Positions 1-41,314 of a stretch of 41,314 nt of DNA are shown here, piece after piece. This DNA is from Minisyncoccota bacterium (GTDB lineage Bacteria > Patescibacteriota > Minisyncoccia > Moranbacterales > UBA2206): contig JARLIA010000003.1 in the NCBI GenBank assembly GCA_031291955.1, forward strand, positions 1 to 41,314, written 5' to 3'. A program made the position numbers and the translations under genes. A model generated the notes under the pieces. The model made no database searches. It was not told the DNA's origin and saw only the letters and a list, made by a program, of their open reading frames with translations. The first letter of the stretch is position 1, and every line of letters starts with the position of its first letter.

Positions 1-2
1 AA

Positions 3-437
3 AGTGCAATTGGAACATTAGTCGAGAGGACAACAAGATTAACGCTAATCGTACCGCTTAAAAAGAAAGATGCCATGTCGGTGAGAGTGGCGTTTGCCAA
101 AGCCTTCAAAAAAATTCCTAAAAAGTTTACTAAATCTCTAACCTACGATCGAGGGACTGAAATGGCCCAGCATAAATTATTCACAGAGGATACCGGCATA
201 AAAGTATTCTTCGCTGATCCATATTGTCCTTGGCAACGAGGAACCAATGAAAATACCAACGGCCTGATCAGACAGTATTTTCCCAAGGGTACTGATTTTA
301 GAAAGATCGGCATTGCAGACATCAGAGAAGCAGAAAGGCGACTCAATAGTCGTCCCAGAAAAACACTGGATTTTTACACTCCCTCAGAAAAGTTTTATCA
401 ACTAATTACAGATAGAAAAATTGCAATTAATTCTTGA
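3..437 (+). mobile_element. IS30-family transposase, 3' part (cut by window start)
   Basis: The reading frame is open from base 3, before the first in-frame ATG at 75, so the gene continues to the left of the window. Visible is the C-terminal half of an IS30-type DDE integrase core: TYDRGTEMAQH carries the second catalytic Asp, and FFADPYCPWQRGTNENTNG carries the catalytic Glu in the arrangement typical of IS30. The segment LIRQYFPKGTDF and the RRLNSRPRKTL block are also characteristic. The first Asp would lie upstream of the window. The frame ends with TGA at 435-437 and is not visibly broken, so the element may be intact. I could not identify its terminal inverted repeat. Confidence 0.85.
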
Positions 438-452
438 ACCCAGTTAATAATA

Positions 453-483
453 AAAAGCGAATCCCTCAAGGATTCGCTTTTAT
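453..483. terminator. Bidirectional terminator between transposase and rpmA
   Basis: Perfect 12-bp hairpin (453-464 with 470-481, 5-nt loop) with A-tract on the left and T-tract on the right, so it can end both the transposase transcript (plus) and the rpmA transcript (minus). Confidence 0.8.
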
Positions 484-503
484 TGGATATAATTCGTTCT
501 GCT

Positions 504-785
504 TTAGCTATTAGCGATTACGGAAACAAATCGTTTAGCTTCCAGCTTGCCAGTGAAAGTCCGGACTTTTTTGTTTGAAAATTTAACCACGCCATCCTTC
601 ATGGCAAAAAGAGTGTCGTCTTCGGAGCGCTTAACATTCTTGCCCGGACGGAATTTGGTGCCGCGCTGGCGAATAATGATCTGTCCGGTCAGAACTTTCT
701 CGCTGCCGAATTTTTTTACGCCCAGTCTTTTGGAAATTGAATCGCGGCCTAGTTGGGTAGAGCCACCGGCTTTTCTGTGTGCCAT
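504..785 (-). CDS. rpmA: Large ribosomal subunit protein bL27
   Basis: The 93-residue protein begins [20 protein letters not shown] and contains [13 protein letters not shown], the diagnostic N-terminus and core of L27, whose tail reaches the peptidyl transferase centre. There is no Firmicutes-type cleaved N-terminal extension. The gene stands alone: its usual partner rplU (L21) is not next to it. It ends at the bidirectional hairpin at 453-483. The start is the only ATG that gives the canonical MAH N-terminus. It is divergent from the gene at 862, with an AT-rich repetitive spacer between them. Confidence 0.97.
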
Positions 786-804
786 ATTGTTATATTGCTA
801 GCTT

Positions 805-832
805 GTTATATTATTATATTGCCACCAAGCAA
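805..832 (-). promoter_or_regulatory. Candidate rpmA promoter
   Basis: On the minus strand, TTGCTT (832 to 827) and TATAAC (810 to 805) are separated by 16 bp. The start point would fall about 13 nt before the rpmA ATG. The surrounding 786-821 is a TTGTTATATT-rich repetitive stretch that contains other TATAAT-like hexamers, so the assignment is tentative. Confidence 0.4.
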
Positions 833-846
833 TCTTAGCTGATTTG

Positions 847-855
847 TGCTATAAT
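847..855 (+). promoter_or_regulatory. Extended -10 giving a leaderless mRNA
   Basis: TGCTATAAT is a perfect extended -10 with no recognisable -35. Its last base is 7 nt upstream of the A of ATG 862, so transcription should start on the start codon itself. Confidence 0.65.
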
Positions 856-861
856 GTCAAT

Positions 862-1278
862 ATGCATGCCCGAATAATAGAATTTTGGAAAAAATACGAA
901 CATAAAATCATTCTGGCCGCGGGATTTGTTTTGGTGGCGATCATCTCTTTTGAGGGAGGTGTTTTAAAGGGTGCCCACTTTGGTCAATCGCCATTAATTA
1001 TTCAGTCGGCACCTCAAAACCAGATTGTGGCCGGCGAGGCGACTTCTAAAATAGTCTCAGGGGCCTCAAATTTGCCCCAGGCAGCCCCGTCCGACCCAAC
1101 CAGCCTAACCACACCAGCTGCAAATTGCGCTTTCGTCGGCAGTAAAAATTCTAATATGTACCATCTGGCGACTTCTTCCTATGCCAAAAGAATCAATCCG
1201 GAAAATCGGGTTTGCTTTTCCAGCACGGATGAGGCAAAATCAAAAGGATACTTGCCAGATAAGAGTTTAAGCAAATGA
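862..1278 (+). CDS. Membrane-anchored protein with Ada-like metal-binding domain
   Basis: I start the gene at ATG 862 rather than at the in-frame TTG 844, because 844 lies upstream of the -10 at 850-855. The protein (138 residues) has an N-terminal membrane segment (ILAAGFVLVAIISFEGGVL), then a low-complexity Ala/Pro/Ser/Thr linker. The C-terminal domain reads FVGSKNSNMYHLATSSYAKR and then NPENRVCFSSTDEAKSKGY. This matches the small Ada-type zinc-binding module, in which His and Cys residues bind metal. The Cys expected after the His (H-x3-C) is Ser here, so metal binding may be lost. The stop overlaps an in-frame ATG of the next gene (ATGA at 1275-1278). Function unknown; the module often marks extracytoplasmic proteins in CPR genomes. 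Confidence 0.7.
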   Translation: MHARIIEFWKKYEHKIILAAGFVLVAIISFEGGVLKGAHFGQSPLIIQSAPQNQIVAGEATSKIVSGASNLPQAAPSDPTSLTTPAANCAFVGSKNSNMYHLATSSYAKRINPENRVCFSSTDEAKSKGYLPDKSLSK

Positions 1279-1328
1279 AATCAGATGTTAAATTCGCTCT
1301 TGAAATTCACCTGATTACTTATAAAATT

Positions 1329-2042
1329 ATGCGCCAAACATTAAAAAACAACATCACAATCATCTCTCTCGGCGGCTCTCTCATCGTCCCTAGTCACATC
1401 GACTGGCAATTTTTGCGGGCCTTTCGCGCACTGATCGTGGCCGAAATCAAAAAAGGCAAAAAGTTCGTCATCATCACTGGCGGGGGATACGCCGCCCGGG
1501 AATATATCCAAGCCGCTTCCAAAGTCACTCGCCTCACCCGCGACGACCAAGATTGGCTGGGCATCCACGCCACGAGAATGAACGCCCATTTGATAAAAAC
1601 TATTTTCAGACAATACGCCCATCCGCGCATCAACAAAAATCCCAACACCAAGGCCGACATTGCCGAACATTTCGCGAGCGGGGAGGGGATTATGGTGGCG
1701 GCCGGTTGGCGGCCGGGCTGGTCAACCGATTACGTCGCCACGATCTTAGCCAAGCGCTTGGGCGCGAAAACTTTAATAAATTTATCCAATATAAAATACG
1801 TCTGCGACAAAGATCCGAATAAATTCAAAGACGCCCAAAAAATCGAGAAAATAAATTGGAATGATTTCCGGAAGATTGTCGGCAACCGCTGGGACCCAGG
1901 CGCCAATTTTCCCTTTGATCCAGTTGCTTCAAAACTGGCCCAGGAAATTAATTTAGAAGTAGTTATTGCCGAAGGCAAGAATTTGAATAATCTGAAAAAT
2001 ATTTTAGAAGGAAAGAAGTTTTTAGGGACAGTGATAAAATAA
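1329..2042 (+). CDS. Amino-acid-kinase-family UMP kinase, archaeal type
   Basis: This protein phosphorylates a small acidic substrate, most likely UMP to UDP. It has the glycine-rich SLGGSLI near the N-terminus, then VIITGGGYAAREYIQAA, LGIHATRMNAHL, and a late LINLSNIKYVCDKDPNKFKD nucleotide-binding region. These are features of archaeal-type UMP kinase rather than classical bacterial PyrH. I chose ATG 1329, which puts SLGGS about 12 residues in as in the family. An upstream ATG at 1275 would add 18 unconserved residues but would couple translation to the preceding gene through an ATGA overlap. It ends 5 bp from the convergent nuclease gene. Confidence 0.78.
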   Translation: MRQTLKNNITIISLGGSLIVPSHIDWQFLRAFRALIVAEIKKGKKFVIITGGGYAAREYIQAASKVTRLTRDDQDWLGIHATRMNAHLIKTIFRQYAHPRINKNPNTKADIAEHFASGEGIMVAAGWRPGWSTDYVATILAKRLGAKTLINLSNIKYVCDKDPNKFKDAQKIEKINWNDFRKIVGNRWDPGANFPFDPVASKLAQEINLEVVIAEGKNLNNLKNILEGKKFLGTVIK

Positions 2043-2046
2043 AAAA

Positions 2047-3171
2047 TTATTTTTTCTTCACCACCAAACTTTTTGTTTCTTTGTCGACTATCTTAGCACC
2101 TTCAACTTCTTTCCGCGCGGCCACCGGCAGAACGCCAAGGATATTTTTGAGCGCGATGCCGTCCACTTTCAAAACGTCCTCCCAATGGTGAAGCGGCCAT
2201 AAAATTTCGCGAAGCTTTTTTTCGTCGTATTTATACGTTTTCCGAAGTGATTGGGCGATGATACCGGACTCGCCAAAAACCCGCTCGACGCCTTCTTGCT
2301 CCATATACTTCGTGATGATTTCTTGAAGTTTTCCCATACGGTCTTTGGTGAGGCTCATAGCCGATTTCAGATTGACATATTCTTCGATAGCGTCATTAAC
2401 TTCTTGGGTGTCAATTTTCCGCAGTTCCTTGAACTTGTGTTTCCACATCGGGCAGATGCTCTGATAGCCGCACCAGTCGCAAAGCGGAGAAACATGCGGT
2501 TCGAACTTTTGTTCTTCGATGAGTTTTATCGTTTCCAAAAATATTTTCTCGATCTCAGCCAGTTGCTCTGGCGTCCGCTGAGCGGAAAGTTTCACGCCGT
2601 GCTTCAGAAAATACAGACTGACTTTGATATGGTCGAGATTCTTGGCTTCTTCGGGGTAATATGAAAGGAAAGCGCGCAGATAGACTGACAGTTGGATGTC
2701 GTTTTCCACCCGGTCCTGGGTCGGCATTTTCTTGGTGGTTTTGTAGTCAATTATTTCCCAGCCGTCTTCAGTCCGGTCGATACGGTCAATGATACCAGAA
2801 ATGATATGTTTGTCTCCGTCTTTCCCGATCTCGATCTGGAAGCGGGATTCCAAGTTGGCAATATTGAAATCAGCTGGATTGTTTTTGTGATAATAATCCG
2901 TAATCATCTTTACGCCTTGCGTAAAAGCCGCCCGCTCTTCATCCGGCGTTTCAAAAACAGCCGGATTCCAATGATTGGCGAAATGCTCCAGTGCCTGGTC
3001 TAGAGTGGGGGAGAGAATGCCGGGAGTGTGGACAAATTTCATAGTGTCATGCAGGACCGACCCGAAAACCGCCTCTTTGGATTTGGGCGTTCTAATCTTG
3101 TCGATCGCCTGAAATTTATATTTCAGCGGACAGTTTTGGTAAGTGTCAAAAGCACTGTAAGAAATACGCAT
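2047..3171 (-). CDS. RecB/Cas4-like PD-(D/E)XK nuclease with Fe-S cluster motif
   Basis: The 374-residue protein begins ISYSAFDTYQNCPLKYKFQA, the typical start of the PDDEXK_1/AddB C-terminal nuclease family. It then has GIIDRID, EIIDYKTTK (the D-x-K active site) and CDWCGYQSICPMW. C14 together with the CxxC-x5-C group fits the four Cys ligands of a [4Fe-4S] cluster as in AddB and Cas4. A helical C-terminal region of about 120 residues follows, which I do not recognise. No cas genes or helicase lie nearby, so it is probably a stand-alone DNA repair nuclease. It is divergent from the isc operon. The promoter lies inside a heptamer repeat and would yield a leaderless mRNA. Confidence 0.85.
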   Translation of the reverse strand: MRISYSAFDTYQNCPLKYKFQAIDKIRTPKSKEAVFGSVLHDTMKFVHTPGILSPTLDQALEHFANHWNPAVFETPDEERAAFTQGVKMITDYYHKNNPADFNIANLESRFQIEIGKDGDKHIISGIIDRIDRTEDGWEIIDYKTTKKMPTQDRVENDIQLSVYLRAFLSYYPEEAKNLDHIKVSLYFLKHGVKLSAQRTPEQLAEIEKIFLETIKLIEEQKFEPHVSPLCDWCGYQSICPMWKHKFKELRKIDTQEVNDAIEEYVNLKSAMSLTKDRMGKLQEIITKYMEQEGVERVFGESGIIAQSLRKTYKYDEKKLREILWPLHHWEDVLKVDGIALKNILGVLPVAARKEVEGAKIVDKETKSLVVKKK

Positions 3172-3176
3172 AGGTT

Positions 3177-3204
3177 AAGTATAAAGTATTAGGTATTATG
3201 TATC
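3177..3204. repeat. Tandem heptamer array, 4 copies
   Basis: Four degenerate 7-nt units (AAGTATA, AAGTATT, AGGTATT, ATGTATC) total 28 nt between the nuclease gene and the isc operon. They form part of the nuclease promoter on the minus strand. Confidence 0.7.
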
Positions 3205-3206
3205 AA
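3178..3206 (-). promoter_or_regulatory. Promoter of the nuclease gene, leaderless
   Basis: On the minus strand TTGATA (3206 to 3201), a 17-bp spacer and TATACT (3183 to 3178) match consensus at 5/6 each. The A of the nuclease ATG (3171) is exactly 7 nt past the -10, predicting no 5' leader. The whole spacer consists of heptamer repeats. Confidence 0.6.
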
Positions 3207-3216
3207 GCGACGGAAT

Positions 3217-3268
3217 TTGACAAGATTTCATACTCTGCTAAACTTAAAGCATACCAAAATAGTATGAT
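3217..3268 (+). promoter_or_regulatory. isc operon promoter region with candidate Rrf2 operator
   Basis: A perfect TTGACA (3217-3222), 16-bp spacer and extended -10 TGCTAAACT (3236-3244) point to a start near 3251. Just downstream lies an inverted repeat, ATAC-7nt-GTAT (3251-3265), well placed as an autoregulatory operator. A second -10-like TATGAT (3263-3268) sits 10 nt before the ATG and would give a nearly leaderless transcript. Confidence 0.55.
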
Positions 3269-3277
3269 ATTAAACCA

Positions 3278-3664
3278 ATGAAATTTTCAACAAGAGGGGA
3301 GTATGGACTGCGGGCGGCGGTCAATCTGGCCAAAAGCTACCCGAAGATCAAAAATTTAAAAGATATTTCGGCGGAAGAAAAAATTTCCGTGAAATATTTG
3401 GAACGGATAATTGGTAATTTAAGACGCGCGGGAATCGTCAAAAGCACCCAAGGAAAAAACGGCGGCTATATTTTGGCAAAGAACCCGGGAAAAATAAAAG
3501 TGGGAGAAATAATCGAAGCTACCGAAGGACCGATCGCCGTCAAATGCTATGGCACCAATTGCAAAATGATCCACCAGTGCCCGTCGAGTTTTGTTTGGGT
3601 GAAGCTAGGCGAACAAATCAAGAAGACTTTATACGGAATTAAATTGAGCGATTTAATAAAATAA
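3278..3664 (+). CDS. Rrf2/IscR-family Fe-S-sensing transcription regulator
   Basis: The 128-residue protein starts MKFSTRGEYGLRAAVNLAKS and continues with a winged helix (ISVKYLERIIGNLRRAGIV, then KGKNGGY-type wing). Three cysteines at 90, 95 and 101 match the spacing of the [2Fe-2S] ligands of IscR-like regulators. It is the first gene of an isc cluster (regulator, iscS, iscU), with iscS starting 10 nt after its stop. This order is classic for Fe-S homeostasis control, so it most likely represses this operon when its cluster is bound. A palindrome at 3251-3265 is the candidate site. No Shine-Dalgarno site is present. Confidence 0.9.
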   Translation: MKFSTRGEYGLRAAVNLAKSYPKIKNLKDISAEEKISVKYLERIIGNLRRAGIVKSTQGKNGGYILAKNPGKIKVGEIIEATEGPIAVKCYGTNCKMIHQCPSSFVWVKLGEQIKKTLYGIKLSDLIK

Positions 3665-3673
3665 TTTTTTATT

Positions 3674-4915
3674 ATGCAAAAAATCTATCTAGACCACGGC
3701 GCGACCACAATGGTGGACAAAAATGTGCTGAAAATTATGCTGCCGTATTTTAGCGAGAAATACGGCAACGCTTCGTCGCTCCACGGCTTTGGGGAAGTTG
3801 CGGGAAAGGCAGCGGAAAAAGCGCGAAAAATTGCGGCTGATTTTTTCGGCGCGGATCCAAAAGAAATCATTTTTACCAGCGGGGCCACCGAATCCAACAA
3901 TTTGGCGATAAAGGGCGCGGTGTAGGCCTATTATAAAAATACTCGCGCCAATTCGCGCGAGATGGATCCGGGTTCGCAAATTGCCAAGCCGCATATTATC
4001 ACAACCACATTCGAACATCATTGCGTTCTGGAAGCTTGCCACGCCATGGAAAAAGAAGGCTTGGCGGACGTGACATACATTAAACCGAATCACGATGGAT
4101 TAGTTAGTGTCGGTGACGTCAAGGCCGCCCTAAAACCAACTACCATTCTTGCATCGATAATGTACGTCAACAACGAAATAGGCACAGTGCAGCCGATCGC
4201 GGAAATTGGCAAATTACTAAAAAACTGCAGAGGTAAATCAAAAATTATTTTCCACACTGACGCGACGCAGGCGGTGAATTATTTGGATTGCAATGTAGAT
4301 AAATTAGGCGTGGATTTATTGTCCATGTCAGCCCACAAGATTTATGGACCAAAAGGCATCGGCGCGCTCTACGTCCGAAAAGGGACGGCCATAAAACGCG
4401 TCCAAGATGGGGGAGAGCAGGAATTTACGCTCCGAGCCGGCACTTTGAACGTCCCGGGAATCGTCGGATTGGGAGCGGCCATATCAATGATCAATGAACA
4501 GCGAACAAAGAACAATAAAAAAATAATAGCCTTAAGAAATTACCTGATTAAAAAAGTTTTGAAAGAAATTCCCGACACAAAATTAAACGGATCAAAAATA
4601 AAACGCTCGCCGAACAACGCCAACTTTTCTTTTTCGAACGTGGAAGGGGAGAGTTTGCTTTTGATGCTGGCAGCCGAGGGAATCGCGGCGTCCACCGGTT
4701 CAGCCTGTTCGTCGGGATCGCTTGAACCATCCCACGTGCTTCTGTCCATCGGCTTGAAACCCGAACAAGCTCACGGCTCGCTGCGTATTACTTTAGGCAA
4801 GCACAACACCAAGAAGGAGATTAATATATTTATAACTAAATTAAAAAAAATAGTCGGACAACTCCGGAAAGTTTCAGGGAATGTATTAGAAGATTATTAT
4901 CAGAAAAATAATTAA
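3674..4915 (+). pseudogene. iscS: Cysteine desulfurase interrupted by an in-frame TAG
   Basis: The enzyme takes sulfur from cysteine for Fe-S cluster assembly on IscU. The frame is read as one gene of 414 codons. The N-terminal block ([31 protein letters not shown]) is followed by TAG at 3923-3925. The same frame then continues AYYKNTR and on through HTDATQAVN, the PLP lysine in SMSAHKIYGPKG, and the catalytic Cys in STGSACSSGSLEPSHVL. No frameshift is needed. The downstream part alone (ATG 3962) would lack the PLP-phosphate loop. A perfect 7-bp hairpin with a 6-nt loop (3942-3961) begins 16 nt after the TAG. Possible explanations are recent nonsense mutation, sequencing error, or amber readthrough. 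The intact flanking regulator and iscU argue that the pathway is under selection. Confidence 0.85.
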
Positions 4916-4921
4916 ACTTAT

Positions 4922-5305
4922 ATGTACAGCAAAAAAGTCATCGAACATTTCACGCATCCGCACAACCAAGGCGCCATCAAAAATGCCGACGGGGTCGGCA
5001 TGGTCGGTAATCCTGTTTGTGGGGATCTCATGAAGATATACATTAAAGTAAAAAATTTGAAGAATGGGGAAGTCATCCAAGATATCAAATTTGAGACCTT
5101 GGGTTGCGCCAGCGCCATTGCAACCTCATCTATGATTACGGATTTGGCCAAAGGAAAAACTTTGGGCGAAGCCATGAAAATATCCAGGGATGATGTGGCC
5201 GACGCCTTGGAAGGTTTGCCGCCGATAAAGATGCATTGTTCAAACCTGGCGGCCGACGGACTGCACGAAGCAATAAAGGACTACCGCTCAAAGAATAAAA
5301 AATAG
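4922..5305 (+). CDS. iscU: Fe-S cluster scaffold protein IscU/NifU-like
   Basis: The 127-residue protein carries the three scaffold cysteines in GNPVCGD, LGCASAIATSSM and MHCSNLA, with the conserved Asp after the first Cys. It starts YSKKVIEHFTHPHNQGAI, typical of NifU N-terminal-domain proteins. It is the last gene of the isc operon, 6 nt after iscS, and is followed by an intrinsic terminator at 5313-5346. It would receive sulfur from the cysteine desulfurase encoded just upstream. Confidence 0.95.
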   Translation: MYSKKVIEHFTHPHNQGAIKNADGVGMVGNPVCGDLMKIYIKVKNLKNGEVIQDIKFETLGCASAIATSSMITDLAKGKTLGEAMKISRDDVADALEGLPPIKMHCSNLAADGLHEAIKDYRSKNKK

Positions 5306-5312
5306 AAAAACA

Positions 5313-5346
5313 AAAAACCGATTGTCATTAAGGGTCGGTTTTTTGA
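5313..5346 (+). terminator. Terminator of the isc operon
   Basis: AAAACCGA-type stem paired with GTCGGTTTT (5334-5342) followed by a T-run; it lies directly after the iscU stop. Confidence 0.8.
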
Positions 5347-5364
5347 TTGGAGAAGAGAAGAAGA

Positions 5365-5410
5365 AATATTAACAGTGTCGCATAATGATACTTTTGCGAC
5401 TATTAATATT
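5365..5410. repeat. Imperfect 46-nt palindrome in the isc/wall-hydrolase spacer
   Basis: AATATTAA (5365-5372) pairs with TTAATATT (5403-5410), and inside it GTCGCA (5377-5382) pairs with TGCGAC (5395-5400). The rest of the spacer, 5347-5548, is AT-rich and holds no ORF I can support. Confidence 0.6.
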
Positions 5411-5548
5411 ATTTAAAGGCTTAAACAAACAATCTTTTTAGATACATATACATATGTCCAACCAGATAAAAACACTTAGAACGCAATTTTAGAGGTCGTT
5501 TTTTCAGCTATCTTTCTTAATGATGACATATATACCTAGCTAACTTTT

Positions 5549-6919
5549 TTAGTTTGCATAAATAATCATCTGGTCAATGTTGGTTTTAGATCCTAATAAT
5601 TTTCCCATAAGCGCCATCGACGTGCCAAGATAAAGATTCGGTCCAAAGTATGGGTCATGGACAATGTAATCATGTGAGTCCTTGCCGGTAATGACGACAT
5701 AGTGCCCTCCCTTGCCGCCATTAATGTGAACGATGACTGGAATATTTTTTTTGATATATGAATTGACGGTTGACCAATTGATGTTGCCATGGCTTGTGGA
5801 AGAAGCCAGATTTATTCCACCGCTCCAGGAATCCGGCCATTCAATAAGGTCGTAATAAAATATTTTTTGTTTATCCATTTTCCCTGGGTTGATGCTGGAT
5901 CCCAGATCCGTAAAAACCATCGCGATGGACGTTACGGCGCAACCATAATCCCCCATCAATGAATCGGAATTTCCGATGCGCTGATCGGCCCAGCGTGAAT
6001 CACGCTGGGAATAATACCAAGACGTGGATGCCAAGTTGCCATTGGAAGGGGTTGGATAATCCTTTAAACTCGCAAAAACATCACCCAGATTTCCCGCCGA
6101 GGAAAAATTGAACAGCTGATTTTTTTCCGCCTGGATATTGGCCAACAAATTTTCATATTGCTGTTCCTGGCCTTGCGTCTGAGTCAGAAGCGCTTGTTTT
6201 TGATTCTCAGTCGCCTGCAAAGAATACTGCTTGTCTTGCAACTGACCTTTCAACTGGGTGCTTTGGTCGTAAGCATCGCTCAGTTGCTGCTTTTCTTTGT
6301 TCAACTCAGCTTGGGTATTTTGGATGGTCGACAAAACATCCGACACCTTGCTCCCTGATTGTTCGACATAATCAACTTGATTGAAAGAAGACAGATTCTG
6401 ATCCAGCAGCATAATTTTCAAAAGTCCCTGCTGGTCGTAGTCATAATAGGTCTGCATAAGACCCGTCAGAATTGTTCTTTGGTAAGTAATGGTTTTTTCG
6501 TTATCAGAGATACTGCCAAGGAGATCAGTTATCTGGCTGGAAAGGTCAGAGATTTTGCCTTTCACGTCAGCGAGATTCTGTTGCGTGTTGGTCTGTTGCT
6601 GATTTATATAATCAATTTGATCATTCAAAAGATTGGAAGTTTTCCCGCTCAATTGGAGTAATTTCAAAGCGTTCTGCCGCTGTTGATCAAGCTTTTCACA
6701 ATTTGTTTGGGCGTCTCCGGTCAGTTGAGAGCAATCATTTTGATCCGAACAAGCGCTTTCACACTGGCTTTCTGCACTGGAATCATTCGGATGAGCCGCC
6801 TGACAAGCTTGCGAACAGCTGACCGAACTGGCGCCAGCCACCTCAGTCTTCCCGAAATTAAAAACGGTCAAAAGCGCAATGCTAGCCAAAAGGACTATGG
6901 ATTTAAGAATGTTTTTCAT
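5549..6919 (-). CDS. Secreted coiled-coil protein with C39-like peptidase domain
   Basis: I start at ATG 6919 (MKNILKSIVLLASIALLTVF), which gives a clean signal peptide; the ATG at 6943 lies inside the end of gltX. The mature protein has a Cys-rich N-terminal stretch (CSQACQAAHP, CESACSDQNDC). About 200 residues of Gln-rich coiled coil follow, like the regulatory arm of PcsB/CwlO-type wall hydrolases. The C-terminal domain is a peptidase_C39-like papain fold, with a catalytic Cys in GDYGCAVTSIAMVF, His in GGHYVVITGKD and Asp in YIVHDPYFG. The likely role is cleavage or remodelling of wall or surface peptides outside the membrane; the substrate is unknown. The start lies 4 nt past the gltX stop. 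Confidence 0.8.
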   Translation of the reverse strand: MKNILKSIVLLASIALLTVFNFGKTEVAGASSVSCSQACQAAHPNDSSAESQCESACSDQNDCSQLTGDAQTNCEKLDQQRQNALKLLQLSGKTSNLLNDQIDYINQQQTNTQQNLADVKGKISDLSSQITDLLGSISDNEKTITYQRTILTGLMQTYYDYDQQGLLKIMLLDQNLSSFNQVDYVEQSGSKVSDVLSTIQNTQAELNKEKQQLSDAYDQSTQLKGQLQDKQYSLQATENQKQALLTQTQGQEQQYENLLANIQAEKNQLFNFSSAGNLGDVFASLKDYPTPSNGNLASTSWYYSQRDSRWADQRIGNSDSLMGDYGCAVTSIAMVFTDLGSSINPGKMDKQKIFYYDLIEWPDSWSGGINLASSTSHGNINWSTVNSYIKKNIPVIVHINGGKGGHYVVITGKDSHDYIVHDPYFGPNLYLGTSMALMGKLLGSKTNIDQMIIYAN

Positions 6920-6923
6920 TTTA

Positions 6924-8480
6924 TTATATCTTTTCCAAAGCATCTTTGATTCTTTTCAAACTTTTATCTTTTCCCAAAACCCAAGCCGCTTCAAACGGCG
7001 AAGGAGATTTTTTCTCGCCGGTGAGCGCCGCCCGCAGCGGCCAGAGCAGACGGCCGCGATCGGGTTTTCCATCCGCGTTTGAATATTTTTCCGCCGCCGC
7101 CATCAGGTTTTTCTCCAGATTTTCCCGCGTCCAATTTTCGTGCGTTATATTTTCCATTATTTTCCCAGACGCGTCAAGAGACTCCCGGATTTTCTCATCC
7201 TCAAGCCCTTTCCAGCGCAGGAGTTCTTTGTCGTAATCGATGTCGGTGAAGAAAAATCCATTCCCCTCCCCCACCTCGGACAATTTTTGCAAACGCTCGC
7301 GCTCAACCGTCAAAACTTTTTTCATGTATTCTTCTGTCTTTTTATCTTCGCTCGCATTAGTATAAAAATCTTTTTGTTCGAAAAATTCTTTTGCCCGTTG
7401 ATATAAATCATCAAGCGATATCTTTTTTATCCACTGCGAATTTATCCAATCCAGTTTTTTGATGTCAAAAACCGCGCCGCCTTTGTGGACATGGGAAAAA
7501 TCGAATTTATCAACTAATTCGTCGAGCGTAAAAATTTCCTGCGTCTCGCCCGAGCCAGGATTCCAACCCAAGAGTGCCACAAAATTTATGATAGCTTCTT
7601 TCAAATATCCTTTTTTGATATAATCTTCCACTGCCACGTCGCCCTGGCGCTTGGATAATTTAGAGCGGTCAAGATTCAAAAGTAGTGGCAAATGGGCAAA
7701 CTTTGGCGCTTCCCAGCCAAAATATCGGTACAACAGCAAATGTTTCGGCGTGCTAGACAGCCATTCTTCGCCCCGAATGACATGGGTGATTTTCATATCG
7801 TAATCGTCTATGACATTGGCCAGATGATAGGTCGGAAAGCCGTCCGATTTCATCAGCACCTGGTCGTCAACAAGATTGGTGTCGAATTTCACAATGCCTC
7901 GCACCATATCTTCAAATTCAATCGTTTCATTTTCCGGAATCTTGAGACGGATCACATACGGACAATTTTCTTTTAATTTCTCATTCACTTCCTCTGGAGA
8001 TATATTCCGCAAACAATAGCGGTCATACATCGGAGGTTTTTTGTCGGCCGCTTGTTGGTTCCGCAATTCCTCCAATCTTTCCGGTCCGCAAAAACAATAG
8101 TAGGCGTGCCCGTCGGCAACCAATTGCTCGGCGTATTTTTTATAAATTTCCAACTTTTCCGATTGGATATATGGTCCATACTCCCCTGCTTCGAAAATAT
8201 TTTTATAATTCTTGGACACGTAAACCGGAATCTTGTCATCTTTGATTTCTGCCGTCTGAAAAACGCCTTCGTCCCAGCCCAAACCGCACCAGCCTAACGA
8301 TTTTATCAAATTTTCCACCGCCCCTTCAACAAATCTTTTCTGATCGGTGTCTTCAATTTTCAACACAAAATCTCCGCCGGTGTGTCTGGCGTAAAGGTAA
8401 TCATAAAGGGCTGTCCTCAAGCTTCCGATATGCACAAACCCCGTCGGCGACGGCGCGAATCTGACGCGTGTTTTATTCAT
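6924..8480 (-). CDS. gltX: Glutamate--tRNA ligase
   Basis: This class I synthetase charges tRNA-Glu, and tRNA-Gln if it is non-discriminating, as is common in bacteria lacking GlnRS. The 518-residue protein has the HIGH-type motif in RFAPSPTGFVHIGSLRTALY and the KMSKS-type motif KLSKRQGDVAVEDY. Further family blocks are KIEDTDQKRF, DGFPTYHLANVIDD and HVIRGEEWLSSTPKH. The start overlaps the end of maf by 4 nt, so the two are translationally coupled. No glnS or gat genes are in the window. Confidence 0.97.
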   Translation of the reverse strand: MNKTRVRFAPSPTGFVHIGSLRTALYDYLYARHTGGDFVLKIEDTDQKRFVEGAVENLIKSLGWCGLGWDEGVFQTAEIKDDKIPVYVSKNYKNIFEAGEYGPYIQSEKLEIYKKYAEQLVADGHAYYCFCGPERLEELRNQQAADKKPPMYDRYCLRNISPEEVNEKLKENCPYVIRLKIPENETIEFEDMVRGIVKFDTNLVDDQVLMKSDGFPTYHLANVIDDYDMKITHVIRGEEWLSSTPKHLLLYRYFGWEAPKFAHLPLLLNLDRSKLSKRQGDVAVEDYIKKGYLKEAIINFVALLGWNPGSGETQEIFTLDELVDKFDFSHVHKGGAVFDIKKLDWINSQWIKKISLDDLYQRAKEFFEQKDFYTNASEDKKTEEYMKKVLTVERERLQKLSEVGEGNGFFFTDIDYDKELLRWKGLEDEKIRESLDASGKIMENITHENWTRENLEKNLMAAAEKYSNADGKPDRGRLLWPLRAALTGEKKSPSPFEAAWVLGKDKSLKRIKDALEKI

Positions 8481-9061
8481 GGTTTTAATGCGTTAACTCC
8501 TAATTTTTTTAGCTCGACAAAAATCTTATTAAGCGGCAGGCCGATCACGGAATAAAAATCTCCCTCAACTTTTTCAATCAGTACCGCGGCGCGATGCATG
8601 AGGCCATATGCTCCGGCCTTGTCCGTTGGTTCGCCTGTCGCGACATAATCATCGATTTCTTCTTCGGTCAAATCGCGAAAAGTCACTCTTGCCTCGCCAT
8701 AATCATTGATGATTGTTCCTGTTTTTGTATCAATAATCGCAAATCCGGTAACAATATTATGCGTCTTGCCGGAAAAGTCGCTCAATATTTTTTTCGCATC
8801 CTCGACATTTTTCGGTTTTCCAATAAACTTTCCGTTGAAAAAAACAAAGGTATCCGAGCCAATGACAATTTCATTATTATAATGCTTTGCCACATCTTGC
8901 GCTTTTCCCAATGCTAAAAATTTTACAAGTTCATATGGATCATCGAGCGCATTCATATCTTCTTCATACTCGCTTTCTCGCACGTCAAAATCCAGCCCGA
9001 TTTGTTCAAGCAAGGACTTTCTCCTTTCAGATTTTGAAGCTAAAATTATTTTTCTTTGCAT
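8477..9061 (-). CDS. maf: Maf-like nucleoside triphosphate pyrophosphatase
   Basis: The 194-residue protein starts RKIILASKSERRKSLLEQIG, the Maf signature loop. It has VIGSDTFVFFNGKFIGKP, GKTHNIVTGFAI and the C-terminal KVEGDFYSVIGLPL, all typical. Maf proteins hydrolyse non-canonical or pyrimidine NTPs to monophosphates and are linked to division arrest in some bacteria. It overlaps the upstream WecG-type gene by 16 nt and the downstream gltX by 4 nt, so they form one operon. Confidence 0.93.
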   Translation of the reverse strand: MQRKIILASKSERRKSLLEQIGLDFDVRESEYEEDMNALDDPYELVKFLALGKAQDVAKHYNNEIVIGSDTFVFFNGKFIGKPKNVEDAKKILSDFSGKTHNIVTGFAIIDTKTGTIINDYGEARVTFRDLTEEEIDDYVATGEPTDKAGAYGLMHRAAVLIEKVEGDFYSVIGLPLNKIFVELKKLGVNALKP

Positions 9062-9777
9062 AAAATTACTTTCACTGGAAAAACTATCACGGCGTTAAAA
9101 ATTCTTTTTATTCTCCAGGGTTGAAGAATCAATCGCCAGAGCCACTCCAGTCCCAGTCGACGCAAAAACAACGGGGCGCGCTTCGCTTTTCCCGTGAGAA
9201 AATCGAAAGCGCCGCCGACGCCCATTGATAGTCTGATTGTATCACTTTTTACGCTATTGATAAAGAGCTCTTGATGCGGCGCGCCGAAATTGCAAAAAAG
9301 TATCTGGTATTTGGTATCTGGTATTTGGTATAAAGAATCAGCTTTATTTAAATCCGCGCCGGATATATCTAATTTTGGGTGGATTTTCAAAATCGCTTCG
9401 CGGGTTTCGAGCCAGGTGGAAAGCCCGTCTTTATTGGCAGCCAGAAAAACGGAAAGATTGTTTTTCTCGGCCATTTTCATTATTTCCAGCATCAGATCCA
9501 CGCCGGCCATCCGGCATTTCAGGCGTTTTCCATAGCGCCAAAAAGCGAACCGAATTCCCATTCCGTCCGCGACATTAAGATCGCAGGAATTTAATATTTC
9601 CCGAAATTTATCATTCCTTTCCGCTTCCAAAATGAATTCCGGATTGACAGTCGCGATCTGATAAAGTTTAGACTCACCTAAAAAACTTTCCGCTTTCGCC
9701 AAAATCTCCAATCTGCTCAAATTATCAACTTTCACCCCGAGAATATTTTTTCTCGAATCTTCATCTAACATGTCCAT
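9046..9777 (-). CDS. WecG/TagA/CpsF-family (GT26) glycosyltransferase with heptamer insert
   Basis: The family transfers sugars such as ManNAcA or ManNAc to lipid-linked intermediates at the inner face of the membrane. Visible signatures are QIATVNPEFILEAERN, NVADGMGIRFAFW, LFCNFGAPHQELFI and MGVGGAFDFLTGKAKRAPL. Between the last sugar-nucleotide blocks the protein carries LYQIPDTKYQI, encoded by a four-copy heptamer array (9301-9328), in a spot where relatives have a short loop. ATG 9777 is used; ATG 9771 (MLDEDS) is an alternative. A TATAAC at 9788 to 9783 lies 6 nt before ATG 9777, so a leaderless internal transcript is possible. Confidence 0.88.
   Translation of the reverse strand: MDMLDEDSRKNILGVKVDNLSRLEILAKAESFLGESKLYQIATVNPEFILEAERNDKFREILNSCDLNVADGMGIRFAFWRYGKRLKCRMAGVDLMLEIMKMAEKNNLSVFLAANKDGLSTWLETREAILKIHPKLDISGADLNKADSLYQIPDTKYQILFCNFGAPHQELFINSVKSDTIRLSMGVGGAFDFLTGKAKRAPLFLRRLGLEWLWRLILQPWRIKRIFNAVIVFPVKVILCKEK
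9301..9328. repeat. Tandem heptamer array inside the GT26 gene, 4 copies
   Basis: Four units alternate TATCTGG and TATTTGG (28 nt). It is translated within the gene on the minus strand. Because 7 is not a multiple of 3, loss or gain of one unit would shift the frame. Confidence 0.85.
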
Positions 9778-9798
9778 ATGTGGTTATATGGAAAGATA

Positions 9799-10341
9799 TT
9801 ATTTTAGCGTGCAGGATTCCAAAATGGCATATTCCTGACCCTTGGCTCCGAAGTCACTGGCCATAATTTCGACCGATTCGACAGGAAGAGTCAGCGGAAA
9901 TTTTTCCGAGATAGTTGGTTTATTCTCCAAAGCTTCCCATTTATATTTTCGGCCTCGGCCCAAAGTAATGTGCGGACGAAAAGTTTTTTTGGGCGCGCTG
10001 GATATTTCTAAACTTTCTTCGATGCCATTCACCAAGTTTTTAAGTTCTTCGCTGGCCGAGCCGGTGAGTGCCACCATTCGCGGAGTCTCTGCTGACGGAA
10101 AAAGTTCGATCCGGTCAAATTCCAAGTCAAAAATATCGCTTTTCTCAGCGGTCTCTCTTACTCGCGCGCAAATGCCTGGGACATCGTCTTCTGCGACATA
10201 ACCCAAAAACACCAATGTCACGTGTAAATTGGCTTCCGGCGTCCATTTGACCGGCAAAGATTGCCACTTTTCGACGGCTCTCTCCAGTCTTTTTCGGATT
10301 TTGTCAGGGATATTGATGCTGATAAAAATTTTGCGTTTCAT
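9799..10341 (-). CDS. thpR: RNA 2',3'-cyclic phosphodiesterase (2'-5' RNA ligase family)
   Basis: The 180-residue protein shows the two HxT motifs of the 2H phosphoesterase superfamily, HVTLVFLGYV (about residue 40) and HITLGRGRKY (about 125), with the usual start RKIFISINIP. The family opens 2',3'-cyclic phosphates on RNA; its physiological role in bacteria is poorly known. It is the first gene of the minus-strand run that continues with the GT26 gene, maf and gltX, with 21 nt to the next gene. No Shine-Dalgarno site is present. Confidence 0.93.
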   Translation of the reverse strand: MKRKIFISINIPDKIRKRLERAVEKWQSLPVKWTPEANLHVTLVFLGYVAEDDVPGICARVRETAEKSDIFDLEFDRIELFPSAETPRMVALTGSASEELKNLVNGIEESLEISSAPKKTFRPHITLGRGRKYKWEALENKPTISEKFPLTLPVESVEIMASDFGAKGQEYAILESCTLK

Positions 10342-10348
10342 GTAAATA

Positions 10349-10377
10349 ATAGTAACTTATATACAATAATTAAGCAA
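10349..10377 (-). promoter_or_regulatory. Candidate thpR promoter
   Basis: TTGCTT (10377 to 10372), 17 bp, then TACTAT (10354 to 10349) on the minus strand. The thpR ATG is 8 nt past the -10, again predicting a leaderless mRNA. The match is moderate (4/6 at each hexamer). Confidence 0.4.
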
Positions 10378-10382
10378 AAGAA

Positions 10383-10410
10383 AAAGCGAAGGATCCTTTG
10401 ATTCCTCCGC
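10383..10410 (-). terminator. Terminator of the 43-residue membrane protein gene
   Basis: Minus-strand GCGGAGGA (10410 to 10403) pairs with TCCTTCGC (10393 to 10386), one G-U pair, followed by TTTTTCTTTT. A second perfect 7-bp hairpin with a 4-nt loop (10418-10435) lies between the stop codon and this terminator. Confidence 0.75.
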
Positions 10411-10438
10411 TCGCGTTACTTGGACATATCCAAGTTGG

Positions 10439-10570
10439 CTAAAACAGTTTTCCTCCGAAAAACTTTCCAACCCTAGATTTTGGACGTTTCTTGATATAAA
10501 CAAAAAGACCAATCCAAAACACGGCTACCACTAAGACCGGAAATATTACCCGAAAAAAGAACTCCCTCAC
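10439..10570 (-). CDS. Small single-pass membrane protein, 43 residues, GTG start
   Basis: A small gene starting with GTG at 10570 and ending with TAG at 10441-10439. A perfect AGGAGG (10583 to 10578) sits 7 nt upstream of the GTG, which fixes the start. The translation begins MREFFFRVIFPVLVVAVFWI and continues GLFVYIKKRPKSRVGKFFGG before KLF. This is one hydrophobic helix followed by a basic tail, which by the positive-inside rule would face the cytoplasm. It has its own terminator (10383-10410). I know no family for it. The consensus Shine-Dalgarno site is striking because nearly all neighbours lack one. Confidence 0.75.
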   Translation of the reverse strand: MREFFFRVIFPVLVVAVFWIGLFVYIKKRPKSRVGKFFGGKLF

Positions 10571-10602
10571 GACACACCCTCCTTTCGCTTAGGTTCTCGT
10601 CT

Positions 10603-10611
10603 TGGTATAAT
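10603..10611 (+). promoter_or_regulatory. Extended -10 of priA, leaderless
   Basis: TGGTATAAT, a perfect extended -10, ends 8 nt before the A of ATG 10619. The ATG at 10610 overlaps the -10 itself and so cannot be the start. Confidence 0.65.
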
Positions 10612-10618
10612 GGTATCA

Positions 10619-12622
10619 ATGAAAGCTAAAAATAACAAATTTATTATTGACATTGTGCCGTTGACCCGAATTTCACTGACGCACAATCAGTCTTTTTCCT
10701 ATTTGTCCGATACGTCATTATCGGCCGGCACTTTGATAACTATCCCCTTCTCCGGACGAAAAATCGAGGGAATCGTACTCGGCGCGAAAAAAGATTTCCC
10801 AAGAATTGGAAACATTGAACTGAAGAAAATTGAGAAAGTCTTTGAAGAAAATTTTCTCACCGCAAAGCAGTTGGAACTGGCTGAGTTTATTTCGGACTAT
10901 TACCTCTCTCCGCTCGGGATCGTTCTCAAAAATTTCGTGCCGGCGCGGACGAAGGCGCGAAACGCGAAACGCGAAACGCGAAACGTAAATACGAAAAAAA
11001 TAATTTTAACAAAACACCAGAAAATAGCGGCTAAGAAAATAACAAGCGCTCCACGCTCCACGCTCCACGCTCCACGATTTCTCCTCTTTGGTCCGTCCGG
11101 CTCGGGGAAAACGGAAGTCTACATTCATTCCATTTTGAAATTAAGAGAAAAAGATCCTGATTTTCAATTCTTAATCTTGCTGCCTGAGAAAACACTCACC
11201 CCGCAAGCCGTCGAACGCTACGGAAATTATTTTAAAACGGAAGAAATCGCGGTCCTCTCCAGTAATATATCTAGAGGACGCTTCTATTCCGATTGGAAGA
11301 GAGTCCAATCAGGCGAAGTAAAGCTCGTGATAGCCACTCGCAAAGGGGTTTTTGCCCCTTACAAAAAATTGGGACTGATTGTGATTGATGAAGAGCAGGA
11401 TATATCGTACAAGAATTGGGATATGAATCCGCGCTATGACGCCCGGACAGCGGCCGAGAAATTGGCGGGGTTGCATAGTTGTCCGATTGTGCGAGGAACA
11501 GCCACGCCGTCGATCGAAAGTTTTTATCGCGCAAAAAATAAAGAGTTTGAATTACTGGAATTACCTCCGCTTCCTTCTCCCCAATCCTCTCCCGAGTACA
11601 AGAGAGGGAGTAGCGTTGAAGTGGTGGACATGAAAAAGGAAAGATGGGAGAAGAATTATTCCTGCGTCAGCAAAAAACTCAAATCAGAAATCGCCTACGC
11701 TTTGAAATATCAACAACAAACGATCCTATTCATAAATCGCCAAGGCATGAGCAGTTTTTCGGTTTGTGAGAATTGTAAGACTGTTTTGAAGTGTCCTCGA
11801 TGCGATCGGGCTTTGGTTTATGACGCGTCTGGAAACTATCGCTGCACTCATTGCACCTACAAGACCTCCATTACGCCACAGTGCCCGAAATGCCACGGCC
11901 TGGTTTTTAAAAACGTGGGATTGGGCACGCAAAAAGTGGAAAAGGAAGTTCAAAATCTTTTTCCCGGCGCGCGCTTGGCGCGTCTCGACAGCCAGGCCAT
12001 CAAAAAGTCCGGCACACAGGAAAAAATTTACAAAGATTTTTCCGCCGGCCTAATTGACATTCTGATCGGCACGCAAATGATCACCAAGGGTTGGGATTTG
12101 CCGAATGTGGCTCTGGTTGGTATAATAGACACGGATAATATACTAACGCAACCTGATTTTACGGCGGCTGAAAAATTCTACCAAAACATCGTCCAGATCG
12201 CCGGCCGTGCCGGACGACCGGGGGCTAAATTTCCCGGAACGGTCATCATTCAAACCTTTCAGCCGGAAAACAAATTGGTAAGAATGGCGGCTGAAAAAGA
12301 CTTTGAGTCGTTTTTTTCCCGCGAAGCCGAAGAGAGAAAAACGCTCGCCTACCCTCCGTTCGGAAGAATCGTAAAATTGGTTTTCCAGGACTACAGCCCC
12401 AAAAAAACGGAAAGCGAAACGAAACGCGCTTATGAAATCCTGAAAAATATCCCGGATATCTCCGTCACCGAACCGGAAAACGCTTTTGTTCCAAAAATTC
12501 GCGGCCGCGATCGAAAACAGCTGGTTGTGAAATTCAAAGATAAAATGCCCGCGGAACTGAAGAAGGAATTAAGAAAACTGGGACCAGGCTGGATTATTGA
12601 CGTGGATCCGGTGTCATTTTAA
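10619..12622 (+). CDS. priA: Primosomal protein N' (PriA helicase)
   Basis: PriA reloads the replisome at stalled forks. The 667-residue protein has the N-terminal DNA-binding region, Walker A GPSGSGKTEVY and a DEEQD box (E. coli has DEEHD). The zinc-binding cysteines lie in CENCKTVLKCPRCD, CTHC and CPKC, followed by helicase motifs such as IGTQMITKGWDLPNV and QIAGRAGRPG. Start ATG 10619 is chosen because ATG 10610 lies in the -10. Two four-copy heptamer arrays are translated in frame just before Walker A, giving basic low-complexity stretches (KARNAKRETRN and SAPRSTLHAPR). A Pro/Ser-rich stretch (LPSPQSSPEYKRGSS) is a third insert-like segment. First gene of an apparent priA-def-fmt-rhodanese run. 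Confidence 0.95.
   Translation: MKAKNNKFIIDIVPLTRISLTHNQSFSYLSDTSLSAGTLITIPFSGRKIEGIVLGAKKDFPRIGNIELKKIEKVFEENFLTAKQLELAEFISDYYLSPLGIVLKNFVPARTKARNAKRETRNVNTKKIILTKHQKIAAKKITSAPRSTLHAPRFLLFGPSGSGKTEVYIHSILKLREKDPDFQFLILLPEKTLTPQAVERYGNYFKTEEIAVLSSNISRGRFYSDWKRVQSGEVKLVIATRKGVFAPYKKLGLIVIDEEQDISYKNWDMNPRYDARTAAEKLAGLHSCPIVRGTATPSIESFYRAKNKEFELLELPPLPSPQSSPEYKRGSSVEVVDMKKERWEKNYSCVSKKLKSEIAYALKYQQQTILFINRQGMSSFSVCENCKTVLKCPRCDRALVYDASGNYRCTHCTYKTSITPQCPKCHGLVFKNVGLGTQKVEKEVQNLFPGARLARLDSQAIKKSGTQEKIYKDFSAGLIDILIGTQMITKGWDLPNVALVGIIDTDNILTQPDFTAAEKFYQNIVQIAGRAGRPGAKFPGTVIIQTFQPENKLVRMAAEKDFESFFSREAEERKTLAYPPFGRIVKLVFQDYSPKKTESETKRAYEILKNIPDISVTEPENAFVPKIRGRDRKQLVVKFKDKMPAELKKELRKLGPGWIIDVDPVSF
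10957..10984. repeat. Tandem heptamer GCGAAAC, 4 perfect copies, in priA
   Basis: 28 nt, perfectly repeated, inside the priA coding region between the DNA-binding and helicase parts. Confidence 0.9.
11047..11074. repeat. Tandem heptamer CGCTCCA, 4 perfect copies, in priA
   Basis: 28 nt, perfectly repeated, 62 nt downstream of the first priA array and about 25 nt before the Walker A codons. Confidence 0.9.
11586..11607. repeat. Short inverted repeat in priA
   Basis: CCTCTC (11586-11591) pairs with GAGAGG (11602-11607). It lies within a Pro/Ser-rich stretch between the helicase DEEQD region and the zinc-binding region, where a linker insertion would be tolerated. Confidence 0.4.
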
Positions 12623-12666
12623 CATTTTAGCAATGTGTTAAAATGTTAATATGCTAACATGCTAAC
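12617..12666. repeat. Octamer array and hairpin abutting the def start
   Basis: CATTTTAACA (12616-12625) is the exact complement of TGTTAAAATG (12636-12645). From 12635 on, four 8-nt units follow: GTGTTAAA, ATGTTAAT, ATGCTAAC, ATGCTAAC. The next unit supplies the def ATG at 12667. An extended -10 (TGCTAACAT, 12652-12660) within the array ends 7 nt before that ATG. Confidence 0.7.
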
Positions 12667-13107
12667 ATGATTCTCCCGATCATTACCTATCCCAACGACA
12701 TCCTGCGCAAAAAAGGCGCGCGAGTGAAAGACCCGAAAAGTTCCGAGACAAGGGAGCTGATTTTTGATATGCTGGAAACAATGGAATACAGCGGCAATGC
12801 CCTGGGACTGGCCGCTCCGCAAATAGGACAGTCAGTCCGTCTTTGTATCATCAAGCTCGACGGCAAAACACACATCCTCATTAATCCGAAAATTACCTAC
12901 AAATCCTGGAAAAAAGACACTGGCGAAGAAGGTTGTCTTTCCTTCCCCGGTAAGTTTATTCCCGTCAAGAGACACAAGAAAGTAACCGTCAAGGCCGTAG
13001 ACAAAGACGGAGAAAATGTCACTATCAAGGCTGATGGCCTGTTCTCACGCGCCCTCCAACATGAAATTGACCACCTGGACGGGGTTTTGTATATTGATAG
13101 AAAATAA
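12667..13107 (+). CDS. def: Peptide deformylase
   Basis: This metalloenzyme removes the formyl group from nascent N-terminal Met. The 146-residue protein has all three family motifs: GNALGLAAPQIG, EEGCLSFPG (metal Cys) and QHEIDHLDGVLYID (two metal His and catalytic Glu). It lies 44 nt after priA and 9 nt before fmt, the classic def-fmt pair. No Shine-Dalgarno site; the start codon directly follows an octamer array that contains an extended -10 at the spacing for leaderless transcription. Confidence 0.97.
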   Translation: MILPIITYPNDILRKKGARVKDPKSSETRELIFDMLETMEYSGNALGLAAPQIGQSVRLCIIKLDGKTHILINPKITYKSWKKDTGEEGCLSFPGKFIPVKRHKKVTVKAVDKDGENVTIKADGLFSRALQHEIDHLDGVLYIDRK

Positions 13108-13116
13108 GCAACTAAA

Positions 13117-14082
13117 ATGGCAAAAGATCCAATCAAACTCCGCACTGTTTTTATGGGAACGTCGAATTTCGCGGCGGTCATCTTGGAAGATTTGCTCGGC
13201 GCCGGTTATAATATTGTTTCAGTCTATACTCAAGAAGACAAAAAAATCGGACGCAAACAAGAATTGCAAAAATCAGCCGTGAAAATGGTGGCGGAAAACA
13301 ACAAACTGGCCGTTTTTGAGCCAAAAAAATTCGATGCCGAAATCATCGCAGAACTCAAGTGGCAAAAACCGGATCTGATCATTGTGGCCGCTTATGGAAA
13401 AATATTGCCCCAGGAAGTTTTGGACATTCCGGGATTTGGAGCGCTCTGCGTCCACCCTTCGCTTCTCCCCAAATTCCGCGGGCCCTCCCCGATCCAAAAC
13501 GCGCTTCTTGAAAATGAGAAAGAGACCGGCAGCACGATCATTTTCATGAACGCCGGGATTGACTCGGGCGATATTCTGGCTCAAAGAAAAACAATCATCG
13601 AAGAAAATGAAATTTATCCCGGATTGCTTTCCAAATTGGCGGAACTGTCATCCGATCTGATGCTTGAAACTCTGCCGCTTTGGGTCGAACAGAAAATCAA
13701 TCCCCAGAAGCAGATCGACGATCAAGCTACCTACTGTCAACTGATTGAAAGATCCGATGGCCAAATCGTTTGGGCAAATGACGCCATTTCTATTCATAAC
13801 CAGTACCGGGCGTTTTTCTTGTGGCCGGGAATATTCACTTTTTGGGAAAAAGATGGTCTTAATCTGCGTTTGAAACTTTCCAAAATTTCTCTCGATCCCC
13901 TAAGTAGCGCGGATGACAACCGGAAATTTGGACAAGTTTTTAAACTGGAAGACAGGGTTGCCGTCCAGACTTCCATGGGCGCTATCATCCTGGAGGAAAT
14001 TCAATTGGAAGGCAAAAACAATCTGCGGATTGCGGAATTTGTGACCGGCTATCCGGAGTTTATCGGCAGTATTCTAAAATAA
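13117..14082 (+). CDS. fmt: Methionyl-tRNA formyltransferase
   Basis: It formylates initiator Met-tRNA using 10-formyl-THF. The 321-residue protein has TVFMGTSNFAAVILEDLL, DLIIVAAYGKILPQEVL and the signature HPSLLPKFRGPSPIQNAL. STIIFMNAGIDSGDILAQ holds the catalytic Asp. A C-terminal tRNA-binding domain completes it. It is paired with def upstream. The next gene starts 2 nt after its stop, so the run continues as an operon. Confidence 0.96.
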   Translation: MAKDPIKLRTVFMGTSNFAAVILEDLLGAGYNIVSVYTQEDKKIGRKQELQKSAVKMVAENNKLAVFEPKKFDAEIIAELKWQKPDLIIVAAYGKILPQEVLDIPGFGALCVHPSLLPKFRGPSPIQNALLENEKETGSTIIFMNAGIDSGDILAQRKTIIEENEIYPGLLSKLAELSSDLMLETLPLWVEQKINPQKQIDDQATYCQLIERSDGQIVWANDAISIHNQYRAFFLWPGIFTFWEKDGLNLRLKLSKISLDPLSSADDNRKFGQVFKLEDRVAVQTSMGAIILEEIQLEGKNNLRIAEFVTGYPEFIGSILK

Positions 14083-14084
14083 CA

Positions 14085-14906
14085 ATGGAAAATAAAAATA
14101 ACCAATCCAAAAAAAATACTTGGGCAGCCGGCATCGGATTTGCTTTGATATTGCTGGCGATTTTCGCGAGCCTGGGACGATCATATTTTTCAAAAATTAT
14201 GAATAGTCCCAAAGCCGCTCCTCCTTCCCAAAATTCGTCCGAATATAAAAGCCTTTCTGTCCAAGCTTTGTTTGCCAAAACCCAAAGCAGCCAAGCGCCC
14301 GCGATGTTGGACGTCCGCGACCCCGATCCCTTCGCTGCCGAACATATCATTGATTCAAAAAATATCGGCCAGCAAGAACTAAGCGACATTTTGTCTTCTT
14401 CCGACAAAAACAAGTCCTACTGCTTGATTGATGACCTTGGCCCCTCCCCGATAGAAACAAAGGTGATGGACGCCTTCTCCCAGGCCGGCTTCAAGAACGT
14501 AAGTTATCTCAAAGGCGGACTCACCGAATGGAAAAATGAGCTTGATCCGACGATAACAGCCGGCGACCCCTATTCCTTCACTGATCAAGCCAAGGTCAAT
14601 TATATCTCCAGCGATGACCTGAAAAAAATAATGGCCGGTGAAAATGATCTCTACATCATTGATGTCCGGACTGCCGCAGAATTCGCGACTGGCCATATGC
14701 CGGGAGCAGTGAATATAACCCTTGCCGACCTGGAGGCCAAGCGCGGCCAGATTCCGCTCGGCAAAAAAATCATCCTCTACGACAACGACAGCATCTGGGC
14801 TTTCCAAGGCGCGGTGCGTTTGTTTGATATGGGCACTCTCAATGTCTTCGCCCTCTCGGACGGATACAACACTTGGACACAAAAAGGCTACCCAGTAACG
14901 AAATAA
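14085..14906 (+). CDS. Membrane-anchored tandem rhodanese-like protein
   Basis: One N-terminal membrane segment (AAGIGFALILLAIFASLG) is followed by two rhodanese folds. The first reads PAMLDVRDPDPFAAEHIIDS, and the second LYIIDVRTAAEFATGHMPGA and later GYNTWTQKGYPV. The second domain has ILYDNDSIWAFQGA where a catalytic Cys loop would be, so it lacks the sulfur-carrying Cys. The first has a Cys (SYCLIDDLG), but it appears to lie in the strand rather than the loop. It is therefore probably a binding rather than sulfurtransferase protein, facing outward. It follows fmt by 2 nt and ends at a strong terminator. Confidence 0.85.
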   Translation: MENKNNQSKKNTWAAGIGFALILLAIFASLGRSYFSKIMNSPKAAPPSQNSSEYKSLSVQALFAKTQSSQAPAMLDVRDPDPFAAEHIIDSKNIGQQELSDILSSSDKNKSYCLIDDLGPSPIETKVMDAFSQAGFKNVSYLKGGLTEWKNELDPTITAGDPYSFTDQAKVNYISSDDLKKIMAGENDLYIIDVRTAAEFATGHMPGAVNITLADLEAKRGQIPLGKKIILYDNDSIWAFQGAVRLFDMGTLNVFALSDGYNTWTQKGYPVTK

Positions 14907-14911
14907 AAAAG

Positions 14912-14968
14912 CGCGGACAGTCCGCGAAAAAAAATAAAAACAGGCAACCAATACGGTTGCCTGTTTTT
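14912..14968. terminator. Bidirectional terminator between rhodanese gene and groS
   Basis: A perfect 14-bp stem with 5-nt loop (14936-14949 with 14955-14968) is flanked by A- and T-runs. A second 6-bp hairpin, CGCGGA/TCCGCG (14912-14926), with minus-strand tail CTTTTTTATT, backs it up for groS. Confidence 0.9.
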
Positions 14969-15025
14969 ATTTTCGATTGAAAAAACTTGCGGTAAACTCG
15001 CGAACTATCTGCCGCTCAAATACAC

Positions 15026-15301
15026 TTATTCCACCACCGCCAGAATATCTTCGTTCTTCAGGATCAGATAATCTTCTCCGGCAATTTTCAGTTCCGTGCC
15101 GGAATATTTAGCGAAGATCACTTTCTGACCCTTCTTAACTTTGATCTTCTCATCCGTTCCCACCGCGATCACTTTTCCTTCCTGCGGTTTTTCCGCTGAA
15201 ACGGTTTCGGGCAGCACGATGCCGGACTTGGTTTTGGGATCGTCTTTCAGCACTTTCACCAGAACATTTTTGCCCAACGGCTTGATGGTTTCTTTTTCCA
15301 T
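15026..15301 (-). CDS. groS: Co-chaperonin GroES
   Basis: The 91-residue protein has IKPLGKNVLVKVL, the mobile-loop region KTKSGIVLPETVSAEKPQEG, KGQKVIFAKYSGTEL and YLILKNEDILAVVE, all typical of GroES, the lid of the GroEL chamber. Its usual partner groL is not adjacent: downstream is a terminator, upstream is an unrelated membrane protein gene 60 nt away. The start MEKETIKPL fits the family. Confidence 0.96.
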   Translation of the reverse strand: MEKETIKPLGKNVLVKVLKDDPKTKSGIVLPETVSAEKPQEGKVIAVGTDEKIKVKKGQKVIFAKYSGTELKIAGEDYLILKNEDILAVVE

Positions 15302-15361
15302 ATGGATTATTCAGGAAAGCAGCCCGCGGATCGCGTCGACTATTTCCAGATGATTAAATAT

Positions 15362-16063
15362 TTATTTATATTCTCCATTAGCCTTGCTTTGAACATAGGA
15401 ATGCAGAAACAAAGCTTGCGAGGCGAACACTTTGAGCATTTCGATATTTTTCGGATTACTCTCCGCTTCCCGGTCGTAACCGCAAATCAGCAGATAACTT
15501 TTTATATTGTTTATTTTTTGGGCCGATGAAACAATCAAACAATCCTTCTTTTTTTCCACGGCCACGTTTTTTTTCATCCCGGCCAGGTCGGTATTTTTTA
15601 TCGGCGTCCTTTTTTCCTGAGCATTCAGCTCTTTATCTGTTTTCCCGCTTTTAAGGTCCACGAATCGCAAAGAAGAAGCATCCGCTTTCATCAAGAAGTT
15701 GGCCGCGCTGATAATCGACTGATAAATTTCCTCTTCTTTGGCCTTGCTTAGGACTGAACGATCGGTCAAACCGAGAGCAATATTCATCAAAATGTCCATC
15801 TTTCGGTTCACTTCACCGATATATCCATATGACTCCAGGAGATCTCTGACGGTCTGGTCAATTTTTCTCTGGTCTTTTTCTTTTTCCTTTTTCTGAAACA
15901 ATATTAATTGTTCGCGCCTGGTGAAAACCACAAAGGTGATCACCCCCATCAAAAAAATCGCCGCTTCTTCAGCTCGTGTTTGCGACAAAAAAAGGACATT
16001 CCCGCGAATAATGTCCGGGATAAGAACAGTTATTATGAAAAGAATCAGAAAAATCCAATACAT
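15362..16063 (-). CDS. Two-TM protein with coiled coil and GAF-like C-terminal region
   Basis: The frame is open much further upstream, but that part overlaps the DUF5652 gene in another frame and is not protein-like. ATG 16063 gives a sensible start, MYWIFLILFIITVLIPDIIR. Two membrane segments (about residues 2-19 and 33-49) are followed by a Lys/Glu-rich coiled coil. A soluble region of about 130 residues, starting near MDILMNIALGLTDRSVLSKA, has the alternating pattern of a GAF-type sensor (FLMKADASSLRFVDL, SYLLICGYDREAESNP, MLKVFASQALFLHS). I cannot name the ligand. It is probably co-transcribed with the DUF5652 gene 29 nt upstream. Confidence 0.65.
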   Translation of the reverse strand: MYWIFLILFIITVLIPDIIRGNVLFLSQTRAEEAAIFLMGVITFVVFTRREQLILFQKKEKEKDQRKIDQTVRDLLESYGYIGEVNRKMDILMNIALGLTDRSVLSKAKEEEIYQSIISAANFLMKADASSLRFVDLKSGKTDKELNAQEKRTPIKNTDLAGMKKNVAVEKKKDCLIVSSAQKINNIKSYLLICGYDREAESNPKNIEMLKVFASQALFLHSYVQSKANGEYK

Positions 16064-16092
16064 AAATAATCTTTCAAATCTCCTCTGATTTA

Positions 16093-16326
16093 TTATTGGT
16101 ATAAGTGATTGATACGACTGTCTCCCGGCCGTCTTTTTGAAAAGATGAAAATGTAAAGAATTTCCAAAATTGCCAGTGTATTGACAACCAGCAGGACAAT
16201 GAACCAGGCAGGCTGTCCCGCTCGGGCTGCTTTCCAAAGCGCCACACCCTTCCAAGGAATGGTCCAGAGGAGAATCAAAGCTATGATAAGACCCGCGTGC
16301 GGTCCATTTAGAATTGACAGTTCCAT
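16093..16326 (-). CDS. DUF5652 membrane protein
   Basis: ATG 16326 gives a 77-residue protein starting MELSILNGPHAGLIIALILL. It contains the family signature WTIPWKGVALWKAARAGQ, then PAWFIVLLVVNTLAILEILY and a basic end. Two membrane helices are evident. DUF5652 proteins are small and common in CPR genomes; no function is known to me. The frame extends upstream to 16404 but overlaps the end of obg, so the shorter form is preferred. Confidence 0.8.
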   Translation of the reverse strand: MELSILNGPHAGLIIALILLWTIPWKGVALWKAARAGQPAWFIVLLVVNTLAILEILYIFIFSKRRPGDSRINHLYQ

Positions 16327-16352
16327 ATTTAAAATATAACACCGGAGTCCGA

Positions 16353-17309
16353 TTAACGCAATAATTGGCTGATTTTTTCCTTTAGCGCGGCCAGAGCTTC
16401 CCAATCATGGACAGAAACCGCCAACACTTCCGGATTCAATTTCTGCATTTTTTTAACCTGTTTGTCGACCATTTTCTTGTCGACCAGGTCGGTTTTTGTA
16501 AGCAGAACCACCTCCCGCTTTCGGATCAATTCCGGATTATAGTTTTCCAGCTCTTTTCGAATTATTTTATAATCTTTCACCAGATCCGGCGACTCCAGAG
16601 AGATGCAGTGCAGCAAAAATTTGGTCCTTTGAATATGGCGCAAAAATTTTATCCCGAGACCCCGACCGGCCGACGCGCCCTCGATGAGACCGGGAATGTC
16701 GGCGATAATCACACCATCTAAATCTCCCAAGTTTGGTTCCAGAGTGGTGAAATGATAGGGCGCCACTTTGGCGGCCGCGGCCGTCAACTCATTGAGAAGT
16801 GAAGATTTTCCGGCGCTCGGCAACCCGATGAGACCAACATCGGCAATGAGGCGCAACTCCAGTTCGAAATTAAATTCCTGGCCGGGCTTTCCCTCTTCAT
16901 ATTCTTCAGGACTGGTGTTAGTCGAGGAGCGGAAAAAGAAATTTCCCCGGCCGCCGACGCCGCCTTTGGCAACCAATATTTTCTGACCGGATTTAGTTAT
17001 CTCCAAATCTCTTTTCGTGTCAAGATTGTGAAGCACTGTTCCGATTGGCACAGTCAGAATCAAGTCCTTTCCGGCCGGACCGTCCGAGCGGTTGCCTCGG
17101 CCGTTTTTCCCGTCCGGCGCCCAATATTCCCGTTTGTGCCGGTATTTCCGCAACGCAAAAACATCGGATACGCCTTGAAAATATACGTCTCCACCGTTTC
17201 CCCCCCGTCCGCCGGTGGGACCTAGGCTCATCTTGACCTTGTCAAAAGCCACGACCCCATTCCCGCCGTCTCCGGCCGACACCTTGATTTTTACTTCATC
17301 GGTCAGCAT
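16353..17309 (-). CDS. obg: Obg/CgtA GTPase
   Basis: This ribosome-associated GTPase acts in 50S assembly and growth control. The 318-residue protein has the glycine-rich Obg fold (VSAGDGGNGVVAFDKVKM, GPTGGRGGNGGDVYFQG). The G domain has P-loop GLPSAGKSSLLNEL, switch TTLEPNLGDLDG, DIPGLIEGASAGRGLG and LLTKTDLVD. The C-terminal OCT domain seen in some bacteria is absent. Confidence 0.97.
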   Translation of the reverse strand: MLTDEVKIKVSAGDGGNGVVAFDKVKMSLGPTGGRGGNGGDVYFQGVSDVFALRKYRHKREYWAPDGKNGRGNRSDGPAGKDLILTVPIGTVLHNLDTKRDLEITKSGQKILVAKGGVGGRGNFFFRSSTNTSPEEYEEGKPGQEFNFELELRLIADVGLIGLPSAGKSSLLNELTAAAAKVAPYHFTTLEPNLGDLDGVIIADIPGLIEGASAGRGLGIKFLRHIQRTKFLLHCISLESPDLVKDYKIIRKELENYNPELIRKREVVLLTKTDLVDKKMVDKQVKKMQKLNPEVLAVSVHDWEALAALKEKISQLLR

Positions 17310-17357
17310 ATTTGCAAACTCTAAAATTAACGAGATACAAAAACTTGTCCATCCTGC

Positions 17358-17386
17358 ATTATAGCCCTTATTTCACAATTAGTAAA
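17358..17386 (-). promoter_or_regulatory. obg promoter
   Basis: TTTACT (17386 to 17381), 17 bp, TATAAT (17363 to 17358) on the minus strand; predicted leader about 40 nt, without a Shine-Dalgarno site. Confidence 0.55.
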
Positions 17387-17466
17387 GTCAAAGAAAAAAC
17401 GCCCGGAGATGCAAGCATTGATGATACAAGCTGCTTGGTTCCAGACGTTTTGCCGGTAGTAAAATA

Positions 17467-17700
17467 TTATCCGGCGTGGCAGTGATTTTGAACTGCCGCG
17501 ATAGCCGTCTCATCGAGCGGCTCACGAATATTTACCCCGCATCCAGGACACGTTTTACCTGAAGTATAAACGCCCACAATATGCTCCTCGCCGGTTTCGG
17601 GACAGTAAATGTGGTCTCCGTTCCAGGTATGAGTTTTTGGCATTATGCCCCTGCCCTCGGGAATGTCCAGGACTCTAAGCCAAGGATATTGCATACACAT
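17467..17700 (-). CDS. Small zinc-ribbon-like protein downstream of yidD
   Basis: Start ATG 17700 (MCMQYPWLRVLDIPEGRG) is fixed by a perfect AGGAGG (17712 to 17707) six nt upstream, just after the yidD stop. The 77-residue product has IYCPETGEEHIVGVY and KTCPGCGVNI, plus a C-terminal HCHAG, so Cys/His pairs could bind zinc. I do not recognise the family. It is probably co-transcribed with yidD. The consensus Shine-Dalgarno site sets it apart from its neighbours. Confidence 0.65.
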   Translation of the reverse strand: MCMQYPWLRVLDIPEGRGIMPKTHTWNGDHIYCPETGEEHIVGVYTSGKTCPGCGVNIREPLDETAIAAVQNHCHAG

Positions 17701-17713
17701 AAACATCCTCCTG

Positions 17714-17953
17714 TCATTTTTTAGGAACCGGATCATATCCACCCGCATTCCATGGGTGGCACCTTATTATTCTTTTTAGTCCCAACCAACTGCCCTTAGC
17801 TGAACCGAAGCGATCGATGGCCTGATATGTATATTCGGAGCAACTGGGATGAAAGCGGCAAAAACGTTCCGAGACGAACCAGGACGGGATGCCGTGGTCA
17901 GCCGAAAGCGTTTTTTGATATACTCGAATTAGGAATAACAGTAGCTTCTTCAT
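17714..17953 (-). CDS. yidD: Membrane protein insertion efficiency factor YidD
   Basis: The 79-residue protein matches the YidD family: [49 protein letters not shown]. YidD is an amphipathic membrane-surface protein that assists YidC. In many bacteria it lies in the rpmH-rnpA-yidD-yidC cluster; here it is separate, divergent from corA and followed by a small zinc-ribbon-like gene. The promoter places the start of transcription on the ATG. Confidence 0.95.
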
Positions 17954-17959
17954 CTGGCT

Positions 17960-17988
17960 ATTTAACTATGGAAAAAATATTTTGTCAA
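17960..17988 (-). promoter_or_regulatory. yidD promoter, leaderless, sharing its -35 with corA
   Basis: A perfect TTGACA (17988 to 17983), 17 bp, then TTAAAT (17965 to 17960). The A of the yidD ATG (17953) is exactly 7 nt past the -10. Confidence 0.65.
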
Positions 17989-18010
17989 ACTGGTTTTTTA
18001 CTGTTATAAT
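17982..18010 (+). promoter_or_regulatory. corA promoter
   Basis: TTGTCA (17982-17987), 17 bp, TATAAT (18005-18010), the latter preceded by TGT (extended -10). The -35 overlaps the divergent yidD -35 in the palindrome TTTGTCAAA. Confidence 0.75.
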
Positions 18011-18039
18011 ACCCACATAAAAACAAAAACATAATTTCT

Positions 18040-18948
18040 ATGCAAAAAGTGAAATACAAAAACCTGACCTGGATATATTTCCCTGAACCGGACGCGGACG
18101 ACGTTTTGGCCATCCAGAAAAAATACCATCTCCATCCGTTGGTCATTGAGGAATTTTCCACCCCAACGCTCCGTCCCAAAGCGACAGAATACGACAATTG
18201 CCTCTATCTTTCCATCCACATTCCTCTTTTTGACACCCAAATCCAAACCACCTATCCGGGCGAAATCGACATTGTCATCACTAAAGACGCCCTCATCACT
18301 TCCAATGACCACCCTATTTATCAATTGACTGATCTTTTTGAAAAGCTGAAAAGCGATCCCAAAGAAAGAGCGGAGCGCATGAACCAGTCGCCAGGAGCGC
18401 TGCTTCGCTACATCATCGAAATGCTTTTGGAATCTTGCTTTGCCAAACTGGACCATATTTCAGAAAAGCTTGATCACATCGAGACGGAGATTTTTGCCGG
18501 CCATGAAAAAGAAATGGTTTTCGAGATTTCAGTGGTGAAACGCGACATCCTCAATTTTCGCCGCACCATGAAACCTCAGCGTTCGGTTTTGGAATCACTG
18601 TCCCAAAAAGATTTCCATTTGATCGAACGGGAATTGAAGCCGTATTTCCAGGATCTGATCGGCACCAATATTCGCATCTGGAACAACCTGGAGTCCGCTA
18701 AAGAAACCATCGAATCTCTGGAAGCAACCAACAACTCTTTGCTCTCCAACAAACTGGATATGACCATGAAAGTCCTCACGATTTTTTCAGCCGTCCTCTT
18801 GCCTTTGACTGTCTATTCGAATATCCTAGCCATGAGCGCCCATATTCCTTTCGGCGACAATCCATACGGATTCTGGATCCACATGGGCATCATGTTTGTC
18901 ATCGGCGCGATAACTGTTTTCATATTTAAAGTTAGAAAATGGCTCTAA
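18040..18948 (+). CDS. corA: CorA-family divalent metal transporter, GMN motif altered
   Basis: The 302-residue protein has the CorA layout: an N-terminal cytoplasmic domain (TWIYFPEPDADDV, LSIHIPLFD), long helices, and two C-terminal membrane helices (FSAVLLPLTVYSNILAM and GFWIHMGIMFVIGAITVFIF) with a basic end. The CorA selectivity motif GMN at the end of the first membrane helix reads AMS here, which is unusual, so ion selectivity or transport is uncertain. The gene overlaps cysS by 10 nt. Confidence 0.88.
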   Translation: MQKVKYKNLTWIYFPEPDADDVLAIQKKYHLHPLVIEEFSTPTLRPKATEYDNCLYLSIHIPLFDTQIQTTYPGEIDIVITKDALITSNDHPIYQLTDLFEKLKSDPKERAERMNQSPGALLRYIIEMLLESCFAKLDHISEKLDHIETEIFAGHEKEMVFEISVVKRDILNFRRTMKPQRSVLESLSQKDFHLIERELKPYFQDLIGTNIRIWNNLESAKETIESLEATNNSLLSNKLDMTMKVLTIFSAVLLPLTVYSNILAMSAHIPFGDNPYGFWIHMGIMFVIGAITVFIFKVRKWL

Positions 18949-20387
18949 AGATCTACAACACACTCACCAAATCCAAAGAAGAATTCAAACCGATCCACCC
19001 CGGCAAAGTCGGGATGTATGTTTGCGGCCCAACAGTTTACGATTACCTGCATCCGGGCAATTTACGTTCGTATATGACGGCCGACGTTTTGCGCCGCTAT
19101 TTGGAGTATCATGGCTATGAAGTGCGGATGATTAAAAACATCACCGACGTCGGCCACTTGACGGAGGATAGCATCGGTCAAGGCGACAGCGGCGAAGACA
19201 AAATTTCCAAAAAAGCGCAAATAGAAAGAAAAACCCCTCGACAAATCGCTGATTTTTTTGAGGAATATTTTCATGCGGCCGAAAAAAAAATCAATATTAA
19301 AAAGGCAAGTTTCTTTCCGCGCGCCACCGAACATATTCAGCAAATGATTAAGATTATTTCCAGCCTGATTGAAAAAGGTTACGCTTATGAAGTCAATGGC
19401 AATGTTTTTTTTGACGTCACAAAATTTTCCACTTACGGAAACCTGTCCGGAAACACCCTGGATAATTTAAAAGTCGGCGCGCGTCTAGAAGAGCACCCGG
19501 ACAAAAAAAATCCCTGGGATTTCGCGTTATGGCTTAAAGCGCCCAAAGAACACTTGATGAAATGGGAAAGTCCCTGGAGCGTTGGTTATCCGGGTTGGCA
19601 CATCGAATGCTCGGCGATGAGCATGGAATATCTGGGCGACACAATGGACATCCATGCCGGCGGCGAAGACAATATTTTCCCTCATCACGAAGCGGAAATT
19701 GCCCAATCTGAAGGATACAGCGGAAAAAAATTCGTAAACTTTTGGGTGCATACGCGCTTTCTTTTGACTGACGGAAAAAAAATGTCAAAATCGAAAGGCA
19801 ATTTTTTCACCTTGGAAGAACTGGAAGAAAAGGGCTATACTTCGATGGCGCTGCGGCTTTTGTTTTTGTCCGGACATCACCGAACCCAGCTTAATTTTAC
19901 TTGGCCAGCCCTTGATCAGGCAACAACTAATTTCCAAAAAATTTCCGAATGGGCCAACAACCTAAAATCTATTGAAAGTAGAGGCGCGGGCAGTCGCGTC
20001 TCTATGGGAGAAGAAATAGATTTTTCCCACATCTACCAGAAGCGTTTCGAAGCGGCCATGGACGACGACCTCAACACCCCACTCGCCCTTGCGGTTTTGT
20101 ACGAACTAATCACGGAAACAAATAAATTGATCGCTGAAGAAAAATTGAGTGCTGCCACCGCCAAGAATATTTTTAATTTTTGGGAAAAAATCAACAAAGT
20201 TCTGGGCTTGGCCATTGCCGACCGGGAAGAAATTCCGAAAGAAATCATAAAACTGGCGGAAGCCCGAAAAACGGCTCGGGAAAACAAAGACTTTGCCAAA
20301 TCCGACGAATTGCGCGAGAAAATAAGCGAGTTTGGCTATGAGATTGATGATTCAAAAAACAATAATTATACAATCAAAAAGAAATGA
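18939..20387 (+). CDS. cysS: Cysteine--tRNA ligase with palindrome-encoded insert
   Basis: The 482-residue class I synthetase has [14 protein letters not shown] (zinc Cys; HIGH motif in the form HPGN), [40 protein letters not shown] and [10 protein letters not shown]. The C-terminal part holds the usual DALR helices and ends [17 protein letters not shown]. Between the catalytic and anticodon parts is the segment [10 protein letters not shown], encoded by a near-palindrome (19978-20005), which looks inserted. It overlaps corA upstream, and the next small ORF starts within its stop codon (ATGA). Confidence 0.96.
19978..20005. repeat. Palindromic element in cysS
   Basis: Arms GTAGAGGCGCG (19978-19988) and CGCGTCTCTAT (19995-20005) pair at 9 of 11 positions around a 6-nt core. 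The frame is kept through it. Confidence 0.75.
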
Positions 20388-20524
20388 CGGATAATAAAAA
20401 TAAAAAAGATATGGAAAAAAAACACAAGTCATCAGAAGAGAAAGTGAGCGATCTGATCCAAGAGATAAGGGAGATTGGTTTTGAAGTGGAAGAAACGGAG
20501 GAAGGAATCCGCATCAGCGAATAA
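20384..20524 (+). CDS. Small ORF resembling the C-terminal tail of CysRS, 46 residues
   Basis: The ATG at 20384 overlaps the cysS stop (ATGA), and the ORF ends with TAA at 20522-20524. The product has a charged N-terminus ([20 protein letters not shown]) and then VSDLIQEIREIGFEVEETEE and GIRISE. This resembles the last segment of CysRS itself (here [17 protein letters not shown]), where relatives read roughly aD-x-iR-x3-x3-G-x-x-vEDt-x-x-G. It may be a free-standing copy of that tail. Translational coupling to cysS supports real expression. Function unknown. Confidence 0.6.
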   Translation: MTDNKNKKDMEKKHKSSEEKVSDLIQEIREIGFEVEETEEGIRISE

Positions 20525-20525
20525 T

Positions 20526-20620
20526 TTTCAATTCACAATTTTCAATTTTTAAACAATCCACAATGATTCAATTTTACAATTTATTCATTGAAAAATTGGA
20601 AATTGTTTAAAAATTAGAAA
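20526..20620. repeat. AT-rich inverted repeat between cysS operon and dus
   Basis: A perfect 14-bp inverted repeat (20544-20557 with 20602-20615) flanks an inner CAATGA/TCATTG pair. The whole stretch is made of variants of CAATTTT and ACAATTT. It is not GC-rich enough for a standard terminator. Confidence 0.7.
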
Positions 20621-20657
20621 TTTCAAATCTCTGTAAAGGGGAATTTTTTTATTTTAT

Positions 20658-21725
20658 ATGAGCAACTTCTGGTTCAAACTAAATAAACCCATTTTGGCAT
20701 TAGCGCCCATGGCCGGCATAACCGACAGTGCTTTTCGCGAGATCTGCCGGCGGTACGGCGCGGACATAACAATCTCCGAAATGGCCAGTGTCTCGGCGCT
20801 GTTTTTCAAACCCCAAAAAACTTTGGAACTGGTGAAATTTAACAAAAATGAACGACCATATGTCGTCCAATTGTTCGGCAAACATCCGGAACATTTTTCC
20901 GCATCCGCGCGAATCATTACAGAAAAAATCAAGCCTGATGGCATCGACATCAATTTCGGCTGTCCGGCCAAGAAAGTTTTCGGCCACGGGAGCGGCTGCG
21001 CGCTCATGCCACAGAAAGAACTAGCCCGAGAAATCATTTCCGCCGTCTGCGATAACACCGACTTACCAGTCTCGATCAAAATTCGCGCGGGCATTGAAAA
21101 AGGTGGGTATTTAGATACCCACCCAAATACCCACCCGAAAAAAAACTCTTCGGTAAATGCTTTGGAATTCATTGAAAGCACCAAAGATCTCCCCTATTCG
21201 ACCGTCATGGTCCACGGCCGGACCTACGAAGGCGGTTTTTCCGGCGCAGTCGATTTTGAAATCGTTTCCGAAATCAAGAAAATAATTCCCGAGAAAATCG
21301 TCCTGGGAAACGGTGGAATCATGACACCTGAAGACGCCGTGAATATTTTGGAAAAATATCCCGATCTCGACGGACTCGGCATCGCCCGCGGCGCTTGGGG
21401 TCGACCGTTCATATTCGATGAAATAAAGAATTTTATATCTTATTTCGCCGATGGAGACAGTAGGGTCAGGTCGCGACCTGTCCCTACTGTCCAGGCAATG
21501 AAATACGATTTCGCCGCCATCAAAAAAATCATACTCGAACACGCCGAACTGATTTACAAAGACAAAGGCGGAGCCGGCAAATTCGAAATGCGAAAACATT
21601 TAGCTTGGTACGTCAAAGGATGGCCCGGCGCCCAGGAACTGCGCCGAAAATTAGTTACAGCCGAAAATCTTTCAGAAATAAAAAACGTCCTTGATAATTT
21701 TACTGTCCTATCTGAAATCCACTAA
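20658..21725 (+). CDS. dus: tRNA-dihydrouridine synthase with two repeat-encoded inserts
   Basis: This FMN enzyme reduces uridines in the tRNA D-loop. The 355-residue protein has ALAPMAGITDSAFREICR, DINFGCPAKKVFGHGSG (catalytic Cys region), VSIKIRAGIE, VMVHGRTYEGGFSG, LGNGGIMTPEDAV and GLGIARGAWGRPFIF. Two stretches look added. GGYLDTHPNTHPKKNSS follows KIRAGIEK and is encoded by an inverted plus direct repeat (21102-21136). DSRVRSRPVPTV is encoded by a 36-bp palindrome (21456-21491) after the FMN phosphate-binding region. Both lie between structural elements and leave the motifs intact. It begins about 130 nt after the preceding ORF, across an AT-rich repeat. Confidence 0.93.
   Translation: MSNFWFKLNKPILALAPMAGITDSAFREICRRYGADITISEMASVSALFFKPQKTLELVKFNKNERPYVVQLFGKHPEHFSASARIITEKIKPDGIDINFGCPAKKVFGHGSGCALMPQKELAREIISAVCDNTDLPVSIKIRAGIEKGGYLDTHPNTHPKKNSSVNALEFIESTKDLPYSTVMVHGRTYEGGFSGAVDFEIVSEIKKIIPEKIVLGNGGIMTPEDAVNILEKYPDLDGLGIARGAWGRPFIFDEIKNFISYFADGDSRVRSRPVPTVQAMKYDFAAIKKIILEHAELIYKDKGGAGKFEMRKHLAWYVKGWPGAQELRRKLVTAENLSEIKNVLDNFTVLSEIH
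21102..21136. repeat. Inverted and direct repeat in dus
   Basis: GGTGGGTAT (21102-21110) pairs perfectly with ATACCCACC (21115-21123), and ATACCCACC recurs at 21127-21135, 12 nt further on. Confidence 0.8.
21456..21491. repeat. 36-bp near-perfect palindrome in dus
   Basis: Two 18-nt arms meet without a loop and match at 17 of 18 positions; the left arm begins GACAGTAGGG. The element starts on a codon boundary and adds exactly 12 codons. Confidence 0.92.
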
Positions 21726-21754
21726 AAAATATTCACGTATTTTTAGAAAAATAA

Positions 21755-21784
21755 AAGACCCCAAACGACAGCAGTCATTTGGGG
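21755..21784 (-). terminator. Terminator of the PEP-CTERM-like gene
   Basis: CCCCAAA (21759-21765) pairs with TTTGGGG (21778-21784), with an inner GAC/GTC pair; the minus-strand tail reads TCTTTTATTTTT. Confidence 0.85.
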
Positions 21785-21792
21785 CCCCGAAA

Positions 21793-22656
21793 TCAGAACC
21801 CGCGCTTGCGTCTTGCCAACGCAAACGGAATGATCCCGGCCAAAACCAGCAGTAGTGACGAAGGTTCCGACACTGAACCTGGCGGAGGCGGAGTGGGTTG
21901 ATTTGACCCGCCACCAGGGATGATAGGCACAATGATAGGCACTGGCCACCAAGCCACGTAGGAAACCGGCACGGCAGGCAGTGGAGCCGCTATGGCCGGC
22001 GGCGACAATTCCACAGGCCTTGGAATCGTCAGCTCGAAAAAAATCAGCTGACGATGAAACCCTGTGTCACAGAGGATGGCCACTTTCTCACCTGGCACCG
22101 GATGGAAATTCTTTCCGTCTCTCTCAGCTCTTACCAAGAAGACGCGGGATTTTTTGTCCAACTTGCTTTGGGGGAAAGTTGGATCGGTTAAGGCCCAAAC
22201 CCTAGCCTGAATTTCGTCGGGAGTTGCTCCAGATTTGTGATTCAGGATGTAGTTAATTACATTCCAATTGACCCTGCGATCCCAGGAGGGTATCGCTGTT
22301 GGGTCGTCGCTCGAGAATAACCTCACTCCTGAGATGGGAGTGTTCTTTTCGATTTGGAGACTCCGAGCGGCGCACCAGCCGAGATAGATTGCCCTATCCT
22401 TAATATCAAACGGGCCGCTGGAATCCGTGGAAATAATTTTGACATCGAAGCGGCTTTCTGATCCTCGAAAGCCCAAACGAATGGTGGCCGTTTCCGAAAG
22501 TTTGATTTCCGGGTAAGGAGCAGTCTCCGCAACCTTCACCGGAAGAGAAAGCGCTTCCTTTTTCGTCCACGAATTTATGGTCGTGGAATTGGCAGTTGGA
22601 ATAACAAAGAGCAAAACTGGCACTATCGATACAGCAAATAGGATATTCCTTTTCAT
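21793..22656 (-). CDS. Secreted protein with PEP-CTERM-like sorting signal
   Basis: The 287-residue protein starts MKRNILFAVSIVPVLLFVIP, a signal peptide. A soluble region of about 190 residues follows that I do not recognise (SGPFDIKDRAIYLGWCAARS, NVINYILNHKSGATPDEIQA, ARVWALTDP). Then comes a Pro-rich linker and the end SEPSSLLLVLAGIIPFALAR plus RKRGF. That tail (SEPSS, hydrophobic helix, basic end) matches the PEP-CTERM pattern recognised by exosortase, except that the first Pro is Ser. Such proteins are typical of Gram-negatives with exopolysaccharide and unexpected in a CPR genome; no exosortase is in the window. A consensus promoter, AGGAGG 5 nt before the ATG, and a private terminator suggest an acquired single-gene unit. 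Confidence 0.8.
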   Translation of the reverse strand: MKRNILFAVSIVPVLLFVIPTANSTTINSWTKKEALSLPVKVAETAPYPEIKLSETATIRLGFRGSESRFDVKIISTDSSGPFDIKDRAIYLGWCAARSLQIEKNTPISGVRLFSSDDPTAIPSWDRRVNWNVINYILNHKSGATPDEIQARVWALTDPTFPQSKLDKKSRVFLVRAERDGKNFHPVPGEKVAILCDTGFHRQLIFFELTIPRPVELSPPAIAAPLPAVPVSYVAWWPVPIIVPIIPGGGSNQPTPPPPGSVSEPSSLLLVLAGIIPFALARRKRGF

Positions 22657-22713
22657 TTTCCCCTCCTCAAAACGTTTAATTGTCTTGTGTTATACAGCCA
22701 TATTCGACTGGAT

Positions 22714-22742
22714 ATAATAAATCTATTTACCTTTTTTGTCAA
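22714..22742 (-). promoter_or_regulatory. Promoter of the PEP-CTERM-like gene
   Basis: Perfect TTGACA (22742 to 22737), 17 bp, TATTAT (22719 to 22714) on the minus strand, followed by a leader of about 50 nt with AGGAGG at 22667 to 22662. Confidence 0.75.
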
Positions 22743-22745
22743 ATC

Positions 22746-23330
22746 TTATCGGCACGCGCCCCACAATCCCCTTCCATTATTTTTCGCTTCCGTCTCATCG
22801 GCTTTGAACTGGGCGGCATATTTAGTGTCGGGCGGAAAAGTGTCCAGACGCGCGTATCCTTCTCGGACGAGATAGTCGTTGACAAAAATGTTGCCGACCC
22901 AAGCATAGCGAAGCAAGCGACCGTACATATCCTTTTCGGAAACATCCTTTAGGAGGCGCACTGTTTGCCCTTCGACCAGTTTCTTGTCCGCGGCGCTAGC
23001 TTGGGGCCCGAAACACTGGATTGGTTTTTTCGGATCGACCGTTTCCGGCGCGTCAATCCCGATGTAACGCACTTTTTCTCCGTTTTCCAATTCGATCGTG
23101 TCGCCGTCGATCACATATTTCACTTTGGCTATTTCCATCGTCGGCTGATTGTTTTCGGCCGGCGCGTTATTTTTCGTCTCTACTCCCGGTTGCGTATCCG
23201 GCACGGAGTCCGGCGTTTTTTGAAAAGTGAAAAAAATAACCAAGAGCAAAATAGCCGCCATCGCGACAACAAAGGCAATTTGAATCCAATAGCTTCTCGG
23301 CTTTTTAATTTTTTTATTCCGGCCGGGCAT
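22746..23330 (-). CDS. Membrane-anchored thermonuclease-like (SNase) protein
   Basis: The 194-residue protein has a basic N-terminus, one membrane segment (IQIAFVVAMAAILLLVIFF), a short polar linker and an SNase domain: VKYVIDGDTIELENGEKVRY, IGIDAPETVD, SEKDMYGRLLRYAWV, GRGLWGACR. The Asp in IDGDT binds calcium, and the Arg/Glu pair (RYIGIDAPE) and Arg of YGRLL are the catalytic positions, all present. It would degrade nucleic acid outside the membrane, perhaps for salvage in an organism with few biosynthetic genes. It is separated from the epimerase gene by a terminator. Confidence 0.92.
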   Translation of the reverse strand: MPGRNKKIKKPRSYWIQIAFVVAMAAILLLVIFFTFQKTPDSVPDTQPGVETKNNAPAENNQPTMEIAKVKYVIDGDTIELENGEKVRYIGIDAPETVDPKKPIQCFGPQASAADKKLVEGQTVRLLKDVSEKDMYGRLLRYAWVGNIFVNDYLVREGYARLDTFPPDTKYAAQFKADETEAKNNGRGLWGACR

Positions 23331-23354
23331 TTTACAGCAATCGATTAAAGTTTT

Positions 23355-23390
23355 TAAAAAATCAGCCCGGAACTTTCTTATTCCGGGCTG
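23355..23390 (-). terminator. Terminator downstream of the epimerase gene
   Basis: Perfect 10-bp stem CAGCCCGGAA/TTCCGGGCTG (23363-23372 with 23381-23390), followed on the minus strand by ATTTTTT. Confidence 0.9.
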
Positions 23391-23396
23391 AAAAGA

Positions 23397-24353
23397 TTAT
23401 TTTACCTTGTAATATTCCCGATACCAAGCAACAAAATTCTTGATTCCTTGGTCAATGCGGGTGGTTGGATGCCAACCAAGCTTGCGCAGTTTTCGGATAT
23501 CAGCCACTGTGGTCGGGACATCTCCCGGTTGCATCGGAAGCAGTTTTTTCTTGGCCTTTTTCCCGAGATTATCTTCCAAAACTTCAATGTAACGCGTCAG
23601 CGTCTCTTCCCGGTCGCCGCCGATATTCACCACGTCATATCCGGTGCATTTGTCCAAAACCGTCAGGACGCCTGACACGATGTCATCGATGTAGGTGAAA
23701 TTGCGGCTCATTTTTCCCCGGTTGAAAACCTTGATGGGCTCGTTTTTCATGATTCCTTCAGTAAACAGCATGAGCGCCATGTCCGGCCGCCCCCACGGTC
23801 CATAGACCGTGAAAAAACGCAAGGCCGTCACATTCAAGCCATAAATATGATTATAGACGTGAGCAATCAATTCGTCGGCTTTTTTGGAAGCGGCATAGGG
23901 CGAGATGGGTGTATCCACCGGATCGGTTTCCGCGAACGGAACTTTTTTGTTATTGCCATAAACCGAAGAGGAAGAAGCAAAGACAAAATTCTTGATTTTA
24001 TATTTGACGGCCGCTTCCAAGAGATTAACGCTTCCCATCACATTGACATCCAGATAGAGTTTGGGATTGAGCAGTGAGTTCCGCACTCCAGCCATAGCCG
24101 CCAAATGAATCACCTTGTTTATTTTTTCTTTTTTGAAAATACGCTCCACCAATTTTTCATCCCGGATATCGCCGCGATAAAGCTTGAACTTATAGCCTTT
24201 CAAAAATTTCTTGATCCGCGCTTCTTTCAATGTCGGATCATAATAGTCGTTAAAATTATCAATCAAGACCACTTCATCCCCTCGATCCATAAGCGCCTTA
24301 GCGCAAGCCGAACCGATAAACCCCGCTCCGCCGGTAATCAATACTTTTGTCAT
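23397..24353 (-). CDS. NAD-dependent nucleotide-sugar epimerase (extended SDR)
   Basis: The 318-residue protein has the Rossmann motif GGAGFIGSACAKAL, HLAAMAGVRNSL, ASSSSVYGNNKKVPFAE and the catalytic YxxxK in SPYAASKKADELIAHVY. RFFTVYGPWGRPDMAL is typical of UDP-glucuronate 4-epimerase-like enzymes. It probably makes a sugar donor for the surrounding envelope polysaccharide genes. Exact substrate cannot be read from sequence. The DUF4012 gene ends 77 nt upstream, on the same strand. Confidence 0.9.
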   Translation of the reverse strand: MTKVLITGGAGFIGSACAKALMDRGDEVVLIDNFNDYYDPTLKEARIKKFLKGYKFKLYRGDIRDEKLVERIFKKEKINKVIHLAAMAGVRNSLLNPKLYLDVNVMGSVNLLEAAVKYKIKNFVFASSSSVYGNNKKVPFAETDPVDTPISPYAASKKADELIAHVYNHIYGLNVTALRFFTVYGPWGRPDMALMLFTEGIMKNEPIKVFNRGKMSRNFTYIDDIVSGVLTVLDKCTGYDVVNIGGDREETLTRYIEVLEDNLGKKAKKKLLPMQPGDVPTTVADIRKLRKLGWHPTTRIDQGIKNFVAWYREYYKVK

Positions 24354-24430
24354 AGTGTTGTGTCTTTTAAAATATTAAATTTATTTTCACACTCGTCCTT
24401 GTCGGCTGACATTCTCCCCGCTTTCGCGAG

Positions 24431-25813
24431 TTATTGGAACTCAAACTTCAAGTCGTTATTCAGCGTCTGTTGCTGAGTGAAATTTCCCTTGGACGTTTTC
24501 ACGTTGACCGTGACCGGCACGCCTTCCACGCCGGACTGTTTTTGAATCAATAATTTGTAGTTATTCACGTCAAAGCCCTTGGGTAATTGATAAACGATAG
24601 TGCCATCTGTTTCTCCGCCGATCAACACGTCGCACTTGAAACCGAAATAGGTCTTATTAAAATCCTGGCCAGTCGTCACGTGACTAACCATGTGGCTTGA
24701 AGTGAACGTCGACCCTTGAGGCACGTAAGCCCGCAGATACGCGTGATAGTCACTAGTCCGCCAATCGCCGTGCGTGGCCGTGTTTTTGTAGTTAATATTC
24801 AAAGTTACGGTCGGAGGGGACGTAGTCAGGTCGATGTTATATCCCACTTGGCGCTTCATGTAATAATCAGTTTTCAGCGCCCCCATATTGGCGTCTACCA
24901 TCATAAGATAATCACCGCTCCACCCTTGGGTCACTTCCCCATCCCAATGGACCGACTCGATGTCTTTTTGCAGGGTCGGATCAGTGAAGTTGACCATAAT
25001 GTTTCTGTCTTGGAATTCCTGGTGGACCAGGTTGGAAATTTTGGAAATATTATTCAGACTGAACAGCTTGCTGATGATGATCGGCGCCATGGCTTTCATA
25101 ATGTCTTTCCGGCCCTGACTGTCCACTTTCGGATGTTCGATATAATATTCCTCGACATATTGCTCCAGATTGAGAGCCCCGTCAGTGCTGTTGAAAGTCA
25201 TGTTGTAACCCGGCACCGTGATCGGACCGGTAAGACCCAGGACATCATTGAAAACCGCAGTATTGACCGTGATCACCCCGTCGAACGTGCCGCTCCCGCC
25301 AGCCAAACGGTAAAAATATTCAGCCTTGGCCGCGTTGGTCGGAAAGTCCGGCGAAAAATTGGAATCACGGAATTTCCAGTCATGGACGTGCAACCACGGG
25401 CCGAACGGAAAAGGAGCCAACACCCCGTTTGGAATTTTCTGATCAAGCAAGTTGGCGTCCTCGACATAGGTGGACACAACTTGGCCATTTTTGACTTTGA
25501 GAATGGCATATTCTCCCAAAAATCCTCCCCCCGGCCGCAATTCCATATTGTTTTGCAGTAAAACCAGAAAAGTCCGGGTGACATCGTCATTCTTACTGAA
25601 ATTTTGCACCAGGGTGTTCATGACTGTCAGCTCCTGCTTCTGGTCGGCCGAAATGGGCAAAAAACGGGAAACTCCAGAAAGAGCGTTAAGCGACTGAATG
25701 CCGATTATGATTTTATTGCCCTTAACATAGGAGTAAACAAAAAAAGCGCCAGCCAAGAGCACAACTATGGTGACACTGGAAATAATCTTGCGACGGGTGA
25801 AAAATTTTTTCAT
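24431..25813 (-). CDS. DUF4012 membrane-anchored surface protein
   Basis: The 460-residue protein has a basic N-terminus and one membrane segment (ISSVTIVVLLAGAFFVYSYV). The extracytoplasmic region contains the DUF4012 signature FLVLLQNNMELRPGGGFLGE, then GTFDGVITVNTAVFNDVLGL and ITVPGYNMTFNSTDGALNLE. The family is widespread near polysaccharide loci of Gram-positives and CPR; its biochemical role is not known to me. It is divergent from the GT39-like gene, the two promoters sharing a -35. Confidence 0.88.
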   Translation of the reverse strand: MKKFFTRRKIISSVTIVVLLAGAFFVYSYVKGNKIIIGIQSLNALSGVSRFLPISADQKQELTVMNTLVQNFSKNDDVTRTFLVLLQNNMELRPGGGFLGEYAILKVKNGQVVSTYVEDANLLDQKIPNGVLAPFPFGPWLHVHDWKFRDSNFSPDFPTNAAKAEYFYRLAGGSGTFDGVITVNTAVFNDVLGLTGPITVPGYNMTFNSTDGALNLEQYVEEYYIEHPKVDSQGRKDIMKAMAPIIISKLFSLNNISKISNLVHQEFQDRNIMVNFTDPTLQKDIESVHWDGEVTQGWSGDYLMMVDANMGALKTDYYMKRQVGYNIDLTTSPPTVTLNINYKNTATHGDWRTSDYHAYLRAYVPQGSTFTSSHMVSHVTTGQDFNKTYFGFKCDVLIGGETDGTIVYQLPKGFDVNNYKLLIQKQSGVEGVPVTVNVKTSKGNFTQQQTLNNDLKFEFQ

Positions 25814-25854
25814 GTTAATTTTTTTATCAGGCCGGATTTAAAAACACAATTCAA

Positions 25855-25883
25855 ATTTTAGCTTAAAAATTCGAATTTGGCAA
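25855..25883 (-). promoter_or_regulatory. DUF4012 gene promoter sharing its -35 with the divergent gene
   Basis: TTGCCA (25883 to 25878), 17 bp, TAAAAT (25860 to 25855) on the minus strand. The spacer is part of an AT-rich inverted repeat (AATTC/GAATT arms). Confidence 0.7.
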
Positions 25884-25905
25884 ACCGGCCACTTGAAGCT
25901 ATAAT
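25877..25905 (+). promoter_or_regulatory. Promoter of the GT39-like gene
   Basis: TTGGCA (25877-25882), 17 bp, TATAAT (25900-25905); predicted leader is about 5 nt. The -35 overlaps the divergent one in TTTGGCAAA. Confidence 0.75.
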
Positions 25906-25916
25906 TAAAATGCTAT

Positions 25917-27704
25917 ATGAAAACGTCTAAAAACACAGAAAACCAACACCGAAACGAATTTATCGCTCTCCTGGGCTTATATTTTTTGGGCCTCGGATGG
26001 CTGGCGGTAATTTTGACCACCTTGGGATTTTTTTATGCTTGGATCCTGGCCGCCTATCTGGTTTTTGGCGCCGCTTGGCTCGCGCGACATTTCAGTCTTC
26101 ACCGGAAAAAGATTGTTTTCGGCCGCACCTTTCTGATTGTTCTCATCCTTTCTATTTCTACGATAATTCTCTGGTCTTATTACACCACTCCGACCATTTT
26201 CTCCGGACGCGACCAAGGATCTTTCAGCCAGGCAGCCGCTCTCCTCGCCCAAAATCATCGCCTGGCTTTTTCCTTCCCGGCCGAAAAACAATTTTTCCAA
26301 ATCTATGGACCGGGGAAGGCTCTAAACTTTCCCGGTTTTTATTACACTCCGAGCGGCGACCTAATCACTCAATTCCCGCTTGGCTACATTTCCTGGCTGG
26401 CCATTTTCTTCGCCTTTTTCGGCCTCACCGGCTTCATCCTGGCCAACGCCGTCTCTTTTTTGATTTTCCTTTTGTCTTTTTATCTTCTGGCCCGGAAATA
26501 TAGCCAGCGTGATTTTTCCTTGATCGCGGTCTTTTTCGTCCTGACATCTTTCATCTTTGCCTGGTTTTTCAAATTCACCTTGAGCGAAAATCTGGCCCTG
26601 GCGCTCGTCTGGTTTGGCCTTTTGGAATTGGTCACTTATCTGGAAAAAAACAGCCGACTGCATCTTCTGGCCACGCTGGCTTCATTTGGTCTTCTGCTTT
26701 TCTCGCGCACGGAAGCCTTGGCGTTTCTGATTATGATCGCCGTTCTTTTGTTTATTGTTTTTCGCCACCCGCGAAAAATTTGCGTCGCCGTTGGAAAAAA
26801 ATTGGGTTTGACCTTAGCCGGCATGACAATCATTTATTTCTTCAGTTTCAAAGTCAATTTTTATTTCTATCTGACTGTTGTCAAAGGCTTCATCGCTTCT
26901 TTTTCTTCCCGCCCGTCTTTTGATCCGGGCGGCGGCAATCATTTCTTCGTTCCCTTTCTTTATGTTCTCAAGCTCTTTTCCGCCTACACCCTGATTAGTT
27001 TTCTGATCCTAGGAACGCTCGGAATCTTGTATATTTTGCGGCGAAAAAAATATCTCTGGCTCGTTCCCGCCTTTGTCATTCTGCCAGTTTTCGTCTATCT
27101 GGTTCATCCCGGCATTTCAGCTGATCACCCTTGGATGCTCCGTCGTTTTCTCTTTGCTGTGGTACCAGGGAGCATTTTCTATAGTGCCATCTTTCTGGAA
27201 CACTTCTTCCCCAAAAAAATCTATGCTTACATCCTGGCCGCTTTCGTGCTAACGACCAATCTTTTGGTATTGGCACCCTATCTGGCATTTTCACCGGATC
27301 GGAATCTCCTGCCTCAGGTAAAAAATATTGCCGCCAATTTCAACAGCTCTGATCTGGTTTTAGCAGACCCTCTCGCTACCGGAGACGGTTGGGATATGAT
27401 GACCGGACCAATGCGCTTCCTCTTGGGAAAGCAAGTCGTTTATTTTTTCAATCCCAATGATTTGGCCAAGATTAACACAAAATTGTTCAATCACGTATAT
27501 CTGATTATCCCCGACCAGAATTTTCCCCGCTATGCCCAAGCTGGTTTTCTGAATAAATTGATTACCATAAAAAGCTACCAGATTGAGACAAGCACACTGA
27601 CCACGGAAAATTCCACCCAAGAAACAACCTGGAACTCGACGATAACCCTGCCAGGAGTTCAAAAAAATATCATTTATGGTAAAATATACCTACTAAAGAA
27701 ATAA
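25917..27704 (+). CDS. Polytopic membrane glycosyltransferase, GT39/ArnT-like
   Basis: The 595-residue protein has about a dozen hydrophobic segments (for example LGLGWLAVILTTLGFFYAWI and LALALVWFGLLELVTYL). An acidic motif, FSGRDQGSFSQAAALLA, lies in the first outer loop, where GT-C enzymes carry their catalytic acidic residue. A small outer C-terminal domain follows. Such enzymes use polyprenyl-phosphate sugars to glycosylate lipids or proteins outside the membrane. It is the first gene of a three-gene plus-strand run with the repeat surface protein and a small membrane protein. Acceptor unknown. Confidence 0.75.
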   Translation: MKTSKNTENQHRNEFIALLGLYFLGLGWLAVILTTLGFFYAWILAAYLVFGAAWLARHFSLHRKKIVFGRTFLIVLILSISTIILWSYYTTPTIFSGRDQGSFSQAAALLAQNHRLAFSFPAEKQFFQIYGPGKALNFPGFYYTPSGDLITQFPLGYISWLAIFFAFFGLTGFILANAVSFLIFLLSFYLLARKYSQRDFSLIAVFFVLTSFIFAWFFKFTLSENLALALVWFGLLELVTYLEKNSRLHLLATLASFGLLLFSRTEALAFLIMIAVLLFIVFRHPRKICVAVGKKLGLTLAGMTIIYFFSFKVNFYFYLTVVKGFIASFSSRPSFDPGGGNHFFVPFLYVLKLFSAYTLISFLILGTLGILYILRRKKYLWLVPAFVILPVFVYLVHPGISADHPWMLRRFLFAVVPGSIFYSAIFLEHFFPKKIYAYILAAFVLTTNLLVLAPYLAFSPDRNLLPQVKNIAANFNSSDLVLADPLATGDGWDMMTGPMRFLLGKQVVYFFNPNDLAKINTKLFNHVYLIIPDQNFPRYAQAGFLNKLITIKSYQIETSTLTTENSTQETTWNSTITLPGVQKNIIYGKIYLLKK

Positions 27705-27714
27705 CCCTGTTTCT

Positions 27715-29091
27715 ATGTTTGATTTAACCAAAGAAGTTGCTCTGGAATCGTCCCTTCGGAAATGGTACCGTTTTTTGCAATTAATGCTATATTTATTGGG
27801 ACTGATTGCCGCCGTCTTTTTGGCGTACCTCATTTTATTTCCGCACAAGAATTACAATTATTCTTTCTCCTTGGACCCATCGTCCTCCAAAAACAGCATT
27901 AGCCAACCAATTGTCGACAAACAGCTTTCCGCCGACGGAAAGACGGAAGCCGGCAATGTCTTTGGTTTTGACGCGTCTGTTTTTGGCTATTATTCCCGCG
28001 TCACCGTCAACCTAACTTTGAATGGCGATTCCAATCCGCTCAAATCCCCCATTTTGAATGCCCAAAAATCCTACAAAGCTTTTCTTTTCGATGTCGGCGA
28101 TCCGGTCGGTTTCCGGGATGGATCGCTTCTCATGAACAACAATAAGTTTTATATCGTTTCCGATAATCAGCTACGGCAATTTTCCAACGCAGTAGCGCTG
28201 TCTGGTTTCGGTTATATCCCTCAAGACTTTATTTATGTCCCGACAGACGAATTGAAATATAATCCGATCGGTCCGGTCATTGCCACGGCAGACAGTTATC
28301 CTGATGACACCATCTTCCGAATAGCGGACAATTATTATATTTTGAAAAACGGAACACTGGAAAAATTCGTAAGCGACCAGGCATTCACCACCCAATATGA
28401 TCCCCGTCAGGCACTGGCCAAAGACGCGAATTTTCTGCAAAAATTTCCGCTTTCCAAAGACTTGGCCAGTTTTATTGACGGCACATTGGTTTCTAACGGC
28501 GGTTCGGTCTATATCGTGAGCGGTAATAATTTATTACCCGTCAACGACCCGACCACTTTTATCACTCATGGCTATCTTTGGGACAAAGTCCTGCCGGTCG
28601 GCGAAGACGAGATTGCCAATTATCCGCAAACCAAGCTGTTCAAAATTTCCGACCCCAACCCGGACGGCACTGTTTTCGCCACCCAAGACAGCTCCCAATA
28701 TTATCTAATCCGGGGCAACCAGAAGCATCTCTTGCCTGGCCCGGACATCGCCCACTCCTGGTTTGGGAAAAACGCTGCCATCCCGGTTTCCCAAAATGAT
28801 TCCCGAAAAGCCTTGAGTTGCAATTTAAAAAAAAATCTTTTTACCAATACTTATTCCTGCAATTTTTCAATTGACAGTTTCACAAATTTTCCCGGCACAG
28901 ACTTTGTCTTCAAGCTTTCCAACCAAAATGCCGTTCGGATCAATTCTATCAACCTTTCGTTCACGAAAGACATTAATCGGACCAATCTAATCTCATCTTT
29001 AAGCGGCTTGCTCAACCAAGCCAGAAATAACTATGAAATTTCGAAGCCTTCTCCGTCGGCCGGACCTGTCCAGACTCAAGCCGCCAACTAA
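27715..29091 (+). CDS. Membrane-anchored surface protein with four degenerate repeats
   Basis: A 458-residue protein with one N-terminal membrane segment (LMLYLLGLIAAVFLAYLILF) and a large extracytoplasmic region. Four units of about 50 residues share a pattern of D-G-(T/S)-hydrophobic, Y-hydrophobic(2)-x-G/N, then a short F/Y-G-Y-and-P end. They start at GFRDGSLLMNNNKFYIVSDN, TIFRIADNYYILKNGTLEKF, FIDGTLVSNGGSVYIVSGNN and GTVFATQDSSQYYLIRGNQK. They resemble repeats in CPR and Gram-positive surface proteins that often read as YLIENGKKRPI-like blocks. Two Cys (SCNLKK and YSCNFS) could form a disulfide. It lies 10 nt after the GT39-like gene, so it could be its substrate or partner. Confidence 0.65.
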   Translation: MFDLTKEVALESSLRKWYRFLQLMLYLLGLIAAVFLAYLILFPHKNYNYSFSLDPSSSKNSISQPIVDKQLSADGKTEAGNVFGFDASVFGYYSRVTVNLTLNGDSNPLKSPILNAQKSYKAFLFDVGDPVGFRDGSLLMNNNKFYIVSDNQLRQFSNAVALSGFGYIPQDFIYVPTDELKYNPIGPVIATADSYPDDTIFRIADNYYILKNGTLEKFVSDQAFTTQYDPRQALAKDANFLQKFPLSKDLASFIDGTLVSNGGSVYIVSGNNLLPVNDPTTFITHGYLWDKVLPVGEDEIANYPQTKLFKISDPNPDGTVFATQDSSQYYLIRGNQKHLLPGPDIAHSWFGKNAAIPVSQNDSRKALSCNLKKNLFTNTYSCNFSIDSFTNFPGTDFVFKLSNQNAVRINSINLSFTKDINRTNLISSLSGLLNQARNNYEISKPSPSAGPVQTQAAN

Positions 29092-29455
29092 AAACACGGC
29101 ATTGGTTACCTACAAGCTCGCAAACGACCTGCTTTTCATCCTCCTGATCTTCTTTACGCTGGCGTTTATTGCCGAAGGAATCATTCCCGGATTAGTTTCC
29201 ACCAGTTTCAGCCTGTTGCGTTTCGCCGTTCTCATCGCTCTCACTCTGGCGCTTATTTTCACAGTCGCTCCGCGAGCTGGCATCAAACTCAAAAAACCGC
29301 TCAACAAAAAAATGACCGCCTTGGTCATTTTCGTGACAGCTCTTCTTTTTTTCAACAGCCTCTTAAAACTGAGCGTTTATTTGAATATATTCATCAGCCT
29401 GACCGCTATCTTCGCCGGCTATTATACTTACGAAACGATATCGGAAGAAAATTGA
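29033..29455 (+). CDS. Small polytopic membrane protein
   Basis: The 140-residue frame has three to four hydrophobic segments (LLFILLIFFTLAFIAEGIIP, LLRFAVLIALTLALIFTV, MTALVIFVTALLFFNSLL, YLNIFISLTAIFAGYYTY). ATG 29033 overlaps the end of the upstream gene by 59 nt; an in-frame TTG at 29102, just after that stop, is an alternative start. I do not recognise the family. Position suggests a role with the two envelope genes before it. Confidence 0.6.
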   Translation: MKFRSLLRRPDLSRLKPPTKNTALVTYKLANDLLFILLIFFTLAFIAEGIIPGLVSTSFSLLRFAVLIALTLALIFTVAPRAGIKLKKPLNKKMTALVIFVTALLFFNSLLKLSVYLNIFISLTAIFAGYYTYETISEEN

Positions 29456-29481
29456 ACGCCTTGCTTTTTTTGCTTCCTGCT

Positions 29482-30606
29482 TTATGATTTGAGGTATTCC
29501 AATGTCTCCTGGGCGCACTTTTCCCAGGAGAATTTTTTTATCCGCTCCAAACCTTTTTTCACGCATGTCTTTCTCAAATTCTCATCCGATAACACTTTTT
29601 TAATTTTTTCAGCCAGGTCAGTGGGGCTTTGTCCGTCGAAATAAACAGCCGCTTCGCCACCCACCTCAGGAAGTGATGAATTATCGGCGCAGATGACCGG
29701 CACACGGGCAGCGAACGCTTCCAAGATCGGAATGCCAAAACCTTCGTAGAGCGAAGGAAAAACAAAAGCCTCTGCGCCGCGCAGGAGATGGCCAAGCGTT
29801 TCAAAATCAACCCGACCCGGACAAATGATATCTTTTTTGCATGGACTGGCCTCTATTTTTTTGAATACACCATCGGAAAGCCAAGCTCTTTCGCCCACCA
29901 GAACAAGCCGAAGACGGGGCAGTGCCCCGTCTCTACTGGCGCGAATTTTATCAAAAGCTTCCACCAAAGCTTCCAGATTTTTCCTGGGCTGAATGGCACC
30001 GATATAAATGAGGTATGGACCGACCAGCCCATATTCATTTCTTATTTCCATTTCCCTATCTTTGTTTCTTTCTCCGGCGAAAATATCCGGATCGAAGCCA
30101 TGGCTTATCACTTTGATATTTTCCGCCTTGACGCGCGGATAGAATTTCAAAATATCTTTTTTGGACGATTCGGAAATAGTAATGATCCGGTCAGCTGAAT
30201 TTACGGCCAGACGGGTCAGCAAGTTTATCTTGAACAGATCTTTTTTGGTGAAAGTTTCCGGAAAATATTTAAAAGCCAGATCGTGTATCGTTACGACCGT
30301 TTTCATTTTTTTTCGGCGAAAAAGAGGAATGTTGTGCATCGGCATCCAAAGAACAGCCGGCCGGTCTTGCCACAAGTTGAAAGCAAAGACGGTCTGCGTC
30401 CAAAGATGCGAAAGCGGTTTAGCAATGATCTTATAATTGGAAAAAACCGGCGGGACCAACTCCGAATTGAATTTATTTTTATGATAAATCAAAAACTCGC
30501 TGGCAGAGTCCAACTTTCCGAAATATTTCAAACACTGGGTAATATAGACCCGTGTCCCATCAATTCTTGGCGCATCCAAATCCGCCGCCTGAATGGCAAT
30601 TTTCAT
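29482..30606 (-). CDS. GT4-family glycosyltransferase with palindrome-encoded insert
   Basis: The 374-residue GT-B enzyme has TVVTIHDLAFKYFPETF, DRIITISESSKKDILKFYP, YLIYIGAIQPRKNLEALVEA, ICPGRVDFETLGHLLRGAEA and FVFPSLYEGFGIPILEAFAA. The E-x7-E motif (EGFGIPILE) defines family 4. It transfers a nucleotide-activated sugar to a lipid-linked glycan at the cytoplasmic face. The segment RASRDGALPRLR between the first Rossmann strands of the C-terminal domain is encoded by a palindrome (29912-29932) and looks inserted. Its start shares one base with the galU stop. Confidence 0.92.
   Translation of the reverse strand: MKIAIQAADLDAPRIDGTRVYITQCLKYFGKLDSASEFLIYHKNKFNSELVPPVFSNYKIIAKPLSHLWTQTVFAFNLWQDRPAVLWMPMHNIPLFRRKKMKTVVTIHDLAFKYFPETFTKKDLFKINLLTRLAVNSADRIITISESSKKDILKFYPRVKAENIKVISHGFDPDIFAGERNKDREMEIRNEYGLVGPYLIYIGAIQPRKNLEALVEAFDKIRASRDGALPRLRLVLVGERAWLSDGVFKKIEASPCKKDIICPGRVDFETLGHLLRGAEAFVFPSLYEGFGIPILEAFAARVPVICADNSSLPEVGGEAAVYFDGQSPTDLAEKIKKVLSDENLRKTCVKKGLERIKKFSWEKCAQETLEYLKS
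29912..29932. repeat. Palindromic element in the GT4 gene
   Basis: AGACGGGGCA (29912-29921) and TGCCCCGTCT (29923-29932) pair perfectly around one base. On the minus strand the left side extends to AGTAGAGACG, the same end as the cysS element (AGTAGAGGCG). Confidence 0.88.
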
Positions 30607-31475
30607 TACAGTTTCAAATTTTTTATGTATTCTTTCAGTCTGTCTCCCACTTCCGGATGTTTGAGTCCCAGATGGACCGTTGCCTTGATGAAATTGAATT
30701 TATCGCCGGTGTCCAACCATTGTCCCTCCAATTCTTTTCCATAAAGCGGACGATTTTCTTCCAACATTATTTCAAAAGCATCCGCCAAACGGATTTCTCC
30801 CGATTTGCCGCTTTTCATGTTGGAAAGTATTTTCATAACTTCCGGAGTAATGATGTATTTTCCCACCGCCACCAAAGTGGAATCAACCTCCCCCGGTTTC
30901 GGTTTTTCCACAATCCTTTTTATCTCATATGTCGCGTCATCCAGCTTCACGCCTTCCAGTACGCCAAATTTTGGAACTTCTTCTTTGGGCACATGACTCA
31001 TTCCGATTACACTGTCTTCGTATTTGTCATAAGTTTCAATCAATTGCCTGGCAGCCGGCACTTGGCAATCATACAAACAATCGCCGAACATAATCAGCAC
31101 CGGCTCGTCGCCGACAATGTGAGCCGCCTGCAAAATGGCATGTCCGTCACCCAACGGCATCGGCTGGCGGACATAGGAAAATTTAGCCAAACTGGATATT
31201 CTTTTAACCGCGTCCAGAAGGTCATGTTTATTTTTTTCCACCAAGGTTTCTTCCAGCTCGAAAGAAACGTCAAAATGATCTTCAATGGCGCGCTTTCCTC
31301 GGCCGGTAACAAAGATTATCTCTTCTATTCCCGACTCCACCGCTTCTTCGACCAGATATTGAATCACCGGTTTGTCCACCACCGGCAACATCTCTTTCGG
31401 CTGGGCTTTAGTCGCCGGCAAAAAGCGGGTTCCAAATCCGGCCACGGGCAAAATAGCTTTCTTGACTTTGCTCAT
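30606..31475 (-). CDS. galU: UTP--glucose-1-phosphate uridylyltransferase
   Basis: It makes UDP-glucose for glycan synthesis. The 289-residue protein has AGFGTRFLPATKAQPKEMLP (nucleotide-binding loop), KPVIQYLVEEAVESGIEEII, LIMFGDCLYDC, FGVLEGVKLDD, IVEKPKPGEVDS and LEGQWLDTGDKFNFIKA. It is joined to the GT4 gene by a one-base stop/start overlap, so the donor sugar and a transferase are made together. A 6-bp hairpin (CTGCCG/CGGCAG, 31499-31525) lies just upstream of its start; I see no clear role for it. Confidence 0.96.
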   Translation of the reverse strand: MSKVKKAILPVAGFGTRFLPATKAQPKEMLPVVDKPVIQYLVEEAVESGIEEIIFVTGRGKRAIEDHFDVSFELEETLVEKNKHDLLDAVKRISSLAKFSYVRQPMPLGDGHAILQAAHIVGDEPVLIMFGDCLYDCQVPAARQLIETYDKYEDSVIGMSHVPKEEVPKFGVLEGVKLDDATYEIKRIVEKPKPGEVDSTLVAVGKYIITPEVMKILSNMKSGKSGEIRLADAFEIMLEENRPLYGKELEGQWLDTGDKFNFIKATVHLGLKHPEVGDRLKEYIKNLKL

Positions 31476-31621
31476 ATATTTTTCTCTAACAATTTCTACT
31501 GCCGCATACTGACAAAATACGGCAGCAAGTTCTTGTTAATTTTTATTATCCAATAATAAACCAACAAAAAATATTCAACCGCTTCATAAATATATTTTAC
31601 GGCATTTAATGGAAAAAGACA

Positions 31622-31647
31622 ATAAAACCGTCGGCATTGACCGACGG
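31622..31647 (-). terminator. Terminator of greA
   Basis: Perfect 7-bp stem CCGTCGG/CCGACGG (31628-31634 with 31641-31647), minus-strand tail TTTTATT. The remaining spacer to galU holds no supportable ORF. Confidence 0.8.
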
Positions 31648-31696
31648 CTCTTTAAAAAAATAGGAATCAGCTTCAGTCCCACCAGATAATCCTATA

Positions 31697-32152
31697 TTAT
31701 TTCACATCCAGAATCTCGTAATTCATTCTTCCAGCAGGCGTTTCAACGTCTACTTTGTCCTCTTTCGCATGGTTCATAAAAGCTTTGCCCATTGGACTTT
31801 CATTGGATATTTTAAATTCCGCCGGATTGGCTTCATTGGAACCGACAATCGTAAATTCCATCTCGGAACCGTCGAATTTCACTTTGACGATTGAACCTAT
31901 TTGGACAGCACCTGAGTTTCCATTGTGCTTAACAACCGTCGATTCTTTCAGCATGAACTCCAACTCGGCGATCCGCGCTTCGTTTTCAGCTTGCTGACGT
32001 TTGGCTTCGGAATATTCGGCATTCTCAGAGAGATCACCCTGCTCCTTGGCTTCCTTTATCGCATTGGCGATTGATTGTCGGATCGCGACTTTGCGGCTTT
32101 CCAACTCTTCCTTGATTTTTTTCAAACCCTCTTCAGTGATGAATTTAGCCAT
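31697..32152 (-). CDS. greA: Transcription elongation factor GreA
   Basis: GreA rescues backtracked RNA polymerase. The 151-residue protein has the N-terminal coiled coil (ITEEGLKKIKEELESRKVAI, GDLSENAEYSEAKRQQAENE, with the acidic DLSENAEY tip). The C-terminal FKBP-like domain has IVGSNEANPAEFKISNESPM and GKAFMNHAKEDKVDVETP. No Shine-Dalgarno site is present. Confidence 0.97.
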   Translation of the reverse strand: MAKFITEEGLKKIKEELESRKVAIRQSIANAIKEAKEQGDLSENAEYSEAKRQQAENEARIAELEFMLKESTVVKHNGNSGAVQIGSIVKVKFDGSEMEFTIVGSNEANPAEFKISNESPMGKAFMNHAKEDKVDVETPAGRMNYEILDVK

Positions 32153-32184
32153 ATTATTTATTTTGAGTTAAAAATTAGAACCCG

Positions 32185-32201
32185 CGCGCCAGCCTGGCGC
32201 G
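32185..32201. repeat. GC-rich palindrome between mrdA and greA
   Basis: CGCGCCAG (32185-32192) and CTGGCGCG (32194-32201) pair perfectly around one base, in an otherwise AT-rich spacer. It lacks a T-run. Confidence 0.7.
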
Positions 32202-32283
32202 TGAGTCCGAGTTTTCCTAAACCAACAACACAAATTGTAGCGATAATTATAAATCCTGTCAACAACGATAAAACCACTGGATT

Positions 32284-34230
32284 TTATTGCCCTAACTGGC
32301 TCGTGTCGTTGCCTGCCGGCTCGCCCTTGGCGGATGCGACACCGGCCGGATCTTGATTAAAATACCATTTAAGAGTGGCTTGAGTCACAGGCAGTGCCGC
32401 CGTGTTGCCTTCGCCGCCACCCGGCACCAGCACCGCCATGGCAATCACCGGTTTGTCAAAAGGAGCGAACGAAATAAACCAGGAATTTTCGCCTTCGTTG
32501 TTGGGACCATACTGAGCCGTGCCAGTTTTTCCCGCCACTGGAATGGGCATAGTTTTCAAGATTTGGGCAGTACCGGTCGTAATTGTCATCCGCATTCCAT
32601 CACGCACTATTTGAGCAATGGATGGATCGACAAAATTAGAACGGATGATCTGCGGCGCAATAGTTTTAGTTTGACCATCACTCCCCTTGATTTGACTTAC
32701 GATCCGCGGCGAATACAATGTGCCACCATTAGCCACCGCGGCTGTGTAGTTAGCCAATTGGAGCGGCGTCACCGTGACATATCCTTGCCCAATGGCGGCA
32801 TGATAGCTGTCGCCAATATACCAAGACTGGTTGAAGCTTTTCTGTTTCCAAGCTGGACTGGGAATCGAGCCGTCCGCTTCGCCAGGAACATCAATCTCGG
32901 TCGGCTCACCCAAACCGAAAAGATTATCCCATTTTTTCATCCGGTCCATCCCCAAGCCTTTGATAGGGCCATAACCTCCGCCAACAGTATAAAAGAAAAC
33001 GTCATTACTCTGGGCAATCGCCATTTTCACATTGCTCGGAGCATGAGCCGTCCAGTCGCCAAAACTCCAGCCACCCACCCGCAAAACACCACCCAATCCG
33101 TCAATCATGGTTGAAGAAGTAATAACCCCCTCAGAAAGCGCGGCTGTCGCGATAGCAGGTTTTATGGTTGAACCGGGCGGATACTGGCCAGCGATACAAC
33201 GGTTGAGAAGCGGTAAATCCGGGTCACTGGTCAATTTTTTATAATCAGCACCAGAGATTCCTTTGGCGAATAAATTATTGTCATAACTGGGAACATTAAC
33301 CATCGCCAGCACTCCACCCGTTCTTGGATCAATGGCTACGGCAGCAGCCGACTTAGTGCCGGTCTTTTGCAACATGGCCGTCATGTCGTTATACAATTGC
33401 TCTTGCAGTCCAGCATCGATATTGAGCACCAGATCGGAACCAGGAGTAGGATTAGTAACGCCGATCACCCGCCGCACATGCCCCAATGAATCTACCTCAA
33501 CTTCCGTCGCCCCGTAAGTACCTCTGAGAGCATCCTCGTAACTTTCTTCCAATCCGGTTTTCCCGATATAATCAGTCATAAGATATCCCGGATGGCTGGA
33601 CAATTCTTTCTGGGTAATCTTGCCGTCATAACCGATAACAGATGCGAAAATCTGGCTGTTGTTATATGATCGAATAGCCGTTTTATCAATCTCGACACCG
33701 GGAAAATCACTGGCCCGCTCCGAAACGATCAGCGCCTGATTTTGACTGATGTTTTCTTTGAGCAGGACCGGGTCGATTGAATTTAAATCCTGACTATTCA
33801 GTTCGATTCGGATGCTGCCGGAATTCATATCCAAAATTCCCGCCAACTGATCGGCCATTTCATTTCGAAGAGATTCATTTTTGGGCAGATCACTCGGTAC
33901 GATGATAGCATCCAGACTTGGCACATTGGTAGCCAGGACTTGTCCGTATTTGTCAAGAACTTGGCCGCGGGGCGCTTTGATGGCAATGGCCCGGATACGA
34001 TTGTTTCTGGCTATTTCGGCATAATAGTTTCCTTTGGTATAGTCCAAAAAGAAGACTCGTCCGGCAAGAACCAAAAGCACCAGTATGATTACATACCATA
34101 TGACAGAAAGGCCTTTTTTTTCAAAAGGCGATTCGATAAAAGCCTTCTCTTTCTGAGTGGCAGTCATAATTGAATCCTCAATCTCCATGCCGCGAGCCAT
34201 CCTTCTTTTGTTGCGATATTTGTCGAACAT
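32284..34230 (-). CDS. mrdA: Penicillin-binding protein 2 (elongasome transpeptidase)
   Basis: The 648-residue protein has an N-terminal membrane segment (SVIWYVIILVLLVLAGRVFF) and a dimerisation domain (APRGQVLDKYGQVLATNVPS). The transpeptidase domain has the three active-site motifs: STIKPA (PPGSTIKPAIATA), SND (AIAQSNDVFFY) and KTG (PVAGKTGTAQYG). It crosslinks peptidoglycan during rod elongation. It follows mreD by 3 nt as the last gene of the mre operon. Confidence 0.95.
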   Translation of the reverse strand: MFDKYRNKRRMARGMEIEDSIMTATQKEKAFIESPFEKKGLSVIWYVIILVLLVLAGRVFFLDYTKGNYYAEIARNNRIRAIAIKAPRGQVLDKYGQVLATNVPSLDAIIVPSDLPKNESLRNEMADQLAGILDMNSGSIRIELNSQDLNSIDPVLLKENISQNQALIVSERASDFPGVEIDKTAIRSYNNSQIFASVIGYDGKITQKELSSHPGYLMTDYIGKTGLEESYEDALRGTYGATEVEVDSLGHVRRVIGVTNPTPGSDLVLNIDAGLQEQLYNDMTAMLQKTGTKSAAAVAIDPRTGGVLAMVNVPSYDNNLFAKGISGADYKKLTSDPDLPLLNRCIAGQYPPGSTIKPAIATAALSEGVITSSTMIDGLGGVLRVGGWSFGDWTAHAPSNVKMAIAQSNDVFFYTVGGGYGPIKGLGMDRMKKWDNLFGLGEPTEIDVPGEADGSIPSPAWKQKSFNQSWYIGDSYHAAIGQGYVTVTPLQLANYTAAVANGGTLYSPRIVSQIKGSDGQTKTIAPQIIRSNFVDPSIAQIVRDGMRMTITTGTAQILKTMPIPVAGKTGTAQYGPNNEGENSWFISFAPFDKPVIAMAVLVPGGGEGNTAALPVTQATLKWYFNQDPAGVASAKGEPAGNDTSQLGQ

Positions 34231-34233
34231 AAA

Positions 34234-34773
34234 TTATTTAATCAATGTCTTGGTCGGTGCCACCTGAAAAAATATTTCCATTTTTCTAAACGGCCAATAC
34301 AGTATTCCAAAAAGAATAAGGTTGTAAATAATCCGGAAAAACAAACCGGCCAGCCAAGCACCGGAAAATTGAGTCGTAACGACCCCGGAAAAATGACTGG
34401 CTGCGACCGCAAGCGCCGTAAAACTGAAACCATAAGCCAGTGTGCCAAAAACCACAAAACCGAAAAGAACCAAGGTTGCCAGCGGTTTTTGAGCGGCCTT
34501 GAGACGTTTGGCTAAAGAGCCGACCCCGAAAGCCGCAATTGCAAACGCAGCCACATTCAAACCCAAGGCAGATGACGTCAGAACATCCAAGATCAAGCCG
34601 GCCAAAGCCACTCGCAGCCAAACCCGGTCAAATCGATATCGGGCCGCCCAAAAAATAACCAGAAGAAGCACCGCGTCCGGCGCGAGACCGCCCGGCATCA
34701 AGTTAGGAAACAGTGAAACTTGCGCCGCGGCCAAAATGAGGATTGTTAAAAATATAATTATTTTTTGCAACAT
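34234..34773 (-). CDS. mreD: Rod shape-determining protein MreD-like
   Basis: I use ATG 34773 (MLQKIIIFLTILILAAAQVS), 4 nt after the mreC stop, rather than the in-frame TTG 34794 inside mreC. The 179-residue protein has about five membrane helices with FPNLMPGGLAPDAVLLLVIF near the start, a common MreD opening. Identification rests mainly on topology and on its place between mreC and mrdA. Confidence 0.85.
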   Translation of the reverse strand: MLQKIIIFLTILILAAAQVSLFPNLMPGGLAPDAVLLLVIFWAARYRFDRVWLRVALAGLILDVLTSSALGLNVAAFAIAAFGVGSLAKRLKAAQKPLATLVLFGFVVFGTLAYGFSFTALAVAASHFSGVVTTQFSGAWLAGLFFRIIYNLILFGILYWPFRKMEIFFQVAPTKTLIK

Positions 34774-34777
34774 AAAA

Positions 34778-35578
34778 CTATTTTTTAACGACAAATACCA
34801 CTTCTAACTGCGAGTATCTCACCGCCGGCACAATGACGGCCTGCTGAAAAAGCTTGTCCGGTGTCGTGCCGATTTGCTGGATCCTACCCGCCAAAAAACC
34901 TTTCGGGAAAAGTCCACCCAGTCCGGAAGTGACTATCGAATCGCCAACATTCAAGGTGTCAGATTGCTCCACCATATCCATAACCAATCCCAGCCCGTAG
35001 GCGCCACGGAGGATTCCCAACGCTCCCGTCTTAAGATCAGTCGCATTGACCGAACTGCCTGAATCAGTCACAAGTGTTATCTTGGCGCTGGTCGGATAAA
35101 CCTCACTAATTTTTCCAACCAGGATTCCATCCGAGACAATAACTGACATGCCTGTCTGAATGCCGCTGGTCGCACCCTTGTCGATTATTAGCCACGAACC
35201 AGATCCGGCTGGATCCTGGCCAATAACCATAGCTGCCGCCAGATTATATTTGTCGGACGGAGCCAATTTGAGTTGTTGTCTCAACACAGCGTTTTCACTT
35301 TTCTGTTCTTCCAGACTTGCGACCTTAGCTTGGAGACTACTGTTTTCTTCCAGCAAACGGGCGTTATCGTTTTTTAGGTTGCCGATTGAAGCCAGAAAAC
35401 TGAACATATCGCGCGTTTTTTCACTGCTGATATAAAAGACTTTTTCGAACGGATAAGCCGCCACCGCACCCAACCCGCGTATGGGATTGAATATTTTTTT
35501 AGGATTTAAAAAAACAAGCAATGCGCCGATTGCCACAATGATAAGTAATTTAGTGCGACGGGGAGTGAAAAGTTTCAT
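34778..35578 (-). CDS. mreC: Rod shape-determining protein MreC
   Basis: The 266-residue protein has one N-terminal membrane segment (LLIIVAIGALLVFLNPKKIF), a coiled coil (NLKNDNARLLEENSSLQAKV) and the periplasmic-type beta domain (IIDKGATSGIQTGMSVIVSD, GILVGKISEVYPTSAKITLV, GDSIVTSGLGGLFPKGFLAG) that scaffolds PBP2. Its ATG directly follows an inverted octamer array, which supplies an extended -10 exactly 7 nt upstream. mreC-mreD-mrdA may thus be transcribed separately from mreB as well as with it. Confidence 0.94.
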   Translation of the reverse strand: MKLFTPRRTKLLIIVAIGALLVFLNPKKIFNPIRGLGAVAAYPFEKVFYISSEKTRDMFSFLASIGNLKNDNARLLEENSSLQAKVASLEEQKSENAVLRQQLKLAPSDKYNLAAAMVIGQDPAGSGSWLIIDKGATSGIQTGMSVIVSDGILVGKISEVYPTSAKITLVTDSGSSVNATDLKTGALGILRGAYGLGLVMDMVEQSDTLNVGDSIVTSGLGGLFPKGFLAGRIQQIGTTPDKLFQQAVIVPAVRYSQLEVVFVVKK

Positions 35579-35581
35579 TTC

Positions 35582-35646
35582 AACATTTTAACATATTAGC
35601 ATTTTAATCCCCAGCATTTGCTAACATGTTAATATGCTAAAATGTT
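35582..35646. repeat. Inverted octamer array upstream of mreC
   Basis: Two 27-nt arms (35582-35608 and 35620-35646) are complementary at about 23 positions around an 11-nt loop. Each arm is a run of 8-nt units such as AACATTTT, AACATATT, AGCATTTT. On the minus strand TGTTAAAAT (35593 to 35585) ends 7 nt before the mreC ATG. Confidence 0.85.
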
Positions 35647-35656
35647 AACACGGGTC

Positions 35657-36742
35657 CTAGCGAAGCGATTTTTCGTGCTGATTCTCGACCAAAACTTCCT
35701 GAAGGGCTTCAATATCCTCAAGAACAACACCCGTGCCGCGCACCACGGCCGTCAATGGATCTTCCATCATGCGGACCGGCATTTCCGTCTGGTCGGCCAC
35801 CAGCTTGTCAATGCCACGGATAAGACTTCCTCCGCCGGCCAAAATGATGCCACGTTGCATAATGTCAGCCACCAGCTCGGGCGGCGTCTCTTCGACAATG
35901 GTTCGGATATTGTTGATGATAATGCGAATAGAACGCGACAAAGCTTCTCGGACCTGCTCATCAGTAATCACAATTTCTTTCGGGAGACCCGAAACCAAAT
36001 CGCGGCCGCGGACCGTCATTTGCATTTTCTTCTCCTGGGGATAGGCGCTGCCGATAGCGATTTTTACGTCTTCAGCTGTTTTTTCGCCGATTAAAAGATT
36101 GAATTCATCCCGACAATAACGGATAACATCTTCATTCATTTCGTCGCCAGCGATCCGCAGATTCCGGGAAGCTACGATTCCGCCGAGCGATATCACCGCG
36201 ATGTCGGTCGTGCCACCACCAATGTCCACCACCATATTGCCAGCCGCTTCCTGAACCGGCAGACGCGCGCCGATAGCCGCCGCCATCGGTTCATCAATGA
36301 GATAAGCTTCGCGCGCTCCGGCACTGATGGCGGCGTCGATTACCGCTCGTTTTTCCACCTCGGTCACGTCCGAAGGAATACCAATCACCACTCGCGGCCG
36401 GGGGAAAAGCGTGAAGCTGTCTTTATGGACCTTTTCGATAAAATATTTCAACATCTGCTCGGTCACTTCAAAATCACTAACCACCCCGTCCACGAGAGGT
36501 CGCGTCGCGACGATATGGCCGGGGGTTTTGCCAACCATCCGCTTGGCTTCTTTCCCGATAGCCAGCACTTGCCCGGTTTTTTTGTTGATAGCCACCACCG
36601 ACGGTTCATTGATCATGATGCCGCTGCCTTTGACATAAACCAAAGTGTTAGCTGTCCCAAGATCGATTCCAATGTCTTTGGAAAAATTACCAAAAAAGCC
36701 GCCGCCGATTTTTCGTTTTAATTTCCGCAGTTTTTCGAACAT
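35657..36742 (-). CDS. mreB: Rod shape-determining protein MreB
   Basis: This bacterial actin homologue organises lateral wall synthesis. The 361-residue protein has IGIDLGTANTLVYVKGSG, VGIPSDVTEVEKRAVIDAAI, AYLIDEPMAAAIGARLPVQE, VVDIGGGTTDIAVISLGGIV and IILAGGGSLIRGIDKLVADQ, the five actin-fold nucleotide motifs. First gene of the mre operon, with its own promoter and a leader of about 2 nt at most. Confidence 0.97.
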   Translation of the reverse strand: MFEKLRKLKRKIGGGFFGNFSKDIGIDLGTANTLVYVKGSGIMINEPSVVAINKKTGQVLAIGKEAKRMVGKTPGHIVATRPLVDGVVSDFEVTEQMLKYFIEKVHKDSFTLFPRPRVVIGIPSDVTEVEKRAVIDAAISAGAREAYLIDEPMAAAIGARLPVQEAAGNMVVDIGGGTTDIAVISLGGIVASRNLRIAGDEMNEDVIRYCRDEFNLLIGEKTAEDVKIAIGSAYPQEKKMQMTVRGRDLVSGLPKEIVITDEQVREALSRSIRIIINNIRTIVEETPPELVADIMQRGIILAGGGSLIRGIDKLVADQTEMPVRMMEDPLTAVVRGTGVVLEDIEALQEVLVENQHEKSLR

Positions 36743-36750
36743 ACAAAAAG

Positions 36751-36778
36751 AATATAGCCCTGATGACTACTTAGTAAA
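36751..36778 (-). promoter_or_regulatory. mreB promoter, nearly leaderless
   Basis: TTTACT (36778 to 36773), 16 bp, TATATT (36756 to 36751) on the minus strand; the mreB ATG is 9 nt past the -10. Confidence 0.6.
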
Positions 36779-36824
36779 TTTATATAGAAAATTTTCTTTT
36801 GATTTTGTCTCCTAATATAATACC

Positions 36825-36853
36825 CAAAAAAAAAGCGAGCTGTCAAAGATAGC
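36825..36853 (-). terminator. Weak terminator after rseP
   Basis: On the minus strand GCTATC-TTT-GACAGC (36853 to 36839, one mismatch) is followed, after TCGC, by ten T. The stem is poor but the T-run is strong. Confidence 0.5.
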
Positions 36854-36862
36854 AAGGCGCGA

Positions 36863-38005
36863 CTATTTTATCAACCTGGTCATGACATCATGAAAAGAAA
36901 TCAGCACCAGAAGCAGAATAAGCAGGACGAATCCAACCGTATGGAAAGTCTGTTCCAATTTTTGACTGACCGGACTGCCTTTTATTTTTTCGATTATGAC
37001 AAACAAGATGCGTCCGCCGTCAAGCGCCGGAATGGGAAGGATGTTAATAATGCCGAGATTGATAGAAAGCAGTGCGGCAAATTGCAAAACATAAACCAGG
37101 CCCATGGCCGTCACCTGTCCGGTGAGAGTGTAGATGCCGATCGGACCGGCCACATCCGCGCCAACGCCTTTGCCGGCAAAAAGACTGGCAATGATTCCCC
37201 CAAAAGCCACCAGGATCGCCCAAGTCAGATTGACAGTAGTCGTAACTCCCATCCAAATCGAACGATACCACGGATAGCCGACAATTGTTGTCTCAGTCAG
37301 TTCTATGCCCAGCGCGCCCTGGTCTTGAGGTGGATTCATCCGCGGCGTAACTTTAATATCCATCATCGTCGCTCCCCTTTTGATTTCCAAATCAACCAAC
37401 TGTCCCTTATTGGCGTCGATATAATTTTGCAAAGACGTTACGTCTCTCAAGCTAACCGTTTGACCGGTGGGAGAGGTTTGATTTTTCAAAACTTCATCAC
37501 CCGCTTGAAGATTGGCCGCGGCCGCCGGTGAATTCGGCGCGACAGCCGTAATTTGGATTTTAGAGCTGGCAGGATGCATTCCAGCCGTCACTTCCTGCGG
37601 CGCCCCGATCATGAATCCGATTGAGATCAAAATCCAGGCCAGGACAAAATTCATCACAACACCCGCCGCCAGAACTTTCGTCCTTTTCCAGGCTGATTTG
37701 GAAGCGAAACTATCCTCCTCATCCTTCCCTTCCCCGTTCTCGCCTTTTATCTTCACAAATCCCCCGAGCGGCAGCCAATTGACGGAATAAACTGTATTTT
37801 TCGATTCCACCTCGCGACTCCCCGGCACAAATTCATATTTGCCAGTCTTTTCATTTTTATAAAAACCGAAAATCCGCGGCGGAAAACCAAAACCGAATTC
37901 ATCGGCCTTAATGCCGTTTCTTTTAGCTGTCAAAAAATGTCCGCACTCGTGGACGAAAATCAGAACGCCGAGAATAAGAACAAAAACAATAATGGTGAGT
38001 AACAT
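36863..38005 (-). CDS. rseP: Site-2 protease RseP (RIP zinc metalloprotease)
   Basis: The 380-residue membrane protease has the zinc motif HECGH in LIFVHECGHFLTAKRNGIKA and the FGFGFPPRIFG that follows. It has one PDZ domain (ITAVAPNSPAAAANLQAGDE) and the second active-site motif LDGG in PIPALDGGRILFVIIEK. It cuts transmembrane segments of anti-sigma factors or signal peptides. E. coli RseP has two PDZ domains; the single one fits the Gram-positive type. It starts 27 nt after frr, on the same strand, a frequent pairing. Confidence 0.95.
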   Translation of the reverse strand: MLLTIIVFVLILGVLIFVHECGHFLTAKRNGIKADEFGFGFPPRIFGFYKNEKTGKYEFVPGSREVESKNTVYSVNWLPLGGFVKIKGENGEGKDEEDSFASKSAWKRTKVLAAGVVMNFVLAWILISIGFMIGAPQEVTAGMHPASSKIQITAVAPNSPAAAANLQAGDEVLKNQTSPTGQTVSLRDVTSLQNYIDANKGQLVDLEIKRGATMMDIKVTPRMNPPQDQGALGIELTETTIVGYPWYRSIWMGVTTTVNLTWAILVAFGGIIASLFAGKGVGADVAGPIGIYTLTGQVTAMGLVYVLQFAALLSINLGIINILPIPALDGGRILFVIIEKIKGSPVSQKLEQTFHTVGFVLLILLLVLISFHDVMTRLIK

Positions 38006-38032
38006 AAAAAAATTTAAAATTAAGATTTGATT

Positions 38033-38590
38033 TTATACTGTCATAATTTCTTCTTCCTTCTTCTTCCGAATCGTTTCGATTTGACTGTTATATTCATCTA
38101 CAACCTTCTGCAACTTATCTTTCCCGGCGAACTTGTCATCTTCGCCGATCTGGCCGCTCTTTTCCATATCCTGAATCTTATCCCAAATCTCTTCCCGAGT
38201 CTTCCTCACCACCACTCGAGCATCTTCGGTTTTCTGATTCAAAACTTTCACCAATTCTTTCCGACGCTCTTCGTTTAAGGCTGGAATGTTGACACGGATA
38301 ACTTGGCCGTCGTTGATGGGATTCAAATTGAGCTGGGATTCGCGAACGGCTTTTTCGATATTAACCAAGCTGTCCCGGCTCCAAGGCGTGATGAGAATTT
38401 GTCGCGCTTCCGGCACAGTTACGCTGGCCATCTGTTTTATCGGCGATTTGGCGCCGTAATATTCCACTAGAAGACTATCCACCAATCCGGTTGTTGCCCG
38501 GCCAGTCCTGAGCTTTCCCAGCTCTTCCTTGAAAAACTCAACTGCCTTTTCAAAATCTTCTTTGTGCTGGTTGATCAATTCATTAACCAT
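38033..38590 (-). CDS. frr: Ribosome recycling factor
   Basis: With EF-G it splits post-termination ribosomes. The 185-residue protein has ELGKLRTGRATTGLVDSLLV, YYGAKSPIKQMASVTVPEAR, ILITPWSRDSLVNIEKAV, NPINDGQVIRVNIPALNEER and RRKELVKVLNQ, all RRF blocks. A three-copy heptamer array (38595-38615) lies between its start and the preceding lipoprotein gene. Confidence 0.97.
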   Translation of the reverse strand: MVNELINQHKEDFEKAVEFFKEELGKLRTGRATTGLVDSLLVEYYGAKSPIKQMASVTVPEARQILITPWSRDSLVNIEKAVRESQLNLNPINDGQVIRVNIPALNEERRKELVKVLNQKTEDARVVVRKTREEIWDKIQDMEKSGQIGEDDKFAGKDKLQKVVDEYNSQIETIRKKKEEEIMTV

Positions 38591-38594
38591 ATTT

Positions 38595-38615
38595 TTATGT
38601 GTTACGTGTTATGTG
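38595..38615. repeat. Tandem heptamer array upstream of frr, 3 copies
   Basis: TTATGTG, TTACGTG, TTATGTG fill nearly the whole 26-nt gap between the lipoprotein stop and the frr ATG. Confidence 0.75.
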
Positions 38616-38616
38616 A

Positions 38617-39690
38617 CTATTTTGTGAAGCCTGCGTAAATGATGCTCGGATTCTGTGGATTATAGGCCAAAGCATTAACACTCAATTTTCCTTCAAATTG
38701 CGAAGTGGTCCAAGCAGCTCCTCCATTGGTCGAACGATAGGTCGCTTGGCTGGAACCGTAAATGAGATCATTAGAGTTGTCTGGATCGATTGCCAAGACC
38801 TTAATAGGAAAGTTTTGCGTGTCATTCAGAGCCGCGATTCTTTTCCAGGTCATTCCGCTGTCGGAACTCATGACAATCCCGCCTTCCCCAGCCAAGTAGA
38901 GCATTCCTGCTCGCGTCGGATCAGTCGTCAGAACATTGAAGTCGCGACTACCGTAAGAACCCTTCAGGGACTTATTGATTTGGTCGGTCATGTTTTGAAA
39001 TGTGGCACCAGCGTCTTTGCTTTGATATAACAAACCAGATTGGGTAATGAAATATATCAAACTGCTGTTTCCCGCGTCAATCGCGACTTTCAAGACCGGC
39101 GAGTTGGCTTGATAAACATTCCGCCAAGAGGTTCCGCCGTCAGTGCTTTTGATGACCTGGTTATCGCTGGTACTGGCGTAAAGAACATTGGAATCATGTT
39201 TATCAATCATAAGCGAAACAACAAGCGGTCCCGAAGACGGACTGGTGTAGATTTCCTTCCAATTGGCCCCGTCGTCCGTTGTTTTAAACATCTTTCCCGT
39301 CCCCTGCCAAACACCACTGGCATAAAGTGTTTTCCCGCTCGCGTCTACGGCCAAACCATAAACCTTTCCCGATTGGAAATTGATGAACTTCCAAGTGTCG
39401 CCGGCATCAGTTGTCTCCAAGATACCGCCTGATCGGAGGCCGGCGTAGACGTGACCTCCGTTGGTCGGATCAACCGCAAAACTCAAAACATCCACATTGC
39501 TGGCATTGGCTTTCCCGGTGCCTTTATTCTTCACCGCCCAGGTCGCGCCGCCGTCATCCGACCGCCAGAGACTCTGCGACAAAGCGAAACTAGGCGTACC
39601 ATTGCCGCTACTGCTCTGTGGCGCCGTGCCGCAACCGGCCAAAAGGAGTCCGGATATTAATACACTTGAAGCAATCAATACTTTTTTCAT
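38617..39690 (-). CDS. Lipoprotein with Asp-box (BNR/Ycf48-like) beta-propeller
   Basis: I start at ATG 39690 (MKKVLIASSVLISGLLLAGC), which gives a lipoprotein signal with lipobox LLAGC; the ATG at 39720 adds ten residues and spoils the signal. About seven Asp-box repeats follow: SDDGGATW, TTDAGDTW, TTDDGANW, STDGGTSW, SKDAGATF, SSDSGMTW, STNGGAAW. Together they suggest a seven-bladed propeller of the sialidase/Ycf48 superfamily. No catalytic residues can be assigned. It would sit on the outer face of the membrane, with an unknown binding role. Confidence 0.88.
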   Translation of the reverse strand: MKKVLIASSVLISGLLLAGCGTAPQSSSGNGTPSFALSQSLWRSDDGGATWAVKNKGTGKANASNVDVLSFAVDPTNGGHVYAGLRSGGILETTDAGDTWKFINFQSGKVYGLAVDASGKTLYASGVWQGTGKMFKTTDDGANWKEIYTSPSSGPLVVSLMIDKHDSNVLYASTSDNQVIKSTDGGTSWRNVYQANSPVLKVAIDAGNSSLIYFITQSGLLYQSKDAGATFQNMTDQINKSLKGSYGSRDFNVLTTDPTRAGMLYLAGEGGIVMSSDSGMTWKRIAALNDTQNFPIKVLAIDPDNSNDLIYGSSQATYRSTNGGAAWTTSQFEGKLSVNALAYNPQNPSIIYAGFTK

Positions 39691-39719
39691 AGGATATGTT
39701 TTTATTTTTACACAATTCA

Positions 39720-39728
39720 ATTATAGCA
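39720..39728 (-). promoter_or_regulatory. Extended -10 of the lipoprotein gene
   Basis: TGCTATAAT (39728 to 39720) on the minus strand. The preceding bases make TTGTGCTATAAT, nearly the same 12-mer as upstream of the gene at 862 (TTTGTGCTATAAT). Predicted leader is about 23 nt. Confidence 0.6.
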
Positions 39729-39750
39729 CAAGGAAAGAAAAAACAAAATA

Positions 39751-39778
39751 TTGACTAAAAATGTAATGGTGATATAAT
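39751..39778 (+). promoter_or_regulatory. tRNA-Lys promoter
   Basis: TTGACT (39751-39756), 16 bp, TATAAT (39773-39778), about 45 nt upstream of the tRNA. Confidence 0.7.
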
Positions 39779-39803
39779 GCGAGAGTTGGCTGAGAGGCTA
39801 ATT
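39779..39803 (+). other. Possible tRNA 5'-half remnant
   Basis: GCGAGAGTTGGCTGAGAGGC, followed by TAAT, resembles the acceptor strand and D-arm of a class II tRNA (Ser or Leu type, compare GGAGAG-x-TGGCTGAG). No anticodon arm, variable arm or T-arm follows; the tRNA-Lys starts 28 nt later. It lies at the expected transcription start of the tRNA promoter. Confidence 0.3.
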
Positions 39804-39830
39804 TGTTTTAGTTTGATAAAATTCATCAAC

Positions 39831-39903
39831 GCGCCCATAGCTCAGTTGGTAGAGCAGTTGCCTTTTAAGCAAACGGTCCCAGGTTCGAGTCCCGGTGGGC
39901 GCA
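39831..39903 (+). tRNA. tRNA-Lys (anticodon TTT)
   Basis: Acceptor arms GCGCCCA (39831-39837) and TGGGCGC (39896-39902) pair perfectly. The D-arm TAGCTCAGTTGGTAGAGCA and T-loop GGTTCGAGTCC are canonical. The anticodon loop CTTTTAA puts TTT at 39864-39866. The discriminator is A and CCA is not encoded (CAC follows). There is a G-A opposition at the base of the anticodon stem and an A-C in the T-stem. Confidence 0.96.
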
Positions 39904-39910
39904 CACTTTG

Positions 39911-39945
39911 AAAACAGCAACCTTTTCGGTGGCTGTTTTTGTTTT
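39911..39945 (+). terminator. Terminator of tRNA-Lys
   Basis: AAAACAGCAACC (39911-39922) pairs with GGTGGCTGTTTT (39928-39939) with one mismatch, then TGTTTTG. Confidence 0.8.
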
Positions 39946-40208
39946 GTCTAAAGCAAAATCAACCGGTTCGAAGGTGGCTTTTGGGGTGTTTTTAGCTTTT
40001 GCTCTTTCCATATCCATAACGAGCCAATTAAAAGGCTCAGCCAGCGTAAATTCCTCGATTTTCTGATCCCCATTTTAGTGTTGACGTAGACCATTATAAT
40101 ATGCTAGCCTGTTATGAATATCAGAATCAGTCAAAGGAATGGTTATGAGCTAACCTAAGGGGTATTCACTTTCAGTTCATTTATAGACTAAGTAAGAGGG
40201 AGAAAGCG
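39946..40208. other. Spacer between tRNA-Lys and the accessory ORF
   Basis: I see no complete gene. On the minus strand an open frame from about 40075 down to the tRNA reads NGDQKIEEFTLAEPFNWLVM and then DMERAKAKNTPKATFEPVDF. It is protein-like in composition but has no proper start and runs into the tRNA, so it may be the 3' remnant of a lost gene. A TATAAT at 40095-40100 may serve the plus-strand gene at 40209. Its leader contains a 5-bp hairpin GGTTA/TAACC near 40140 and a 14-codon ORF from ATG 40114. Confidence 0.4.
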
Positions 40209-41132
40209 ATGAAATTCGACTCAGAAGTAGTTAATGATTTTCGTCAAAAAGTCAATAGTCCGGATTTCAAAATTCCTTCAGGACTGAACCTTTCTTACGG
40301 AGAAGGCAGTCTCATCAATGCGCTTGTTAAGGCTAGCACGGTTTATTATACATTTCCTGAAATTTCCAAAGCCACCATTGCTAAAATCTTCAATGAGAAG
40401 CTGGGGTTGTCACAGCAAAGTCTTAACCTCTACTTGGTGGGGATGAAGAAAAAAGAGATTTTGCTGGGCATTAAAAAGGGATTGTGGGCCTTTAGTCCCA
40501 AACTCATTGGTGCCATCTTGGGACGTGAAGTTGCAGAGGGTGAATCTGTTGTCACTTCAACCGATCAGACAACCAGCATTGAGAAAGAAGACGAGCAGGA
40601 TCCTCTCATGAAGTTCATCCTGAAGCAACGGAAAGGAAATGAATTTTACTTAACTGCCGATGACGTTTCGGCTATAACCTCGAGACTGGAAATAACCGAG
40701 CAATCGTTCTGGGAGAAGCTCAAGAAAATGGAGAGCCAAGGGCGTCTCAAGCGGTCAGGCAGAAAGGGCGAAGCTATCCTATTTCTGCTCTTGGCCGATT
40801 TCTTTCCCGTTCTTTCTCAGGAAATTCCCCCTCCAGAAGATGATGGAGAAGAGACAGAGAAAACCGAGCTGGTCGTAACCCAGGAAGTCGTAAAAAAGTT
40901 GCCTGAGGAAACGGATAAAACGGTAAATGTTACCGAGTCACAGGCAAAGCCTGGAGTCCTATCCAGCGAGTTAACTTCATCTCTCACGGTTACCAAGCTG
41001 AAGAGTAGTCTCGAAAAAGAACTGGCAACGATGGAGACGGAGATTGACGAACTGAAGAAAGCCCTGGAACAAAAGAAAAAGGACAAAGAAGGAAAAACTC
41101 TTTTACTCTCGCTTCTCCAGCAGTATGCCTGA
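40209..41132 (+). CDS. Unknown protein: two winged-helix-like units and coiled-coil end
   Basis: I do not recognise this 307-residue protein. The first 100 residues contain a winged-helix-like pattern (ISKATIAKIFNEKLGLSQQS, LNLYLVGMKKKEILLGIKKG, LWAFSPK). A second similar unit follows a short acidic linker (YLTADDVSAITSRLEITEQS, FWEKLKKMESQGRLKRSGRK). Then come a Glu/Thr/Val-rich disordered stretch and a C-terminal coiled coil (SLEKELATMETEIDELKKAL). This suggests a DNA- or protein-binding scaffold that oligomerises. A GAGGGAG ahead of the ATG acts as Shine-Dalgarno site, unlike in the housekeeping genes. It lies in the tRNA-flanking, accessory-looking end of the window. Confidence 0.65.
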   Translation: MKFDSEVVNDFRQKVNSPDFKIPSGLNLSYGEGSLINALVKASTVYYTFPEISKATIAKIFNEKLGLSQQSLNLYLVGMKKKEILLGIKKGLWAFSPKLIGAILGREVAEGESVVTSTDQTTSIEKEDEQDPLMKFILKQRKGNEFYLTADDVSAITSRLEITEQSFWEKLKKMESQGRLKRSGRKGEAILFLLLADFFPVLSQEIPPPEDDGEETEKTELVVTQEVVKKLPEETDKTVNVTESQAKPGVLSSELTSSLTVTKLKSSLEKELATMETEIDELKKALEQKKKDKEGKTLLLSLLQQYA

Positions 41133-41207
41133 ATCTTTGACCACAACGACTGGAAACAAAGAAGAGGTTGACTGCTGGATTCTAGAAATTATTGCATTTG
41201 CTCTATC

Positions 41208-41225
41208 TGGACTAAGATAAGTCCA
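41208..41225. repeat. Inverted repeat just before the last ORF
   Basis: TGGACT (41208-41213) and AGTCCA (41220-41225) pair around AAGATA, directly ahead of ATG 41227. It could be an operator or an RNA hairpin near the start codon. Confidence 0.45.
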
Positions 41226-41226
41226 T

Positions 41227-41314
41227 ATGAGTAACAAAACATCAGAACTAAAAGCGTGGGAACGCGAAGAAATCAGTAAGGGCATCTATGCCTTTGAGAA
41301 GCTTAATAGTATCG
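41227..41314 (+). CDS. Partial ORF running off the window end
   Basis: ATG 41227 opens a frame of at least 29 codons, starting MSNKTSELKAWEREEISKGI and still open at the last base. It follows the previous gene by 94 nt on the same strand. Too little is visible to name it. No clear Shine-Dalgarno site is seen; the 18-nt inverted repeat occupies the place where one would be. Confidence 0.45.
   Translation, partial: MSNKTSELKAWEREEISKGIYAFEKLNSI

Follow-up and report, generated by a model that had tools for sequence, protein, structure and literature searches.

The closest described systems are the double-foot REPs of subclass 2.4 (RAYT group 4), in which GT[AG]G at the 5′ end and C[TC]AC at the 3′ end sit on a long palindromic stem, the accompanying TnpA_REP (RAYT) carries the motifs NH[IFV]H, WQ and YIxNNP, and REPs also lie in frame within the RAYT gene itself, between the HUH and Y motifs (Quentin et al., 2018; PMC6006769). 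GTAG REPs within genes, including genes for DNA repair and RNA modification and sometimes with two inserts in one gene, were reported by Di Nocera et al. (2013; PMC3733652), who found most REPs to be intergenic and those of related genes to lie mostly at differing sites, except in recB of two Xanthomonas species. The REP/BIME and REPIN elements of E. coli and Pseudomonas are also GTAG-footed hairpins paired with a RAYT; they are extragenic, of high copy number and have a single GTAG foot, with a bulged stem in E. coli (see PMC8266576). Rickettsia palindromic elements (RPEs) are short coding palindromes found in frame in the conserved enzymes of small genomes. Intragenic GTAG REPs and REPs inside subclass 2.4 RAYTs are already published; what is new here is that the same loops have been colonised repeatedly and that copies have complementary flanks specific to each of them.

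A 36-bp palindrome in the dus linker

The window, by which we mean the whole stretch of 41,314 nucleotides that was analysed, contains a complete dus gene on the forward strand (20658..21725, with ATG at 20658 and the stop codon ending at 21725) that encodes a tRNA-dihydrouridine synthase (DusB/NifR3-like) of 355 aa. The product scored 203 bits against Pfam PF01207 (Dus) and 245 bits against TIGR00737, which is under the equivalog cut-off of 293, and it matched the Thermotoga Dus structure (PDB 1vhn) with an E value of 1.5e-43. At 21456..21491 the gene carries a 36-bp palindrome made of two 18-nt arms (GACAGTAGGGTCAGGTCG and CGACCTGTCCCTACTGTC) that pair at 17 of 18 positions with no loop. The palindrome opens on a codon boundary at 21456 and is translated in frame as DSRVRSRPVPTV, corresponding to Dus residues 267–278; the palindrome, its pairing and its phase had been claimed in a first-pass annotation of the sequence and were confirmed. 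The annotation was also right that such a palindrome is unlikely to arise by chance, as the expectation in random sequence of the same composition was ∼4e-5 for the window and 9e-4 for the genome, and first-order Markov versions of the window, and likewise of a 200-kb part of contig C1, yielded no palindrome of equal strength. By the census criteria used it was the only palindrome of such strength in the window, and single-strand folding gave z = −4.9 relative to shuffled sequences.

Comparison with other copies (see below) divided the palindrome into a 28-nt core, GTAGGGTCAGGTCGCGACCTGTCCCTAC (GTAG…CTAC; 21460..21487), which is one base off the family A consensus GTAGGGACAGGTCGCGACCTGTCCCTAC and has both feet of a double-foot REP on a long palindromic stem, and two private arms that pair with each other outside the shared core, GACA on the left (21456..21459) and TGTC on the right (21488..21491). 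Beyond the TGTC flank the pairing goes on imperfectly (TGTCCAGGC against GCCgaTGGagACA).

The palindrome lies in a linker, referred to here as S3 (21432..21521, forward strand), which joins the catalytic barrel to the helical C-terminal part, as judged by family comparison and by alignment with 1VHN. The linker has 30 codons in the window gene; among 30 Dus proteins of the family, its length after DEIKN was 15 residues in eight insert-free genomes (for example LISKGKYSEYDFKKI), 9–10 in three and 20–46 where inserts were present. The Thermotoga enzyme has a short linker at this position (SGKYSEPS), from which the palindrome-encoded residues are absent. As the linker has 30 residues here and 15 in the eight relatives, the 12 palindrome-encoded residues are not ancestral, and the net growth was about 15 codons rather than exactly 12 as originally proposed. 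The residues next to the palindrome in S3 may be leftovers of other inserts. The residues were absent from relatives, including the more distant ones with a 15-residue linker, as the first-pass annotation anticipated. However, the clean 12-residue gap that it also expected was missing from the nearest genomes (G033 and G032) because these carry other palindromes at this position. At S3 of the nearest relatives we found, in L128, a dimer-like GTAG…CTAC palindrome (VGAVPANTADRHEPPLQ) and, in L132, a decayed palindrome encoding RDALQCVST. Among the genomes compared, all of which are assemblies of uncertain quality, we found no close relative whose dus site was empty and whose flanking DNA matched, so that the insertion was not observed directly.

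Family A copies and their cognate RAYT

The exact family A consensus core (GTAGGGACAGG..., one base different from the dus copy) was present at two further sites in the 1.01-Mb genome, in ychF (TIGR00092, 402 bits) and in a RAYT gene immediately downstream of the HUH motif, in frame in both cases. The genome thus has three copies, in Dus, YchF and RAYT, every one of them intragenic. These copies, together with cores in more than 100 contigs of many phyla, bear out the suggestion that the palindrome is an in-frame repeat of mobile type; it is not unique in its genome, although three copies are not the 'many' that had been predicted. With copies elsewhere, and with the encoded residues absent from both relatives and 1VHN, the palindrome is neither unique nor ancestral to Dus. 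In public DNA, taking one genome per species, the exact core was found in at least 119 stretches on more than 100 contigs, and the matches listed came from Nitrospinota, Bacteroidota, Patescibacteria, Spirochaetia, Omnitrophota, Methylococcales and others. We found no mention of the core sequence in the openly licensed literature.

The RAYT gene that carries the core (L168; C9:60321-60848) encodes the motifs NHVH, WQ and YIFNNP expected of subclass 2.4, and its palindrome lies between HUH and Y, as described for that subclass. Its best family was NCBIfam NF047646 (67.7 bits, below the equivalog cut-off of 80). The genome search gave no second near-exact core close to C9:60594. Across the order, the exact core occurred in only 2 of 131 genomes, our own and G016, and the RAYT of G016 (L335) was the top match to our RAYT at 67% identity, with all other full-length matches in 34 genomes of the family at 52% or less; in L335, too, an in-frame core directly follows the HUH motif. 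The core and the closest RAYT therefore occur together. In nearly all RAYTs of the family the loop after HUH contains an intact or decayed GTAG palindrome, the type of which tracks the RAYT subtype. Tandem in-frame half-units of family A (VGTGRDAAS or VGTGRDD repeats) were also noted in L027, L099, L070 and L121; those of L027 and L099 are inside RAYT genes. In these arrays a half hairpin recurs head to tail and is followed by a full one.

A second RAYT in the same genome (L163; C6:27116-27631), with motifs NHIH, WQ and YIRNNP that again agree with subclass 2.4, has its own palindrome, GTAGGGGGCAATAATTATTGCCCCCTAC, at the same post-HUH position; the protein scored 50.1 bits against the NCBIfam equivalog cut-off of 80. 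Within the order GTAGGGGGCAATAATTATTGCCCCCTAC was confined to this genome, where it occurs in the RAYT gene and in miaA. One variant lies in a gene for a methylpurine-DNA glycosylase, and a 419-aa gene has another, of GTGG type. This second pairing of a RAYT with a palindrome (RAYT, miaA and the glycosylase variant; family B) repeats the pattern of family A. Each palindrome family is tied to a particular transposase, and the pairing is open to a test-tube assay. A third gene, resembling a Y1 transposase (L302; C7:10870-11094, in a frame of 278 aa), scored above the Pfam cut-off, and a PNHxH-type HUH motif was looked for in it and was absent.

These results make it very likely that the 36-bp palindrome is an intragenic double-foot GTAG REP mobilised by the cognate subclass 2.4-type TnpA_REP/RAYT encoded at C9:60321-60848. 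A REP would be a non-autonomous hairpin element handled as single-stranded DNA by an HUH-tyrosine transposase, and we infer that the element is mobile, the RAYT having acted on single-stranded DNA to cut the hairpin and join it into the dus linker. The insert would then have survived because translation used a stop-free frame, of which the palindrome has two, and because the linker that connects barrel and helical domain tolerates added residues. To our knowledge, REP transposition by a RAYT in cells has not been demonstrated for any member of subclass 2.4. Compared with the double-foot REPs of that subclass, this genome has few copies (three), and all those found lie within protein genes, not in the spacers that separate them. 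In the strict sense of a repetitive extragenic palindrome, which is extragenic and of high copy number, an element with three copies in 1.01 Mb, all intragenic, falls outside the definition.

The first-pass annotation had compared the palindrome with RPEs, and the comparison holds for behaviour: in both cases a short palindrome is read in frame in conserved enzymes (here Dus, YchF, MiaA and others) of a small genome. This raised the alternative that the dus element is of RPE type, a coding palindrome that spread by some route other than its own transposase with the reading frame kept, and Di Nocera et al. (2013; PMC3733652) do tie intragenic RPE-4 and RPE-6 to REPs. However, the same authors class the intragenic elements of R. 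conorii as CGTC and as not associated with transposase genes, whereas the window element is GTAG-tagged and a RAYT carries the same core, and so we consider this alternative very unlikely. The element behaves like an RPE yet, by the tag and the transposase association as these are classed in PMC3733652, is not one; its identity is that of a GTAG double-foot REP with a cognate RAYT carrying the same palindrome.

Loops occupied by different palindromes

The linker S3 is not the only part of dus to hold such inserts. A second palindrome, GGTGGGTATTTAGATACCCACC (21102-21123), which with an extra half (ATACCCACC) extends over 21102..21135 and encodes GGYLDTHPNTHP, lies in the loop after KIRAG (site S2; 21093..21158, forward strand) and is unrelated to the 36-bp one. 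The S2 loop has 22 codons in the window gene and 5 in 19 of the 30 family genes. A kin insert was present in the sister genus L128 (RDGYLNTHPDT), whereas L132 and a further 18 relatives, in which the loop has 5 codons, lack the insert. No further copy was found in its own genome, so that the two RAYTs described above do not account for all palindromes here. Across the 30 family dus genes all strong palindromes (score ≥13) were confined to a few loops, in which many in-frame palindromes unrelated to one another are found: S3 is occupied by many different inserts, and three other loops show the same pattern of insertion. A longer palindromic insert (HPVKYFSITKNNF...NLLNRV) was seen in dus of L138, L154 and L155, in L155 in two different loops of the gene.

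The same pattern was evident in other genes. Both UvrB (L174, L189 and L211) and UvrC (L194, L205 and L220) have in-frame palindromes, mostly differing in sequence, at one position in three genomes each, and MiaA has another frequently occupied loop. ComEC (L207, L218 and L226) likewise has in-frame palindromes, mostly differing in sequence, at one position in different genomes. With uvrB and uvrC, repair genes are again targets, as in Di Nocera et al. Sixty of 78 distinct GTAG palindromes sampled from our own and related genomes were in frame within ORFs of at least 150 aa, in a sample that was gathered partly through Dus searches and lies partly in RAYT genes; the share without these, by our count, was roughly 70%. 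For strong palindromes of any kind, 7 of 12 were inside genes in a 241-kb sample of the genome (200 kb of C1 plus the window). In contrast to the mainly intergenic REPs described by Di Nocera et al., with their mostly differing sites in related genes, most sampled copies here are intragenic, and different palindromes recur in the same loops of dus, miaA, uvrB and uvrC.

The occupancy of S3 also bears on whether the insert has been co-opted, that is, whether the 12 residues, or an mRNA hairpin that they impose, tune the activity or expression of Dus. The strong folding of the strand (z = −4.9) and the intact reading frame would fit such a role. However, relatives have unrelated peptides of differing length at S3, or none, so that no sequence is conserved there, and the same element is found in unrelated enzymes. 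We therefore regard co-option as very improbable. The description of the element as 'domesticated' is similarly unsupported, as nothing suggests that the inserted residues have a function; the peptide is probably without function, and the dus linker would be better seen as a refuge for selfish DNA. As a record of how selfish DNA enters core enzymes, dus offers one gene family with four loops and many independent inserts in 30 genomes. It lets one ask how mobile palindromes choose their sites and keep the frame, and what share of the loop variation of streamlined bacteria is due to mobile elements as against ordinary insertions.

Private flanks and insertion size

Copy-specific complementary flanks outside the core were found for all three family A copies (4 bp in dus, 4 bp in ychF and 9 bp in the RAYT gene) and for family B (4 bp in miaA, 3 bp in the second RAYT and 2 bp in the glycosylase gene), with a joint chance for the two families in our own genome of about 6e-11. 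When gapped pairing was allowed, 4 of 7 own copies ranked within the top 1% of random sites. Among public family A copies, 17 of 125 had flanks of at least 4 bp, against 1.4 expected, the longest being 22 bp. Such flanks are not a general trait of REPs, as 0 of 66 copies of the GTAGAGACG type had 4 bp or more. We found no earlier description of private complementary flanks in the openly licensed papers searched.

Each copy has outer arms of its own, and published work (e.g. PMC7202029, PMC8604942) describes template switching as perfecting inverted repeats. Both points would suit a local origin in which template switching during replication perfected a quasi-palindrome inside dus with no mobile element involved. 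However, the 28-nt core is shared near-exactly with ychF, with the RAYT gene and, in other phyla, with more than 100 contigs. Such sharing is beyond the reach of local events, which refutes this origin for the core and leaves it able to explain the private arms only; as an account of the element it is extremely improbable. If the palindrome is a REP moved by its RAYT, the flanks could mean either that hairpin loops are favoured targets or that one flank is copied through hairpin-primed synthesis. In our reading of the sequences, the downstream flanks of the ychF and dus copies look like those of relatives and the upstream flanks look copied; both flanks of the miaA copy look old. The right flank of the window dus insert (CAGGCA...TACGATTTCGC) does match the older insert of L128; a nested insertion on the left side was considered and rejected, since the left flank of the dus insert matched the older one no better than shuffled sequences did.

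A fixed insertion size or a clean target duplication was likewise rejected, as net changes varied by locus (about +7, +8 and +15 codons, and 0 in miaA); because they differ between loci, what remains today is not a simple insertion of constant size. More tentatively, it is possible, though we would not call it probable, that subclass 2.4 RAYTs in general favour local hairpin loops, or copy a flank by hairpin priming, with private complementary flanks as the outcome, that their REPs in streamlined genomes are mainly intragenic and revisit the same protein loops, and that the loop diversity of core enzymes in these bacteria consists largely of selfish palindromes.

Other inverted repeats were noted in the window. 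An imperfect AT-rich inverted repeat with 36-nt arms (81%) lies immediately 5′ of dus at 20537-20622, and two similar AT-rich inverted repeats at 12615-12653 and 35582-35646 (CATTTTAACAT...) perhaps represent a separate repeat family.
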